Positions 1 to 64,000 of a DNA stretch of 64,000 nucleotides are shown here, piece after piece. The DNA is from an uncultured Mycoplasmatota bacterium (GTDB lineage: Bacteria > Bacillota_I > Bacilli_A > RF39 > UBA660). Each line of letters begins with the position of its first letter. Positions within the stretch are counted from its first letter, which is position 1. A program made the position numbers and the translations under genes. Under the pieces are notes generated by a model. It searched no databases. It saw nothing but the letters and a program-made list of their open reading frames with translations, and was not told the origin of the DNA. The stretch lies in assembly GCA_946402735.1 (NCBI GenBank), contig CAMIXH010000003.1, positions 1 to 64,000 of the forward strand. Reading direction: 5' to 3'.

Positions 1-975
1 TTCGACCACCAGTTTGATTATAGTATATATCTGTGTCGCCTGGACAATATCCATTCGCTGCACATTGTACTGCATTTTTCTTTACCTCTGCTACATATTT
101 TCCTGCTAAATTTGCTTTTGGTATATAGCACCTTGTTGAAGCTGATGATCCTGCTGCGCTTGATGTATAATCTGTTGCTAAACTTGTACATAATTTTCGA
201 CCACCAGTTTGATTATAGTATATATCTGTGTCGCCTGGACAATATCCATTTGCGGCACATTGAACTGCATTTTTCTTTGCTGTTGCTACGTATTTTCCAA
301 CTAAATTTGCCTTTGGTATATAGCAACTTGTTGAAACTGATGACCCTGCTGCACTTGATGTATAATCACTTGCTAAATCTGTACATGCTTTTCGACCGCC
401 TAAACTTCCATAATATATATCTGTGTCGCCTGGACAATATCCATTCGCTGCACAAGTTACTGCATTTTTCCTTGCTTCTGCCACATATTTTCCGACTAAA
501 TTTGCTTTTGGTATATAGCAATTTGTTGAAGCTGATGAGCCTTCTGCACTAGTTGTATAATCTGTTGCCAAACTTGTACATAATTTTCGACCACCAGTTT
601 GATTATAGTATATATCTGTGTCGCCTGGACAATATCCATTCGCTGCACAAGTTACTGCGTTTGCTTTTGCTGTTGCTACGTATTTTCCAACTAGATTTGC
701 CTTTGGTATATAACAACTTGTTGCTGCAGATGATCCTGCTGCACTAGTTGTATAGTTTGTTGCTAAGCTTGTACATAATTTTCGACCACCAGTTTGATTA
801 TAGTATATATCTGTGTCTCCCGGACAATATCCATTTGCGGCACATTGAACTGCATTTTTCTTTGCTTCTGCTACATATTTTCCGACTAAATTTGCCTTTG
901 GTATATAGCAGCTTGTTGCTGCTGGTGATTTTGTTGCACTTGATGTATAATCTGTTGCTAAAGTTGTACATAATG
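1..975 (-). repeat. 195-bp in-frame tandem repeats inside the prepilin-like gene
   Basis: Five copies begin at 1, 196, 391, 586 and 781, exactly 195 bp apart, and a diverged head copy lies near 976-1035. Each encodes 65 residues with four Cys, sharing segments such as CYIPKANLVGKYVA and AANGYCPGDTDIYY. The copies are near-identical in DNA, with scattered changes (the 391 copy has GSLGGRKAC in place of NQTGGRKLC). The array continues past the left edge, so total copy number is unknown. Such identity suggests recent expansion or homogenisation. Confidence 0.95.
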
Positions 976-2911
976 CATGATGAGTTCCACCAGTACAATA
1001 ATATCCTGCTTCACAATCCTTACATGTTGTTGTAGTTCCATCATTATATGTTCCAGCTACACATTCTCCCCAGTTTGCTGTCATTGTTACTGTTCCGCCT
1101 GAAACAGATGTTAAGTTTTTGAATGTTGTCGCCTTTGATTTTGTTGATGTACTACTCCATGCAACTCCACCTGCAAGTGCTGTTGCTGGTGTACCATTAT
1201 ATGTCCATCCTGCAAAAGCATAACCTGCTCTCATAGGATTATTAATTGTTACTTCTACATCATATGTTGCTGAAATATTTGATGGACTTGTACTTCCATT
1301 AAGTTTTCCACCATTCATTTCAAATTTAATTGTATAGCCGTTTGCTACACATCTATTTGATGATAATGCTCCATCATATCCAGTTTTACATGTTTTAATT
1401 TCGCATTCATATCTTACTTGATTTGTAGTATCATCCCATACTGCTGTTTTCCATTCTAATACATGTTCATTACTATTTGGACAAGTAGCACTGCATGCTG
1501 TAGACTTTACTCCATTTGTTGTTTTGCCATTTTGACATGGTGTACATTCCCCACTTGCACTAGTTGGTGCTATTGAACCTTTAGCACAATCGCTACATGT
1601 TTGTTGAGTTATTAATGAATATTGACCTTGCTCACATGCGTGCCATTGTGCATCAAATGTAGCATTTCCAACTATTTCATATAGTTTTTTTCCGTTTCCA
1701 TTTCTATCATGATATAAATCTACATCATTATATAAATATCCTTCAAATGTATATCCAGCACATTGTGGTATTTCTACTGGAGGTACCATATTGGAATACT
1801 TAACTACATAATTGTTTGTCCCAACTGAATTACATGTTTTGCCCCTTTGATCTTTATTTAATGTTACTGTATATTCTTCTGGCTCTGGAGTACAGTTTTC
1901 TATACATCCAGGAGGAAATCTAAAGCCTGGGGCTGTAGGAGACCATTTTGCATATACACGTCCTGTTGTACTATCATTTAATATAACATCATTTTTAAAT
2001 GTTCTTGGATCAGCATATATATTTCCACTTGCATCTATTATTTGTGTTTCTACATTTACACCATATGGTTCATAAAAATATCCTAAGAATACTTGTGGAT
2101 CATCACCAACTTTCTTAGTTGGTATTGTTATTTTTTTTATTTGATCTTTCTTTGTATGTGAGCTCTCCGCTTTAAAGAATCCTACTCCAAATACTTCATC
2201 TATTGTTGTTGTTCCTGCTGTATCTGCATCATTATTATCTAAATCTATTCTAAATGCTCTTCCTATATATTTTGAGTAGTCATATCTTCCTGCTCCGTAT
2301 AATGTAATATTATATTTTGATAAATCTAGGTTTACTCCATCTAAAAGTCTTATTGTTAATGTTGTAAATGCATCTAGATATCTGCCTCTTTCATCAAAAT
2401 ATTCATATTGATTTGCACTCATATCATAAAAGTTATACCCACTTGATGTTGTTACTTGGGCATTATCATTTGAATATTTATCTAACTCTAATGTTCTTAT
2501 ATATAACAATATTTTATCTGCTTCATTATTTGTTTTGTCATACCTTGTTGTATCCATATACTTTAGAGTTGTTTTATTATTTGTGTGTGTTATTCCCTCT
2601 TCTGCATCATCTAGTATTTTATCATTTTCTGTTATAATAAGTTCTCTTCTCTCATCATTACCAAGTATTAATGAACATTTCTTTCCATCTGTTTCACAAC
2701 TTATGAATTTGATTCCACTATTTGCATTAATATCGCTATTTATTACTCTTGATATTGATGATGTATATACGATTACATCACTATTCTCATGTACTACTGA
2801 GTATGCACTTCTTAGTTGTAGTAATGACCCGATTAGAGCTACTAATACTACACTTACTAGTACTACACTTACTATTAATTCTATTAATGTAAATCCTTTT
2901 TTATTTCTCAC
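1..2911 (-). CDS. Giant prepilin-like cysteine-rich repeat surface protein (3' end outside window)
   Basis: An uninterrupted minus-strand frame runs from a GTG at 2911 to the window edge (970 codons, no stop seen). AGGTGAT sits 5 bases before the GTG. The N-terminus is a class III (type IV prepilin) signal: a 6-residue leader RNKKG, then FTLIELIVSVVL with Glu at +5 and a hydrophobic helix to about residue 30. Then follow a mixed domain (about 35-340), an InlB/Listeria-Bacteroides-like repeat (about 344-420, ending FDAQW), a CxxC-rich stretch (about 425-475), a second InlB-like repeat (about 520-615, GYAFAGW), a GCC2/GCC3-like Cys segment, and five 65-residue repeats with four Cys each. Prepilins are cut by GspO/PilD-type peptidases; none is in this window. 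Pilus incorporation or adhesion is an inference. The upstream ABC exporter gene ends 56 bp away. Confidence 0.85.
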   Translation of the reverse strand, partial: MRNKKGFTLIELIVSVVLVSVVLVALIGSLLQLRSAYSVVHENSDVIVYTSSISRVINSDINANSGIKFISCETDGKKCSLILGNDERRELIITENDKILDDAEEGITHTNNKTTLKYMDTTRYDKTNNEADKILLYIRTLELDKYSNDNAQVTTSSGYNFYDMSANQYEYFDERGRYLDAFTTLTIRLLDGVNLDLSKYNITLYGAGRYDYSKYIGRAFRIDLDNNDADTAGTTTIDEVFGVGFFKAESSHTKKDQIKKITIPTKKVGDDPQVFLGYFYEPYGVNVETQIIDASGNIYADPRTFKNDVILNDSTTGRVYAKWSPTAPGFRFPPGCIENCTPEPEEYTVTLNKDQRGKTCNSVGTNNYVVKYSNMVPPVEIPQCAGYTFEGYLYNDVDLYHDRNGNGKKLYEIVGNATFDAQWHACEQGQYSLITQQTCSDCAKGSIAPTSASGECTPCQNGKTTNGVKSTACSATCPNSNEHVLEWKTAVWDDTTNQVRYECEIKTCKTGYDGALSSNRCVANGYTIKFEMNGGKLNGSTSPSNISATYDVEVTINNPMRAGYAFAGWTYNGTPATALAGGVAWSSTSTKSKATTFKNLTSVSGGTVTMTANWGECVAGTYNDGTTTTCKDCEAGYYCTGGTHHALCTTLATDYTSSATKSPAATSCYIPKANLVGKYVAEAKKNAVQCAANGYCPGDTDIYYNQTGGRKLCTSLATNYTTSAAGSSAATSCYIPKANLVGKYVATAKANAVTCAANGYCPGDTDIYYNQTGGRKLCTSLATDYTTSAEGSSASTNCYIPKANLVGKYVAEARKNAVTCAANGYCPGDTDIYYGSLGGRKACTDLASDYTSSAAGSSVSTSCYIPKANLVGKYVATAKKNAVQCAANGYCPGDTDIYYNQTGGRKLCTSLATDYTSSAAGSSASTRCYIPKANLAGKYVAEVKKNAVQCAANGYCPGDTDIYYNQTGGR

Positions 2912-2935
2912 TATTATCACCTACTATACAAATTA

Positions 2936-2944
2936 ATTTTAGCA
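2936..2944 (-). promoter_or_regulatory. Possible extended -10 promoter of the prepilin-like gene
   Basis: TGCTAAAAT (TGn plus TAAAAT) lies 25 bp upstream of the GTG start. No good -35 is seen, and no terminator follows the upstream ABC gene, so read-through is also possible. Confidence 0.35.
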
Positions 2945-2967
2945 TAAATATTTCTTTTTTAAAACAA

Positions 2968-5457
2968 TTAATCCCTATTCAATACCACATCAATTGGTTT
3001 TACTTTATTTATCTTTTCCATTAATAAGCATGTTATTAATAAAGATGCTATTACTATAAATGCTAAAGATATTATAACAGTACTTGGATTAATAACAATG
3101 CCTCTTAATTTAAAGAACATATTGCCAAAGAATGAATTATTTAATTCATATGATTCTACTATCCACATTAGTATTCCAAATACCCATGCTATAAGACCAA
3201 TTAATAATGTTTCGATTACAAATATTTTTGTTACTCCACCACTACTAGTACCAATACTTCTTAATATACCTATTTCTTTTTTGTATGTAGTAATTGATGC
3301 TGAAATATAATTTAGTATTAACAATATTGAAAATAATACAAATACTACACTAAATGTAAATAAATATCTTTTAGCCATATGATAAATAAATATAACACTA
3401 TATACTCTATTTGAATTATTAAAACTAATATAGTATTTTTCACCTTCATCATAATATTCTTTATCATATAAGTAATCTAAATCATTAAATATATATTCTA
3501 TTTTATCTTTATCATCTTCATATACATAAACTGATGTAACTATTTTTTTAGAAGAATCAAAATAATCATTATATGTACTACTAATATAATTTTTATCTTT
3601 TAAGCTAACACCAATAACATGTACATCACTACTATTATTAAATGTCCTATTAATTAATTTAATATTAATATCATTAAGTTTGTTTTCTTTTAAATATTTA
3701 ATTAAATATTTTTCTACTATTTTGTCATAAACTAAGTTCTTATTATTTTTTAAATATTTATCAAAATCTTTATTAAAGTCACTATATAATCTAAATGTAT
3801 CAATTGATAGTATTATTTCATTTTCACTAATACTACTTTTTTCTTTTAAATTGCCATTTAAATCATAATATTTAACACTACTATTTAATAATTCAATACT
3901 ATCTTCATTAGATATATTATTATATTTAAGAGTTAATCTAGATAAATCTAATTTATTTCCAAGAACTAAATCATCTATAAATGTATCATTAACATATATA
4001 TAAGATGATTTTGAACTATAATTTTCAATATAGAAATTCTTTAAATCATTACTCCAGAATTCACCCATTTTAAATGCTCTTTCATATAAAGAATTATCAT
4101 CATTAACAATACCACTTATTATTACTTTATGTGTTCCTAATTTGATTTGTGTTTTATCATTAACTATTTCTTCATAATTATTTGGTTTATATAAATTATC
4201 ATTTATATCATATATACCAAAATTGATAATTGAATCAGCAAAATATTTATGAACAACTATTTCATCATTATTTGATGGGTATTCTCCATTATATAGTTTT
4301 ATTATTCTTTTATCACTTAATTCTATAAATTTGAAATTAGATGGCTTAACACTGTAAGCATCATTTTCTAATAATTCTGTTGATATTGGTCCAAATTCAA
4401 AATTAAGACTATTATTATTTTCATATAAAGCATATTCTTTATTGACTTTAGAAGATGTACTAGCTTCTACTAATGCTATATCTCCTTTTTTAAAATCTAA
4501 TGCTGTTTCTTCTCTATTTCCATATTTATTAAATTTAACTTCTCTATGATCTATTCTTAAAGTATTAAAATTATTATCATTAATTGTATTTTTAATTAAT
4601 GATACATCATCAAATAAATAAATATTTATACAAAAACACATAAATGAAAATGCAAGCATAGATAATAATATTGTTAAAACTAATCTACCTGGTTTATTCA
4701 TAAGATAAGATGATGCCATTTTATAAATGTATCCAAATGGTAAAGTAGATTTCTCATATTTGCTTCTTTCCATTTTATCTCTTTTAACATTCTTTTTAGA
4801 ATCTTCTATTATTTCTCCATCTTCTATTTTAATAATTCTATCAGCATAAACAAAAGCACTTTCAATATCATGAGACACTACTATTACTAATTCTTCTTTA
4901 CTAATCTTTTTAAGTATTCTAAAAATCTGGTCACTTGATTTTCTATCTAAGTTACCAGTTGGTTCATCAGCAAGAATTAATTTTGGTTTCTTAACAAGAG
5001 TTCTAGCAATAGCTACTCTTTGTTTTTGACCTCCAGATAATTCATTAGTATTTCTTTTTTCTAAACCATCTATATCAAGATTTTTTAAAGTATCTAAAAT
5101 CAATTTATCATCATTTATACCCTGTAATTTTAATGATAAATTTATATTTTCAAACACATTAAATTCTTCAAGTAAATTAAACTCTTGAAATACAAATCCA
5201 ACATATGAATTTCTGTAAGAATCTAATTCTTGATTACTCATTTTGCATAAATCTTTATGATCAATTAGTATTTTTCCTTTATCAGGTGTATCTAATCCAC
5301 CAAGCAAATTAAGAAGTGTTGATTTACCACTTCCACTTTTTCCTACAATAAAAACTAAACCTTTGTTTTCAAATGTAAGATTTATATTTCTTAAAGCATT
5401 AGTATCAGCACTTTTCTTAGACCTATAAGTTTTATTTACACCCTTTATTTCTATCAT
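2968..5457 (-). CDS. ABC transporter, fused ATPase and FtsX-like permease
   Basis: 829 residues. The N-terminal ATPase has Walker A GKSGSGKST (39-47), signature LSGGQ (about 143), Walker B LILADEPTGNLD and the switch His in VVSHD. A first membrane helix follows near 255-280, then a large extracytoplasmic domain of about 400 residues, then three C-terminal helices in an FtsX/MacB-type domain. Families with this fusion export lipids or peptides or act in antimicrobial resistance; the substrate cannot be read from sequence. It lies directly upstream of the prepilin-like gene on the same strand, so co-expression is possible. An extended -10 TGATATAAT is close upstream of the start. Confidence 0.88.
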   Translation of the reverse strand: MIEIKGVNKTYRSKKSADTNALRNINLTFENKGLVFIVGKSGSGKSTLLNLLGGLDTPDKGKILIDHKDLCKMSNQELDSYRNSYVGFVFQEFNLLEEFNVFENINLSLKLQGINDDKLILDTLKNLDIDGLEKRNTNELSGGQKQRVAIARTLVKKPKLILADEPTGNLDRKSSDQIFRILKKISKEELVIVVSHDIESAFVYADRIIKIEDGEIIEDSKKNVKRDKMERSKYEKSTLPFGYIYKMASSYLMNKPGRLVLTILLSMLAFSFMCFCINIYLFDDVSLIKNTINDNNFNTLRIDHREVKFNKYGNREETALDFKKGDIALVEASTSSKVNKEYALYENNNSLNFEFGPISTELLENDAYSVKPSNFKFIELSDKRIIKLYNGEYPSNNDEIVVHKYFADSIINFGIYDINDNLYKPNNYEEIVNDKTQIKLGTHKVIISGIVNDDNSLYERAFKMGEFWSNDLKNFYIENYSSKSSYIYVNDTFIDDLVLGNKLDLSRLTLKYNNISNEDSIELLNSSVKYYDLNGNLKEKSSISENEIILSIDTFRLYSDFNKDFDKYLKNNKNLVYDKIVEKYLIKYLKENKLNDINIKLINRTFNNSSDVHVIGVSLKDKNYISSTYNDYFDSSKKIVTSVYVYEDDKDKIEYIFNDLDYLYDKEYYDEGEKYYISFNNSNRVYSVIFIYHMAKRYLFTFSVVFVLFSILLILNYISASITTYKKEIGILRSIGTSSGGVTKIFVIETLLIGLIAWVFGILMWIVESYELNNSFFGNMFFKLRGIVINPSTVIISLAFIVIASLLITCLLMEKINKVKPIDVVLNRD

Positions 5458-5472
5458 ATATAAATTATATCA

Positions 5473-5500
5473 TAAAAAAAAGAAAATATTAATTTTCTTT
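5473..5500 (-). terminator. Rho-independent terminator after scpB
   Basis: The stem AAAGAAAA/TTTTCTTT (5479-5486 and 5493-5500) is followed on the minus strand by a run of T. It overlaps the scpB stop codon. Confidence 0.7.
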
Positions 5501-6058
5501 ATAAGTTGAATCGTATAAATCTTCGCTTTCATTTTCAACAGTTTCATTTCTAATTAATTCTGGTAAATCTTCTTTTGAAGAAAGGCCAAAATAATCTAAA
5601 AATTCATTTGTTGTTTTATATAAATTTGGTTTACCTATTGTATCATCTTTACCACATATTTTAATGAAGTTTCTTGCTAATAATCTTCTTACTATTTGAG
5701 AAGAATTAACTCCTCTAATTTCATCTATTTTAAGTCTTGTTATTGGTTCATTATATGCAATTACTGCAAGTACTTCTAAAGCAGCATTAGATAAATTAGT
5801 TGTTCTTGTATCCATAACTAATTTTTCATAATAATCTTTATGTTCTTCTTTAGTTGTTAATTTAAATGCGTTACCTAAATAAGAAATTCTAAGTCCTCTA
5901 TTTTTATCTTCATAATCTTTCTTTAATTCAAGTAATAATTCTTTTACTTTTTCTTCGGGAATATCTAATACACTAGCCATTTCTTTAATTGTAGTTCCTT
6001 CATCACCCACAATAAATAGCATTCCCTCAAGTACAGCTTTTAAGTTCACTTTAATCAA
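5489..6058 (-). CDS. scpB: Segregation and condensation protein B
   Basis: 189 residues. A winged-helix kleisin-binding protein that forms the SMC-ScpA-ScpB condensin needed for chromosome compaction and segregation. Family marks include LEGMLFIVGDEG near the start, ALEVLAVIAYNEPITR and the second winged helix around GVNSSQIVRRLL. The start overlaps the end of scpA by 8 bp, the usual scpA-scpB arrangement. Length is typical. Confidence 0.96.
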   Translation of the reverse strand: MIKVNLKAVLEGMLFIVGDEGTTIKEMASVLDIPEEKVKELLLELKKDYEDKNRGLRISYLGNAFKLTTKEEHKDYYEKLVMDTRTTNLSNAALEVLAVIAYNEPITRLKIDEIRGVNSSQIVRRLLARNFIKICGKDDTIGKPNLYKTTNEFLDYFGLSSKEDLPELIRNETVENESEDLYDSTYKEN

Positions 6059-6767
6059 CTCTTTCTAAATAAATATTGCCAAAATTATTGTCTTGTTTAA
6101 GAGTTATTTCTCTATTTTTTGCCATTTCTAATACTGATAAAAACGTAACAACTACATATGGTTTACTAAAATCATCAAATAACTCTACAAAATTTATTTT
6201 CTTCTTTTCTTTCAATATATCTCTTATTGTAACAATTCTTTCCTTAACAGACAACTCTTTTCTAGCAATTTTAGTATTAACTGGTTTGTTATACTCTTGT
6301 CTTTCCAATAATTTTTGAAAAGCTTCTAATAGATCATTTATTCCTAAACTACCATCATTTTCTATTTTTTCTTTAGAATATTTTTGTAATGATTCTGGCG
6401 CTTTAGTATAGTATGAGAATCTTTTTTCTTCTAAAGATCTAAATTCTTGAGTACTATCTTTATATTTTTTATATTCCATTAATCTACGTTTTAATTCATC
6501 TTCAGGATTAATTTCCTCTTCTTCAGTATTCTCTTCATCTTTATTTGGAAGAAGTTTTCTACTTTTTATCTCAATTAGCTCTGCTGCCATTACTAAATAT
6601 TCACTAGCTATATCCAAATTCATTTCATTCATTTCACTAATGAAGTTTAAATACTCTTTAGTTATTTCAGATATTTCAACGTCAAAAATCTCCATCTTAG
6701 ATTTTTTTATAAGATGAAGTAATAAATCAAGTGGTCCCTCAAAATCCCCTATTAATAGCTTATCCAT
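6051..6767 (-). CDS. scpA: Segregation and condensation protein A (kleisin)
   Basis: 238 residues. The kleisin subunit that bridges the SMC heads. The N-terminus carries the family pattern FEGPLDLLLHLIKKSKM; the middle is charged and coiled, and the C-terminal winged helix contains VVTFLSVLEMAKNREI. Its ATG shares one base with the stop codon of the upstream gene (TAATG), which suggests translational coupling. Confidence 0.96.
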   Translation of the reverse strand: MDKLLIGDFEGPLDLLLHLIKKSKMEIFDVEISEITKEYLNFISEMNEMNLDIASEYLVMAAELIEIKSRKLLPNKDEENTEEEEINPEDELKRRLMEYKKYKDSTQEFRSLEEKRFSYYTKAPESLQKYSKEKIENDGSLGINDLLEAFQKLLERQEYNKPVNTKIARKELSVKERIVTIRDILKEKKKINFVELFDDFSKPYVVVTFLSVLEMAKNREITLKQDNNFGNIYLERVD

Positions 6768-8029
6768 TATTCACAATTCCATTCTTTTGATGTTAAGTTA
6801 TCTTTAATTATTTTTAATGTTGTATCTTTTTCAAATAATAATACTAAATCTCCATTATCATTATCTAAATTGACTGTATATTTTAATGTTCCATCTTCTA
6901 ATACAGCATTATTTTTTTCTTTTAATTCTTCAAATTCAGTTTCTAATTTCTTTTGTGCATCTTCTGTCTTAAATGTTTTTTCAACACTATAAGTTGATAA
7001 ACCATTATTAACAAAATTAAATGTATTTTTATAAGAATAATTATTATCTTCTAATTTACATGTTAATGATAATGTCTTAGCTTGGTCTTCTTCTGTATAT
7101 ACTTTTGCTAAAGCGTAGAAAGCTTTATCATAAATATCATCTTCTACTTCGATTGTATATGTTCTTACTGTATCTTTTTCTAATTTTTGACTAGGATTAA
7201 ATAAAGTCTTATATATTATTTCTTTTTCTGAATTATATAATTCAATATAAATACCTAATTCTTTAGCATCATCTGCTTTAGCAAGTACTTCATAACTAAA
7301 TGTGATACCTTTTCCTACAGATTTTCTAAAATTATAGAATTTAATATCATTCACTCTAATAGAACTTGTATTGTCATCTATTAAGATTAATCCATCAGTT
7401 AAATTATTTGTATTATTGTTAATTGGACTTGATGGATTCATTCCATTTTTATATTGATCATACATAGTAATTACTGTATCAATATTAAATACAAATACTA
7501 TTAAAAGTATCACGAATATAATTAATATAATGTTACTTGCTTTACTCTTTGGTGCTGTTTGAATTACCTCTGGCTCATTTGCATTTGTAGATGCAACTGG
7601 TTGTTCAGGTGCAGGTTGTTCTTGAACTACTTGTGGTTGTGCTTGTACAGGCGCAGGTTGTGCTGTAACAACAGATGCTACTGGTGCAGCAGGAGTTATT
7701 GGTGGTAGTTCTGGTGATACTTGAGTATCAGGTTGAACAGACTCAGGTGTAAAAAATGGTGACTCTGCTGGTGCTGAGGGTTGTACAGGCGTAGCAGCAA
7801 CGGGTGTTGCAGGTGCTACTGGTGCAGGTTGCGCTGGCATTGGTTGAGCTTGTACAGGTGCAGGATTAGGTGCTGGCATTGGTTGTGCAGTTGGTGCACT
7901 AACTTGTTCAGAACCAATACTAATAGCTACTTGTGGTTGTGCAGGTTGTGCTGTAGTTGTAGCAGCAATTGGTGCAACTCCACCAGTAGTGGTTGAATTA
8001 TTTAAATTAGTATTTTGATTATCATTCAT
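6767..8029 (-). CDS. Pro/Gln/Ala-rich single-pass membrane protein of unknown function
   Basis: 420 residues. Residues 1-160 are low-complexity and rich in Ala, Pro, Gln and Val, with PAQP/QPAP-type repeats and no signal peptide. One helix follows (about 168-186, IILIIFVILLIVFVFNI), then a mainly beta-like extracytoplasmic domain of about 230 residues ending in a Cys near the C-terminus. The layout resembles a cytoplasmic disordered tail with an outside sensor or binding domain, but I recognise no family. AAGGTGAAAGG precedes the ATG. It leads the operon with scpA and scpB. Confidence 0.85.
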   Translation of the reverse strand: MNDNQNTNLNNSTTTGGVAPIAATTTAQPAQPQVAISIGSEQVSAPTAQPMPAPNPAPVQAQPMPAQPAPVAPATPVAATPVQPSAPAESPFFTPESVQPDTQVSPELPPITPAAPVASVVTAQPAPVQAQPQVVQEQPAPEQPVASTNANEPEVIQTAPKSKASNIILIIFVILLIVFVFNIDTVITMYDQYKNGMNPSSPINNNTNNLTDGLILIDDNTSSIRVNDIKFYNFRKSVGKGITFSYEVLAKADDAKELGIYIELYNSEKEIIYKTLFNPSQKLEKDTVRTYTIEVEDDIYDKAFYALAKVYTEEDQAKTLSLTCKLEDNNYSYKNTFNFVNNGLSTYSVEKTFKTEDAQKKLETEFEELKEKNNAVLEDGTLKYTVNLDNDNGDLVLLFEKDTTLKIIKDNLTSKEWNCE

Positions 8030-8063
8030 ACCCTTTCACCTTTATCCTTTATTTCTATTAAAA

Positions 8064-8093
8064 ATTATAACATAAAAAAGATACAAAAGTCTA
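8064..8093 (-). promoter_or_regulatory. Promoter of the 420-residue protein, scpA and scpB operon
   Basis: TATAAT (8064-8069) is preceded by TGT, giving an extended -10. A weak -35 TAGACT (8088-8093) lies 18 bp upstream. From 8094 to 8192 I see no gene or clear structure. Confidence 0.65.
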
Positions 8094-8192
8094 ATATTTT
8101 AAAATAAAAAGAGCAAAATGTTTTTATTCTTATAATTTATTCTGAGAAATATATCATATCAGGTATCATACTAACCTCTATTTTATTATAAT

Positions 8193-8220
8193 AAAAAAAA
8201 CTCTAATATATTAGAGTTCA
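8193..8220 (-). terminator. Terminator of tRNA-Glu
   Basis: Inverted repeat AACTCTAATATATTAGAGTT followed on the minus strand by TTTTTT, 10 bases beyond the tRNA 3' end. Confidence 0.8.
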
Positions 8221-8229
8221 TTTTTTATT

Positions 8230-8305
8230 TGGTAGCCTGTATGGGACTTGGACCCATGAATGTTGCCTTGAGAGGGCAATGTGTTAACCGCTTCACCAAC
8301 AGGCC
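8230..8305 (-). tRNA. tRNA-Glu (anticodon CUC), CCA encoded
   Basis: Acceptor GGCCTGT pairs with ACAGGCT, discriminator A, CCA at 8230-8232. The D-stem is GTG/CAC, with GG in the D-loop. The anticodon stem TTGCC/GGCAA closes the loop CTCTCAA, giving anticodon CTC. The T-stem ATGGG/CCCAT closes TCCAAGT, so the usual T-Psi-C is T-C-C (C at position 55). The overall sequence resembles Bacilli tRNA-Glu. It is a single gene with its own promoter and terminator. Confidence 0.9.
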
Positions 8306-8323
8306 ATCTAAAAGTACATTGAT

Positions 8324-8352
8324 ATAATAACATAAATTGTTTTTTAAAACAA
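8324..8352 (-). promoter_or_regulatory. Promoter of tRNA-Glu
   Basis: TTGTTT (8347-8352), a 17-bp spacer, then TATTAT (8324-8329) with an upstream TGT. It lies about 20 bp before the tRNA 5' end. Confidence 0.7.
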
Positions 8353-8415
8353 GATAATTGTCAATGAACCTTTATAAAGAGGCAGTTTTGTTATATAATA
8401 ATATTAGGTGATTTT

Positions 8416-9750
8416 ATGTGGAGATTTATAGTAATACTTACATGTAAATTTATAAATAAAGTTAGTAAACTAATTGGACATGAAGGAAGTGTTATTGGTG
8501 GATATTATGCACTAAAACTTGATAAAAATATTTTAAAGAAAATAAAACTACCTAAATATGTTATTGGAATAACTGGTTCAAGTGGAAAAAGTTCTTCTAC
8601 TGAACTAATGTACAATATATTAACTAAGAATGGTTACTCTACTGTTTATAATAAAGAAGGAAGTAATACAATTAACGCAATTACTTCATTAATTCTAAAC
8701 AACTCTACATTAGGTGGAAAACTAAAAAAAGATGTATTATTAATGGAATTAGATGAAAGCTTTATGAAATATATTTTTAAATATTTCAAACCTACTCATT
8801 TAATGATAACTAATATTACTCGTGATCAACCTCCTAGAAACTCCCATCCAAGTAAAATATTTAATCAAATTAAAAAAGCTATTCCAGATGGAACTCATTT
8901 AATACTTAATATTGATGATCCTTTTGTTAATAGACTAAGAATTAATCATAATGGTCCAATAACAACATATGGAATTGATAAAAATAACTATTCTTATAAA
9001 AACAATATTAATAATTTAGATGCTGCTTATTGTCCAATATGTAGTTCTAAATTAGAATATGATTTTTATCATTATGGACATATTGGTTCATATCATTGTC
9101 CAAAATATCACTTTGTTAGAAGTACTCCGGATTATGAAGCAAAGAAAATAGATGTTGATAAAAAGTTAATTGAAATAAATGATAATAAAGTTAATTTACC
9201 TTCTAATTTCTTATATACTGTTTACTTTGTAACTGGATGTTATGCTTTAAGCAAAGCAATTGGTTTAGATGATAAAGAAATAACTAATGTGTTAAATAGC
9301 GATGATATTAAAACTAAGCGTTTAGAAATATATGATTTTGATAATAGAAAATGGCAAATGTTAGTCAGTAAAAATGAAAATAATTTAAGTTATAAACAAT
9401 CACTTGATTATATAATTCATCAAGATGTAGAAAAAACTATAATATTAGGATTTGATAACTCAAGTAGACGTTACACAGAAAATGATGTTTCATGGATATG
9501 GGATATTGATTTTGAAGAATTAAATGATCCTAAAATTAATAAAATAATATTAATTGGTAAATTCTGTAATGACCTACTTCTTAGAATGACATATGCTAAT
9601 ATTGATAAAAAGAAAATAATACTTGTTGAAGATATTAATAATTTAAGTGAAGTTATCAAAAAAGAAACTAAAGGATATATATATTCTATGACTTGTTTTG
9701 ATAAAGAAATAGAACTTAAAAAGATAATCGCAGGTGATAAAAATGATTAA
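8416..9750 (+). CDS. murT: MurT-like subunit of lipid II isoglutaminyl synthase, divergent
   Basis: 444 residues, Mur-ligase fold. With GatD, MurT amidates the D-Glu of lipid II stem peptides at the membrane. Seen here: a P-loop GITGSSGKSS (51-60) in place of the usual TGTNGKTT; a zinc-ribbon-like insert with C206, C209 and C228 but no clear fourth Cys (CPKYH); and a conserved C-terminal DVSWIWDIDF (357-366) that contains the Asp reported to complete the GatD active site. The usual DRYGE after RDQ is replaced by PPRNS. AGGTGAT precedes the ATG. The family assignment is firm; the activity is uncertain because the partner is also abnormal. Confidence 0.85.
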   Translation: MWRFIVILTCKFINKVSKLIGHEGSVIGGYYALKLDKNILKKIKLPKYVIGITGSSGKSSSTELMYNILTKNGYSTVYNKEGSNTINAITSLILNNSTLGGKLKKDVLLMELDESFMKYIFKYFKPTHLMITNITRDQPPRNSHPSKIFNQIKKAIPDGTHLILNIDDPFVNRLRINHNGPITTYGIDKNNYSYKNNINNLDAAYCPICSSKLEYDFYHYGHIGSYHCPKYHFVRSTPDYEAKKIDVDKKLIEINDNKVNLPSNFLYTVYFVTGCYALSKAIGLDDKEITNVLNSDDIKTKRLEIYDFDNRKWQMLVSKNENNLSYKQSLDYIIHQDVEKTIILGFDNSSRRYTENDVSWIWDIDFEELNDPKINKIILIGKFCNDLLLRMTYANIDKKKIILVEDINNLSEVIKKETKGYIYSMTCFDKEIELKKIIAGDKND

Positions 9751-10468
9751 TGTATTACATTTATACTATGATTTATTAAACCTATATGGAGAAAATGCTA
9801 ACACTAGATGCATTGAAAGATGTTTAAAACTTAACAAAATAAAAGTTAATGTTGATTATAAAAGTGTTGGAGATAAAATTGATTTTAAAAAATATGATTT
9901 AATTTATATAGGTAGTGGTAGTGAAGAAGATTTATTGCTTGCATTAAATGATATAAAGTTTAGATATGATGGAATAAAAGAATTTATTGATTCAGATAAG
10001 TATTTAATACTTACTGGAAATGCTATGGATCTATTTGGTGAATATATTGAAGCAGATGAAAAAATAGAAGCTTTAGGATTATTCAAATATCAAACTAAAT
10101 TTATTAGTGAAAGTACTTTTGAAAATGCATCAACTGATAGAATTGTTGGTGAAGTAAGAGCAACAACTAAATTAATCAGTGAAGAAATAATTGGTTTTCA
10201 AAATAGATGTGATTTAAATTTAAATGTTAAAACTCCTCTATTTAAAACTGATAATAAATTCTCTAATGATTTAAAAAGTGATAATGAAGGATTTACTTAT
10301 AAAAATGTTTATGCAACTCATATCATTGGACCAATATTAGTTAGAAATCCATATCTTACAGATTATATATTAGATAAACTTTGTAAAGATAAAAAACTAG
10401 ATTATAAAGTATCTGATGAATTATCAATAAAAGCATATAATAAATATTTAGAAAATTTCCAAAAATAA
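9743..10468 (+). CDS. gatD: GatD-like glutamine amidotransferase subunit lacking catalytic Cys and His
   Basis: 241 residues from the ATG at 9743. The in-frame GTG at 9734 is part of the AGGTGAT ribosome binding site. It overlaps murT by 8 bp. Known GatD proteins hydrolyse glutamine to feed ammonia to MurT, using a Cys in CGGYQ and a His in HGP. The fold marks are present (HLYYDLLNLYGENANT at 6-21, IGSGSEED near 57, GPILVRNP). However, the nucleophile segment reads LTGNAMDLFG (about 90-99) with no Cys, and the His site reads THIIGP. As read, it should not be a glutaminase; it may be structural or rely on free ammonia. Confidence 0.8.
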   Translation: MINVLHLYYDLLNLYGENANTRCIERCLKLNKIKVNVDYKSVGDKIDFKKYDLIYIGSGSEEDLLLALNDIKFRYDGIKEFIDSDKYLILTGNAMDLFGEYIEADEKIEALGLFKYQTKFISESTFENASTDRIVGEVRATTKLISEEIIGFQNRCDLNLNVKTPLFKTDNKFSNDLKSDNEGFTYKNVYATHIIGPILVRNPYLTDYILDKLCKDKKLDYKVSDELSIKAYNKYLENFQK

Positions 10469-10496
10469 AAACTTATCAATTGATAAGTTTTTTATA
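10464..10496. terminator. Bidirectional terminator between gatD and psd
   Basis: A 20-bp palindrome at 10470-10489 (AACTTATCAA/TTGATAAGTT) has T runs on both strands and separates convergent genes. Confidence 0.85.
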
Positions 10497-11391
10497 TGTT
10501 CTTGATTTTATTAATTATTCTTGTGAATGTTTTTGCTTTTGCAATACCTTCACCATATTTTACTATTGTTTCAATACCCTCATTTGAGTTTTCTAATATA
10601 TCATCATCAATAATAATTGTATTCTTTTTAACAAGTAATACTATTGTAGATCCTCCAAATTCAAAGTATCCTTTTTCTTCACCTTTTTTGTAAGTGTGAA
10701 CTTCATGATGATTTACTATTCTACCTACTCCCATAGCCCCTACTTCTACTTGTATTACTTTACCAAAATTATTAGTATTTAATACTGTATATTCACGAGT
10801 ATTTGTTTTATAGAAATTATAATTTTTTAAAGATATTGGTTGTACTGTATGGAATATTCCATCAATGTGAAAGTTTACTCCTTTACTACCACTATCAACA
10901 TAGCAATATCTATGATAATTGTCAGTAGTAAGTCTAAATACTAAAGCATATCCATCAGTATAATCTTCTAGTATTTTTTTATCCACTAAAGAATCTATAC
11001 TATAATATGAATCTTTTATTTTTAGAGTTAGATCTTCATTAATGTTATAAACAGTTAATTTACTATCACATGGTGATATTAATACACTACTTCTAGCATT
11101 AATAGGTCTTTTAGATTCAATAACTTTTCTTGTAAAGAAATCATTATATGATTTATATTTTTTTATTTCATATTCATATTTATTAATATTATTTTTATCA
11201 ACAAATTTTTCTATTCTTCTTTTAGAAAAACTTGTATTCATATACCACCCAATTAGATTAGAAATACATTTTCTAGTAGCTAGTTTTAATATACATCTAC
11301 CTAAGAAGCAGCCATACAAAAAATTAAGAGCCTTACTAGACTCTGTAATAATGTTTTCTTTACTATTTCTTTGTCTACTGTAATATATCAT
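10492..11391 (-). CDS. psd: Phosphatidylserine decarboxylase proenzyme
   Basis: 299 residues. Converts phosphatidylserine to phosphatidylethanolamine at the membrane. The proenzyme self-cleaves at a GST motif to form a pyruvoyl group; here it is FGGSTIVLL, about 40 residues from the C-terminus. Other family marks are YKSYNDFFTRK, SPCDSKL and the HRYCYVDSG segment. It overlaps pssA by 4 bp (ATGA), so the two steps of PE synthesis are translated together. Confidence 0.93.
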   Translation of the reverse strand: MIYYSRQRNSKENIITESSKALNFLYGCFLGRCILKLATRKCISNLIGWYMNTSFSKRRIEKFVDKNNINKYEYEIKKYKSYNDFFTRKVIESKRPINARSSVLISPCDSKLTVYNINEDLTLKIKDSYYSIDSLVDKKILEDYTDGYALVFRLTTDNYHRYCYVDSGSKGVNFHIDGIFHTVQPISLKNYNFYKTNTREYTVLNTNNFGKVIQVEVGAMGVGRIVNHHEVHTYKKGEEKGYFEFGGSTIVLLVKKNTIIIDDDILENSNEGIETIVKYGEGIAKAKTFTRIINKIKNI

Positions 11392-12008
11392 AGAAATCTC
11401 TTCACCGTAAGAATCAATAATATTTCAAGTACACCAACAAGTATCATTATTATCATTTGTTTTGTTTTTGGCTTCTTAATTTTAATTTTACTTATAAATA
11501 ATAATCCTACTACAAATAGACCAATACCATATGCTAAAGCAAAATATTTTCCCAATAATTTTTTAAATATAAATAAGAATGGGAATAATAAAGCAGCTGA
11601 AGTAATTGGAAGACCAACGTATTCCTTAACTGGTCCATCCCCATCTCTCATAGTTTCTAGCATATTAAAGTATGCAAGTCTAATTAATCCTGCTAATGGA
11701 TAAAATATTAATAATGGAATCATATAACATTTATTAATTCCTAATTTATAACCTATAACTGCTGGTAAAACACCAAAACATACTAAATCAGATAAACTAT
11801 CAAGTTGAATTCCAAAACTTTTTTCTTCTTTAGTTCTTTTCTTTTTAGTTCTTGCTACTTTACCATCAAACATATCACATAGGCCCGAGAACATTAATGC
11901 CAAAACAGCCGTTAAAACGTGACCATTAAATGCCATTAATATACCAAACACACCTGATGCGAATCCCAAGTATGTAAGTATTACTGTATAATCATAAAAA
12001 CCTATCAT
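11388..12008 (-). CDS. pssA: CDP-diacylglycerol-serine O-phosphatidyltransferase
   Basis: 206 residues, integral membrane. The CDP-alcohol phosphatidyltransferase motif DG..AR......G..LDS.SD reads DGKVAR then GIQLDSLSD. Multiple helices follow. It makes phosphatidylserine from CDP-diacylglycerol and serine, the substrate for psd directly downstream. The stop is TGA inside ATGA, evidence that TGA is a stop in this genome. GAGGTG precedes the ATG. Confidence 0.92.
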   Translation of the reverse strand: MIGFYDYTVILTYLGFASGVFGILMAFNGHVLTAVLALMFSGLCDMFDGKVARTKKKRTKEEKSFGIQLDSLSDLVCFGVLPAVIGYKLGINKCYMIPLLIFYPLAGLIRLAYFNMLETMRDGDGPVKEYVGLPITSAALLFPFLFIFKKLLGKYFALAYGIGLFVVGLLFISKIKIKKPKTKQMIIMILVGVLEILLILTVKRFL

Positions 12009-12026
12009 CTCTTACACCTCATTAAC

Positions 12027-12056
12027 ATTATACCAAAAAATTATATCAAAAATCAA
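12027..12056 (-). promoter_or_regulatory. Promoter of pssA-psd
   Basis: TTGATT (12051-12056), an 18-bp spacer, then TATAAT (12027-12032) with an extended TGG. No terminator follows leuS, so read-through is also possible. Confidence 0.65.
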
Positions 12057-12061
12057 ATATA

Positions 12062-14458
12062 CTATTTAACTACTATATTTACTATTCTACCTGGTATAAC
12101 TATTTCTTTTACTATTTCTGTATCAGCTAAAAACTTTTGAACATTTTCTTCATTTTTAGCAATTTTCAATAATTCATCTTTATCAATATCTTTATCTACT
12201 TTTATAGTTGCTCTTAATTTACCATTAACTTGTACTGCAATTGTAACTTCATTTTCTACAGTTTTTGCTTCATCATATTCAGGCCATGCTGTTGCATATA
12301 ATGGTTCAAATCCTAATTTTTCGTTCATTTCTTCAGTGAAATGAGGAGCAATTGGATTTAATAATTGTAATAACAATCTATAATCATCTTTTGTAATTGA
12401 ATCTAATTCATCATATTTATTAGCTAAGATCATTAATGTTGATACAGCTGTATTAAATCCTAAATCACTTAAATCATTTTGAACTTTTTTAATTGTTTGA
12501 TTTTGTAACACAACTACATCTTTAGTAAATCCTTCTTTATCATTAACTTTATCAAATAATTTAATAACTCTATCAATGAATCTCTTGCATCCCTTTAATG
12601 AATCAATGTTCCATGGAGCATCCATTTGATAATCTCCCATAAACATTTCATATAATCTTAAAGTATCTGCCCCATATTCATTAATAATATCATCAGGATT
12701 AATAACATTTCCTTTAGATTTAGACATCTTTTGATTATCACTTCCTAAAATCATTCCATGACTAACACGAGTCCAAATCATTTCTTTATTTGGAACTAAT
12801 CCTAATTTATATAACATTTGTACCCAGAATCTTGCATATAATAAGTGTCTCGCAGTATGCTCCATACCACCATTATACCAGTCAACTTTATCCCAGTATT
12901 TCATAGCATCCATACTAGCAAATTCTTGTGTATTATGTGCATCCATAAATCTTAAGAAATACCAACTTGATCCAGCCCAGTTAGGCATAGTATCAGTTTC
13001 TCTTCTGGCATCTGCCCCACATTTTGGACACTTACAATTTACAAATTCAGGAATTGCAGCTAAAGGAGATTCTCCATTTTCAGTTGGTTCATAATTTGGA
13101 ACATCTGGAAGTACTAATGGTAAATCTTCTTCATTCATAGGAACCCATCCACATTTATCACAATAAATCATTGGAATTGGTTCACCCCAGAATCTTTGTC
13201 TACTAAAAATCCAATCTCTCATTTTATAATTTGTTTTCTTAGTACCACATTTTTTCTTTTCCATATATTCAATTATTTCTTTAATTGAATCTTCTTTATT
13301 TAATCCATTTAAGAAATCACTATTTACATGTACTCCATCTCCAGTATAAGCTTCTTTTGAAATATCTCCACCTTCGATTACTTCTATAATATCAAGACCA
13401 AATTTCTTAGCAAATTCATAGTCTCTTGTATCATGAGCAGGTACCCCCATAACAGCACCTGTTCCATATGTTGAAAGTACATAATCACTTACAAATATTG
13501 GCATTTCCTTTTCAGTAATTGGATTAATCGCAGTAAGCCCTTCTATTTTAACTCCAGTTTTTTCCTTATTTAATTCTGTTCTTTCAAGTTCACTTTTCTT
13601 TCTTGCTTCTGCTTGATATTTATTTATTTCTTTAATATTTTTAATTACATCTTTATATTTTTCTAAATATTCATGTTCTGGAGAAATAACCATATAAGTT
13701 GTTCCAAATATTGTATCTGGTCTTGTTGTATATACTTCTAAAGTATCATCTACTTCTTTTATATTGAAAACAACACTTGCTCCAGTACTCTTACCTATCC
13801 AGTTTATTTGACCCAATTTAACTCTATCAGCAAAATTAGTATCCTCTAAACCATTAAGTAAGTCTTCAGCATAATCACTCATCTTTAGCATCCATTGTGA
13901 TTTTTCTCTTAATTCAACTGAAGAACCACATCTTTCACATACTCCACCTGCTGCGTCTTCATTTGACAAAACTGTCTTACAAGTTGGACACCAGTTAACA
14001 GGTACATCTGCTTTATAGGCCATACCCATTTTATAGAATTGTAAGAATTGCCATTGTGTCCATTTATAATATTCTGGATCTGAAGTTGAAAATGCTCTAC
14101 TCCAATCAAATGAGAAACCAATTGATTTCATTTGTTTAGAGAATGTTTCCACATTTTGTTCAACTACTTTTGCTGGATGTTGATGTGTCTTAATAGCATA
14201 TTGTTCTGCAGGTGCACCAAAAGAATCATATCCCATTGGATATAATACATTGTAACCTTGCATTCTTTTCATTCTTGCTTTAGCATCTTGAGCAGTATAA
14301 CTTCTAACATGTCCTACATGAAGTCCACTACCACTTGGATAAGGAAATTCTACCAATATATAATAATGAGGTTTATCACTATTATTAACTGCTTTAAAAA
14401 CTTCTTTATCTTCCCATATTTTTTGCCATTTTTTCTCTATCTTTTTAAAATCATACAT
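12062..14458 (-). CDS. leuS: Leucyl-tRNA synthetase
   Basis: 798 residues, normal length. Class I synthetase with the HIGH-type motif in PYPSGSGLHVGHVRSYT (about 36-52), zinc-ribbon Cys pairs (CPTCKT and CERCGS), the CP1 editing domain with TTYMVISPEH and GVPAHDTRD, and the KMSKS motif KMSKSKGNVI near 575. GGAGG lies upstream of the ATG. It is the second gene of a transcript that starts with a T-box carrying a Leu codon, so expression should rise when uncharged tRNA-Leu accumulates. Confidence 0.97.
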   Translation of the reverse strand: MYDFKKIEKKWQKIWEDKEVFKAVNNSDKPHYYILVEFPYPSGSGLHVGHVRSYTAQDAKARMKRMQGYNVLYPMGYDSFGAPAEQYAIKTHQHPAKVVEQNVETFSKQMKSIGFSFDWSRAFSTSDPEYYKWTQWQFLQFYKMGMAYKADVPVNWCPTCKTVLSNEDAAGGVCERCGSSVELREKSQWMLKMSDYAEDLLNGLEDTNFADRVKLGQINWIGKSTGASVVFNIKEVDDTLEVYTTRPDTIFGTTYMVISPEHEYLEKYKDVIKNIKEINKYQAEARKKSELERTELNKEKTGVKIEGLTAINPITEKEMPIFVSDYVLSTYGTGAVMGVPAHDTRDYEFAKKFGLDIIEVIEGGDISKEAYTGDGVHVNSDFLNGLNKEDSIKEIIEYMEKKKCGTKKTNYKMRDWIFSRQRFWGEPIPMIYCDKCGWVPMNEEDLPLVLPDVPNYEPTENGESPLAAIPEFVNCKCPKCGADARRETDTMPNWAGSSWYFLRFMDAHNTQEFASMDAMKYWDKVDWYNGGMEHTARHLLYARFWVQMLYKLGLVPNKEMIWTRVSHGMILGSDNQKMSKSKGNVINPDDIINEYGADTLRLYEMFMGDYQMDAPWNIDSLKGCKRFIDRVIKLFDKVNDKEGFTKDVVVLQNQTIKKVQNDLSDLGFNTAVSTLMILANKYDELDSITKDDYRLLLQLLNPIAPHFTEEMNEKLGFEPLYATAWPEYDEAKTVENEVTIAVQVNGKLRATIKVDKDIDKDELLKIAKNEENVQKFLADTEIVKEIVIPGRIVNIVVK

Positions 14459-14459
14459 T

Positions 14460-14822
14460 TTATTTCTTATCCTCCTTATTTTTTAAATAACGTCCTGCTA
14501 TTTCATATAATGCATATATTAATACAAATACCACTATAAAACTAACAATTATTTTCCATATTAATTTATCAATATTTAATACTAGTGCTGAAGTGAAAGC
14601 TAGTATAAATGAATTAACAAATGCAAATATATTTAAAACTTCTTTATAACTTGTTTTTCTCATATCTAAATTATATCTTGCTATAAAAGACTTAACATAA
14701 TTTCCATCTTTCAGTTTCTTATAATCACTTCTTCTTTTATTTATAAATACTAAATAGACAATTAATACAAGTAAAAATAATAAAACAAAATCAAATAAAA
14801 ATTGTAATACAGTATTATTCAT
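14460..14822 (-). CDS. Small membrane protein in the leuS operon, unknown
   Basis: 120 residues from the ATG at 14822; the in-frame TTG at 14834 is part of the GGAGG ribosome binding site. There is one N-terminal helix (about 6-26), a short basic loop, then two adjacent helices (about 65-105) and a charged Lys/Glu tail. I do not recognise the family. It lies between the T-box and leuS with 1 bp to leuS, so it is under Leu control and may be linked to amino-acid supply or only carried along. Confidence 0.75.
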   Translation of the reverse strand: MNNTVLQFLFDFVLLFLLVLIVYLVFINKRRSDYKKLKDGNYVKSFIARYNLDMRKTSYKEVLNIFAFVNSFILAFTSALVLNIDKLIWKIIVSFIVVFVLIYALYEIAGRYLKNKEDKK

Positions 14823-14832
14823 ATAATCCTCC

Positions 14833-15040
14833 AAAATAAAAACTTTATTACTTAAGGATGAGCTATTGCCACGGTACCACCTTAATTCATAAAGTCTTAT
14901 GCATCTTTAATATTGTTAACGCCAATATACGACTATTTCTAAAAAAGCAAGTTCAATTAAACAACTTTGTTAATTTTCACCAACCATTAACTCTCTTAAA
15001 AAGTATTATTAATTTACTACTCTTTTCCTCTTCGAAATAT
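14833..15040 (-). promoter_or_regulatory. T-box leader (tRNA-Leu responsive) for the leuS operon
   Basis: Stem I elements are present: AAGAGGAAAAGAGTA near the 5' end and AGAGAGTTAATGGTTGGTG for the distal part. The specifier follows GAA: CTT at 14949-14951, a Leu codon that matches the leuS operon. The T-box core AAGGTGGTACCGTGGC lies at about 14867-14882. The terminator stem uses ACTTTAT and TTAAGG (14880-14895) against CCTTAA and ATAAAGT (14842-14857), followed by TTTTTATTTT; the T-box core sits in its loop. Uncharged tRNA-Leu should favour the antiterminator. Confidence 0.93.
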
Positions 15041-15046
15041 GCTTAA

Positions 15047-15075
15047 ATTATATAATAAAAAACAATTAATTTCAA
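15047..15075 (-). promoter_or_regulatory. Promoter of the T-box/leuS transcript
   Basis: TTGAAA (15070-15075), a 17-bp spacer, then TATAAT (15047-15052). Confidence 0.8.
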
Positions 15076-15079
15076 TACT

Positions 15080-15111
15080 AAATAAAAAGAAATGATTATA
15101 AAAGATCACTT
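15080..15111 (-). terminator. Terminator after thiI
   Basis: AAGAAGTGAT pairs with ATCATTTCTT around an 8-base loop, followed by TTTTATTT on the minus strand. It overlaps the end of thiI. Confidence 0.65.
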
Positions 15112-16271
15112 CTTTTTTCTACTAAATCTACTTCTTCTACACTTTCTACTGCTTCATTAATTAACTCAGTAAAATCATACTTATTTTCCTCTTCATATAT
15201 ATGTTTTAAATTAGGATTTATTACTGGATGACGAGGTACAAAAACTGTACAACAATCTTCATATGGAAGAATAGATATTTCATATGTATCTATCTTCTTA
15301 GATATATCAATAATTTCTAATTTATCAAATGAACAAAGAGGTCTTAGAATTGGATAATTAGTTACATCATTAACAGCAATCATACTCTTTAACGTTTGAC
15401 TAGCTACTTGCCCTACACTTTCTCCATTAACAATAGCAAGACAAATATTTCTTTTAGCTATACGTTCTGCTATTTCATACATTCTTCTTCTCATTATTGT
15501 AATTAAATAATCAGGATCTAAATTCTTATAAATAGCTTCTTGTATTTTAGTAAAATTAACTACAAATAATTTACCACCACTATTATATCTTTCTAGTTTT
15601 CTTGCTAAACTAATCACTTTGTTTCTAGCTTCTATACTAGTATGCGGTCTACTTTCAAAATATAAATAATATAACTCTACTCCTCTTTTAATTGTTTGAT
15701 AACCTGCTACTGGTGAATCAATACCTCCACTTAACATTAGAAGTGCTCTTCCAAGTGTTCCAACCGGATATCCTCCTAAACCAGGAATACCATTTACATA
15801 TACATAAACATAATTTCTTCTTATTTCAATATTTAACATAATATCAGGATTATGAACATCTACTTTTAATTTAGTATTTCTTAAGATATGTCCACCCAAT
15901 TTATCATTCATATCCATTGAATGAATAGGATAATTTTTATCACTTCTATTAGTTACAACTTTAAATGTTTTTCCTTCATATTCACTAATTACATCTAAAG
16001 ATAATTTCTTAATATTATCTAAACTTCTATCTTCATCACTATAAGCAATAACTATTTCATGTATACCAAATATATCTTTTAGTTTTAAAACTATATCATC
16101 AATATCATCTTCATTAGGAATAATAAACATTCTATAATAGTCATCAATTATTTCAAAACTAAAAGAAGATAACTTCTTAAATATATTTTTCTTTAATGCT
16201 TTTATAAAGAAATTTCTGTTATCTTTTTTAGTAGTTAATTCACCATATTTTATTAATATAACTTTTTTCAT
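15096..16271 (-). CDS. thiI: tRNA 4-thiouridine synthase
   Basis: 391 residues. An N-terminal ferredoxin-like and THUMP region is followed by a PP-loop ATPase domain with SGGIDSPVAGYQ. It transfers sulfur from a cysteine desulfurase to U8 of tRNA, and in some bacteria to thiamine synthesis. The catalytic-site Cys is likely in EDCCTVFVPRHPV. No rhodanese extension is present, as in Bacillus. It overlaps the upstream desulfurase by 4 bp (ATGA), matching the NifZ-ThiI pairing known from Bacillus. Confidence 0.95.
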   Translation of the reverse strand: MKKVILIKYGELTTKKDNRNFFIKALKKNIFKKLSSFSFEIIDDYYRMFIIPNEDDIDDIVLKLKDIFGIHEIVIAYSDEDRSLDNIKKLSLDVISEYEGKTFKVVTNRSDKNYPIHSMDMNDKLGGHILRNTKLKVDVHNPDIMLNIEIRRNYVYVYVNGIPGLGGYPVGTLGRALLMLSGGIDSPVAGYQTIKRGVELYYLYFESRPHTSIEARNKVISLARKLERYNSGGKLFVVNFTKIQEAIYKNLDPDYLITIMRRRMYEIAERIAKRNICLAIVNGESVGQVASQTLKSMIAVNDVTNYPILRPLCSFDKLEIIDISKKIDTYEISILPYEDCCTVFVPRHPVINPNLKHIYEEENKYDFTELINEAVESVEEVDLVEKRSDLL

Positions 16272-17392
16272 TTTAATAATAATTCATTCCAAACTTTATC
16301 AAATATTTCTAAGAATTCTTGTATTTCTTCATGAGTTGTTAATGGAGAAATACTAACTCTTATAGATGTAGTTGATACACTCTTATCTCCATTACTTATT
16401 GCTTTTAATACAGTTGATTCTTCTAATGAAGAACATGCTGTTGTAGTTGAAACATATACTTCATATCTTTCAAGAGCATGTACAAATGTTTCACTCTTTA
16501 TCTTTAATAAACTAAAGTTTACTATTTGAGGAACACATAATTCATTAGAATTTATTCTAATTGGATATTTTGATAATCCTTTTAATAATTCACCTTTTAA
16601 TTTTTCACACTTCTTAATATTAGATTCTAATTTATCATTAGCAAGTCTAATTGCTTTAGCAAATGAAACTACAAGTGGTAGTGGTGGTGTTCCACCTCTA
16701 AATGGACAATTCTCTGTTGTTCCATATATTAATGTATCAATAGCTAAATCTTTCTTCTTATATAAAATACCTATTCCTTTAGGAGAATATATTTTATGAC
16801 TAGAGAAAGAAGCTAGATCTAAATCGCTTAAATAAAATCTAGTTTTTCCTAATGCTTGTGTTAAATCGCTATGGAATATAACATTAGGATTCTTTTTATT
16901 AATAACTTGTCTAATAGTTTTTAGAGGTTGTTTAAAGCCCGTTTCAGAGTTAACAGCACAAATACTAATAAGAATAGTATCTTTTCTAATTAGACTCTCT
17001 AAATGCTTTAAATCTATTTGTCCATTAGGCAGAATATCTACAAAATCTACTTCATATCCATTATTACTTAAAAATCCCATTACTTCTAAAACACTTTTAT
17101 GCTCTAATTTAGAAGTAATAATATGTTTACCACGAGATGCATACTTAAAAGCAACACCTTTAATAGCTGTAGTATTACTTTCACTAGCACCACTAGTAAA
17201 TATTAATTCCTTTGGATGACAATTAAATATTTCTGCTATTTGATTAGTAGCTTGCATTAATAATTCTTTTGATTTAACACCCAAAGTATGTATTGAGTTT
17301 GCATTTCCAATATATTCACGAGTTACTTTACAATATGATTCAAGTACTCTTTCATCAACTGGAGTTGTAGCACTATAATCTAAATATATCAT
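16268..17392 (-). CDS. Cysteine desulfurase, NifZ/IscS-type partner of ThiI
   Basis: 374 residues, class V aminotransferase fold. The PLP Lys lies in SSHKIYSPKGIG; the catalytic Cys loop is TTTACSSLEES, about 50 residues from the C-terminus. FTSGASESN is the N-terminal cofactor-binding segment. Placement directly upstream of thiI points to sulfur delivery for tRNA thiolation. Its ATG shares one base with the stop of rnjB (TAATG). Confidence 0.93.
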   Translation of the reverse strand: MIYLDYSATTPVDERVLESYCKVTREYIGNANSIHTLGVKSKELLMQATNQIAEIFNCHPKELIFTSGASESNTTAIKGVAFKYASRGKHIITSKLEHKSVLEVMGFLSNNGYEVDFVDILPNGQIDLKHLESLIRKDTILISICAVNSETGFKQPLKTIRQVINKKNPNVIFHSDLTQALGKTRFYLSDLDLASFSSHKIYSPKGIGILYKKKDLAIDTLIYGTTENCPFRGGTPPLPLVVSFAKAIRLANDKLESNIKKCEKLKGELLKGLSKYPIRINSNELCVPQIVNFSLLKIKSETFVHALERYEVYVSTTTACSSLEESTVLKAISNGDKSVSTTSIRVSISPLTTHEEIQEFLEIFDKVWNELLLK

Positions 17393-19047
17393 TATTCCAC
17401 CTCAATTTCTTGAATAACAGTAAGTATAACAGGTTTACATCCAGTAACCTTAAATATATAACTACCTACTTTTTCTCTAATTTCATTTCTTATTTTAACA
17501 TAATCTGCATATTTATTATATGTATTATTACTAATAGCTTCTTCACTTATTCTTTTTATTTCATCCATTAAATCAGTACTTTCTTTATCATATACAAAAC
17601 CTCTTGTCATAATCTCTGGTCCAACAAGTACTTCTTTTTCTTTTTTACTTAGAGTAGCTGATATTAAAACTAGTCCATTACTACTTAATAGTTCTCTATC
17701 TTTTAATACTATATCACCAACATCTTCACTACTCTTTCCATCTATTAAAATATCATCTACAAATACTCTATCAAAATTATCAACAAGTTTTCCATCTTCA
17801 AATGTAGCTATAAAACCATTTTCTTTTAATATAATATTGTCTTTTGGAATACCAACTTTATATGCTAGATTTCCATTTTCTACTTGATATCTATATTCTC
17901 CTTTCATAGGAAAATAATATTTTGGATTAAATAGTTTAATTAACATCATAATATCTTCACTGGATGCATGATGTCTAACACTCTTTTCTTTTGGAACACT
18001 TTCAATATTAACACCAATAATAGCAAGCTCATTCATAATCTTAACTATTATTTTTTCATAAGCATCATAACTTGGTTCGGCAAAACAAATAGTGTCAGTT
18101 TTTTCTAAAGTAATAAACTTATCACGTCCACTTATTATTCTATTAATATTTTGATATGGACTTTCTCTATCATTACTAATAAGTATTACTGTGTTATCTA
18201 ATTTTAAATCAGTTAAATTACCAAGCATTTCTTCATCAATATCTAAGTATCCATTCTTAACACAAAGATGTACTATTGTATGAAGCTCTTTTCCCATTAT
18301 AACTACTTTTCTATTAGTTCTTTTTAAAGAATTAAATATTTCTTGAATAGTATATATATGAAGTGGTAAAACTGAAAATATTATTCTACCAGGATTCTTT
18401 TCTACTATCTTTTTAAAGAAACCTTCTAATTTATGATTAGGACTAGTATGTCCTTTCTTTTCTGCAAATAAACTTTCTGCCATTAAACATAAAACACCTT
18501 GTTTACCAATATAAGCAAGCTTTCCAAGGTCCATATCATAATGACCACTCATAGTAGGATCAATTACAAAATCAGCCATATATATAATTGCTCCATCTTC
18601 AGTATTAATAGCAAATCCAAATGTTTCAGGACTACTATGAGTTACACTAAATGGAAAAACACTAAAATTATCAAAATCTATTTTTTTATGAACAGGTATT
18701 ACATGTATATTATTACTTTCAACTTGTTCTTCTTCAAATTCATAATTTATAATTAAACTTGTATAATTAGAGCAATAAATATTAATTTCTGGTATAGCCT
18801 TTACTAAATCAGTTAAAGCACCCATATTCTCATGATGAGGATGGCTAATAAATACACCAACTATATCATCTTTTCTTTGAATTAGATAATCAAAATCAGG
18901 TATAACATAATCAACGCCATACATTTTATCAGGTGCATATTTCATACCACAGTCAAAAATAAGTATTTTTCCATTAATACTTACTGTATATAAGTTTTTA
19001 CCATTCTCGTTTAAACCACCCAAACTCATTATGTCAATTTTTGCCAT
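17392..19047 (-). CDS. rnjB: RNase J2-like protein with altered metal motif
   Basis: 551 residues. Beta-lactamase/beta-CASP RNase J family. The HxHxDH metal motif reads SHPHHENMG (68-76), so key ligands are changed. The rest is recognisable: FPMKGEYRYQ in the beta-CASP part and a C-terminal domain with TRGFVYDKES. In Bacillus and Staphylococcus, RNase J2 is the weakly active partner of J1, and this gene fits that role. The fully conserved paralogue is at 47422-49104. It is the first gene of an operon with the desulfurase and thiI. Confidence 0.85.
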   Translation of the reverse strand: MAKIDIMSLGGLNENGKNLYTVSINGKILIFDCGMKYAPDKMYGVDYVIPDFDYLIQRKDDIVGVFISHPHHENMGALTDLVKAIPEINIYCSNYTSLIINYEFEEEQVESNNIHVIPVHKKIDFDNFSVFPFSVTHSSPETFGFAINTEDGAIIYMADFVIDPTMSGHYDMDLGKLAYIGKQGVLCLMAESLFAEKKGHTSPNHKLEGFFKKIVEKNPGRIIFSVLPLHIYTIQEIFNSLKRTNRKVVIMGKELHTIVHLCVKNGYLDIDEEMLGNLTDLKLDNTVILISNDRESPYQNINRIISGRDKFITLEKTDTICFAEPSYDAYEKIIVKIMNELAIIGVNIESVPKEKSVRHHASSEDIMMLIKLFNPKYYFPMKGEYRYQVENGNLAYKVGIPKDNIILKENGFIATFEDGKLVDNFDRVFVDDILIDGKSSEDVGDIVLKDRELLSSNGLVLISATLSKKEKEVLVGPEIMTRGFVYDKESTDLMDEIKRISEEAISNNTYNKYADYVKIRNEIREKVGSYIFKVTGCKPVILTVIQEIEVE

Positions 19048-19090
19048 ACTTTCATCTCCTTTAAATAAAAAAGTTCAAACGCTGTAAATG

Positions 19091-19099
19091 ATTATAGCA
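19091..19099 (-). promoter_or_regulatory. Extended -10 promoter of rnjB operon
   Basis: TGCTATAAT, with no good -35, 44 bp upstream of the rnjB ATG. Confidence 0.6.
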
Positions 19100-19106
19100 C
19101 AAATAC

Positions 19107-19134
19107 AAAAAAAATACTAGTTTACACTAGTATT
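19107..19134 (-). terminator. Terminator after the 126-residue protein gene
   Basis: The stem AATACTAG/CTAGTATT with a TGTAAA-type loop (19113-19134) is followed by T8 on the minus strand. The stop codon TAG lies inside the stem. Confidence 0.8.
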
Positions 19135-19497
19135 TGTTATTGTATTATCAGTTGTATTATCTTTTTCAGTTGTTTGTTCAACTGGTTCATCTATTCTAGC
19201 ATCAATACAATCATCACCTGCTGATCCACCTTTTAGTATCAATAAAACTGTTAAAATAACTATAATAACACCCATAATAATTATAATTATATTTTTAATT
19301 CTACCATTTGAATTATTTGTAGGTTGAACTATAGGAGGTATATTTTCAGATTGATTTGAATTACCCATTGGTTTATTAGGACTTCTCATAGGATCTATAA
19401 TTGTTGGATTTGAATTTTCTAATATTAAATCACTATTTGAATTTGATTGATTTTGTCCATAAGTATTAAAACCAGTTGGATCATTTTGATTATACAT
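19117..19497 (-). CDS. Asn-rich single-pass membrane protein, unknown
   Basis: 126 residues. Residues 1-65 are rich in Asn, Ser, Pro and Gln and look disordered. One helix (about 68-90, IIIIIMGVIIVILTVLLIL) and a short Thr/Asp-rich tail with one Cys follow. There is no signal peptide, so the N-terminus is probably inside. The plan is like a small version of the 6767-8029 protein. It lies 12 bp downstream of rpoZ and is probably co-transcribed. Confidence 0.7.
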   Translation of the reverse strand: MYNQNDPTGFNTYGQNQSNSNSDLILENSNPTIIDPMRSPNKPMGNSNQSENIPPIVQPTNNSNGRIKNIIIIIMGVIIVILTVLLILKGGSAGDDCIDARIDEPVEQTTEKDNTTDNTITNTSVN

Positions 19498-19509
19498 ATT
19501 AACTCCTTA

Positions 19510-19716
19510 TTATTCTTCTTTACTTTTAATTGTTATTAATCCCTTATCTACTTCTTCTAAAGCTCTTCCGATTGCTTTTTTAGATACATATTCATCTTCA
19601 TTCATTTGATAATGATGATGCTCTTGCATAACTTTTGCTCTATCAGCAACAATATGAACTAATTTGTATTTAGAATCAACTATATTAAGTAATTTGTCAA
19701 TTGAAGGATATATCAC
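19510..19716 (-). CDS. rpoZ: RNA polymerase omega subunit
   Basis: 68 residues from GTG at 19716 (MIYPSIDKLL). The alternative ATG at 19725 has GGGAG touching it, which is too close, whereas GGGAGATGG is well spaced for the GTG. Family motifs are PSIDKLL, DSKYKLVHIVADRA and SKKAIGRALEEV. It assists assembly and stability of the beta' subunit. Confidence 0.92.
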   Translation of the reverse strand: MIYPSIDKLLNIVDSKYKLVHIVADRAKVMQEHHHYQMNEDEYVSKKAIGRALEEVDKGLITIKSKEE

Positions 19717-19745
19717 TTTTACCATCTCCCTATCTTTATAATACT

Positions 19746-19774
19746 AATATACACTATAAAGAATTGGTTGACAA
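19746..19774 (-). promoter_or_regulatory. Promoter of rpoZ
   Basis: TTGTCA (19769-19774), a 17-bp spacer, then TATATT (19746-19751). Confidence 0.65.
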
Positions 19775-19812
19775 CATGACTAGACACAACTTTTACAAAC
19801 AATTATCACTTT

Positions 19813-20322
19813 CTAACTTTCTTCTATAAAGTTCTTACTCTTATGAGGTTCATCAAATAATAAGTCTTTATAATTTTGTTGTCTTAATGCTTCATATACC
19901 ATAATAGCTACAGTATTTGATACATTAAGTGCTCTAACATTATCTGTCATAGGCATTCTCATACATCTATCAATATATGGTTTTAATATTTTAGGAGGAA
20001 TACCAGTACTTTCTTTTCCAAAAAAGAAATAATAATTCTTATTTGGATTGCTATAGTCAAAACTAGTATGAGGTTTATGACCATATCTTGTTAAGAAATA
20101 ATACTCTCCTTTATTCTTTTCAAAGAATTCATCTATATTCTCATATACTTGATAATCACATTTATCAATATAATTAACACCACTTCTTTTTACATATTTA
20201 TCTTCTAAACTAAATCCTAATGGTTTAATTAAATGAAGACGTGAATTAGTTGCAACACAAGTTCTCATAATATTACCAGTATTTACTGGTATTTCTGGTT
20301 CAAATAATACAACATTTATCAT
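19813..20322 (-). CDS. trmL: tRNA (cytidine/uridine-34 2'-O)-methyltransferase
   Basis: 169 residues, SPOUT (YibK) family. It methylates the wobble ribose of tRNA-Leu species using SAM. Seen: LFEPEIPVNTGNIMRTC at the N-terminus, FGKESTGIP and the knot segment RALNVSNTVAIMVYEALRQ. Length is typical. It overlaps the VanZ gene by 4 bp at its start. Confidence 0.95.
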   Translation of the reverse strand: MINVVLFEPEIPVNTGNIMRTCVATNSRLHLIKPLGFSLEDKYVKRSGVNYIDKCDYQVYENIDEFFEKNKGEYYFLTRYGHKPHTSFDYSNPNKNYYFFFGKESTGIPPKILKPYIDRCMRMPMTDNVRALNVSNTVAIMVYEALRQQNYKDLLFDEPHKSKNFIEES

Positions 20323-20768
20323 ACTTTTCTCCTTTTAAATAGATAATATCCAAATAATCCTATAATAGAACCAATATTATCTATTATTATATCTCTTAAT
20401 TCTCCACTTCTTCCTGATACTAATAATTGATGAGCTTCATCAGAAGCAGAATATATTAAACATACTATAAAAGATATTAACAATATTTTACTTAAATTTA
20501 GATTATATTCACTTAATGCAATACACAATAGTATTGCTAAAACTAAATATTCTGCTACATGAGCTACTTTTCTAAATACTCTATCTACATCTCTTATAGC
20601 AGTATCACTATTAACATTATTCTTTTCTTCATATATTTCAACTATATTAGTTTTATTAACAACACTTCTACTTTGAACAGTAGATGAATCACTATCACGA
20701 GAAGAAAAATAGAATATTAGTCCCATCCATAATAATACTAGCACCCATTTTATTATTTTATTTTTCAT
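20319..20768 (-). CDS. VanZ-like membrane protein
   Basis: 149 residues with an N-terminal helix and three further helices. Family marks are FYFSSRDSDSS after helix 1, RKVAHVAEYLVLAIL and SASDEAHQLLVSGRSGELRDIIIDNIGS. VanZ-family proteins are linked to low-level teicoplanin resistance, but the biochemical role is not known. It overlaps both neighbours by 4 bp (NUDIX-VanZ-trmL operon). Confidence 0.88.
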   Translation of the reverse strand: MKNKIIKWVLVLLWMGLIFYFSSRDSDSSTVQSRSVVNKTNIVEIYEEKNNVNSDTAIRDVDRVFRKVAHVAEYLVLAILLCIALSEYNLNLSKILLISFIVCLIYSASDEAHQLLVSGRSGELRDIIIDNIGSIIGLFGYYLFKRRKV

Positions 20769-21163
20769 TTTATATGCTCTCTTACCGTCTTTTTAATACT
20801 ATTCCATAATTTTTTTAATGAGACATATGATAAAGTATTCTCTACTTCATCAAAATCTATCCAATATAAATCATGTACTTCTAAAGAATCATTATCACTT
20901 TTACCAGCATCTTCTACTAAGAAATAATGGCATTCACAATCATTACCCTTAGAATCTTTATATTGTTCTATATATATTTCTTTTTCCATTAATACTTTTA
21001 CTTCTCTTTTAGTTTCTTCATTTGTTTCACGAATAGCGCATTCTATAAAAGATTCACCTTCTTCAACATGACCCTTAGGAAAAGAATAATCATCATAAAT
21101 ATCTCTATATACCAAACCAATTTTATTACCATTTATTAAAATAGTTCCTGCTTTTAAAATCAT
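20765..21163 (-). CDS. NUDIX hydrolase
   Basis: 132 residues from the ATG at 21163, chosen because GGGAGGATTATT precedes it and because the extended -10 at 21186-21194 lies inside the longer frame (ATG at 21199). The NUDIX box is GHVEEGESFIECAIRETNEET with the RExxEE core; the final Gly of the consensus is Lys. It probably hydrolyses a nucleoside diphosphate-linked compound; the substrate is unknown. Confidence 0.88.
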   Translation of the reverse strand: MILKAGTILINGNKIGLVYRDIYDDYSFPKGHVEEGESFIECAIRETNEETKREVKVLMEKEIYIEQYKDSKGNDCECHYFLVEDAGKSDNDSLEVHDLYWIDFDEVENTLSYVSLKKLWNSIKKTVREHIK

Positions 21164-21185
21164 AATAATCCTCCCATTCTTACTA

Positions 21186-21194
21186 ATTATAACA
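21186..21194 (-). promoter_or_regulatory. Extended -10 promoter of the NUDIX operon
   Basis: TGTTATAAT, back to back with the plus-strand promoter at 21202-21230. Confidence 0.6.
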
Positions 21195-21201
21195 TACATA
21201 A

Positions 21202-21230
21202 TTGAAAAAATATTAATTATTAAGTATAAT
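21202..21230 (+). promoter_or_regulatory. Promoter of the DUF4234 gene
   Basis: TTGAAA (21202-21207), a 17-bp spacer, then TATAAT (21225-21230). The expected start near 21237 leaves a leader of only about 10 bases before the ATG at 21247. Confidence 0.8.
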
Positions 21231-21246
21231 GATATTGGTGATTATA

Positions 21247-21660
21247 ATGAAAAAGAAAAATTTAGTTACTTGTATAATATTATCAATAGTAACACTTGGT
21301 ATTTATACAGTTTTTTGGACAGTTGATATAATGTTTCAAACTGATAAATGTTTTAAAGATAGAAAAACTTCAGTATTATGGAAATTATTATATACTATTA
21401 TTACTTGTGGTTTTTACTCAGTATATTGGGTATATAGAATAGGAAAAGAAATGGCTAATAAATCAAAATATATAACAGATAAAGCTTCAATATATGCCGT
21501 TTTGGTATTCTTTGGAATAATAAATGAATTAAGCGTTATAATAGCAATTAATAATACTTCATATTTACATGTTAGTGCAGCATTTATATTTGAATTAATT
21601 GTACTATGCTTAATACAAAAAGATTTGAATTTGTTAATAGATAAAAAAGCAATAAAATAA
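21247..21660 (+). CDS. DUF4234-type membrane protein
   Basis: 137 residues from ATG 21247. The upstream ATG at 21229 overlaps the -10 box, so it cannot be on the mRNA; GGTGAT at 21237-21242 fits 21247. About four helices are seen. Two copies of the pattern I-T-x-G-x-Y-x-x-x-W (VTLGIYTVFW and ITCGFYSVYW) are typical of DUF4234. Function unknown. Confidence 0.82.
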   Translation: MKKKNLVTCIILSIVTLGIYTVFWTVDIMFQTDKCFKDRKTSVLWKLLYTIITCGFYSVYWVYRIGKEMANKSKYITDKASIYAVLVFFGIINELSVIIAINNTSYLHVSAAFIFELIVLCLIQKDLNLLIDKKAIK

Positions 21661-21682
21661 GCATTCTTACGAATGCTTTTTA
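21661..21682. terminator. Bidirectional terminator between DUF4234 gene and ffh
   Basis: GCATTC/GAATGC stem (21661-21676) with TTTTTATTTT on the plus side and TTATTTTATT on the minus side. Confidence 0.8.
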
Positions 21683-21684
21683 TT

Positions 21685-22980
21685 TTACATTTTCATATTC
21701 TTCATTTGTTTCATCATTTTCTTCATGTCTTCAAATTGGTTTAGTAATCTGTTAACATCTTCAACTCTTTGACCACATCCAGCAGCTATTCTTTGTTTAC
21801 GACTAGCTTTAATAATATCTGGATTTCTTCTCTCTTCTGGTGTCATTGATAAAACAATTGCTTCTACCCTAGCCATCATTTTAGGATCAATATTAACATT
21901 ATTAAGTCCCATCTTTGATGCTCCTGGGATTAATTTAATTAGGTTTTCAAGTGGACCTAATTTTTTTATTTGTTTCATAGAAGTTAAGAAATCATCAAGA
22001 TCAAATTTACCTTTTTGCATCTTCTTAGTAACACTCATCATTTCATCTTGATCTAGTTCTGCTTCTGTTTTTTCTATGATAGAAAGTAAATCTCCCATAC
22101 CAAGTATTCTATTAGCTATTCTTTCAGGATAAAATTCACTTATTCCATCTAACTTTTCAGAGTCTCCAATTAATTTAATTGGAATATTTGTTAAATGTCT
22201 TAATGATAAAGCTACTCCACCTTTAGTATCTCCATCCATTTTAGTTAGAACACAACCAGTAAGATTTAATTTATCATTAAATCCAGTAATTACATTAATT
22301 GCATCTTGTCCCATCATAGCATCAATAACAAGTAATTCTTCGTGTGGCTTAGTAGCTGCTTCTATATTAACAAGCTCTTGCATTAATTCTTCATCTATTT
22401 GAAGACGTCCTGCTGTATCTATTAAGATATAATCATATCCTTTACTCTTAGCATATTCTATACCATTCTTAGCTATTTCAACTGGATTACCTTTTCCTTC
22501 ATCATATACTTCAATATTTAATTGTTTTCCAATACTCTTTAATTGATCAATAGCTGCTGGTCTATAAACATCACAAGCAATAAACATTGGTTTTTTATGA
22601 TGTTTCTTTCTAACCATATTACCTATTTTTCCAATAGATGTAGTTTTTCCACCACCTTGAAGACCAACTATCATAACTATTGTTGGATTTTTACTAACTT
22701 CTAAAGGTGCTGAATCTCCACCTAATAAATCAACTAATTCATCTTTTAGTATTTTTACAAACATATCACCTGGTTTAATAGATTTTCTTACCTCTTCACC
22801 AAGCGCTTTTTCTTTTACTCTATCTATAAATTCTTTTACTATTTTAACATTTACATCGGCTTCAAGAAGACATAGTCTTATTTCACGAACTATATCACTA
22901 ATATTATCTTCATTAATGACACCTCTTGATTTAATGTTACTAACAGCACGTTGTAATCTCTCACTTAAGTTTTCAAACAT
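21685..22980 (-). CDS. ffh: Signal recognition particle GTPase
   Basis: 431 residues from the ATG at 22980. The GTG at 22989 lies inside the AGGTGAT ribosome binding site and is not the start. NG domain: GLQGGGKTT (P-loop), DTAGRLQ and TKMDGDTKGG. The Met-rich M domain (about 300-431) binds SRP RNA and signal peptides and ends KMMKQMKNMKM. It targets nascent membrane proteins with FtsY (45936-46982). No SRP RNA gene was found in the window. Confidence 0.96.
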   Translation of the reverse strand: MFENLSERLQRAVSNIKSRGVINEDNISDIVREIRLCLLEADVNVKIVKEFIDRVKEKALGEEVRKSIKPGDMFVKILKDELVDLLGGDSAPLEVSKNPTIVMIVGLQGGGKTTSIGKIGNMVRKKHHKKPMFIACDVYRPAAIDQLKSIGKQLNIEVYDEGKGNPVEIAKNGIEYAKSKGYDYILIDTAGRLQIDEELMQELVNIEAATKPHEELLVIDAMMGQDAINVITGFNDKLNLTGCVLTKMDGDTKGGVALSLRHLTNIPIKLIGDSEKLDGISEFYPERIANRILGMGDLLSIIEKTEAELDQDEMMSVTKKMQKGKFDLDDFLTSMKQIKKLGPLENLIKLIPGASKMGLNNVNIDPKMMARVEAIVLSMTPEERRNPDIIKASRKQRIAAGCGQRVEDVNRLLNQFEDMKKMMKQMKNMKM

Positions 22981-22998
22981 ATTAATCACCTATAATGT

Positions 22999-23007
22999 AT
23001 TATATCA
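22999..23007 (-). promoter_or_regulatory. Extended -10 promoter of ffh
   Basis: TGATATAAT with no clear -35. From 23008 to 23105 I see nothing further. Confidence 0.55.
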
Positions 23008-23105
23008 AAAATACACCCTATTTTGCCACTCTAAATCAATATTTATAATAAAATAAAAATTGTTTTTCCATTATAAACTATTATTTAAAACATAATTATA
23101 TAGAT

Positions 23106-23134
23106 TTGATTTACTATTTATATTCCCTTATCAT
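23106..23134 (+). promoter_or_regulatory. Promoter of the 27-residue peptide mRNA
   Basis: TTGATT (23106-23111), a 17-bp spacer, then TATCAT (23129-23134). The predicted start is near 23141, at the first base of the inverted repeat. Confidence 0.6.
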
Positions 23135-23188
23135 TTAATAGAACAAATAGCTGTTAGGCTTTCCTCTTTTTTTCATAAGGAGGTGAGT

Positions 23189-23272
23189 ATGACTAAAAAA
23201 GATTTATTGATACTAGCTTTGCTTATTATCATATACTTCCTTTTAATCACTCTTCTTGTAGTTTTACTATAA
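23189..23272 (+). CDS. 27-residue hydrophobic peptide, candidate type I toxin
   Basis: The sequence starts MTKKDLLILALLIIIY and ends in a run of Leu, Val, Ile and Thr, so it is a single membrane helix with two N-terminal Lys. AAGGAGGTGAGT, a near-perfect ribosome binding site, precedes the ATG. Own promoter upstream. A convergent minus-strand RNA covers the whole 3' UTR just after the stop. Size, hydrophobicity and antisense layout fit type I toxins such as the BsrG or Fst groups, but I see no clear sequence match. It could instead be an unrelated small membrane peptide. Confidence 0.65.
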   Translation: MTKKDLLILALLIIIYFLLITLLVVLL

Positions 23273-23344
23273 GAAAAAACCTAACTAAAAGTTAGGTATC
23301 CAAACTAGAGGTTGGCCTAAATACTAAGGCTATTTGTTCCCTCT
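23270..23344 (-). ncRNA. Candidate antisense RNA (antitoxin) to the peptide mRNA
   Basis: Bounded by a strong promoter (23351-23379) and a perfect terminator (23279-23297, then TTTTTTC), giving about 75 nt. It is fully complementary to the 3' UTR of the 27-residue ORF and begins right after the ORF stop. Foldable parts are GCCT/AGGC (loop TAGTATTT), CCAA/TTGG and the terminator hairpin. Its 5' part GAACAAATAGC is identical to the 5' end of the opposite mRNA. Confidence 0.65.
23279..23297 (-). terminator. Terminator of the antisense RNA
   Basis: Eight-base-pair stem ACCTAACT/AGTTAGGT with a 3-base loop, then TTTTTTCTT on the minus strand. The plus strand has no T run here, so the peptide mRNA should read through. 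Confidence 0.85.
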
Positions 23345-23350
23345 AAATAC

Positions 23351-23379
23351 ATATTATCATTATTCTGAATAATTGTAAA
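23351..23379 (-). promoter_or_regulatory. Promoter of the antisense RNA
   Basis: TTTACA (23374-23379), a 17-bp spacer, then TAATAT (23351-23356) with TGA in front (extended -10). Confidence 0.75.
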
Positions 23380-23382
23380 CAA

Positions 23383-23411
23383 TAAAAAAGGAAATGAATA
23401 ATCATTTCCTT
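23383..23411. terminator. Bidirectional terminator: rpoC (minus) and peptide mRNA (plus)
   Basis: Ten-base-pair stem AAGGAAATGA/TCATTTCCTT. The minus side ends in TTTTTTATT, the plus side in ATTTTTATT. Confidence 0.8.
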
Positions 23412-23418
23412 ATTTTTA

Positions 23419-26400
23419 TTATTCAGCTTGAGAAGCTACTACTTCTTCATTCTTATCATCTGTTAAGAATTTTTCTTCTAGTACTTCTGCAGCATCATCA
23501 TCAAGTAGTTCATTTTTAAGCATTACTTCAATATTGTTATATTGTTTTGCTCCAGTACCTGCTGGGATTAATTTACCAAGAATAACATTTTCTTTTAAAC
23601 CATTTAACATATCTACTTTACCACGTGTAGCAGCATCTGTTAAGATTCTTGTTGTTTCTTGGAATGAAGCAGCAGATAAGAATGAATCTGTTTCTAGAGA
23701 TGCTTTAGTGATACCAAGCATTACTGGTTTACCAGTAGCAGGAACACCACCACTTAAGATTACTGGTTTGTTAATATCAGCAAATTCTCTTAGAGGTACG
23801 CTAAGTCCTTCGATTAAGTTAGTATCTCCTGGATCAATTACTTTAACTTTAGTAATCATTCTCTTAATTACAGTTTCAATATGTTTATCTGAAACATCAA
23901 CACCTTGAGATTTATATACTTTTTGAACTTCTTTTAATATATATTCTTGAACTGTTGTTGGGTCTGTTACAGCAAGTAACTCTTTTGGACTAATACTTCC
24001 TTCAGTTAAAGCATGACCAGCTTCAATAATGTCGCCTTTTTCAACTTTTAACTTAGCATTATATTGAGTTATATGTTCACGAGTCTCAATATCGTTAGTA
24101 ATATATATTTTAAATCTACCATTCTTATCATCAGAAATCTTAGTAATTTTACCACCAATTTCAGCGATAGTAGCTTTTGCTTTTGGTATTCTTGCTTCAA
24201 ATAGCTCTTCAACTCTTGGAAGACCTTGAGTGATATCAGCTGCTGATGCAACACCACCTGTGTGGAATGTACGCATTGTTAATTGTGTACCTGGCTCACC
24301 GATTGATTGAGCAGCCATAATACCAGTTGCTTCACCTACTTCAACAACATTTCCTGTTGCTAAGTTAAGTCCATAACATTTTTGACAAATTCCATTTGCA
24401 CATCTACATGTTAGAACACTTCTGATTTCCATCTTAGTGATTCCAGCACCAACAATCTTATCAGCAATCTTTTCAGTAATTAGAGCACCCTTATCAACTA
24501 AAACTTCTTTAGTTTCTGGATGTAATATTTTTTGATTAGAATATCTACCTAGAATTCTATCTCTGAATGATTCAATTACAGCACCACTATTTTCATCTGT
24601 GAATGCTTCAACTTCTAATCCTTGGATTGTTCCACAATCTTCTTCTTTAACAATTATATCTTGTACTACATCAACTAAACGTCTTGTTAAGTATCCAGCA
24701 TCAGCTGTCTTTAAGGCAGTATCGGCTGTACCTTTTCTAGAACCGTGTGTTGATAAGAAGAATTCTTGAACGTCTAATCCTTCACGGAATGAAGCTAAGA
24801 TTGGAATTTCTACTTGACCACCATCTGGTTTAGCCATAATACCACGCATACCAGCAAGTTGTCCTAATTGGTTAGCAGAACCTCTGGCTCCAGAGTTGAT
24901 AATCATTGATAATGGATTTTCAACATCAGCTTTTAGAATATCTCCTAATTTTCCTTGAACATTATTTGTTGCATCTGTCCATAACTTAATAACTTTGTTA
25001 TGTCTTTCTTCATCAGTTATAAGACCACGTTTAAATTGTTTATTAATTTTTTCAATAGCTTCATTTGTTTCATTTATAATAGTATCTTTTTCATGATTGA
25101 TTGGAATGTCTGATAGTGAAATTGTAATACCAGACTTAGTACTATATTTAAATCCTTGGTCTTTTAATTTATCTAAGAAAATTGAAGTTTCTGTAGTTTT
25201 ATATCTCTTAAATATTTGAGTAATTATTTTTCCTAAATCCTTTTTAATTAAAGCAGGAATTAGTGGCATTTTAGCAACTTCTTCAGGTAAATTCTTACCC
25301 TTTTCAATAAAGAACTTATCTGGAGTCATTAACTCAATATTTTCTTTACTTCCTTCACAAATATAAGGATATGTATCTGGGAAAATTTCATTAAATATGA
25401 TTTTTCCAGCAGTAGTTACTAAATACTTTTCTTTTTGTTCATCAGTCCATATTTTATGTCTGAATGCTTTAGCAGGAATACAAATTCTTGTATGAAGAGT
25501 TATTTCTCTTCTTTCATAAGCCATTAATGCTTCATTAGCATCTTTATAAGCTTTACCTTCATTAGGTTCACCTGCTAATTCAAGTGTTAAATAATAGTTT
25601 CCTAAAACCATATCTTGAGATGGTGTAACGATTGGTTTTCCATCTTTTGGATCTAGGATATTATTAGCACCTAACATAAGTAGTCTAGCTTCAGCTTGAG
25701 CTTCTTCACTAATTGGAATATGGATAGCCATTTGGTCACCATCGAAGTCAGCGTTGAATCCACCACAAACTAATGGGTGAAGTCTTAAAGCTTTTCCACT
25801 TACTAAAACTGGTTCGAATGCTTGAATAGATAGTCTGTGTAGTGTTGGAGCACGGTTTAACATAACTGGATGCTCACGAATAACATCCTCTACTACATCC
25901 CATACTCTTTCATCTTGTACATCTATTATCTTCTTAGCAGCTTTAATATTATGTGCTATACCTCTTTCAACTAATTGTTGCATTACATATGGCTTAAATA
26001 ACTCTAAAGCCATTTCTTTTGGTACACCACATTGATACATCTTTAGACTTGGTCCTACAGCGATAACGCTACGTCCAGAGTAATCAACTCTTTTACCAAG
26101 TAGGTTTTGTCTAAATCTACCTTGTTTACCTTTTAACATTGAAGATAGTGATTTTAATGGTCTATTACCTACACCAGATACACTTCTTCCACGTCTACCA
26201 TTATCAATTAGAGCATCTACTGCTTCTTGAAGCATACGTTTTTCATTTTGAACAATGATTGTTGGTGCTTCTAATTCTAATAATTTTTTAAGACGATTAT
26301 TTCTGTTAATAATTCTTCTATATAAATCATTTAAGTCACTTGTAGCAAATCTTCCACCTGGAAGTTGAATCATAGGTCTTAGATCTGGTGGAATTACTGG

Positions 26401-27093
26401 AAGTACATCTAGTATCATCCATTCAGGTCTATTTCCACTTTCTAGGAATGAATTTAAGCAATCAAGTCTCTTGATTAATCTTAATTTCTTTTGTCCTTGT
26501 GATTTTTCAACTTCTTTCTTAAGTGCAGCAACTTCCTTTTCTAAATTAACTTCTGTTAATAATTCTTTGATAGCTTCAGCACCCATTCCAACTCTAAATC
26601 CATCACCATATTTTTCATAATATGCTCTGTATTCTTTGTCAGATAAAGTTTGCTTTTTAGTTAAAGGAGCAATTCCTGGATCTAATACTATATAACTTAC
26701 AAAATATAATACTTCTTCTAATTCACGAGGTGAAATATCAAGAACTAGACCCATTTTTGGAGGTACACCTTTAGCATACCAAATGTGGCTAACTGGACAA
26801 GCTAGTTCAATATGTCCCATTCTTTCACGTCTAACTTTAGCACGTGTTACTTCTACACCACATCTATCACAAATAACATTTTTATATCTTAATCTTTTGT
26901 ACTTTTTACAAGCACATTCAAAGTCTTTTGTTGGTCCGAAAATCTTTTCACAGAAAAGTCCATCTCTCTCAGGGCTAAGTGTTCTATAGTTAATTGTTTC
27001 AGGTTTCTTTACTTCTCCATAAGACCATTCACGGATTTTTTCAGGAGATGCAATTCCTATACGAATTCCTTCAAATTCATTAACTTCGTTCAT
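23419..27093 (-). CDS. rpoC: RNA polymerase beta' subunit
   Basis: 1224 residues. Zinc finger [24 protein letters not shown] near 60-83, catalytic NADFDGDQM (about 447-455), trigger-loop region [29 protein letters not shown], and second zinc site [13 protein letters not shown]. No large insertions. Its ATG shares one base with the rpoB stop (TAATG), so the two large subunits are coupled. Confidence 0.98.
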
Positions 27094-30000
27094 TATTCTT
27101 CACCCCTTTCATATTCATCAGTATAATTGTCATCAAGTCCATACTCTTCTTCATAATCAAGATCTTCATCAGTTGGTTCATCATCTAATCCATCATCAAA
27201 CTCATCATCAACTTCTTCATCATCAGGCTGTACATCTTCATATTCCGATTCATCTACAACCTCTTCTTCTTTCTTAGTTAATTCTTCGATTGATACTGGA
27301 GTATCATCTTTATCCTCTTCATCTTCTAGAGTCTTAACATCTTTTAGACTTCCATCTCTATTAATCATTTGAACATCAAGTCCTAATGCTTGGAATTCTT
27401 TAATTAATACTCTAAATGATTCTGGAACACCTGGAGCTGGAACTGGTTTACCTTTAACTAATGCTTCATATACTCTTACTCTTCCAACAACATCATCTGA
27501 TTTAACAGTGATAACTTCTTGTAAGATATGAGCAGCACCATATGCATATAATGCCCAAACTTCCATTTCTCCAAATCTTTGACCACCAAATTGAGCTTTT
27601 CCACCAAGTGGTTGTTGAGTTACTAAACTATAAGGTCCTGTAGCACGAGCATGAATCTTATCATCAACCATGTGGATAAGTCTAATCATGTACATAACTC
27701 CAACACTTACACGTTTATCAAATCTTTCACCAGTACGTCCATCATATACCCAAGTCTTATAATCTTCATCCATTCCAGCTTCTTTAATTTCAGCTTTTAA
27801 GTCTTCTTCAGTAGCACTGTTGAAGATTGGAGTAGCATAATGAACTCCTAACTTTTTACCAGCCATTCCTAAGTGTAATTCTAGGATTTGTCCTATATTC
27901 ATACGAGAAGGAACACCTAGTGGGTTAAGAATAACATCTACTGGAGTACCATCTGGTAAGTATGGCATGTCTTCTTCTGGTAATATTAATGAACATACAC
28001 CTTTATTACCGTGACGACCTGACATCTTGTCTCCGATTTGTATCTTTCTCTTCTTAATTATATATACTCTAACTATTTTTGATACACCTGCTGGTAATTC
28101 ATCAGAATTTTCCTTAGTGAATACTTGTACATCATGTACAATACCTGCACTACCATGTGAAACTCTAAGTGAAGTATCTCTAACTTCTCTAGTCTTTTCA
28201 CCAAATATTGCATGTAATAATTTTTCTTCACTTGATAATTCTTGCATTCCTTTTGGAGTAACTTTTCCAACAAGAATATCATTTTCTTTTACTTCTGTAC
28301 CTATTCTAACAATACCATTTTCATCTAAATTCTTACGAGCATCTTCACTAATATTAGGAATATCTCTTGTAAATTCTTCTGGTCCTAGTTTAGTATCACG
28401 ACATTCAATTTCTTTCATTTCAATATGAATAGAAGTATAAACATCATCTTTAACTATTCTTTCATTTAGAATAACAGCATCTTCATAGTTATAACCATTG
28501 TAAGTCATAAACGCTACAACTACATTTTTACCTAAAGCTAATTCACCTTTATCAGTTGAAGGTCCATCAGCAATAACTTCGCCTTTGTGAACTTTATCAC
28601 CTTTTCTAACAATAGGTTTTTGATTATAACATGTTTCATTATTACTTCTTTGATAACTTACTAATTCATAAGTTTTCTTTTGTTCTGTACCTGCTACGAT
28701 AATCTTCTTAGCATCAACATATTCAACTACACCATCCATATCAGCAACACAAGAACATCCTGAGTCTCTTGCTATAGATGCTTCTACTCCAGTTCCTACG
28801 ATAGGAGCTTCAGTTACCATTAGTGGAACAGCTTGACGTTGCATGTTAGAACCCATAAGTGTTCTGTTAGCATCATCGTGTTCTAAGAATGGAATTGTAC
28901 TAGTTGTAACAGAAACTATTTGTGATGGTGAAACATCAATATAGTTTACTTTTTCTGTTGGTACAATTAAGTTATCCTTATTAAATCTTACTGGTACTTT
29001 TTCATCAGTTATATTACCATTTTTATCAGCATTAATAGTTGCTTGACTAATATAGTAATCTTCTTCTTCATCAGCAGTCATATATACTATTTCATCAGTA
29101 ATCTTTTTATCAACTACTTTTCTATATGGAGTCATTATAAATCCATATTCATTTACTCTAGCATAACTAGAAAGTGATGTAATAAGACCAATGTTTTGTC
29201 CTTCTGGTGTTTCAATTGGACAAATTCTACCATAGTGTGATGGGTTAACATCACGAACTTCCATACCAGCTCTATCTCTTGAAAGTCCACCTGGACCTAA
29301 AGCACTAAGTCTTCTCTTATCAGCAAGTTCAGAAAGTGGATTTATTTGATCCATGAACTTAGATAATTGAGAAGAACCAAAGAACTCTTTTAGAGCAGCT
29401 GTAACTGGTCTTATATTAATTAATGTTTTAGGAGTAACTGTATCAATCTCTTGAGTAGACATCTTATCTCTAATTTGTCTTTCCATACGAGCAATACCAA
29501 TTCTAAATTGATTTTGAATTAATTCTCCTACTTGTCTTACACGTCTATTTCCTAAGTGATCGATTTCATCATATTTACCAATACCATATAATAAACATAT
29601 ATAATATGATAAAGATGCATAAACATCAGAAATTGTTAATCTCTTAGTATCAATAGTTTGATCATTACCTATTACTTTAACAACTTTTCCACTGTCATCA
29701 TTAGCGTATACTAAAACTTCTTGGATCTTATTATATGTATCCAATTCTTCATTTATAGTTACTTCTTTAACACCATATCCATCTTTAAAGTATGGTCTAA
29801 TACTTTCTAAGATTTCTTTAGTAATAACAGTATCTTTCTTAACAATAGTAGATCTTCCTACTTTAATATCTTGTGCAATTTTATTATTTAAAAGTCTATC
29901 TAAGACATTTAATTTCTTATTGAATTTATATCTACCAACTTTACCTAAATCATATCTAAATTTATCAAAGAATCTTACGATTAATTGGTTTTTAGCTGAA

Positions 30001-30746
30001 TCTAGTGTAGCTGGTTCACCTGGTCTCAATTTTTCATAAATTTCAATTAATGCTTCATCAGTATTCTTAGTAGAATCCTTTTCTAAAGTATTAATTAAAT
30101 ATTCATCCTTACCAAACATTTCAAGAATTTCATCATTAGATGAAAGACCTAATGCACGTAATAATGTAGTAACTGGTACTTTACGAGTTCTATCTATTCT
30201 TACATACAAAATGCCTCTGGCATCTAATTCATATTCTAGCCAAGTTCCTTTATTAGGACGAACTTCACTTGTTATGATATTTCTTCCACTCTTATCAGTT
30301 TCATTCTTGTAATAACAAGATGGACCCATAACAAGTTGTGAGTTAATAACTCTTTCAGCACCATTTATAATAAATGATCCAGTATCAGTCATTAAAGGCA
30401 TATCGCCTAAAAATACTTCTTGTTCTTTAACTTCCCCTGTTTCATTAATAAATAGTCTTGCTTGTACTTTTAAAGGTGCGGAATAAGTAACTTTTCTTTC
30501 TTTACTTTCTTTAACAGTATATTTAGGCTCACCAAAACTATAATCACCAAATTCTAGTGATAATGAACCTGAAAAACTTTCAACAGGAAAGATATCATCA
30601 AATACTTCCCTAATTCCTTCCTTTAAAAATAAGTCAAATGAATCTTTTTGAACTTCTAATAAATTAGAAAGTTCTAATGTACTATACTTAGTTGAGAAAC
30701 TTCTTCTTTCTCTATGGTCACCAAATTTTTTTACTTTGTAAGCCAC
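27093..30746 (-). CDS. rpoB: RNA polymerase beta subunit with acidic C-terminal tail
   Basis: 1217 residues from a GTG at 30746 preceded by GGGGTGAA. Typical blocks: the rifampicin-region sequence [41 protein letters not shown] and [18 protein letters not shown] near the C-terminus. The last about 75 residues are dominated by Asp and Glu, an acidic extension that is longer and more acidic than I would expect; related Firmicutes also have some acidic tail. Confidence 0.98.
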
Positions 30747-30817
30747 TATTTCACCCCAATCCTAAATTTTTAAAGAACACAAATTTTATAAATAAAACAA
30801 ATGTACTGCAATTTAAA

Positions 30818-30847
30818 AGTTTATCACATTTATTTCAAGTAAGTCAA
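30818..30847 (-). promoter_or_regulatory. Promoter of rpoB-rpoC
   Basis: TTGACT (30842-30847), an 18-bp spacer, then TAAACT (30818-30823) with extended TGA, just after the rsmC-like stop. Confidence 0.6.
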
Positions 30848-30854
30848 TGCTTTT

Positions 30855-31448
30855 TTACAATTTTATTGATTTAAAAACGAAATATCCTTTGTCTCTATCT
30901 ATAATTTCTATTTTTTGTGTACTTTCTAATCTTTTCTTTATTGATAATGCCCCTTGATCTTTTCTAATTACGAAGTATAACTCACCATCTTCATTTAAAT
31001 GATCAAAAGCATTTTCTAGTATCTCTAATACTTTATCTTTTCCAACTCTAATTGGTGGATTTGTAATAATAACATCGTACTTATCTTTAATATTTTCATA
31101 GGCATCACTTATAAATGCTTTGCCTTTGAAGTCTTTATATCTTTTTATATTTTTTTCAGTTAAATGGACCGCTCTTTTATTAACATCTATCATGTCAACA
31201 TAAGAATTAGTAATATTACCAATAACAATTCCCAAATAGCCATATCCACATCCTACGTCTAGGACACGAATATTGTTTCTGGCATTTTTTAAGTATGACT
31301 CAAGTAGTAATCTACTACCATAATCAATATAATCTTTACTAAATACTCCATTGTCACTATAAAACGCAAAAAAAGAAGAATCGTATTTATAACTTAACTC
31401 TTTAATCTCACTTTTTAAGTTTTTATCATTTTCAAAATAATGACTCAT
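30855..31448 (-). CDS. RsmC-like class I SAM methyltransferase (YbxB type)
   Basis: 197 residues. SAM motif DVGCGYGYLGIVIG (about 62-75) and catalytic NPPIRVGK (about 126) are typical of 16S rRNA guanine-N2 methyltransferases. The place between rplL and rpoB is that of B. subtilis ybxB. N-terminal half-domain is short, as in YbxB. The rRNA target is inferred from the family. Confidence 0.88.
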   Translation of the reverse strand: MSHYFENDKNLKSEIKELSYKYDSSFFAFYSDNGVFSKDYIDYGSRLLLESYLKNARNNIRVLDVGCGYGYLGIVIGNITNSYVDMIDVNKRAVHLTEKNIKRYKDFKGKAFISDAYENIKDKYDVIITNPPIRVGKDKVLEILENAFDHLNEDGELYFVIRKDQGALSIKKRLESTQKIEIIDRDKGYFVFKSIKL

Positions 31449-31466
31449 TCAATTCTCCTTTTTAAT

Positions 31467-31493
31467 ACGCAAAAAAGCCTAGTGAATAGGCTT
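31467..31493 (-). terminator. Terminator after rplL
   Basis: AAGCCTA/TAGGCTT stem (31475-31481 and 31487-31493) then TTTTTT. Partial read-through would feed the methyltransferase gene. Confidence 0.75.
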
Positions 31494-31501
31494 GTGATAA
31501 A

Positions 31502-31882
31502 TTATGCTAATTCAACAGTAGCTCCAGCTTCTTCTAATTTAGCTTTTAATTCGTCAGCTTCAGCTGCAGGAATTCCTTCTTTAACGTTTCCACCAGCATC
31601 AGCAATATCTTTAGCTTCTTTTAATCCTAATCCAGTAGCGTCTCTAATTACTTTAATAACTTGTAATTTTTGAGCTCCTGCATCTTTTAGAACAACTGTC
31701 TTAACTCCTGAACCACCATTGTCTTCTGCTTCTGCAGCTCCAGCAGCAGGTGCAGCAGCAACAGCAACAGCACTTGGATCTACTCCAAATTCTTCTTTCA
31801 TCATATCAACTAATTCTTTAACTTCAAGAATAGTTTTTTCTTTTAAAGCTTCAATAATATCTTTGTTTTCAATCTTTGCCAT
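31502..31882 (-). CDS. rplL: 50S ribosomal protein L7/L12
   Basis: 126 residues. N-terminal dimerisation domain, an Ala/Gly-rich hinge (about 38-52) and the C-terminal factor-binding domain with [16 protein letters not shown] and [17 protein letters not shown] lies before the ATG. It forms the stalk with L10, encoded directly upstream. Confidence 0.97.
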
Positions 31883-31883
31883 A

Positions 31884-32387
31884 TTAATTTTCTCCTCCCT
31901 TTTCTAATTTTTCAGCATATAGATTTAATCCAATACTTAAATTTCTTACATGTTCAATTAAACCACCAGCAAACATAGTAAGTAATCCTTCCATACTTGG
32001 AATTGTTGCATATTGATTAACAACTTCTTTGCTAACTACTTCATTATCAATGTATCCAACTCTAACTTCTAGTGCAGGATGTTCTTTAGCAAATTTGCTA
32101 ACTACTTTGATTGGTTCAATAATTGATTCTGAGAATAAATAAGCGTTAGGTCCACTCATATAATCATTTAAATCGATATTCTTATTCTTTAGCGCTAAAT
32201 TCATAAGAGTATTTTTATAAACTTTTATATCAGAATTTACTTCTCTTAAACTACTTCTTAATTCTGCTATTTCACTAACTGTAAGTCCTTGGTAATTTAA
32301 TAATAAGAATGTCTTAGAATTACTTATCTTATCAGTTATTTCTTTAACAGTATTTTCTTTTTGTTCAAGAATTCTTTTACTTGCCAT
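31884..32387 (-). CDS. rplJ: 50S ribosomal protein L10
   Basis: 167 residues from ATG 32387 ([11 protein letters not shown]). AAAGGAGAC lies 4 bases upstream; the longer frame from 32429 would begin inside the leader hairpin. Family marks are [23 protein letters not shown] and [11 protein letters not shown]. The C-terminal helix binds L7/L12 dimers. Expression is probably autoregulated through the L10 leader. Confidence 0.95.
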
Positions 32388-32401
32388 ACGAGTCTCCTTT
32401 C

Positions 32402-32511
32402 TTTTAATTAAAAAGTTTCCTCTAGACAAGGAAACCTATTATAATCGTCATTATACATTTGTTTCCTCGGTAAGATTTATTTGTGCACTTACTGTCTTTG
32501 GTCACTTCACG
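32402..32511 (-). promoter_or_regulatory. L10 ribosomal-protein leader with attenuator
   Basis: The untranslated RNA contains AGACAGTAAGTG then TCTTACCGAGG, the core of the L10 leader bound by the L10-L12 complex. A terminator stem GTTTCC/GGAAAC (32430-32435 and 32415-32420) followed by TTTTT lies at its end. GAGGAAAC further upstream can pair with GTTTCC as the alternative fold. Bound L10 should lower rplJ-rplL expression. Confidence 0.82.
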
Positions 32512-32517
32512 AACTTG

Positions 32518-32546
32518 ATTATACAATAATTAAGTTCATTTGTAAA
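32518..32546 (-). promoter_or_regulatory. Promoter of rplJ-rplL
   Basis: TTTACA (32541-32546), a 17-bp spacer, then TATAAT (32518-32523). Confidence 0.85.
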
Positions 32547-32571
32547 CCCCTAATTTTACTTTTTTTAATTA

Positions 32572-32604
32572 AATTAAAAGAGATGATTCTTTCATCATCT
32601 CTTT
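32572..32604 (-). terminator. Terminator after cdaR
   Basis: AAAGAGATGA/TCATCTCTTT stem (32577-32586 and 32595-32604) then TTTTAATTT. Confidence 0.85.
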
Positions 32605-32605
32605 A

Positions 32606-34003
32606 TTACTTCTTAGATATAACTACTTCAATGCTTGTTGTTCTAGACGTATATGAAAGTCTAACATCACTACCTGTTACTTGAACTGGTACTCTTATTG
32701 TACCTTCAGTTAATTCAGATAAATCAACATATGCTTTAATATCATCAGCACTTAATTTATTAAGAATTGATTTAACACCTTTAACAATAACATCTACTTT
32801 AGTTTCTTCAGCACTCTTAGCAAGAGCTCTATATTTAGTTGAATCTAAGTTTTCGAATTGAATTGGTATTCCAATAAATTCCCTACTTGTTTCTTTTTCC
32901 ATAGTTACTTTAACAGTAACATTTGTATTAGACATAGATCTAATTCCTGTTGGTTTAATAATTGTTTCTTGATATGTCTTATCTTCACTTAAACCATTTA
33001 CATTGATTTCAACTTTAATTTCATCAATTGCTTCTAATACTGAATCTTCGCCATATAGAGTAATTGTTGTAACATTTGATGTGATTGTATTAATAGCACT
33101 ACCACTAGCAACTTCTCCAACTGGTACTATCTTAATTGGTACTACTTTACTTGGACTAGTTACTGTTACAGTGGCTGTTACAGTTTCTGGAACAATCTCT
33201 ATATCACTAATTTCTGTACCTTTCTCATCATAAGCAATTAACTTAACATTTTCTAATGTATAAGTTCCTGCTGATGTAGCATTTAATGCATTAACATCAA
33301 CTAAAGCTTTAACACTAGCAACTTTTCCAAGTTTTTCTTTAGAAGACTTAATAATTACTTCATCTCTATCAAGTTCAACATTACTTATTACAAGTGTACT
33401 TCCAAGTTTATCAGTATTTAATATATCTGTTGTTAATGTCTTAGACTCACTAACCTTTGGATATATAACAATTGTTACTCTTGATGGATCAACTTTATAT
33501 TTTAATGAGTTAATTGGATTATTATATTTAATATTAACTTTATGAGTTCCTTCACTTAAATCAGTTAAATCAAGTGTTAATTGGTGATCGCCTAATTGTT
33601 CTGCTAAATATAAGTCGCTCTTTCTTCCCATTAATACTATATCTGCTGAAGATGGAATTCCTTCAACTACATAAGCTTCTTCATTATAATCAGCTTTAAT
33701 AGTTTGATTTGATAATACTAACGCTCCAGTATCACTTAAATCAATTACTTTTCTATCAACTGCATAAAATATAATACATGCAAAGAATAATGATAAATAT
33801 ATTAATGTATTAGAATTATTTAATATCTTATCTAATCTTCCTTTACCACTTAAATTATCTCCAATAAAATATATTAATTTTGATATTGGTGTAATTAGAA
33901 TAGTATCTAGTATCTTATATAAGAATTTAAATATTCTGACAAAGAAATATAAGAGTTTATTTTGTTTCTTCTTCATTTGTTTCTTCACTCTCACTTTCTT
34001 CAT
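32606..34003 (-). CDS. cdaR: YbbR-domain regulator of diadenylate cyclase
   Basis: 465 residues. A basic cytoplasmic start, one or two N-terminal hydrophobic stretches (about 15-50 and 68-80), then several YbbR repeats outside the membrane (motifs such as VPVQVTGSDV near the end and VPIKIVPVG). In Bacilli CdaR modulates CdaA. The start inside cdaA gives a 47-bp overlap; an internal ATG at 33976 (MKKKQNK) is an equally possible start. Confidence 0.9.
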   Translation of the reverse strand: MKKVRVKKQMKKKQNKLLYFFVRIFKFLYKILDTILITPISKLIYFIGDNLSGKGRLDKILNNSNTLIYLSLFFACIIFYAVDRKVIDLSDTGALVLSNQTIKADYNEEAYVVEGIPSSADIVLMGRKSDLYLAEQLGDHQLTLDLTDLSEGTHKVNIKYNNPINSLKYKVDPSRVTIVIYPKVSESKTLTTDILNTDKLGSTLVISNVELDRDEVIIKSSKEKLGKVASVKALVDVNALNATSAGTYTLENVKLIAYDEKGTEISDIEIVPETVTATVTVTSPSKVVPIKIVPVGEVASGSAINTITSNVTTITLYGEDSVLEAIDEIKVEINVNGLSEDKTYQETIIKPTGIRSMSNTNVTVKVTMEKETSREFIGIPIQFENLDSTKYRALAKSAEETKVDVIVKGVKSILNKLSADDIKAYVDLSELTEGTIRVPVQVTGSDVRLSYTSRTTSIEVVISKK

Positions 34004-34796
34004 CTACATCATAGAATGTTTCTTTCTTAGGTTGTAACTCTTCTAATAATAGAAGTTTAGCATCATCAAGTGATAAATTATAATTTAACTCACTCTTAAT
34101 AGCTATTGAAACTCTACCAGTTTCCTCACTAACTATTAATGCGATAGCATCACTAATTTCACTTATTCCTAAGGCAGCTCTATGACGAGTACCTAATCTT
34201 TTAGATATATTTGGATTCATACTTGTTGGAAATACACTTCCAGCACAAGTAATCTTATCACCTTGAACAATTACTCCACCATCATGAAGTGGATTGTTTG
34301 GCCAGAATATTGATATTAATAATTCACTACTAATATCAGCATATATCTTATTAGCTGGCTCTATAAATTGAGCTAAACTATAATCTCTTTCAATAACAAT
34401 TAACGCACCTATTCTATTCTTTTTTAAATATTCAACTGCATTAATAATTTCATAAACCATCTTTTCTCTTTCATCAACAGTTAGTGTCTTATGACGACCA
34501 AGTAGTTGACTTCTACCAATACTTTCAAGAACATTTCTGATTTCTGGTTGGAATATTATTATTATTGCAAGAGGTCCCCAAGATATAACATATTCTAAAA
34601 TAATACCTACTGTATTTAAATTTAACCAATCACTTAATACTTTTAATAAAACAATTATTAATACCCCTTTAAATATTAATGTTAGTTTAAAATTAGTTCT
34701 GGCATATTTTAATAATTGATATAAAATAAACCAAACAATAGCAATATCTAAAACTTTTATAAAAATATTAATTATTGTTGTTAACATACCTTTCAC
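33957..34796 (-). CDS. cdaA: Diadenylate cyclase CdaA
   Basis: 279 residues. Three N-terminal helices, then a DAC domain with NPLHDGGVIVQGD (DGA-type motif, here DGG) and GTRHRAALGISE (RHR motif). It makes c-di-AMP from two ATP; c-di-AMP controls potassium, turgor and wall homeostasis in Firmicutes. AGGTGAAAGGT precedes the ATG. The C-terminal tail is rich in Glu and overlaps cdaR. Confidence 0.95.
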   Translation of the reverse strand: MKGMLTTIINIFIKVLDIAIVWFILYQLLKYARTNFKLTLIFKGVLIIVLLKVLSDWLNLNTVGIILEYVISWGPLAIIIIFQPEIRNVLESIGRSQLLGRHKTLTVDEREKMVYEIINAVEYLKKNRIGALIVIERDYSLAQFIEPANKIYADISSELLISIFWPNNPLHDGGVIVQGDKITCAGSVFPTSMNPNISKRLGTRHRAALGISEISDAIALIVSEETGRVSIAIKSELNYNLSLDDAKLLLLEELQPKKETFYDVDEESESEETNEEETK

Positions 34797-34861
34797 CTAA
34801 CCTCTAATTAATTATACACTATTTAACTTTTCATTTCTAGACTAATAATTAATTTTACAAA

Positions 34862-34887
34862 TTAAAAATGAACTTTTAAAGTTCATT
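34862..34887 (-). terminator. Terminator after the DUF308-like membrane gene
   Basis: AATGAACTTT/AAAGTTCATT stem then TTTAATTT on the minus strand. Confidence 0.8.
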
Positions 34888-34889
34888 TA

Positions 34890-35657
34890 TTATTTTCTTC
34901 TAATCTTTCGAACTGTTCTATTTTTAACTACTTTCTTTGTAACCTTTTTAGTCGTAGGTTTAATCTCTTTCTTAGCATTTGTAATCTTTCCTAATTTAAC
35001 TGGTTTTATAGTTTTAGGTTCTTCTTTTTTCTCTTCTACTGGTTCAGAAACTACTGGTTCTTCTCCAAAATCAACGTAGTTAAGAATAGCTTTTTCAAGT
35101 TTCTTATTACCTATTATTACATTTACAAATATTTCTAATAAATATAGTAAACCATAAGCAGCAAAGTAATAACCAAGTATTAATGTACCATATTCAACTT
35201 TATCATATATTGCTGATATAACAAATACTCCCATAAATAATAACATAACAGTAATTGCTATTTTCATAAATACTTGTATATTTCTTTCTTTAAGCATTCT
35301 TAAACAAGTAAATCCACCATTAATAACATTTAATATTGAATATAGAAGTACAGCATCTGCTAATATAAATCCACTATTTGGATATAGATTATTAACAAGA
35401 GTAAATGTTCCAACAATTACATTTATTAATCCAAAATATAATAATTCATAATCTCCTTTAATTCTGTTTCCAAAATATGTTACTAATGATAAAAATGCGA
35501 AAGTGTAATATATAACTGGAACATATTTAATTGGATTTGTAAAACCTATATTTGAAAAATGTAATAATTCAAATCCTACTAATGCAAATAACCCATAAAA
35601 TACTACTTTAATCCATAATTGTTCTTTACTAAATTCTTTTAAAACTACCTTATTCAT
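34890..35657 (-). CDS. DUF308-like membrane protein with Lys-rich tail
   Basis: 255 residues. About six helices in residues 15-185, in a pattern like DUF308/HdeD proteins. The cytoplasmic tail (about 200-255) is first Glu/Pro-rich, then strongly basic, ending RKIRRK. Function unknown. It lies 9 bp after the AI-2E family transporter gene, in one operon. Confidence 0.7.
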   Translation of the reverse strand: MNKVVLKEFSKEQLWIKVVFYGLFALVGFELLHFSNIGFTNPIKYVPVIYYTFAFLSLVTYFGNRIKGDYELLYFGLINVIVGTFTLVNNLYPNSGFILADAVLLYSILNVINGGFTCLRMLKERNIQVFMKIAITVMLLFMGVFVISAIYDKVEYGTLILGYYFAAYGLLYLLEIFVNVIIGNKKLEKAILNYVDFGEEPVVSEPVEEKKEEPKTIKPVKLGKITNAKKEIKPTTKKVTKKVVKNRTVRKIRRK

Positions 35658-35666
35658 TCTTTACTC

Positions 35667-36821
35667 CTAATCTTCATCTTTACTTAGAAAAGTAAACAAA
35701 TCATATTTCTCATCTAAGAATTGATATATTATTTTTAATATTGCTACTACTGGTGTAGCAATTACCATACCTATTATACCAAATAAATATTCAAATATTA
35801 ATAAGGATATGATAATTGTTATTGGATTTAAATTCATCTTCTTACTCATTACTATTGGATGAAGTATTTCTCCTTCTAGCGTTTGAACGATTAAGATAAA
35901 TACTAATGTTAGAATTCCAATAACTGAACTTTCTGCAAATCCAATTGCTCCTGCTACTGCAGCTCCTAGATAAGGACCAATATATGGGATCAAATTAGTA
36001 ATAACACATATAAATGCAATTAATACCGGAGCATTTAATCCTATTACTGAAAATCCTATTACTGATACTATAAATAATAATAATGAAAGCCATACAGTAC
36101 CACTTACAAATGAATATAATGACTCATTTAATTTACCCATTAATTCACTTACATCTTTTCTAACTTTTTTAGGAAATAAATTTAGAAATCCTGTTGAGAC
36201 TTTATCAAAATCATATAATATATAGAAACCTAAGATTAAACTTATTACTATTTTACCAAGTCCACTTACAAATGAGGATACAATTTTAACAGCAGTCTCT
36301 GGAAGATTTGTTTGAATAGATTGTGATAAATTTTCTATTCTAAGTAAGAATGATGCTTTAACAGTATCTAGATTTTCTAAACTTAGATTTGATAATTTAA
36401 TAAATATATTATCTATCCATTCTTTAATATCATTTGCTATTTGTGGTACAGCTGATACTATATCGCTTATTTGACTTCCAAGAGATGGTATTGTAAATCC
36501 TAATATACAGGCTACTACAAGTACCATTATTAAATAAGCTATTGTTACAGCAAACCCTCTTTTAACACCTTTTTTCATTAATCTTTTTACTGATGGATTT
36601 AATACCCATGCTATAAACCAACCAATGAATAATGGTGAAATAACAGCAAATATTTTGCCAATAAATGATAATATATGCCATTCTCTAAATATTAATGTAA
36701 TTACATAAATTAATAATATTATGAAAAGAATATATAATATCTTACCAATCTTATTACCCCAGGCAACAAGTTGGTTAATCTTCTTGGCACTAATTTTCCT
36801 TTCTTTTTTCTCTTCTTCCAT
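35667..36821 (-). CDS. AI-2E family transporter
   Basis: 384 residues, about eight helices. Family marks are the long central amphipathic part and the C-terminal GPYLGAAVAGAIGF and GEILHPIVMSKKMNLNPITIIISLLI. Members have been linked to AI-2 export or sodium/proton exchange; the actual substrate cannot be read here. AGGGAG precedes the ATG. Confidence 0.9.
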   Translation of the reverse strand: MEEEKKERKISAKKINQLVAWGNKIGKILYILFIILLIYVITLIFREWHILSFIGKIFAVISPLFIGWFIAWVLNPSVKRLMKKGVKRGFAVTIAYLIMVLVVACILGFTIPSLGSQISDIVSAVPQIANDIKEWIDNIFIKLSNLSLENLDTVKASFLLRIENLSQSIQTNLPETAVKIVSSFVSGLGKIVISLILGFYILYDFDKVSTGFLNLFPKKVRKDVSELMGKLNESLYSFVSGTVWLSLLLFIVSVIGFSVIGLNAPVLIAFICVITNLIPYIGPYLGAAVAGAIGFAESSVIGILTLVFILIVQTLEGEILHPIVMSKKMNLNPITIIISLLIFEYLFGIIGMVIATPVVAILKIIYQFLDEKYDLFTFLSKDED

Positions 36822-36858
36822 ATTCTAATCTCCCTATCATAATAATAACATATTTTAA

Positions 36859-36887
36859 TAAAAAAAAATAGTTCAATTGAACTATTT
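36859..36887 (-). terminator. Terminator after recD2
   Basis: A 22-bp perfect palindrome (36866-36887) is followed by T8 on the minus strand. Confidence 0.85.
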
Positions 36888-36889
36888 AT

Positions 36890-39058
36890 TTATTCATCTT
36901 TATACATCTTTAAATATGTATTTCGCTTTTCTGCATATGATGTTTGAATAGATGAATTAAATGAATCTAATGATCCAATTATTATTAATGATGATTTAGC
37001 ACGAGTAATACCAGTATATATTAATTTATTATAAAACATTCTTTTAAAACTTTTGGCAAGTATTACTACTACATTATCATATTCACTACCTTGAGATTTA
37101 TGAATACTAATAGCATAAGCTAAATTAAATCTATCAAATTCACCATTTTGATATCTTACTTTATTACCTTCAAAATCAATAGTAATTACCATCTTCTTAT
37201 CAACATATTCTATGTCACTAATATAACCAATATCGCCATTAAATACATTGTTTTCTACATCATTAATTAGTTGTATTACTTTATCACCTATTCTATAGTA
37301 CTTATCACCTACTAAATATCTTTCTTCATTAGGATTAAAAATATTTGATAACATTTCATTTAAATTATCTATTCCATTTAAGCCCTTATACATAGGAGCT
37401 AATACTTGAAAGTTTTCTATACTAATATTTTTCTTTTTTACTTTATTACATATTTCTTTTAAGTATCCTCTTATATCATCATCATTACTTTCAATAAATT
37501 TAAAATCATCATAACTATTATCAATACTATCAAATTCTCTTTTTTCTCTTATATCTTTTGCTAAATAAGTAATATAGCTTCCATCTTTAACTCTATATAT
37601 TGTATTTAAAAATGTACTTTTAATACTATCAAAATTTAATAGATCATTTAATACATCACCTGGTGCTATTGAAGGAAGTTGATTAGCATCTCCAATTAAT
37701 AATAGTTTTGCATTTACTCTTAATGCTTTTAATAATGCACTGAATAAGAATATATCAATCATACTAGCTTCATCAACAATAATAACTTTTTCACCAGCTT
37801 TATTATATTCATCTAATCCAAATGTAAGTGTCTCTTTATTCCATTTTAAAAACTTGTGAATTGTATATGCTGGAGCCCCAACACTTTCACTAATTCTTTT
37901 AGCACTTTTACCAGTTGGAGCAAGTAAAGCTATTTCTCTTTTATCTATTTTATTAATGTTTTCTAATAATTCAACAATAGCTTTAATAATAGTTGTTTTT
38001 CCAGTACCAGGCCCACCAGATATAATATAAAAATTATTTTTAATTGATTCTTTAATCGCAGTTTTTTGATCTTTATTAAATTCTATTTTATTATCAATCT
38101 CATATTTAGTAATATAATCATCTATTTTTTTAGAATTAAATTTATTTTCAATATTACATAATCTATGAACACTATGAAGTATATTATGCTCTGCTTCATA
38201 AAAATCATATAACATTACTTTATCTTGCATCTCAATAATTTCAGAATCATTTATTAATTCTTTTAAGTATTCTACATACATATTAGAATCTATATTTTTA
38301 TTAAAACATCTTTTTAATCTTATAAATAATTCATCTTTATATATTAAAGTATCTCCAGTTTCATAACACATAGTATAAACTATATGTTTAATCAATGCTT
38401 TAACTCTTATACTACTCATTTCATCGTTATTATTATTTAAATATATTAAATCAAGTTTATTGAATGGAATATAATCAGTTAACTCATATATGTCTTCATC
38501 TATTATTTTAAGTATTTCTATTCCATACATTGTAGATAAATCAATTGATTCTTTCATAGTAAAACCAAGAGAAGTTAATTTAATAATTAAATCTTGATTC
38601 ATTTCACTACTAACAATACCATCATGAATTAGTTTAGCTTTTTTCATATTCATACCACTTACAAGTGATAATCTTTCATAATCATCTTTAATAATATCTA
38701 ATGTATCTTCACCAAATTTATCAACAATCTTTTTAGCAGTCTTTTCACCTATTCCTTTAAATAAACCACTACTTAAATATAATATTAAACCTTCTTTATC
38801 ACTTGGGGTACTTATCTCATAAGATGCTACACTATATTGAAGACCATATTTAGGATGATTAACCATTTCACCATAAAAAGTATAATCAACATTTTCATTT
38901 ATTTCAGTAAATGATCCTGTAAATCCTATTACTTTATTAATATATTCTTCTAATTCTTCATCATTAGTTTCTTTCACTTTAAAAAGACCAACTTTGTATG
39001 GACCAGTATTACTTTCAAAAATAATTTTTCTAATGTTTCCTAAAATATATTTCTTCAT
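36890..39058 (-). CDS. recD2: RecD2-type ATP-dependent 5'-3' DNA helicase
   Basis: 722 residues. The N-terminal region with helix-hairpin-helix segments (GLFKGIGEKTAKKIVDKFG near 96-114) is typical of RecD2 without RecBC. SF1B helicase motifs: GGPGTGKTTIIKA, VDEASMIDIFL, GDANQLPSI and the C-terminal YAISIHKSQGSEYDNVVV. Roles are in mismatch repair and replication-fork stability. It follows tRNA-Arg; no strong ribosome binding site is visible. Confidence 0.95.
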   Translation of the reverse strand: MKKYILGNIRKIIFESNTGPYKVGLFKVKETNDEELEEYINKVIGFTGSFTEINENVDYTFYGEMVNHPKYGLQYSVASYEISTPSDKEGLILYLSSGLFKGIGEKTAKKIVDKFGEDTLDIIKDDYERLSLVSGMNMKKAKLIHDGIVSSEMNQDLIIKLTSLGFTMKESIDLSTMYGIEILKIIDEDIYELTDYIPFNKLDLIYLNNNNDEMSSIRVKALIKHIVYTMCYETGDTLIYKDELFIRLKRCFNKNIDSNMYVEYLKELINDSEIIEMQDKVMLYDFYEAEHNILHSVHRLCNIENKFNSKKIDDYITKYEIDNKIEFNKDQKTAIKESIKNNFYIISGGPGTGKTTIIKAIVELLENINKIDKREIALLAPTGKSAKRISESVGAPAYTIHKFLKWNKETLTFGLDEYNKAGEKVIIVDEASMIDIFLFSALLKALRVNAKLLLIGDANQLPSIAPGDVLNDLLNFDSIKSTFLNTIYRVKDGSYITYLAKDIREKREFDSIDNSYDDFKFIESNDDDIRGYLKEICNKVKKKNISIENFQVLAPMYKGLNGIDNLNEMLSNIFNPNEERYLVGDKYYRIGDKVIQLINDVENNVFNGDIGYISDIEYVDKKMVITIDFEGNKVRYQNGEFDRFNLAYAISIHKSQGSEYDNVVVILAKSFKRMFYNKLIYTGITRAKSSLIIIGSLDSFNSSIQTSYAEKRNTYLKMYKDE

Positions 39059-39076
39059 ACAAAATATAATATCACA

Positions 39077-39106
39077 TAAAAAAACAATTTAGTATATAAA
39101 CTAAAT
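39077..39106 (-). terminator. Terminator after tRNA-Arg
   Basis: ATTTAGT/ACTAAAT stem (39087-39093 and 39100-39106) followed by TTGTTTTTTT. Confidence 0.75.
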
Positions 39107-39120
39107 CATTTTTATCCCTC

Positions 39121-39197
39121 TGGCGTCCCCGATTGGAATCGAACCAACGACCTATTGCTTAGGAGGCAATCGCTCTATCCTACTGAGCTACGAGGAC
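39121..39197 (-). tRNA. tRNA-Arg (anticodon CCU), CCA encoded
   Basis: Acceptor GTCCTCG pairs with CGGGGAC (one T-G wobble), discriminator G, CCA at 39121-39123. Anticodon loop CTCCTAA inside ATTGC/GCAAT gives CCT. The T-loop TTCGATT is normal. It begins 10 bp after the HD-domain gene with no promoter between, so it may be processed from the cdsA-rseP operon transcript. Confidence 0.95.
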
Positions 39198-39207
39198 AAA
39201 AAAGAAA

Positions 39208-39690
39208 CTATTGTTGTATTAATAAAAGAATTAATACATTTATTGATAAATTAATCTTATATCTAAAGAATTCATATATACTTACTAGTTTATCGCAAAC
39301 ACAAACCACTTTAGATTCAATATATTTTGGTTTTCCTTTTACGATTGGATACATATGTGTAAGTATTATATCTTCTTCTATTTCATTTAATTTAAAATAC
39401 TTTTTAGAATTTTCTAACGATATTTTAGGATGATCGTTTAAAAATGATTTATATTTTTCATTTGATCTACTTAAATCTTCCACAGTAAAGAAATCATGTA
39501 GAAGTGCTCCTCTTGTACACGATACATAATCAAGTCCACATTTTTTAGATACATAAAAACTCATCTTAGATACTCTATTAATATGATCTAATCTGTTATT
39601 TCCATGATGAACTACACTCTTTAGCTCTCTATATTTATTAATATTATAAAATTCACTATATATACTATAATATATATTCTTATTACTCAT
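39208..39690 (-). CDS. HD-domain phosphohydrolase-like protein
   Basis: 160 residues. Metal-binding HD-domain ligands appear in order: HHGNNRLDHINRVS (about 28-41), LLHDFF (HD pair), ILTHMYP and a later CDK with Asp. The C-terminus is hydrophobic. The substrate, a nucleotide or other phosphoester, is unknown. It is the last protein gene of the cdsA-rseP operon. Confidence 0.8.
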   Translation of the reverse strand: MSNKNIYYSIYSEFYNINKYRELKSVVHHGNNRLDHINRVSKMSFYVSKKCGLDYVSCTRGALLHDFFTVEDLSRSNEKYKSFLNDHPKISLENSKKYFKLNEIEEDIILTHMYPIVKGKPKYIESKVVCVCDKLVSIYEFFRYKINLSINVLILLLIQQ

Positions 39691-39708
39691 AATTAATCAC
39701 GACAATAT

Positions 39709-40080
39709 TTATATCCATCTAGGTATATATAAATTTCTTGTATATCCTTCCATATATTTGTCATACTCTTTAATTATTCCACCAACTATATATGCAATAA
39801 TATTTGTTTCTTTTTTAGAAACTTTTAGAGATGATAAAAAATTATTTAAAACAGTCCTAAACTCCCTATCGTCAAAATATCTAACAACTGCTTTATTTAG
39901 ATCAGTTGCTTTTTTTATTTCACCTTTACTTTTAATATTGATTGAAAATATAAATGATTGATATATTTGAATGACTTTATCACTCATATAATCAAGTTCA
40001 TTAAATTCTTCATTAATTATTCTATAATAATCCTTACAATATTTAAGTACAATTTTATTCTCAAGATATCTATTTTCCAT
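39709..40080 (-). CDS. Unknown cytoplasmic protein in the cdsA-rseP operon
   Basis: 123 residues from ATG 40080 (MENRYLENK); GGTGGG lies 5 bases upstream, within the rseP stop region. The longer frame from 40110 would overlap rseP. Rich in Lys, Tyr, Ile and Asn, probably helical, with no signal peptide and no known motif. Confidence 0.65.
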   Translation of the reverse strand: MENRYLENKIVLKYCKDYYRIINEEFNELDYMSDKVIQIYQSFIFSINIKSKGEIKKATDLNKAVVRYFDDREFRTVLNNFLSSLKVSKKETNIIAYIVGGIIKEYDKYMEGYTRNLYIPRWI

Positions 40081-40081
40081 A

Positions 40082-41143
40082 TTAACCCACCACAAGTCTT
40101 GTAATATCATTAAATGTTACAAATAACATAAGTAATATCATTAAACCAAATCCAATATAGTTTAATGCATTTTCTAGTTTCTCACCAGTTTTCCTTCTTA
40201 TTATTTTTTCTATTATTAAGATTAATACTCTTCCTCCATCAAATACAGGAATTGGAATTAAATTAACAATACCCACATTTATACTAAGATATGCTGTTAA
40301 GTAAATTAATGTTTCAAATCCTTGTGATTTAACTTGATCTACTATTGAATAAATACCAACTGGTCCACTTAAACTCTTAACTGATACTTGTCCAGTAAAT
40401 AATGAGCCAATTATTCTAAAAATAGTAACAGAATTTTCATATGTTCCAACAAATCCATATTTTAATGCATTTACGAAACCTTTTTTATGAGTAGTACCTT
40501 CAGATACTATTCCAAATACTCTTACTTCTTCACCTTTTTCATTAGTTGTAACTTCTGGAACAACAGTATATGTTCGTTCTTCTCCACTACTCTTTACAAC
40601 AACAAATTCATAACTATCTTTTATCTTTTTAGCTGATACTTCAAGTAAAAAGTCATCCCATGTATTTATACTTACTCCATTTACAGAAATTATTTTATCT
40701 CCACTTTCAATTCCAGCAATATATGCTGGCTTTCCTTCAACTGCTTCTTTTACTACTGGTTCACTAACTGGCATTCCATATATTAAACCACTAATAAAGA
40801 ATAAAACAATTGCCAAAACAAAATTGAAAACTATTCCATTTATAAGTACCCATAAAACATGAAAAAAACCTTTATTTTCTAAAACCCTATCTTTTTTTAT
40901 TTTAGAACCTTTTTCCTCTTTTTCAGCCATAGCTACAAAACCACCAATTGGAAATGCTCTAAATGAATAAGTTGTTTCACTATTTTTAGGTTTTTTCTTA
41001 AAAATAACTGGTCCCATTCCAATTGAGAATTCTTCTACATAAACACCACTTTTTTTAGCAGCAATAAAGTGTCCAAATTCATGTATTGAAATAATTAGAC
41101 CAAGCATTATAAACAATATTAATAATGTGATTATAAAATTCAT
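40082..41143 (-). CDS. rseP: Site-2 membrane metalloprotease
   Basis: 353 residues. Zinc motif HEFGH in the first helix (about 21-25), a single PDZ domain (about 125-205, IESGDKIISVNGVSI) and the second active-site element PIPVFDGGRV near 290. Four helices. It cleaves membrane-bound regulators and remnant signal peptides. Downstream of cdsA, a common Bacilli order. Confidence 0.95.
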   Translation of the reverse strand: MNFIITLLILFIMLGLIISIHEFGHFIAAKKSGVYVEEFSIGMGPVIFKKKPKNSETTYSFRAFPIGGFVAMAEKEEKGSKIKKDRVLENKGFFHVLWVLINGIVFNFVLAIVLFFISGLIYGMPVSEPVVKEAVEGKPAYIAGIESGDKIISVNGVSINTWDDFLLEVSAKKIKDSYEFVVVKSSGEERTYTVVPEVTTNEKGEEVRVFGIVSEGTTHKKGFVNALKYGFVGTYENSVTIFRIIGSLFTGQVSVKSLSGPVGIYSIVDQVKSQGFETLIYLTAYLSINVGIVNLIPIPVFDGGRVLILIIEKIIRRKTGEKLENALNYIGFGLMILLMLFVTFNDITRLVVG

Positions 41144-41154
41144 TTATTTTCCTC

Positions 41155-41949
41155 CTAGAAGAAAGACACCAAGTATGAAAATGCCAATATAGCAAATAAA
41201 ATACTATCAAGTCTATCTAATACTCCACCATGTCCTGGCATAATATTTCCATAATCTTTAACACCATATCTTCTCTTAATAGCTGAGAATACTAAATCTC
41301 CAAATTCTGCTATTAATGATAATACTAAAGATATTATAATTACTAAAAATAAACTAGCAGATACATCTATGAATGTTTTAAAGAATACAGTTCCTAAAAA
41401 AGTTCCAAAGAATACTCCACCAATCATACCTTCAACTGTTTTATTTGGTGAAACAGCTGGACATAATTTATGTTTTCCAATCTTAGTTCCATAGAAGTGA
41501 GCAAATGTATCAGACATAATTGTAATAAGTGCTACATATAATAAATATAGTACATCCATATTTCTTAAAGTTATTAAATAACTAAATGAAATACCTAAGA
41601 ATAATGTTGATGATACTAATACTAAAGCATCTTCAGCATCATAATCCTTTTTATCTAATACAATTAATGGTAAAAAGCATACAAAGAAATCTAATATAAC
41701 CAATCTATAATCTAAAAAGAAATTAATATTAGTAGTTAATGGTGATATTATTATCAATACATATGTTAGTGCAGATAAGAATTTTATGTATGGTGAAATC
41801 TTTTTTTCTTTTTCACGAACACGTAATAATTCATAGTATCCAACTAACGCAGCAAGAACTACACCAATATAATATGGTATTCCTCCTATTATTATAATTG
41901 GTATTACAATTATTAATGCAACTAATGCACTGATTACTCTTTGTTTCAT
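41155..41949 (-). CDS. cdsA: Phosphatidate cytidylyltransferase
   Basis: 264 residues from ATG 41949; the GTG at 41958 belongs to AGGTGAGT. Many helices; the CdsA signature near the C-terminus reads SAIKRRYGVKDYGNIMPGHGGVLDRLDS. It makes CDP-diacylglycerol, the precursor for PssA and PgsA in this window. Confidence 0.95.
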   Translation of the reverse strand: MKQRVISALVALIIVIPIIIIGGIPYYIGVVLAALVGYYELLRVREKEKKISPYIKFLSALTYVLIIISPLTTNINFFLDYRLVILDFFVCFLPLIVLDKKDYDAEDALVLVSSTLFLGISFSYLITLRNMDVLYLLYVALITIMSDTFAHFYGTKIGKHKLCPAVSPNKTVEGMIGGVFFGTFLGTVFFKTFIDVSASLFLVIIISLVLSLIAEFGDLVFSAIKRRYGVKDYGNIMPGHGGVLDRLDSILFAILAFSYLVSFF

Positions 41950-41967
41950 TATACTCACCTAACAAAT

Positions 41968-41996
41968 ATTATAGCATGATGAAGATTATTTAACAA
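41968..41996 (-). promoter_or_regulatory. Promoter of the cdsA operon
   Basis: TTGTTA (41991-41996), a 17-bp spacer, then TATAAT (41968-41973) with extended TGC. Confidence 0.8.
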
Positions 41997-42008
41997 GTTT
42001 ATTAACAA

Positions 42009-42039
42009 TAAAAAAGAATCTATTACTTACATAGATTCT
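42009..42039 (-). terminator. Terminator after the 225-residue protein gene
   Basis: AGAATCTAT/ATAGATTCT stem (42015-42023 and 42031-42039) then TTTTTATTG. Confidence 0.85.
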
Positions 42040-42700
42040 CTATTCCTTTTACATATATTAAAGTGGAATTTTTATATGCTTCACACCACTCTTCTGACAT
42101 CTTGATCTTTTCATATTTACCACATTTTTCATTCTCATATTTAGCTTTTTGATAATTATAATTATCACCCTTCAAGCAATACTCCTGGCCTTCTTCATCA
42201 TAAACCCAATCATAATTATCATTAACATTTTCAAATACTGGGAATAAAACTATATTATAATCATCTTCTTCATTTATTACTTTAAATCTTGTATTTCCAA
42301 AATCCTTAGCAATCATAACAGCGTTCTCTACATCTTTTTCTGTTTTAAAGCTTTCAATCATTTCACTAGTATAAACACCATCATTAGTAAGTATTTGTAA
42401 TTTTTCTTTTGTTATTTTGACGCCTTCTCTATTTGTATAAATTTCATTTTGATATTCATAATTATTTGGGCACACTACTTCTTCATCATAATCTGCTATT
42501 ATATATTTCTTATTTGTTCTACAAAAATAAACTTTATAAAAAAAAGCTTTATATAATATAGAATTTTCACTCTCTACAGTAATAGATATTTTAGGATTAG
42601 TATTATTTGTTTTAGCATTAAAATAATCTATATATATGATAGAAAAAATAACTAAAATTGATATAAAAATAATAATTAAGTATTTTAATAATTTCTTCAT
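42023..42700 (-). CDS. Membrane-anchored extracytoplasmic protein, unknown
   Basis: 225 residues. An N-terminal signal anchor (about 7-26, YLIIIFISILVIFSIIYI) and an outside domain with five or six Cys, so disulfides are possible. The middle has an EIYTNREGVKITKEKLQILTNDGVYT stretch. No lipobox. No family recognised. GAGGTAC precedes the ATG. Confidence 0.72.
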   Translation of the reverse strand: MKKLLKYLIIIFISILVIFSIIYIDYFNAKTNNTNPKISITVESENSILYKAFFYKVYFCRTNKKYIIADYDEEVVCPNNYEYQNEIYTNREGVKITKEKLQILTNDGVYTSEMIESFKTEKDVENAVMIAKDFGNTRFKVINEEDDYNIVLFPVFENVNDNYDWVYDEEGQEYCLKGDNYNYQKAKYENEKCGKYEKIKMSEEWCEAYKNSTLIYVKGIENLCK

Positions 42701-42763
42701 AAAATGTACCTCTATACATAATTAATTATATATATAATACTATTAAAAGTAAATGGTATTTGT

Positions 42764-42791
42764 TTGCAAAAATTAATTTTTAGTTTATAAT
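42764..42791 (+). promoter_or_regulatory. Promoter of the 203-residue anchored protein
   Basis: TTGCAA (42764-42769), a 16-bp spacer, then TATAAT (42786-42791). Confidence 0.6.
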
Positions 42792-42809
42792 AATTTCATG
42801 GTGAAAGAA

Positions 42810-43421
42810 ATGAAAAAAATATTCTTAATAATTATGATTTTATCTAGTTTTATAACTGTTAAAGCTTATGAAAATGACTACTTCAAAGTTGATATTCCAG
42901 ATGGTTATAACTTAACTAGTAAATCAAATAACACTTATAAATGGGAGAAAGAAAATAATTATATTGCAATAACAGTTTCAAATAATAGTGAAACCAAATA
43001 TAATATTAAATATTACACCGATGAAGATATAGAAAATCAAAAAAATTATATTGAAAAAAGAATCAATGAAGGTTTAGCAAAATATAATATTAAATCAACT
43101 GTTTCAAATATAAGAAAAGATAACATAGATGATATATATTTTATAGAATATGATTTATATCTTCCAAGCAAAAAAGCTATTGGATATGACACATATCAAA
43201 AAGGAAGAATATATTCACTTGATAAATACTTAATAACACTTATTTATAATAATGATAGTCAAATCAAAGAAGAAGAATATAATATTTTTATTAATAGTTT
43301 TACTATTAAAGATATTGCTATTGATACTAAAATAAAAAGATTAATAATAGCTGCTATTGTTATAGGAGTTGTATCTGGAATAATTGGATACTTTGTATCA
43401 TTAAAAAAGAAAAAGCATTAA
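42810..43421 (+). CDS. Secreted protein with C-terminal membrane anchor, unknown
   Basis: 203 residues from ATG 42810. The upstream ATG at 42798 coincides with the predicted transcript start, while GGTGAAAG fits 42810. Signal peptide (MKKIFLIIMILSSFITVKA), an outside domain of about 140 residues with DYFKVDIPDGYNLTS and YDLYLPSKKAIGYDTYQ, then a C-terminal helix (about 175-197) and KKKKH. Unknown family. Confidence 0.72.
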   Translation: MKKIFLIIMILSSFITVKAYENDYFKVDIPDGYNLTSKSNNTYKWEKENNYIAITVSNNSETKYNIKYYTDEDIENQKNYIEKRINEGLAKYNIKSTVSNIRKDNIDDIYFIEYDLYLPSKKAIGYDTYQKGRIYSLDKYLITLIYNNDSQIKEEEYNIFINSFTIKDIAIDTKIKRLIIAAIVIGVVSGIIGYFVSLKKKKH

Positions 43422-43437
43422 TATGCTTTTTTTATTT
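43411..43437. terminator. Bidirectional terminator between convergent anchored-protein genes
   Basis: AAAAGCAT/ATGCTTTT stem with loop TAAT and T runs; it overlaps both gene ends. Confidence 0.75.
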
Positions 43438-43924
43438 GTATTGTATTCACCGATAAAATAATAGAAACAAAACTAATAAAACCAAGTATCATAAAAACAA
43501 ATATATTATCATATGTTTTAGGATTTTCTATTTCATTAGGTGATCCTTCTGGTTTCTTAGGAAGAGCTACTCTAGAGCAATAATTCTTTATACAATAATT
43601 TATATTGTATACAAGATTACCATGCCCATCAATCAATACTCTATCATTAGTAATATATCTATAAAAGGTCTTTTTTGATTCTTCTATTCTAATATATCCA
43701 TCTAGTTCTTTATAATATTCTTCTGTTTCTTCCCTCTCTATTTCATTAGTTTCACTATTTAATACTTCCCTATACCAAAGATATCTATCTTCACTTTCAA
43801 TAAACATTTCATCTAACCAATATGGGTATTCCTCTTGCCAATCACTATAAGTAATATATGATTCAGCACTAACTTTATTAATAAATAAGCAAAAGAATAA
43901 AATAAAAATTAATAATTTCTTCAT
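43418..43924 (-). CDS. Secreted protein with C-terminal membrane anchor, unknown
   Basis: 168 residues from ATG 43924, preceded by AAGGAGG. Signal peptide ending KVSA, an acidic Tyr/Trp/Glu-rich outside domain (DWQEEYPYWLDEMFIESEDRY-like start), two Cys near INYCIKNYC, and a C-terminal helix (about 140-160). The same plan as the convergent neighbour but no clear sequence match to it. Confidence 0.7.
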   Translation of the reverse strand: MKKLLIFILFFCLFINKVSAESYITYSDWQEEYPYWLDEMFIESEDRYLWYREVLNSETNEIEREETEEYYKELDGYIRIEESKKTFYRYITNDRVLIDGHGNLVYNINYCIKNYCSRVALPKKPEGSPNEIENPKTYDNIFVFMILGFISFVSIILSVNTIQIKKAY

Positions 43925-43982
43925 GTTTCCTCCTTCTACTAATATCATTAGCTAAAAATAAGGAAAACACTTTTAAAACAAA

Positions 43983-44012
43983 TAAAAAAGAGTTTGTATA
44001 AAACAAACTCTA
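43983..44012 (-). terminator. Terminator after the slipin gene
   Basis: AGAGTTTGT/ACAAACTCT stem then TTTTTTATT. Confidence 0.85.
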
Positions 44013-44016
44013 TTTT

Positions 44017-44814
44017 TTATTCTTCGTCTTTGCGAGTTAATTTTTGTATTTCTTTAACTACTTTAGCTCCACCATTACCTGCTCTAAATGCATCTAATAC
44101 TTCAATTGGAATACAGAATATTAATGTATTTGATTGATCTGAAGATACATCATTAATTGTAGATAATGTTCTTAAGTGCATTGCACCTGGAGTTTTAGCC
44201 ATTGTTTCAGCAGCAATAGCTAAGTTTTGAGAAGCTTCAACTTCACCTTTTGCTTTAGTAATAACAGCAGCTTTTTCTCTTTCAGCTTCAGCTACTTTAG
44301 CAATAACTCTCTTCATGTCTTCTGGAAGTTGAACATCTTTTAATTCAACGTTTTCAACTTTAATACCCCATGGATCAGTAGCAGCATCAATAACCTTACA
44401 AATACTATCTGATAATTTTTCTCTTTCACTTAATAATTCATCTAATGATACAGAACCAACTGCATTTCTCATTGTAGTTTGTGCAAGTTGACTAACTGCA
44501 TAATAGAAATTTTCAACTTCTAATACAGCTTTAGCTGCATCAAATATTTTGTAATAGATAACAGCATTAATTCTTACAGATACATTATCTTTTGTGATTG
44601 CATCTTGTTCAGGAACGTCAACAACTTTAGTTCTGATATCTACTTTTTTGTAAGATTCAACGATTGGTAAAATAACTCTCCATCCTGGATTAATTATCTT
44701 ACTAAACTTACCTAAATGAAATTTAACTCCTCTTTCATATTCATTAACTTGTACGATACTTCTTAGTAATACTATTAATACAACAACTATTACAATTCCT
44801 AAAAAAACATCCAT
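44017..44814 (-). CDS. Slipin (SPFH/stomatin-family) membrane protein
   Basis: 265 residues. One N-terminal helix (3-20), the SPFH/band-7 domain with NEYERGVKFHLGKF, PGWRVILPIVES and WGIKVENVELKDVQLPEDM, and a helical AEAEREKAAVITKAKGE segment. Members organise membrane microdomains. No NfeD partner is adjacent. GAGAGGAG precedes the ATG. Confidence 0.93.
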   Translation of the reverse strand: MDVFLGIVIVVVLIVLLRSIVQVNEYERGVKFHLGKFSKIINPGWRVILPIVESYKKVDIRTKVVDVPEQDAITKDNVSVRINAVIYYKIFDAAKAVLEVENFYYAVSQLAQTTMRNAVGSVSLDELLSEREKLSDSICKVIDAATDPWGIKVENVELKDVQLPEDMKRVIAKVAEAEREKAAVITKAKGEVEASQNLAIAAETMAKTPGAMHLRTLSTINDVSSDQSNTLIFCIPIEVLDAFRAGNGGAKVVKEIQKLTRKDEE

Positions 44815-44861
44815 ATAATCAATTCTCCTCTCGATATATATTATACCACAAAATGGCCAAT

Positions 44862-44884
44862 AAAAAAAGAGTATTTCTACTCTT
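44862..44884 (-). terminator. Terminator after the two paralogous membrane proteins
   Basis: AGAGTA/TACTCT stem then TTTTTTTATT, overlapping the stop codon at 44877. Confidence 0.75.
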
Positions 44885-45212
44885 CTACCTTTTTATTATC
44901 ACAATTAATTTTTATATCATATTCATCTATAAATATGCGATTTGAATATACTACTCCTTCAATACAATAATCATTTATTTTATCATTTTCATTAATGTAT
45001 TGGCCTTTAATTAGATCGTCTACATATATAATAACTGAATCTCCAATTTTAGTACTTATTCCATTGTCTTTAACATATGATTTACCAGCTGTCTTTAATT
45101 CTTTTGAAAGACTTATATAATCTCTATCTTGTTCTTTATATCCAATCATAAAGATAACAGTACACAAACCTACTATTACAAGTCCCCAAATAAACATTAC
45201 TACTTTATTCAT
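44877..45212 (-). CDS. Small anchored protein, paralogue of the upstream gene
   Basis: 111 residues from ATG 45212; GTG 45221 lies in GTGAGG. One N-terminal helix (about 5-24), then an outside domain of about 80 residues: L..EL..A..SY followed by GDSVIIYVDDLIKGQYI and two Cys. This matches the neighbour's DTVIVTVDTLKNNGYL pattern. Similar ectodomains occur in pilin-like proteins of gut Firmicutes; that link is my inference. Overlaps the upstream gene by 8 bp. Confidence 0.68.
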   Translation of the reverse strand: MNKVVMFIWGLVIVGLCTVIFMIGYKEQDRDYISLSKELKTAGKSYVKDNGISTKIGDSVIIYVDDLIKGQYINENDKINDYCIEGVVYSNRIFIDEYDIKINCDNKKVEE

Positions 45213-45609
45213 ATTCCTCACTATAACCTGTAGTTTTATAAACTGTACATCTTATATATGAAACAAAAGTACCAGTTTTAAGTATTTTAGTATATCCTTT
45301 GCATTCACGTCCAAATTTATCATATAAAGGTGTTAAATAACCATTGTTTTTTAAAGTATCAACTGTAACAATAACTGTATCAGAAGTACCGTGTGGATAA
45401 TTACTATTGTAATAGTTAACAGATGCTTCATTTAACTTAGCTTCTAAATCATAATAATCGGATTTATCAACTAATTCAATTGTTCCGCTTTCTTCACCAT
45501 TACCGAATATTCCTAATTTATGAAGTCCTATCGTTGCAACTAATAAGCATATTAAAAATAACAATAAAAATCCAAGTTCTGCTCTTAGTCCCCATCCATT
45601 TTTGTTCAT
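45205..45609 (-). CDS. Small anchored protein with degenerate prepilin-like N-terminus
   Basis: 134 residues from ATG 45609; GTG 45618 lies inside GGGTGAT. The start MNKNGWGLRAELGFLLLF resembles a prepilin signal (K-K-G-F-T-L-I-E-L) with one extra residue before Glu. Helix about 12-32, then an ectodomain with YYDLEAKLNEASVNYYNS, DTVIVTVDTLKNNGYLTPLYDKFGRECKGY and a second Cys. It may be a pilin-like or pilus-accessory protein. Unknown function. Confidence 0.68.
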   Translation of the reverse strand: MNKNGWGLRAELGFLLLFLICLLVATIGLHKLGIFGNGEESGTIELVDKSDYYDLEAKLNEASVNYYNSNYPHGTSDTVIVTVDTLKNNGYLTPLYDKFGRECKGYTKILKTGTFVSYIRCTVYKTTGYSEEYE

Positions 45610-45645
45610 TTTTATCACCCTTACATTCTAATTATACAATATAAA

Positions 45646-45936
45646 CTATAATAATTCTATTATTTTGTTTCTTGTTTCTTCATCTAAATCTTTTGCAATT
45701 TCTTTTATTTTATTTCTTTTTTCGTATAGATTTAAAGACTTCTCAAAATCGATTAATTTAGTCTCAATACTATTTATATACTTTGAAACATATGCTCTAC
45801 TAACAACATTATTATCCGCTATTTCTTGTAAGCTATAATCTTCAAAATAATAATACTCAAAATAATTTCTTTCTTTCTCAGTTAATAAATTACTATATAT
45901 TTCATACAAAGATAATAAATATTCTCTTTCCTTCAT
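45646..45936 (-). CDS. ylxM: YlxM-type SRP-associated HTH protein
   Basis: 96 residues, UPF0122 family. Pattern LYEIYSNLLTEKERNYFEYYYFEDYSLQEIADNN resembles sigma region 4; it binds and modulates the SRP pathway in some species. Usually next to ffh; here it shares one base (TAATG) with ftsY. Confidence 0.9.
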   Translation of the reverse strand: MKEREYLLSLYEIYSNLLTEKERNYFEYYYFEDYSLQEIADNNVVSRAYVSKYINSIETKLIDFEKSLNLYEKRNKIKEIAKDLDEETRNKIIELL

Positions 45937-46982
45937 TAGAACTCCTTAAATAATCCATATATATATTTTTCAATATCAAATGGTATCATATCAGTTTCTT
46001 TTTCGCCAAGTCCTACAAATTTAACTGGTATATTAACAAGTTCTCTAATAGCTAATACTATTCCACCTTTAGCAGTACCATCTAATTTAGTAAGTACTAT
46101 TCCTGTAATATTAGTTATTTCTTTAAAACTTTTTGCTTGACTAATACCATTTTGTCCAGTAGTAGCATCTATAACAAGTAAAGTTTCAACTGGATTATTT
46201 GGAACTATTTCTCCAATTACTCTATTCATCTTTTCAAGTTCTTTCATTAAGTTAACTTTATTTTGAAGACGTCCAGCTGTATCAACAAGTACTACATCAT
46301 ATTTTTCATTTTTGGCTTTTGTAAGTCCATCATATATAACAGCAGATGGATCTTCTCTATCATCTCCAAAGAATGATACACCAATTCTTTTAGCCCATTC
46401 ATCAAGTTGAGTTACTGCTCCAGCTCTAAATGTATCACCTGCTATTAACATAACTTTCTTACCATCATTTTTTAACTTATTTGCTATCTTAGCAATACTT
46501 GTAGTTTTACCTACTCCATTTACTCCAACAAATAGTATTACATTCGTTTCACCATCAACAAGATTTAATTTACTTGATAATATATCATTACCAACGTAAA
46601 TCATAAATAACTCATCAACAATTACTTCTTTTAAATATTCAAAATCAGTTATATCTTCTTCTTTAACACGTTTTTTAAGTCTATCAACAAAATCCATTAC
46701 AGTATTAACACCAATATCAGCCGTAATTAAAATTTCTTCTAATTCATCATAAAACTCATCACTGATCTTAGTATATTTAATACCTAAAATAGATAGTTTA
46801 TTTACAAAGTTATCTCTTGATTTAGATAAACCATCTACATACTTTTCAGTTTCCTTAACTTCTTCAATTTCTTCTTTTTCTTCTTCACTTATTTCTTCAC
46901 TATTTATTTCTTCATCTTTAATATCTTCTACTTTTTCTTCTTTTTTACTAAATACTTCTTTTAATTTACTAAAAAATCCCAT
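45936..46982 (-). CDS. ftsY: SRP receptor GTPase FtsY
   Basis: 348 residues from ATG 46982; GTG 46991 lies in AGAGGTG. The acidic N-terminal A domain (about 10-45, Glu-rich) is followed by the NG domain with GVNGVGKTTSIAK, DTAGRLQNK and TKLDGTAKGG. It docks SRP-ribosome complexes at the membrane. Confidence 0.96.
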   Translation of the reverse strand: MGFFSKLKEVFSKKEEKVEDIKDEEINSEEISEEEKEEIEEVKETEKYVDGLSKSRDNFVNKLSILGIKYTKISDEFYDELEEILITADIGVNTVMDFVDRLKKRVKEEDITDFEYLKEVIVDELFMIYVGNDILSSKLNLVDGETNVILFVGVNGVGKTTSIAKIANKLKNDGKKVMLIAGDTFRAGAVTQLDEWAKRIGVSFFGDDREDPSAVIYDGLTKAKNEKYDVVLVDTAGRLQNKVNLMKELEKMNRVIGEIVPNNPVETLLVIDATTGQNGISQAKSFKEITNITGIVLTKLDGTAKGGIVLAIRELVNIPVKFVGLGEKETDMIPFDIEKYIYGLFKEF

Positions 46983-46993
46983 AATGTACACCT

Positions 46994-47323
46994 CTAATCT
47001 ATTGTTTTTTCTAAATATATTTTATCTTTAAATGAACCTCTTTTTAAATTCTTTTGTTCTCCTACTTCTAATACTTCTTCTAATGAAGAACCTTCTAATT
47101 GTGCTAAACATTTTATTATTTCAAGCATATCTGCTAGTTCTTCTACTCTATCCTTTCCGCTTGAAGATAAAACTTCCATATATTCTTCATTTAGTTTTCT
47201 TTCTAATTCTGCTTTAAATTCTTCATCATTTAATATTCTTGTGTATGGTGTTCCACCATTATTCTTTATTATCTCTGGTATTCTATCTCTTACTAATTTA
47301 TTGAATATTTTTTCAGTACTCAT
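46994..47323 (-). CDS. MazG-like nucleotide pyrophosphohydrolase
   Basis: 109 residues. Family start KLVRDRIPEIIKNNG (8-22), EEYMEVL and EELADMLEIIKCLA carry the metal-binding Glu/Asp of all-alpha NTP pyrophosphatases. It probably hydrolyses (d)NTPs; substrate unknown. GGGTGTG lies upstream. Eleven bp to ftsY. Confidence 0.85.
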   Translation of the reverse strand: MSTEKIFNKLVRDRIPEIIKNNGGTPYTRILNDEEFKAELERKLNEEYMEVLSSSGKDRVEELADMLEIIKCLAQLEGSSLEEVLEVGEQKNLKRGSFKDKIYLEKTID

Positions 47324-47359
47324 AATGCTTCACACCCTGTAATAATTATATCTAGTATT

Positions 47360-47388
47360 TTGACAAATATCAAACAATTTGATATAAT
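47360..47388 (+). promoter_or_regulatory. Consensus promoter of rnjA
   Basis: TTGACA (47360-47365), a 17-bp spacer, then TATAAT (47383-47388) with extended TGA: a full consensus. A divergent minus-strand TATAAT for the pyrophosphohydrolase gene lies just to the left. Confidence 0.9.
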
Positions 47389-47421
47389 GCTAATTACTGA
47401 TTTAACTTTTTTTGAAAGGAA

Positions 47422-49104
47422 ATGATAAAAAAAATGATTAGTAATACTAAAGAAACTTTAGTTTGTGCATTGGGTGGTCTTGGTGAGGTTGGAAAGAACA
47501 TGTATGTTGTTACTCACGAAGATGAAATCTTTATTATAGATTGTGGCGTTATGTTCCCAGAAGACAATTTAATGGGTATTGATTATGTTTTAGCAGACTA
47601 TACTCATTTAAAACCTCTTCAAGATAAAATAAAAGGGTTAATCATAACACACGGACATGAAGATCATATTGGTGGAATACCATTTTTATTACAAAATATA
47701 AATATTCCAGTTATATATGCTCCATTCATAGCAGAAAAACTTATTAAAAATAAATTATCAGAAAAAAATATTAGTTGTCCTAAAGTTATTCCTATTAATG
47801 AGGATTTAAATATTAAAACAAAACACTTTAGTATAGAATTCTTTAGAACAACTCACTCTATTCCAGATTCATATGGAATGGCTATTACTACAGTTAATGG
47901 TACTATTGTTGAAACAGGAGACTTCAAATTCGACTTAACTCCAATCGGACCAGTTGCTAACTTTGGCAAGATTGCTGAGATTGGTAATAAGGGCGTAACA
48001 CTATTAATGAGTGATTCAACAAATGCTCTTTTACCAGGTTTTTCAAATAGTGAATCTGTAGTTGATGAAGCACTAGCTGAGATATTCTCAGAAAACCCAA
48101 AATCAAGAATAATTCTAGCTACATTTGCAAGTAACATATATAGACTTACTCATATAGTTGAAACTTGTAAAGAAAACAATAGAAAAATCGCAGTATTCGG
48201 AAGAAGTATGAATACAAGTATAGATATAGCTTTAGAATGTGGATTTATAAAAGATAAAGATATATTCATTTCAAGTGATGAAGCTAATAAATTAGATCCA
48301 TCACAAATATGTTTGCTTTGTACTGGTTCTCAAGGTGAACCACTTGCTGCTCTATCTAGAATAGCAAATGGTAGTGATAAAAATATCACTTTGATGCCTG
48401 ATGATGTTGTTATATTCTCATCTTCACCTATTCCAGGAAATGCCATGTCTATAAATAGAGTTATTAATAAACTATATTTAAAGGGTGCTAAAGTATATAC
48501 TAATGCAACTGATGTTAATGTTCATACATCAGGTCATGCTAGACAAGATGAATTAAAACTATTATTTAGACTTGTTAAACCTAAATACTTTATGCCAATG
48601 CATGGTGAATATAGAATGCTTGCTGGTCATGTAGAACTAGCAAAACAATGTGATGTTCCTGAAGAAAACACATTTATCAATAAAAATGGTGATATTATCG
48701 CTATTAAAGATGGCGAAGTATATAGAAAAGGTGCTATTCCAATTAATGATATTTATGTTGATGGTAATAGAATCGGAGATGTAGGACTTACAATTATCAA
48801 AGATAGAAAAATAATGTCTACAGATGGTGTTCTAATAGTAATATTAAATCTTGATGTAGAACACAAAAAGATGCTAATTGAACCAAATGTTACCACAAGA
48901 GGATTCGTTATCGTAAATGATAATCAAGAATTAATAAAACAAATACAAGATAAAGTAAACTCAATCGCATTAAATGAATTAGAAAAAGACAATTTCAGTT
49001 TAACTGATTTAAAAAATAGAATTATTCTTGAAATAAATGCATATGTAATTGAATTAACAGGAAGAAGACCAATAATAATTCCAATGATATTAAATATCAA
49101 ATAA
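47422..49104 (+). CDS. rnjA: RNase J1
   Basis: 560 residues. Intact metal motif THGHEDHIGG (76-85), RTTHSIPDSYG, beta-CASP motifs STNALLPGFSNSE, GRSMN, FSSSPIPGN and VHTSGHARQDE, then MPMHGEYRML. 5'-3' exoribonuclease and endonuclease for mRNA decay and rRNA maturation. The start could be 47422 or 47434; AAAGGA is very close to the first. Confidence 0.96.
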   Translation: MIKKMISNTKETLVCALGGLGEVGKNMYVVTHEDEIFIIDCGVMFPEDNLMGIDYVLADYTHLKPLQDKIKGLIITHGHEDHIGGIPFLLQNINIPVIYAPFIAEKLIKNKLSEKNISCPKVIPINEDLNIKTKHFSIEFFRTTHSIPDSYGMAITTVNGTIVETGDFKFDLTPIGPVANFGKIAEIGNKGVTLLMSDSTNALLPGFSNSESVVDEALAEIFSENPKSRIILATFASNIYRLTHIVETCKENNRKIAVFGRSMNTSIDIALECGFIKDKDIFISSDEANKLDPSQICLLCTGSQGEPLAALSRIANGSDKNITLMPDDVVIFSSSPIPGNAMSINRVINKLYLKGAKVYTNATDVNVHTSGHARQDELKLLFRLVKPKYFMPMHGEYRMLAGHVELAKQCDVPEENTFINKNGDIIAIKDGEVYRKGAIPINDIYVDGNRIGDVGLTIIKDRKIMSTDGVLIVILNLDVEHKKMLIEPNVTTRGFVIVNDNQELIKQIQDKVNSIALNELEKDNFSLTDLKNRIILEINAYVIELTGRRPIIIPMILNIK

Positions 49105-49137
49105 AAAAAGATTTAGTAAAAACTAAATCTTTTTATT
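49103..49137. terminator. Bidirectional terminator between rnjA and the CPBP gene
   Basis: An 11-bp stem AAAGATTTAGT/ACTAAATCTTT with loop AAAA and T-rich flanks on both sides. Confidence 0.85.
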
Positions 49138-50560
49138 TAATTAAGAATAAATTATCATTTCTAATAATGAATCTATCATTATTTTCTGATACAAAGTATG
49201 GATATTTAACATCCCCATTTTCATAAGTTATATAACCTACTTTATTTAGTTCTGGTAATAAGAACTTAGTAAATGATCTAGCTATGAAATCAATTAAATC
49301 TTTACTATTAGTAATATCTGCTTTATTAATTACAGTATAGTAAATAGTTGCTTCATCATCTAATGATTCTATTACTACTACATAGTTATCTTCATTTTCC
49401 AATACTTCAATACTATTAACATGTTCCATATCTAATTTAACTTCATAAGTAGTATTTTGGTTCTTAACATTAACTGTATCATTTGAGTTTAATTTAAATT
49501 CAATTAGAACATCTTCTTGATTCTTAATTTCTTTTAAGTTATTTCCTAAAGCATTTTCTTCAAATTTAGATGTCTCTAAATTAGATTCAATATAATATGT
49601 TTCATAATGAGGATAATGTTCTTCATAATTATTAAATGAATCTATTTCTGTATATTCATAACATGTTTTATAATTATCATAATTTGGAACTAATTTTTCA
49701 AATGGAATAAACATAAATATGAATGAAGCTATAATTGCTATTGTATAGAAGAAATCTTTCTTCTTATCAAGTTTTTCACCGTTGAAACTTATACTATTAA
49801 GTACTTTAAATGCACTTGCAATCCATAAAATACTAATAAATACAATTCCTATACAATTAACAACAGTTACACCAAATGTTGGTGTTCCATAGGTACAATC
49901 TTTAACTAAATTCATTTCTCCTAAGAATATAGCTAAATCATAGAATGAATGCAAGAATATAACTGACCAAATATTCTTAGTTTTATAATAAATACTTCCA
50001 AGTAACATGCCTAGAGCAGTAGCATTAACTATTTGTAATATTGTTTCAAATATAGTTTGACTACCTAGATTTACTATATGCATTACTCCAAATACAAGTG
50101 ATGCAAGAATGATAGATTTAATAACTGATTTTTTATCATCAGAGAATCTTTCCATAAATTCATTTTGAAGCCATCCTCTACATAAGAACTCTTCTGCAAT
50201 ACCAACAAATACACAAAGTATTAAAACATTAAGAAAGTTTGATACAGAGAATGTTTTAAGTGAAGTAATATTTGCAATAAAATTAATTATTGAAATAACT
50301 AACATTGGTAGTCCAAGACTAACACTATCCCAAAACTTCTTTTTTCTTTCTGTAAATACATATTCATTGTGAAATAATAACATAACTATTAAAACTGCGA
50401 ATGCATAGAATATTTCTGTTATTAATTCAATACCATATTTTGCTAAAACACTTGTTGTTGCTAATATACCAGCTATAACCATCATTAATATATCAAGGCC
50501 AGCAAATATTAGAAGCATTTTAACAAAAAATTTATAAATACTTTTTTCCTTCTTATTCAT
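49133..50560 (-). CDS. CPBP (CAAX-protease-like) membrane protease with extra C-terminal domain
   Basis: 475 residues from ATG 50560. About eight helices in the first 300 residues. CPBP motifs: EEFLCRGWLQNEF, FGVMHIVNLG and SFYDLAIF, the Glu-Glu/Arg and His ligands of the family. After a last helix (about 285-300) there is an extracytoplasmic domain of about 170 residues that the standard family lacks. Members act in bacteriocin immunity or protein maturation; this one's role is unknown. Confidence 0.85.
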   Translation of the reverse strand: MNKKEKSIYKFFVKMLLIFAGLDILMMVIAGILATTSVLAKYGIELITEIFYAFAVLIVMLLFHNEYVFTERKKKFWDSVSLGLPMLVISIINFIANITSLKTFSVSNFLNVLILCVFVGIAEEFLCRGWLQNEFMERFSDDKKSVIKSIILASLVFGVMHIVNLGSQTIFETILQIVNATALGMLLGSIYYKTKNIWSVIFLHSFYDLAIFLGEMNLVKDCTYGTPTFGVTVVNCIGIVFISILWIASAFKVLNSISFNGEKLDKKKDFFYTIAIIASFIFMFIPFEKLVPNYDNYKTCYEYTEIDSFNNYEEHYPHYETYYIESNLETSKFEENALGNNLKEIKNQEDVLIEFKLNSNDTVNVKNQNTTYEVKLDMEHVNSIEVLENEDNYVVVIESLDDEATIYYTVINKADITNSKDLIDFIARSFTKFLLPELNKVGYITYENGDVKYPYFVSENNDRFIIRNDNLFLIK

Positions 50561-50633
50561 ATAATACAACCTACTTCCTTATTCTATAACAATTATACTA
50601 TACTTTTAATAATTCTAAAAGAATTTTTTATAC

Positions 50634-50662
50634 AAACAAAAAAACCTATTAAAAATAGGTTT
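50634..50662 (-). terminator. Terminator after tRNA-Ala
   Basis: AAACCTATT/AATAGGTTT stem then TTTTTTTGTTTG. Confidence 0.85.
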
Positions 50663-50672
50663 TATTTACTAA

Positions 50673-50749
50673 TGGTGGAGAATGTGGGACTTGAACCCGC
50701 GACCTCCTGCGTGCAAGGCAGATGCTCTAGCCAACTGAGCTAATTCCCC
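50673..50749 (-). tRNA. tRNA-Ala (anticodon UGC), CCA encoded
   Basis: Acceptor GGGGAAT pairs with ATTCTCC (one G-T), discriminator A, CCA at 50673-50675. D-stem GCTC/GAGC. Loop CTTGCAC gives TGC. T-loop TTCAAGT; the T-stem GCGGG/CCCAC has one C-A mismatch. Confidence 0.95.
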
Positions 50750-50784
50750 ACTAGGTAGGCACTTGATAACAATCAAGCATATTA

Positions 50785-50814
50785 ATACTATCATATCAAA
50801 GTGCCTAAAGTCAA
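50785..50814 (-). promoter_or_regulatory. Promoter of tRNA-Ala
   Basis: TTGACT (50809-50814), an 18-bp spacer, then TAGTAT (50785-50790) with TGA. A CTTGAT/ATCAAG hairpin lies in the short leader before the tRNA. Confidence 0.7.
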
Positions 50815-50843
50815 GAAAAATTATTATTATTTTCTAAATATCA

Positions 50844-51230
50844 CTACTTTAATTGTAGTGTATAAGGATTTTCAGTTTCAGCTGTCATTACTTCAACAGT
50901 ACTAGTATTATCATTTGATAATTCTTGCTCTTGAATTCTAATCTTTTCTTCGATTCTACTTTTCTCTCTTTTTAGTTCCTCGATCTTTCTTTCAATTTGT
51001 TCCTTTTTATTGTTCTCAATTTGACTTTCAGGAGTAATAGTAGGTTCCTCTTTTGTTTTATTCTTTTTGCTGAATAAACTTTCTAGTACATCACTTAAGA
51101 AATCAATAGCAATTAAAATTATTTTAAGAATTAAATATAATGGAAATAATACTGGTGAAAAGATGATACCTAATAAAGGAAATAAGCAGCTTTCTCCACA
51201 TCCAATCATATCAAAATAATTAAAATCCAT
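50844..51230 (-). CDS. Small membrane protein with coiled coil, under a Mn riboswitch; unknown
   Basis: 128 residues. A Cys pair near the start (MIGCGESC), one long or two short hydrophobic stretches (about 16-52), then a basic linker, a Thr/Pro segment and a strongly charged coiled coil (about 75-105, Glu/Lys/Arg heptads). No known family or metal-transport motif. It is the only gene behind the yybP-ykoY-type leader, so a manganese-linked role is inferred. A weak hairpin (CACTAC/GTAGTG) overlaps the stop. Confidence 0.75.
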   Translation of the reverse strand: MDFNYFDMIGCGESCLFPLLGIIFSPVLFPLYLILKIILIAIDFLSDVLESLFSKKNKTKEEPTITPESQIENNKKEQIERKIEELKREKSRIEEKIRIQEQELSNDNTSTVEVMTAETENPYTLQLK

Positions 51231-51252
51231 ATTTTATTCCCCCTTTCTTTCG

Positions 51253-51288
51253 GTCAAAAAAACAAGACCAAACTTTTGTCGGTCTTGT
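51253..51288 (-). terminator. Riboswitch expression-platform terminator
   Basis: ACAAGACC/GGTCTTGT stem (51262-51269 and 51281-51288) then T7. The 5' arm includes AACAAGACC, which also belongs to the aptamer's closing helix, so the two folds exclude each other. Confidence 0.85.
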
Positions 51289-51371
51289 TCATTATTCTAA
51301 TTCCGAATACCCAAAGGTATTGTAATGACGGTTTTAGCACATATTACTATGCGAACTACTCCCCCTAAACA
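51276..51371 (-). promoter_or_regulatory. yybP-ykoY-type manganese riboswitch
   Basis: The RNA has GGGGGAGTAG (51356-51365), a small hairpin GCATA/TATGT, then AAAACCGTCATTAC, a hairpin AATACC/GGTATT followed by CGG, and finally AACAAGACC. The order GGGGAGUAG ... CGUCA ... hairpin-CGG ... AAGACC matches the yybP-ykoY aptamer, known to bind Mn2+. Mn binding should hold the closing helix and prevent the terminator, an ON switch. Confidence 0.8.
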
Positions 51372-51379
51372 ACGATGAT

Positions 51380-51408
51380 ATTATACCATAAAATCGTCAA
51401 AAAGTCAA
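51380..51408 (-). promoter_or_regulatory. Promoter of the Mn-riboswitch transcript
   Basis: TTGACT (51403-51408), a 17-bp spacer, then TATAAT (51380-51385) with extended TGG. Confidence 0.85.
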
Positions 51409-51418
51409 TAATTACAGG

Positions 51419-52360
51419 CTATTCAGCCAATATATTCATTATTTCTAAACCAAGTTTTAAACTATCATGTCTTATCATTTCATCCTCTATTTTAAGAAGA
51501 GGTTTTTTAACATTTTTGATTTTGATATTTTCATCATCTACTTTAATTAAATCTTTTTGTTCCAATGTTTCATATTTCTTTTGTATTTTTTTACTTACTG
51601 TAGCACTATTTGTAATTACAGTATCAATTTTCTTTTTACCTAAATATGAGTTTAGAAGATTAATATGATCGCTTACTTTAAATCCATCTGTTTCACCAGG
51701 TTGACTCATCATATTGCATATATAGATGATTCTTGCATTACTTTTATCAATAGCATTAATAACATTTCTACAAAGTAAGTTTGGAATAATGCTAGTAAAT
51801 ACACTTCCCATACTAAGTATTATTGCATCACAATCTTTTATTTTTTTAATTACTTCTTTATTTGCAAGTGTATCTTCTTTATAGAAAACACGTTTAATTT
51901 TTTTGTCACTAAGTGTTATATTATGTTCTCCTTCAATAATACTTCCATCTTCCATTTCACCCATTAAAGTAACGTTTTCATCAGTAAGTGGTAATACTGT
52001 CCCTTTTAAGTTTAATATTTTAGTAATATGTTTAATACCTTCAGACATACTTCCATATATATCTGTTAGAGCAGTTAATATAATATTACCAACTGTGTGT
52101 CCATCAAAATTACCATTAGTACTAAACCTGTAATTAACAAGCTCACCTATGATGTCTTCAGTTTCTGATAAACTAATAAGTACTCTTCTTATATCTCCCA
52201 TTGCTGGAACATTGAACTCTTCTCTTAATTTACCAGTACTTTTTCCATCATCGCAAACACTAACAACTGCTGTTATATCGAATGGAAATTTTTTAAGACC
52301 ACTCAATAAAACAGATTGTCCTGATCCTCCTCCTAATACAACTATTTTTTTATCATTCAT
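51419..52360 (-). CDS. yvcK: Gluconeogenesis/wall-precursor factor YvcK (GlmR)
   Basis: 313 residues, CofD-like Rossmann fold. GGGSGQSVLLSGLK at the N-terminus, VSVCDDGKSTGKLR, GHTVGNIILTAL and NMMSQPGETDGF. In Bacilli it binds UDP-GlcNAc and stimulates entry of carbon into wall precursors. GAGGAG before the ATG. It lies 2 bp after the VanY-like gene. No RapZ or WhiA in the window. Confidence 0.92.
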   Translation of the reverse strand: MNDKKIVVLGGGSGQSVLLSGLKKFPFDITAVVSVCDDGKSTGKLREEFNVPAMGDIRRVLISLSETEDIIGELVNYRFSTNGNFDGHTVGNIILTALTDIYGSMSEGIKHITKILNLKGTVLPLTDENVTLMGEMEDGSIIEGEHNITLSDKKIKRVFYKEDTLANKEVIKKIKDCDAIILSMGSVFTSIIPNLLCRNVINAIDKSNARIIYICNMMSQPGETDGFKVSDHINLLNSYLGKKKIDTVITNSATVSKKIQKKYETLEQKDLIKVDDENIKIKNVKKPLLKIEDEMIRHDSLKLGLEIMNILAE

Positions 52361-52362
52361 AA

Positions 52363-53328
52363 CTATTCTCCTCTATTCACAAAGTAGGCATAGTATTCTT
52401 CAAAACAAATATTTTCATTATATATCATTGTTGAAGCATCTATTCCTACGTATCTAAGTCTCCATGGATCTTCAGAAAATTTAGTTAGATTCTTTTTATC
52501 TGCTTCAAATCTAAATATAAAACCATATTTATAAGCATTTTCTCTTAACCACTTATATTCATCACTATCTTTTATATTTTTTACTTTCTTTTTGTATTTG
52601 TATGGTTCTAAATCGAAAGATAAACCCGTCTCATATTCAGAGTGTCCTGGTCTTGCTACATATTCATCAGCTTCACTTTTGCCATAGCTTTTAGCATAAC
52701 TATTATATAAGTTCTTTTGCTCCTTATACGTTCTATATCCCATTGATACAACAAAAGTATATCCTTCGTTGGCAGCATCATCCACTAAATTTTCAATATT
52801 CTCTAGTATACTATTTTTAAGCTTAACATTACTATAGGCAAATTTAGTAGGAACAGTAACTATATCTTCAGGTTGGTAATCAGATGCTAGTCCATATATT
52901 CTGTTGACTAACATTAAATCCCCTTTTGAAGTATCAGTTAATTTCATATTATCTAACCATTCAACATTTGCCTCAGTATTAATTATAGCTACAACTTCTG
53001 TATTAGTATAATCCCTATTATTCTTTTTATATTCCAAATATTTATCTAAATTCTCATATATAAAATACTTTTCAGTAACAAATGAAACAATGTTACTATC
53101 AACTTTTCTTTTTAATAGTTCTTCTAGTCTACTTTCACTTAGTTTATGAATTAAAGTATTTGTTTCTTCTTCATCATAACCTAATGTTAATAGTCTATAC
53201 TCATATGATTTAGTATATTTAACATGAGAAACAACTTTAGTGATACCTACTACAATACCTACAATGATACTTATAACCACAATAATAAAAATGACAAATT
53301 TAGTATAATTGAATTTTCTTACTGTCAT
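52363..53328 (-). CDS. VanY-like M15 protein lacking zinc ligands
   Basis: 321 residues. Signal anchor (about 10-32), a helical region (40-160) and an M15B/VanY domain (about 165-321). The fold is clear: SMGYRTYKEQKNLYNSYAK, DEYVARPGHSE, WLRENAYKYGFIFRF and LRYVG. The active VanY pattern SEHxTGxxxD reads SEYETGLSFD (Y232 in place of His; D239 kept), and EPWH reads DPWR (D287, R290). Two of three zinc ligands and the catalytic Glu are therefore changed. It is probably not a D,D- or L,D-carboxypeptidase and may bind wall peptides instead. Confidence 0.85.
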   Translation of the reverse strand: MTVRKFNYTKFVIFIIVVISIIVGIVVGITKVVSHVKYTKSYEYRLLTLGYDEEETNTLIHKLSESRLEELLKRKVDSNIVSFVTEKYFIYENLDKYLEYKKNNRDYTNTEVVAIINTEANVEWLDNMKLTDTSKGDLMLVNRIYGLASDYQPEDIVTVPTKFAYSNVKLKNSILENIENLVDDAANEGYTFVVSMGYRTYKEQKNLYNSYAKSYGKSEADEYVARPGHSEYETGLSFDLEPYKYKKKVKNIKDSDEYKWLRENAYKYGFIFRFEADKKNLTKFSEDPWRLRYVGIDASTMIYNENICFEEYYAYFVNRGE

Positions 53329-53363
53329 AATATCACCACTTTAATTATACTAAAAAAATGTAT

Positions 53364-53400
53364 ATTTTAAAAGGACGAGGTTTAATCCTCATCCTTTTTT
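53364..53400 (-). terminator. Terminator after recA
   Basis: AAGGATGAGG/CCTCGTCCTT stem (one wobble) with TTTTAAAAT, overlapping the recA stop region. Confidence 0.75.
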
Positions 53401-54392
53401 GTACTATCTTCAAATAAGTCATGTCTAACTTTGGCTTCTATTTCCTTAAATAATTCAGGATTTTCTTTTAGAACAAGTTTAACATTTTCTTTACCTTGTC
53501 CAATCTTTTCTCCCTTATAACTAAACCAAGCACCACTCTTATCAATAATTCCCATATTTGATGCTATATCTATTACTTCACCTATTCTAGAAATTCCTTC
53601 TCCATACATAATTTCAACTTCAGCTGTTTTAAATGGAGGAGCGACTTTATTTTTAACTACTTTTATAACTGTTCTATTTCCTACTACATCACTACCAGCT
53701 TTAATTTGTTCACTACGTCTAACATCTAATCTAATAGTTGAATAGAATTTTAATGCTCTTCCACCAGGAGTAGTTTCTGGATTACCAAACATAATCCCAA
53801 CTTTTTCTCTTAATTGATTAATAAAGATACAAATTGTATTAGTCTTGTTAATAACACCACTTAATTTTCTTAATGCTTGTGACATTAATCTAGCTTGAAG
53901 TCCAACATGAGAATCACCCATCTCTCCTTCGATTTCTGCTTGTGGTACAAGTGCTGCTACAGAGTCAATAACTATAATACTCATCGCTTCACTTCTAACT
54001 AATGCTTCAACTATTTCTAAAGCTTGTTCTCCAGTATCAGGTTGACTTAATAATAATTCATCAGTATCAACACCTAATTTTTTGGCATATACTGGATCAA
54101 GAGCATGTTCTGCATCAATAAAAGCAGCTCTTCCACCAGTTTTTTGTACTTCAGCAATAGCATGCAATGCAATAGTAGTTTTACCACTTGATTCAGGTCC
54201 AAATACTTCTATAATTCTTCCTTTTGGATATCCCCCTACACCTAGTGCTTGATCTAAAGCAATAGATCCACTAGATACAACATCTATATTCTTAACACCT
54301 TTTTCTCCTAATTTCATTATAGCGCCTTTTCCGAATTGTTTTTCAATATCAGCTAAGACTTGATCTAACGTTTTGTCTTTATCTTTTTTCAT
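53382..54392 (-). CDS. recA: Recombinase A
   Basis: 336 residues. Walker [10 protein letters not shown], Walker [11 protein letters not shown], the MAW region [21 protein letters not shown] and the L2 loop [27 protein letters not shown]. The short C-terminus ends in KKDED. It coats single-stranded DNA and drives recombination and SOS. A candidate SOS operator lies upstream. Confidence 0.98.
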
Positions 54393-54418
54393 AAGTCTAA
54401 TTCTCCTTCGATATTTTA

Positions 54419-54447
54419 ATTTTAAAACAATTATTAACCTTTGTCAA
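54419..54447 (-). promoter_or_regulatory. Promoter of recA
   Basis: TTGACA (54442-54447), a 17-bp spacer, then TAAAAT (54419-54424). Confidence 0.85.
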
Positions 54448-54456
54448 TAACTTTTT

Positions 54457-54472
54457 ACAAACTTTTGTTTGT
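54457..54472 (-). promoter_or_regulatory. Candidate LexA (SOS) operator upstream of recA
   Basis: A 16-bp perfect palindrome ACAAAC-AAAA-GTTTGT lies 9 bp upstream of the recA -35. It resembles the Gram-positive SOS box pattern GAAC-N4-GTTC with G replaced by A. No lexA in the window. From 54473 to 54590 I see no gene. Confidence 0.5.
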
Positions 54473-54590
54473 ATATAATTAAATTATACACTTTTATTAA
54501 TTCCTATATTTAATTATTGCCTTAAAATCAGGTGTTTATTATTCTTTTTTATTGCCTTTAAATAGTGTAAAATTAAATAATTTATCCATT

Positions 54591-54620
54591 AAAAAAAATA
54601 ACAATTTTTCAATTGTTATT
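54591..54620 (-). terminator. Terminator after pgsA
   Basis: AATAACAATT/AATTGTTATT stem then T7, overlapping the pgsA stop. Confidence 0.85.
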
Positions 54621-55206
54621 TTCCTAAGAACTTTTTGTTTTTTTCGTAGTATTGAATACCACTTATTATTGATAGTATTGTTGCTACTAATATTAACACT
54701 TTTGCTGGATAAACGTTAAATAATGAGAAAGGTAAATCATAGAAGAATAAAATAGTTACACCTATCATCATACACATAGTTTTTGCTTTACCAGCTTTAC
54801 TTGCAGCAACAGCACCATTCTTTTGTCCTGCTACCATTTTTATTGAGTCAACGATAATATCTCTTGAAACAATAATTACTGGTATTACTACGCTAATATA
54901 ACCTTCTACAGCAAGAATAATTAATACACCATTTACTAGAATTTTATCAGCAATAGCATCCATTACTTTTCCTAAATCAGTAACCATATTATACTTTCTA
55001 GCTAAGTGTCCATCTAAGAAGTCAGTAAGTGAAGCTATCATAAATATAACACCGCATATTAAATACTTACTATCTATGATAAAGTTTTCATTTATCATTA
55101 TCTCTGGAAAAGTAAGTCCGACCTTCTCTAATGGGAAAACCATTAGAATTAATAATACTATTGATAATATTATTCTACATACTGTGATTCTGTTTGGTAC
55201 ATTCAT
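54616..55206 (-). CDS. pgsA: CDP-diacylglycerol-glycerol-3-phosphate 3-phosphatidyltransferase
   Basis: 196 residues. CDP-alcohol motif DFLDGHLARKYNMVTDLGKVMDAIADK. About five helices. Makes phosphatidylglycerol phosphate. AAAGGAG before the ATG; 2 bp after the RodZ-like gene, a pairing often seen in Firmicutes. Confidence 0.94.
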   Translation of the reverse strand: MNVPNRITVCRIILSIVLLILMVFPLEKVGLTFPEIMINENFIIDSKYLICGVIFMIASLTDFLDGHLARKYNMVTDLGKVMDAIADKILVNGVLIILAVEGYISVVIPVIIVSRDIIVDSIKMVAGQKNGAVAASKAGKAKTMCMMIGVTILFFYDLPFSLFNVYPAKVLILVATILSIISGIQYYEKNKKFLGK

Positions 55207-55208
55207 AA

Positions 55209-55709
55209 TTAAATCTCCTTTTCAACTATATAATTCATTGTATTAATGTTATTCTTATTGTCATCTTTATCAGTAAAATACTTAACTATTAGTATAACAA
55301 GTACTACTAGTATTATAACTGATATTATATATATTAAAGCATATTTAATTCCATTATTCTTCTTTCTTTTAATAGTATATGGTGAAACTATCTTATTTTC
55401 ACTATTCTTACTTTCTTGAATATTAATTTCTCTTGTTTGTTCTAATATATCTTCTACAGGAATTCTAGAAGTATAATTAAACATAAAATCATTGAATTTA
55501 TCCATGATCTCATCTTCATCAAGATTTAAATATTTAGTATATTTTTTTATTGTTTCTTTTAAAAAGAATACATCTTTAAATGCATTAATATTTCCATCTT
55601 CTAAATTATCAAGTTGGCTTTCTGTTATATTTAAATCTTTTATTACTTCACTTTTGGATATTCCTATTGTTTCTCTAGCCTCTTTAAAACTTTCACCAAT
55701 TTCCTTCAT
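55209..55709 (-). CDS. RodZ-like helix-turn-helix membrane protein, short form
   Basis: 166 residues. N-terminal HTH (HTH_25 type: IGESFKEARETIGISKSEVIKDLNITESQLDNLEDG), a linker, one helix (about 122-145) and only about 20 residues after it, so the usual outside beta domain is absent. RodZ proteins link MreB to the membrane; this short form is seen in some Firmicutes upstream of pgsA. Confidence 0.85.
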   Translation of the reverse strand: MKEIGESFKEARETIGISKSEVIKDLNITESQLDNLEDGNINAFKDVFFLKETIKKYTKYLNLDEDEIMDKFNDFMFNYTSRIPVEDILEQTREINIQESKNSENKIVSPYTIKRKKNNGIKYALIYIISVIILVVLVILIVKYFTDKDDNKNNINTMNYIVEKEI

Positions 55710-55731
55710 GTGTACTCCTATATTAATAATA

Positions 55732-56075
55732 ATTCTTAATAAGCCATGTTCTGTACCTAAAAGGTGACAAACATTTATCTAAGGATTTCTCCTTCCCTCA
55801 ATCATTTCTTTATTCACTCTTGAGAGTTCCCCTACCAAATTTGGGTTTCTCACTCGTGGGGTTTACCTCGTTCCACCATCATTATTCCTAATGACAATCG
55901 TCTCTATGGCACTTTTATACCTACTATAATCAGGTCTTGATTACCTCGGAGCCGTTAATACTTACGTATTACCTAGGGTTATTTTTTCCCCTAGCACGAA
56001 CACTTTCAAACATCACAGTTTGAGTGAGCATGGACTTTCCTCTACATATAAATATGCAGCGTTTGTCTAAAGAAT
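55732..56075 (-). ncRNA. rnpB: RNase P RNA, class B
   Basis: Contains the conserved GAGGAAAGTCCATGCTC near the 5' part, AGGGGAAAAAATAACCC, GGTAATACG, GGTGGAACGAGGTAAACCCC and the 3' ACAGAACATGGCTTA segment. ATTCTT (5' end, near 56075) pairs with AAGAAT (55732-55737) as P1. It processes tRNA 5' ends with RnpA. Adjacent to gpsB as in B. subtilis. No terminator is seen before the RodZ-like gene, whose ribosome binding site begins about 12 bp later. Confidence 0.96.
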
Positions 56076-56389
56076 TATTCTCCGTATACAACTTTTTCTA
56101 AATCACTAATTCTCTTTAATAAGTCTACGTTAGTGACACCTTTGTTAGAGCCAGCTATATCTAAAGATGCTTTTAAGTTTCTGTTTTCTGCTTTTAATTT
56201 AGAATTTTCTTCTTCTAATCTTTTAATTTCATTAACCATTTTTTTAGATGATGATTCAAATTCAACATAATCTTTTATAATCATATCTAAAAATTGATCA
56301 ACCTCTTGTGGTCTATATCCTCTAGCATCAATTTTAAAATCCTTTTCTAGTATTTCTCTAGCCGTTAAAATTCTCTTTTCTTCGTACAT
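56075..56389 (-). CDS. gpsB: GpsB/DivIVA-type division adaptor
   Basis: 104 residues from ATG 56389 (MYEEKRILTAREILEKDF). The longer frame starts at TTG 56443, which is the -35 box, so it is not real. GYRPQEVDQFLDMIIKDY is the membrane/lipid-binding loop region; a coiled coil (about 45-75) and a short C-terminal oligomerisation segment follow. It links division, PBPs and wall synthesis. Confidence 0.93.
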   Translation of the reverse strand: MYEEKRILTAREILEKDFKIDARGYRPQEVDQFLDMIIKDYVEFESSSKKMVNEIKRLEEENSKLKAENRNLKASLDIAGSNKGVTNVDLLKRISDLEKVVYGE

Positions 56390-56414
56390 CTTTTTTAGCC
56401 TCTCTTCCAGTCTA

Positions 56415-56443
56415 ATTTTACGACAAAAGCCCTTATTTGTCAA
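56415..56443 (-). promoter_or_regulatory. Promoter of gpsB (and probably rnpB)
   Basis: TTGACA (56438-56443), a 17-bp spacer, then TAAAAT (56415-56420). Confidence 0.85.
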
Positions 56444-56474
56444 TAAAAGAGCAAAACAAGAATCATTTTGCTCT
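56441..56474 (-). terminator. Terminator after the fmt operon
   Basis: AGAGCAAAA/TTTTGCTCT stem (56448-56456 and 56466-56474) then TTTTATTG; the gpsB -35 starts directly after it. Confidence 0.8.
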
Positions 56475-56495
56475 ATGTATATTTTACCACTTTTT

Positions 56496-57206
56496 TTACT
56501 TTAAAGTATCTTTAAATATCTCTAATAAACCACTATAGTCATTATCATTAACTTTTTCAACATTAATAACATACTTTAAATCTTTACCATTATTTATTAT
56601 TTTATTTATTTCACTATAATCAACACTTATTTTTCTAATAATTTTTCCATGTTCAAAAGTAAATATTACTTTCTCTTCTCCGGTATATTCATAATGTGTA
56701 TGATAATAAGTATTATATTCTTCTATATAGTCTTTTAAATTAATATTACAGTCAAAACTACTGTTCTTAACATTAATATTTTCACAATGCTTAGTTACTA
56801 CTTTAATAAAGTCAATATTAGCAAATCTATCATTTATAAAACTAGGATAATCTTTTATTTCCTTTATTTTATAGTTTTTACTTTGAACTTGATATGTTTT
56901 TCCCTTATATATTAAATATCCTACTTGTTCACCTTCAACATTATATAATTTAAATGTTCCATCAGTGATATATTCAATATTTTCTTCTTTTGATCCAGTT
57001 ACTTTTCTAATTTTAAGAGTATAGTTATCCTTTACTGGAGAAAATATTGTTTCAGGACTAGCTTTTATATTATCATCTATTACATTTTTACTACCAAAAT
57101 TATTACCAGATGCTACGCAATAAACAAATATTGCTATAAATACACCAATAACACCAACTAATTTTACTTTATCTTCACTAGTTAAAGGTTTTCTTTCCTC
57201 TTCCAT
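56496..57206 (-). CDS. Membrane-anchored extracytoplasmic protein, unknown
   Basis: 236 residues. Short charged N-terminus, one helix (about 14-33), then an outside domain with GTFKLYNVEGEQVGYLIYKGKTY and two Cys (near KHCEN and SSFDCN). Family not recognised. Its ATG shares one base with the fmt stop (TAATG). Confidence 0.75.
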   Translation of the reverse strand: MEEERKPLTSEDKVKLVGVIGVFIAIFVYCVASGNNFGSKNVIDDNIKASPETIFSPVKDNYTLKIRKVTGSKEENIEYITDGTFKLYNVEGEQVGYLIYKGKTYQVQSKNYKIKEIKDYPSFINDRFANIDFIKVVTKHCENINVKNSSFDCNINLKDYIEEYNTYYHTHYEYTGEEKVIFTFEHGKIIRKISVDYSEINKIINNGKDLKYVINVEKVNDNDYSGLLEIFKDTLK

Positions 57207-58135
57207 TATAACTTAACTCCTTTTAATTCTTCACTCTTTCTTCCATTTATAAAATCTCGAGCACTCATTTCTTTTTTACCACTTGGTTTAACCCTAGTAA
57301 TAAGTATTTCTTTATCACTACATTTAATACCAATACTATCTTTATATATATTCGTAATTGTGCTTACTTCTCCACTAGTTGACTCTCCTATTTTACTTTC
57401 GCACAATTTTACAACTTCTCCGTTAATTTCAGTATAAGCGCAAGGGAATGGATATAAACCTCTAATATGATTAAATACTTCTCTAGCACTCTTACTAAAG
57501 TCTACTTTCTCTTCTTCTCTTTTAATATTGTATGCAAAAGTTACTTCACTTTCATCTTGTTTTATTCTATTATTTGTTCCATCAAATATAGATGGTAATG
57601 TTTCGAATAATAATTTACTACCTAAAACACTTAATTTATCATGAATAGTTCCAACATTATCAGAATCACTAATTTCAATTTTTTCTTGAGTTATTATATC
57701 TCCATCATCCATACCAGGAGCCATATACATAATAGTAATGCCAGTTTCACTGTAGCCATCAAGTATTGCTCTATGAAGTGGACTACCACCTCTTAATTTT
57801 GGAAGAAGTGATGCATGAACATTAATAGCTTTATACTTAGGAGCGTCTAATATTTCGCTTGGAATAATTTGTCCATAAGCGCATGTTATTACTATATCAG
57901 GTTTTGCTTCTATTATATGTTCATATTCTTTTCTAATTTTTTCTGGTTGATATACTTCTATATTATGTTCTAATGCTACTTTTTTTACAGGTGAATATGT
58001 TAATTCATGGTGACGTCCTACATAACTATCTGGTTGAGTTACTACCATTATTACATTAGTCTCTTTAATTAACATTTCTAAAACAGGCACGCTAAAATCT
58101 GGTGTTCCCATAAATACTACTCTTTTATCTTTCAT
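57206..58135 (-). CDS. fmt: Methionyl-tRNA formyltransferase
   Basis: 309 residues from ATG 58135, preceded by AGAGGTG; an upstream ATG at 58156 is less likely. GTPDFSVPVLE at the start, catalytic block NVHASLLPKLRGGSPLHRAIL and GITIMYMAPGMDDGDI; the C-terminal domain has FNHIRGLYPFPCAYTEING. It formylates initiator Met-tRNA. Downstream of priA, a common order. Confidence 0.96.
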   Translation of the reverse strand: MKDKRVVFMGTPDFSVPVLEMLIKETNVIMVVTQPDSYVGRHHELTYSPVKKVALEHNIEVYQPEKIRKEYEHIIEAKPDIVITCAYGQIIPSEILDAPKYKAINVHASLLPKLRGGSPLHRAILDGYSETGITIMYMAPGMDDGDIITQEKIEISDSDNVGTIHDKLSVLGSKLLFETLPSIFDGTNNRIKQDESEVTFAYNIKREEEKVDFSKSAREVFNHIRGLYPFPCAYTEINGEVVKLCESKIGESTSGEVSTITNIYKDSIGIKCSDKEILITRVKPSGKKEMSARDFINGRKSEELKGVKL

Positions 58136-58166
58136 ATCTTCACCTCTTGTATACATATAAATTATA

Positions 58167-60323
58167 TTAAATATTTATATTAATATCAACATTGACGTTC
58201 TTTATATCTATATTGTTAATAACGTTTAGTGCTTCATATAATTTATCTGATTTTTTATATTTAATCATTATATTAAATCTATATTTATTATTTAATTTAA
58301 CTATAGAAGAAACACTTGGTCCAAGAATTATATAATCATCTTTTAACACTGAATCTAAATACTTTTTAACTTTATTAGCTCCCATACTAGCTGTATTAAA
58401 ATCACTACTTGTTACTAAAATATCACAAATATAATAATATGGTGGATAACTAAGTGTTTTTCTAATATTCATTTCATAATTAAAGAAAGAATCAAAATCA
58501 TTTTTAATAACACTTTCATATACATAATTAGTTGGATTATATGTTTGAATAATAACTTTACCTGGCAAATTAAATCTTCCTACTCTACCTGCAGTTTGAC
58601 TTAATAATTCATAAGTTCTTTCACTACTTCTAAAGTCAGGTATAGATAAAGATGCATCAGGATTTATTATTCCAACAAGACTAACATTTTCAAAATTTAA
58701 TCCCTTTGAAATCATTTGAGTTCCAACTAATATGTTATAGTTTCCACTACTAAACTCTTTAATTAATTTTTGATGAGCGTTCTTAGTACTTGTAGTATCA
58801 GCATCCATTCTAAGAACACTGGTATTATATTTTTTTTCAATTAAGCTTTCTAATTTTTCTGTTCCAAGTCCTAGATCTTTAATAGCATTTTCATGACAAC
58901 TAGGACACTCATCACTACGAGTACATCTATATCCACAATAATGACATGAATATGAATTACTACTCTTATGATATATTAATGAAATATCACAATTAGGGCA
59001 TTTATATACATAACCGCAATTAGTACAAGATAAAAATGTTGAATAACCTCTTCTATTTAATAAAAGTATAACTTGTTCGCTTTTAGATAAAGAATTCCTT
59101 ATTTCATTATCTAATTTTTCACTAATGATATAGTTATGCTTTTTAGCTTCTTTCTCCATATCTACTATTTCGATATTAGGAAGTCTGCCACTAATTCTTT
59201 TATCTAATCTTATTAAATGCAATACTCCTTTTTTCCCTCTTGCATACTGTTCTAAAGATGGAGTAGCACTACCAAGTATTACTTTAGAATTATTATATTC
59301 TCCTCTTTTATATGCAACTTCAATAGCATTATATTTAGGAGTATTTTCTTGCTTATATGTTGCGCTTTGGCATTCATCTATTATAATTAATCCAATATTT
59401 TTAAGAGGCGCAAATATAGCACTTCTAGCGCCCACTACTATTGATACTTCTCCCTTCATTATTCTTCTATATTCATCATACTTTTCTCCTTCAGATAATG
59501 AACTATGAAGAACAGCCACATCATCTCCAAACACACTTTTAAATCTAGCTACTATTTGAGGTGTTAGAGATATTTCTGGTACTAATACAATGGATGTTTT
59601 ATTTTCTTTTTTATTTCTTTTAATTAATTCAATATATACTTCTGTTTTACCACTGCCAGTAACTCCATAAAGTAAATATTTATTATCTTTACTATTTATT
59701 ATTTCATTAACTGCTTTTTCTTGTAATTCAGTTAATTTTATTTTCTTATTTTCTTCATTTTCAAAAGATACTTCTCTATTAACTTCATATTTATTTTCAA
59801 TAACAATCCCTTTTTTTATCAAGTTAGTTAATGATGGAGAAGCAACTTCACCTTTTAATATTTCTTTTTCTCCAATTATATTTAGTATTTCTATTTCTTT
59901 TTTACTTCTTTTATTCTCTTCTTTATATTTTTCAATATCTATTTCTTTATTAATAACTACTTTACTAATATATTTTTTATTTATATTAGTTTTAATAGAT
60001 GCTTTTAGCGCTTTGGGAAGCATTACTTGATAACAATTTATTAAAGAACATAACAAAGAATTACTTAAATACTTTCCTAATTCAAGTAATTCACTATTTA
60101 AATAAAAATCATTATCTTGTATTTTAATTATCTTTTTATAATCCAAAGATTCATCAATATCATTATGTATTTTTAAAACAAAACCTTCTACTTCATGAGA
60201 AGCAAAAGGTACTATTACTTTATGACCTACTCTAATAACATTTTTGATATCTTCTGGAATAATATAATCAAATACCTTATTTAATGATTTAGCATTATAT
60301 TCAATAACTATACTTGCTAACAT
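58167..60323 (-). CDS. priA: Primosomal replication restart helicase
   Basis: 718 residues. N-terminal 3'-DNA-binding domain, helicase motifs GVTGSGKTEVY and Walker B IIDECQSATYKQ, where the usual DEEH is DECQ (catalytic Glu kept, His to Gln). Then GSATPSLEQY, a zinc cluster of eight Cys (CTNCGYVYKCPNC ... CHYCGYRC ... CPSC), and GTQMISKGLNFENVSLVGI. Restarts stalled forks. Confidence 0.95.
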   Translation of the reverse strand: MLASIVIEYNAKSLNKVFDYIIPEDIKNVIRVGHKVIVPFASHEVEGFVLKIHNDIDESLDYKKIIKIQDNDFYLNSELLELGKYLSNSLLCSLINCYQVMLPKALKASIKTNINKKYISKVVINKEIDIEKYKEENKRSKKEIEILNIIGEKEILKGEVASPSLTNLIKKGIVIENKYEVNREVSFENEENKKIKLTELQEKAVNEIINSKDNKYLLYGVTGSGKTEVYIELIKRNKKENKTSIVLVPEISLTPQIVARFKSVFGDDVAVLHSSLSEGEKYDEYRRIMKGEVSIVVGARSAIFAPLKNIGLIIIDECQSATYKQENTPKYNAIEVAYKRGEYNNSKVILGSATPSLEQYARGKKGVLHLIRLDKRISGRLPNIEIVDMEKEAKKHNYIISEKLDNEIRNSLSKSEQVILLLNRRGYSTFLSCTNCGYVYKCPNCDISLIYHKSSNSYSCHYCGYRCTRSDECPSCHENAIKDLGLGTEKLESLIEKKYNTSVLRMDADTTSTKNAHQKLIKEFSSGNYNILVGTQMISKGLNFENVSLVGIINPDASLSIPDFRSSERTYELLSQTAGRVGRFNLPGKVIIQTYNPTNYVYESVIKNDFDSFFNYEMNIRKTLSYPPYYYICDILVTSSDFNTASMGANKVKKYLDSVLKDDYIILGPSVSSIVKLNNKYRFNIMIKYKKSDKLYEALNVINNIDIKNVNVDININI

Positions 60324-60842
60324 TTAAATACCTCTTAAAAAATAATTATTTTCTTTTTCATAACCTATAGTAGAAGATTCTCCATGTCCTGGATATATAA
60401 CTATATCATCATCTAAAGTGCAAAATCTTTTAAGGCTTTCATACATTATATTCTCATTATAATAATCATATTTACCAATACTATCTTTAAATACAAAGTC
60501 TCCAGTAAACATTATTTTTTCTTTTCTAAAATAGAATGATACACTATCCATAGTATGACCATAATTTTCAATTATTTCAAAATTAAAAGGACTTATTTTA
60601 TTTCTATTTTTATAATCTACTACTTCAACATTATATTCTTTTAAAACATCATCTAAACATAATACATGATCAAAATGATAATGAGTTATTAATATACCTT
60701 TTACTTTAAGATTCAAATCATTTATTACTTTATAAATCTTATCTTCTTCACTACCAGGATCAACAATTAATGCATACTTATTATTATGTATAATATAACA
60801 GTTTTCTTCTAAATCACCATTTACTATACATATTACATTCAT
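60324..60842 (-). CDS. Metallo-beta-lactamase fold hydrolase (glyoxalase II-like)
   Basis: 172 residues. THYHFDHVLCLDDV is the HxHxDH motif (about 55-60); later ligands lie in NYGHTMDS, TGDFVF and YPGHGESST. Short, like YcbL/YqgX-type hydrolases. Substrate unknown. It overlaps the HAD gene by 4 bp and abuts priA. Confidence 0.85.
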   Translation of the reverse strand: MNVICIVNGDLEENCYIIHNNKYALIVDPGSEEDKIYKVINDLNLKVKGILITHYHFDHVLCLDDVLKEYNVEVVDYKNRNKISPFNFEIIENYGHTMDSVSFYFRKEKIMFTGDFVFKDSIGKYDYYNENIMYESLKRFCTLDDDIVIYPGHGESSTIGYEKENNYFLRGI

Positions 60843-61360
60843 TTCTTTAGTTCTCCTTTTTTATCAAATAAATCTAAGATTTTATCAAGTCTATCTACTA
60901 CCATATAACCATGAGATTCCATTTCTTTTGAGAATCTAATTGGTATTCCTCCAGCTTCTTTCCATTCTCTTAAATTACCTGCATAATCATCTACAAGAAT
61001 TGCTCCTTCACAATGAATCATTTTAGGTTTAGAAACACCACGAGGAACTAAAATAATAGTAATATTATCTTTAAAGTGTTTTCTTAAGAATTTGATTTTG
61101 ACAATGCCTTCATCTAATGAATTAATGTGTGATAAAAAACTTACCTCAAATAAGCCGCTATTCATTATCTTATTAATACAGTTAATTGAATCATTTAATA
61201 TATTCTTTTCTTTAATAATCTTTCTAAAATCAAATGCTCCGAAAACTTCACGTATTCTTTGTTCATTTCCTAAAGCAACCCCATTTTTCTCTAATTCCTT
61301 ATACAAAAGCGGTATTGTATCGACAACAACACCATCAAAATCGATATATAACCTTTTCAT
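60839..61360 (-). CDS. HAD-superfamily hydrolase
   Basis: 173 residues. Motif I FDGVVVDT (DxDGVxxD form: YIDFDGVV), a cap region, Lys in SKPKMIHC and the acidic motif LVDDYAGN. Related to 5'-nucleotidase C-like HAD proteins; substrate unknown. GAGGTAATATT before the ATG. Confidence 0.8.
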   Translation of the reverse strand: MKRLYIDFDGVVVDTIPLLYKELEKNGVALGNEQRIREVFGAFDFRKIIKEKNILNDSINCINKIMNSGLFEVSFLSHINSLDEGIVKIKFLRKHFKDNITIILVPRGVSKPKMIHCEGAILVDDYAGNLREWKEAGGIPIRFSKEMESHGYMVVDRLDKILDLFDKKGELKK

Positions 61361-61377
61361 AATATTACCTCAATTTT

Positions 61378-61407
61378 ATAATATAATAATTTATTAAAGT
61401 TTGTCAA
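61378..61407 (-). promoter_or_regulatory. Promoter of the HAD-MBL-priA-fmt operon
   Basis: TTGACA (61402-61407), an 18-bp spacer, then TATTAT (61378-61383). Confidence 0.7.
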
Positions 61408-61411
61408 TTAA

Positions 61412-61442
61412 ATAAAAAGAAAAGTATTTCTACTTTTCTTTT
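61412..61442. terminator. Strong hairpin, second terminator after miaB
   Basis: A 12-bp perfect stem (61415-61426 and 61431-61442) with loop TTTC on the plus strand. The minus side reads TTATTT after the stem. Confidence 0.6.
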
Positions 61443-61482
61443 ACTTTACTATTCTACAAATATTTTATTTCTTTTTTAACAT

Positions 61483-61511
61483 AAAAAAAGAATATGTTAT
61501 TTAACATATTC
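61483..61511 (-). terminator. Terminator of miaB
   Basis: GAATATGTTA/TAACATATTC stem then T7, overlapping the miaB stop. Confidence 0.85.
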
Positions 61512-62909
61512 TCCATCTAATGAAAAACTTTTAGCGTCTGTTATTCTAACATCAACTATTTTTCCTATTAATGATTTAGGTCCTTTTATATTAACCAATT
61601 TCATATTTTCAGTATACCCACAAACTTTATTTTTATCTTTTTCGCTTATATCAGTTACTAAACATTTTTGAATAGTACCTTCTAATCTTTTATTAGCTTC
61701 ATTACTATATTTATTAACTACTTCATTTAATCTATGTAGTCTATCCATTTTTACTTCTTCACTAACTGTTTCTTTCATTAAAGCAGCTGGTGTATTTTCT
61801 CGAGGTGAAAATGCAAAAGTAAATGCTCCATCATACTTACATTCATTTACTAGATCTAAAGTTTCTTCAAAATCCTCTTCTGTTTCACCTGGGAAACCAA
61901 CAATTATATCAGTAGTAATACTTGAATTTTTTACTTTTTCTCTAATACTATTATATAGCTTTAAATATTCTTCTTTAGTATATCTTCTATTCATTAATTT
62001 TAATATTTTATTACTTCCTGATTGAAGTGGTAAATGAATATATGGCATAACGTTATCATAAGAAGCAATAACATCAACCATTTCATCTGTAAAATCCCAT
62101 GGATGTGATGTCACAAATCTTACTCTTTCAATACCAGTTTCAGCAACATCAGTAAGTAGATTTGCTAGATTATAATCAGTATAAATATCTTTTCCATATG
62201 CATTAACATTTTGTCCAAGTAGCGTTACTTCTTTATAACCTTTTTCTTTTAAATCTTTTACTTCATTAACAATATCTTCTTTTTTTCTACTTCTTTGTTT
62301 TCCTCTTGTATATGGTACTATACAATAAGTACAAAATTTATCACAACCATAAATAATATCAACCCAAGCACTATATTTACTTTCTCTAATAACAGGAATA
62401 TCTTCAACAACATCCCCTTCATAACTAAGTACTTCTATTTGTCTATTATTAGTTTCTATTTTTTGTTCAATTAATGAAAGCAAATTATCTAAATTATGTG
62501 TTCCACATACAAAATCTACATATTTATATTTTTTTAATATTTCATTTACTACAACTTCTTCTTGAGCCATACATCCACATATACCAACAAGTATATTAGG
62601 ATTAGTTGTATCTTTTATATGTTTTAAAACACCTAAAAAACCAAATACTTTATCATGAGCATTTTCTCTTATAGCACAAGTATTTAATATAACAATATCA
62701 CTAGTTTCTATTTCATCTGATGGCTTAAATCCAACACTTTCAAGCATGCCACATATTTTTTCACTATCATGTTCATTCATTTGGCATCCATATGTTCTTA
62801 CATAATATTTTTTATTTTTACCAAATTGTTCTTTTATACCATCATATTTAATATAGTTAATATCTTTATTTTGTCTTTTTCTTGCTTCTTTCATATCAGG
62901 TTTTTTCAT
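61497..62909 (-). CDS. miaB: tRNA-2-methylthio-N6-dimethylallyladenosine synthase
   Basis: 470 residues. N-terminal UPF0004 domain with RTYGCQMNEHDSE, NTCAIRENA and GICGCMAQ (three Cys of the auxiliary 4Fe-4S cluster). The radical-SAM CxxxCxxC is CDKFCTYCIVPYTRGKQRSR, and a C-terminal TRAM domain ends the protein. It methylthiolates A37 of tRNAs reading UNN codons. A Bacillus-like N-terminal extension is present. Confidence 0.96.
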   Translation of the reverse strand: MKKPDMKEARKRQNKDINYIKYDGIKEQFGKNKKYYVRTYGCQMNEHDSEKICGMLESVGFKPSDEIETSDIVILNTCAIRENAHDKVFGFLGVLKHIKDTTNPNILVGICGCMAQEEVVVNEILKKYKYVDFVCGTHNLDNLLSLIEQKIETNNRQIEVLSYEGDVVEDIPVIRESKYSAWVDIIYGCDKFCTYCIVPYTRGKQRSRKKEDIVNEVKDLKEKGYKEVTLLGQNVNAYGKDIYTDYNLANLLTDVAETGIERVRFVTSHPWDFTDEMVDVIASYDNVMPYIHLPLQSGSNKILKLMNRRYTKEEYLKLYNSIREKVKNSSITTDIIVGFPGETEEDFEETLDLVNECKYDGAFTFAFSPRENTPAALMKETVSEEVKMDRLHRLNEVVNKYSNEANKRLEGTIQKCLVTDISEKDKNKVCGYTENMKLVNIKGPKSLIGKIVDVRITDAKSFSLDGEYVK

Positions 62910-62920
62910 ATGAACACCTC

Positions 62921-64000
62921 CTAATTAATATCCTTTAATTCAAATATAATATCCCTAAGTTCAGTAGCTCTTTCAAAGTCTAATCTACTAGCTGCTTCTC
63001 TCATTTCTGTTTCTAATTTAGATATCATATCATTTATTTCACGTTTAGAATACTTTTTCTTTTCTATCTTTTCTTCTTCTATATCATTAGTTATAGCATC
63101 TCTAATATCTTTAATAATTGTTTTTGGAATAATATTATGATCTTTATTGTATTTTTCTTGTATACTTCTTCTTCTACTAGTTTCATCTATTGCTATTTGC
63201 ATTGATTCACTAACTTCATCAGCATACATTATAACTCTACCATTTGCATTTCTAGCTGCACGTCCTATTGTTTGAATTAAACTTCTATCGCTTCTTAAGA
63301 ATCCTTGTTTATCAGCATCCATTATACATATTAATGATACTTCTGGAATATCTAATCCTTCTCTTAAAAGGTTGATACCAACAAGAATATCTATTTTACC
63401 AAGTCTTAAATTTCTAATTATATTTAATCTTTCTAATGTTTTTATTTCATTATGAAGATATGTAACTTTATAACCTAATTCTTTCAAATAAGCAGTTAAT
63501 TCTTCACTCATTCTAATAGTTAATGTAGTTATTAAAGTTCTTTCATTATTCTTAATTTGTTTATTTATTTCTTCTAATATATTATCAATTTGATTTTTAG
63601 TTGGTCTAACTTCTACAAGTGGATCAAGTAAACCAGTTGGTCTAATTATTTGTTCTACTGGTTTACCACTTAATTCAAGTTCATAATCACCTGGAGTAGC
63701 TGAAACATATATTACTTGATTTAGTTTTTGTCTAAACTCTTCAAATTTTAATGGTCTATTATCCATAGCACTAGGTAATCTAAAACCATAATCAACTAGA
63801 GTTTGTTTTCTCATATGATCTCCATTATACATGCCTCTTACTTGTGGAAGAGTAACATGGCTTTCATCAATCATAAGTAAGAAATCTTCTGGGAAGAAAT
63901 CTATTAATGTAGTAGGTGTTTCTCCGGCATCTCTCAATGATAAATGCCTACTATAATTTTCTATGCCATGACAGAAACCTGTTTCTTTTAACATTTCTAA
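62921..64000 (-). CDS. uvrB: UvrABC excinuclease subunit B, C-terminal part (5' end outside window)
   Basis: Partial; the frame is open to the right edge (about 360 residues seen). [13 protein letters not shown], motif [20 protein letters not shown], helicase motifs [18 protein letters not shown] and [19 protein letters not shown], and the C-terminal UVR domain [19 protein letters not shown] that binds UvrC. Nucleotide excision repair. Eleven bp upstream of miaB. Confidence 0.97.

Follow-up and report, generated by a model that had tools for sequence, protein, structure and literature searches.

Two predicted convergent genes in the ffh-rpoC gap

We analysed a window of 64,000 nucleotides (the whole stretch of DNA to which all positions without a locus handle refer) from an uncultured gut bacterium, in which the intergenic gap between ffh (21685-22989, minus strand) and rpoC (23419-27093, minus strand) holds a tiny ORF and, on the opposite strand, a predicted RNA gene. 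The ORF (23189-23272, plus strand) translates to MTKKDLLILALLIIIYFLLITLLVVLL (27 aa), a hydrophobic peptide that we treat as a putative toxin of an MxKKDFLI family, and its ten-base Shine-Dalgarno (SD) sequence AAGGAGGTGA (23177-23186, plus strand) ends 2 nt 5' of the ATG. An earlier note on this DNA had described just such a 27-residue hydrophobic ORF with a strong ribosome binding site, and had given it a promoter of its own, which we place at TTGATT-17-TATCAT (23106-23134, plus strand). The match is 9/12 only, and promoter matches in this AT-rich interval occur no more often than in shuffles (5 found, 6.9 expected), so the upstream promoter alone would mean little. Its spacing to a helix in the mRNA (P1, below) is nevertheless kept in relatives: the best -10 element ends 6-7 nt before the start of P1 in 70 of 108 copies (~5 expected) and 6 nt before it in the window, with the mRNA start predicted at ~23140-23141.

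On the minus strand, an extended -10 promoter, TTTACA-17-TGA-TAATAT (23379-23351), precedes a predicted antisense RNA of ~75 nt (23345-23271, minus strand; +1 near 23345), the putative antitoxin. Its terminator is hairpin H1 with its T run (23297-23279, minus strand), just past the toxin stop codon; the predicted RNA is fully complementary to the toxin 3' UTR and ends at the stop codon. The elements of the convergent RNA proposed in the earlier note are present. A bidirectional terminator-like hairpin (23388-23411, both strands) would end the toxin mRNA on the plus strand and rpoC on the minus strand. The earlier note had given both transcripts usable terminators; terminator-like sites exceed chance in the interval (5 found, 0.3 expected in shuffles). 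No Rfam model matched within 23106-23411; elsewhere the minus strand of the window carries a T-box leader (14851-15033), an L10 ribosomal leader (32400-32519) and a class B RNase P RNA (55735-56074).

Conservation and distribution of the peptide

Fourteen peptides of the family gave the consensus MxKKDxLIxSLIIIIxLLIxLLFVVLI, with M1, K3, K4, L7, L11 and I15 invariant. The arrangement of K3 K4 D5 followed by ~22 mostly hydrophobic residues is conserved in relatives and, from composition, we infer a single-span membrane peptide. At 27 aa it fits the general type I pattern of a small hydrophobic membrane peptide of <60 aa, but its charges are N-terminal and it lacks the charged tail that type I toxins usually have at the C-terminus, which counts against a toxin. 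Among 82 distinct 27-aa ORFs from relatives, pN/pS was ~0.32 and the second codon position was the least variable, which indicates that the peptide is constrained and very probably translated. None of the 14 members had a significant match in Pfam, NCBIfam or PHROGs, in keeping with the earlier impression that the peptide belongs to no recognised family.

When 60 relatives were searched at the DNA level, several members of the genus proved to carry the locus, tandem copies included. Of 386 genomes sampled from the taxonomic family, 219 matched a profile of the 14 peptides, often more than once. All positive genomes in the wider samples (22 in a class-wide sample; 160 of 288 in an order-wide sample, with up to 14 copies per genome) belong to that family, and no sampled relative outside it, class- or order-wide, had the peptide. 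Named matches are uncultured Bacilli, many from animal guts, such as Candidatus Onthousia. A DNA pattern run on genome contigs also gave homologues with this layout. The full set of parts (toxin promoter, SD, constrained ORF, minus-strand terminator past the stop and convergent extended -10 promoter) recurs in 156 copies. The earlier note had held that its reading would fail if ORF start, ribosome binding site and stop were not conserved in relatives; >150 copies keep the ORF with its SD and stop, together with the hairpin and the two promoters. With peptide and RNA folds retained by hundreds of copies in related bacteria, the sequences point to a large family of toxin-antitoxin modules that has gone unrecognised.

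Viral contigs contained no copies by pattern or by alignment, and tblastn against phages and plasmids returned nothing, a search that its low-complexity filter may blind to such a peptide. Neighbours of the examined loci are mostly housekeeping genes (a class I tRNA synthetase, tsaD, ddl, scpB, rpiB). With no link of the copies to plasmids or phages, the classic role in plasmid maintenance does not apply. The ffh-rpoC site itself is variable within the genus: three genomes carry the module there (the window's, G005 and G007), and it is empty in two. One same-genus copy at this site has lost promoter, leader, SD and start and keeps the antisense part. At the same site, a genome of this genus (G003; L199 2197-2737) has, in place of the module, two genes whose products resemble a RelB/DinJ antitoxin and a RelE/YafQ toxin, as judged by eye without a family search.

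The peptide was not the same at every locus. A second type, MKKRxFVIKxLRxIxIILFLLIMMIVVIKK (~30 aa), replaces the KKD peptide in the same RNA chassis at four loci (antisense coordinates L302 1036-1118, L319 519-602, L309 149-230 and L296 499-577). At a further locus (L235, beside antisense 1501-1579), one base is lost from a conserved TTTTTT run in the K-K-D-F codons and the peptide is truncated after KKDF; this homopolymer could allow phase variation of the peptide.

RNA structures on the two strands

The mRNA leader (23141-23159, plus strand; GAACAAATAGC outer, TTAGGC inner) is an inverted repeat of a segment of the distal 3' UTR (23316-23339, plus strand; inner GCCTAA, a ~7-nt asymmetric loop, outer GCTATTTGTTC), and the 5' end of the mRNA pairs with its own 3' UTR in a helix of 20 bp, P1, under strong covariation. 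The window mRNA folds at -74.6 kcal/mol (shuffles, -43.9 +/- 4.2; z -7.2), with pair probabilities of 0.99-1.0 in the outer helix. In 156 copies chosen by ORF and SD only, without selection for the helix, P1 was better than in all 20 dinucleotide shuffles in 146 (control region, 5/152). In a set of 60 sequences, 97.4% of alignment cells were paired (35-42% with a slid partner; 0/500 shuffles), with double-sided changes at 22 of 28 pairs. Presence of the helix was part of the choice of that set, and the percentage paired is inflated accordingly; the shuffle test on the 156 copies is free of this bias.

Part of the leader (23154-23159) can alternatively pair with the plus-strand 5' arm of H1, an interaction kept in 98.5% (30-47% when slid). 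Because this leader box pairs equally well with H1, the mRNA is predicted to have two mutually exclusive conformations, both conserved. Most of the SD is base-paired in the predicted mRNA, where it faces an anti-SD element in the leader (CCTCT, 23163-23167, plus strand) through clamp pairs kept in 91.7% of cells; it is clamped locally in every predicted form. Neither this alternative pairing nor the pairing of the mRNA 5' end with the 3' UTR was in the earlier note, which also lacked the antisense genes with lost or broken toxins described below.

A promoter score that ~5% of shuffles (4.8%) reach was attained by the antisense promoter in 20 of 23 copies belonging to the window's class and in 69 of 86 belonging to the other class. 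Its extended -10 element sits at a fixed place in relatives, and the promoter sequence is conserved in copies of the window's class. In most copies outside the window's clade (class 2; for example L050, L057 and L065) the antisense promoter lies ~33-37 nt further upstream, the upstream region has a small hairpin, CAAG-GAAA-CTTG or GAAG-GAAA-CTTC, whose two arms both vary, and P1 is immediately followed by a T run, a probable mRNA terminator.

We examined the hairpin past the stop with a strict and orientation-aware terminator test. An A run was found 5' of it in 96% of the 53 copies with a strict hairpin and a T run 3' of it in none, and the hairpin therefore terminates the minus strand only. 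Wobble pairs, counted with strict gap costs on a non-redundant set, point the same way: P1 has 278 plus-strand G-U against 98 A-C, H1 has 51 minus-strand against 13 plus-strand wobbles, and a hairpin at the 5' end of the antisense RNA has 155 against 17. These opposed biases imply that each structure is selected as RNA of the expected strand, plus for P1 and minus for H1 and the antisense 5' hairpin. The p-values are optimistic because of shared ancestry, but opposite directions of bias are hard to obtain from base composition alone. The general type I requirement of an antisense RNA gene that overlaps the toxin mRNA is thus met by promoter, terminator and minus-strand wobble, with transcription itself not observed. 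The predicted duplex of antisense RNA and mRNA spans ~70 bp at -131 kcal/mol.

Toxin loss, related systems and interpretation

We searched 116 genomes with a covariance model of the antisense RNA. About 26 of the 97 antisense loci examined (~27%, borderline cases by eye) had no intact toxin: 5' halves were deleted, frames shifted, start codons lost, or nothing was left. Conversely, 0 of 156 intact toxins lacked the antisense layout (142 by profile score, 14 divergent ones by inspection). The asymmetry has p 0.0003 with a strict count on both sides and is far more significant with the inspected count. Retention of the antisense gene by intact toxins, with toxins often lost, is what one would expect of a peptide that does harm when the antisense RNA is missing. 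The window's own genome has such an orphan (L252 1501-1574, which is contig 2 of G000, 87352-87425, plus strand; 69 bits), located between two other genes; it has a full match to the antisense model, a terminator and a promoter-like flank, and no toxin ORF or leader.

We regard it as very probable that the locus is a type I toxin-antitoxin module and represents a new family; toxicity, antitoxin action, RNase III cleavage and folding order are inferred. Comparison of sequences alone establishes a constrained peptide family, the two promoters, the two RNA folds, helices that covary and the co-retention of the two genes. It leaves the toxin-antitoxin reading of the earlier note well supported, without any demonstration of expression or toxicity.

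That gap leaves some room for a circuit of the same two RNAs controlling a small membrane protein that is not toxic, for instance a stress-induced regulator of a membrane complex. A conserved peptide under purifying selection, with copies among chromosomal housekeeping genes, would suit such a protein. However, the loss of toxin parts while antisense RNAs persist, with no intact peptide found without antisense, is typical of toxins, as are up to 14 copies per genome including tandem arrays and a second, unrelated peptide in the same RNA chassis. We consider a non-toxic protein improbable on this evidence, without setting it aside. Much less can be said for the idea that only the mRNA fold matters and that the minus-strand promoter and terminator insulate the neighbouring genes, with no antitoxin action: H1 and the 3' strand of P1 do belong to the mRNA too, but selection has acted on H1 and the distal hairpin as RNA of the minus strand, and orphan antisense genes retain hairpins and terminator without any toxin, which makes it very unlikely. 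A miniature mobile element with inverted terminal repeats that merely look like promoters and hairpins, and with an incidental ORF, would account for dispersed and tandem copies with inverted repeats and for a ffh-rpoC site filled in some genomes and empty in others, but is the least credible, since the repeats vary between copies yet co-vary within each, are asymmetric (a 7-nt insertion on one side), adjoin conservation that extends into the promoters, and show a strand-specific excess of G-U over A-C beside a constrained ORF.

For the type I module, the following mechanism is proposed. A plus-strand mRNA of ~275 nt would encode the very hydrophobic 27-aa membrane peptide, the inferred toxin. 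At full length it would fold shut, its 5' leader on its own distal 3' UTR and its SD occluded; while the distal 3' UTR is not yet transcribed, or is occupied, the leader box could pair with H1 instead and act as a switch. The inverted repeats give leader and antisense RNA a common sequence, so the 5' end of the antisense RNA would contend with the leader for a single site in the 3' UTR. The ~7-nt unpaired loop of P1 corresponds to the loop of the antisense 5' hairpin; pairing perhaps starts there, and the long duplex may then be cut by RNase III, as in txpA/RatA. The window's genome encodes RNase III (221.7 bits); its cleavage of this duplex, like toxicity, is inferred by analogy with txpA/RatA and bsrG/SR4 (PMC6562991, PMC7430163).

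In hok/Sok and aapA/IsoA, the antisense RNA acts at the 5' region of the toxin mRNA. The antisense RNA here lies wholly 3' of the ORF, unlike a leader-directed one. The likeness to aapA/IsoA (Helicobacter pylori; PMC6733600) and hok/Sok consists in closure of the full-length mRNA 5' to 3', as found here, and in alternative transient pairings. In those systems 3' trimming opens the SD (PMC6733600). Such exposure was not supported by folding prediction here: mean SD accessibility was 0.20 at full length and 0.21 and 0.18 in truncated mRNAs. As the SD is predicted to stay occluded after truncation, the hok/AapA mode of activation is not reproduced.

The earlier note had likened the layout to BsrG/SR4, and this held in part. 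With bsrG/SR4, bsrE/SR5 and txpA/RatA of Bacillus subtilis (PMC6562991, PMC7430163) the module shares convergent genes, a short hydrophobic peptide, an antisense RNA at the mRNA 3' region, a weakly sequestered SD, available RNase III and different peptides in one RNA chassis. Reviews mention a helix P1 in bsrG mRNA whose 3' part is contacted by SR4 (PMC6562991, PMC7430163). Convergent pairing at the mRNA 3' end is thus as in the BsrG/TxpA family, but homology of the peptide is not: it is unrelated and has no charged C-terminal tail. Moreover, the antisense RNA is ~75 nt and covers the 3' UTR only (163-222 nt in B. subtilis), the antisense target lies in a covarying 5'-3' closure of the hok/AapA kind, and the module is chromosomal and intergenic, not in a prophage. 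The fst RNA I/RNA II pair of Enterococcus faecalis par (PMC4147584) likewise has convergent RNAs and a repeat common to leader and antisense region. In par, direct repeats make leader and antisense RNA complementary and the RNAs share a terminator (PMC4147584), whereas the repeats here are inverted and the terminators separate. Peptide homology, antisense position or repeat orientation thus excludes the module from the BsrG/TxpA, hok/AapA and Fst families, and we place it in a new one that combines a BsrG/SR4-like 3' antisense RNA with a hok/AapA-like 5'-3' closure.

At their length, type I toxins escape standard annotation. The KKD peptide was missing from every protein library tried, although more than half of the genomes sampled from one large, uncultured family of gut Bacilli, with genomes of ~1.5 Mb, carry it. 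The alignment provides covariation-supported paired RNA structures on both strands, and these make it testable how a closed toxin mRNA opens, how an antisense RNA in the 3' UTR acts far from the SD and why orphan antitoxins persist. We suggest, only tentatively, that the antisense RNA imitates the toxin mRNA leader and displaces it from the 3' UTR of the closed mRNA, and that toxin-less antisense genes are retained because their RNAs act in trans as antitoxins, protecting against sister or incoming copies. If that were true, these orphans would together form a network of RNA antitoxins on the chromosomes of a gut lineage with reduced genomes.
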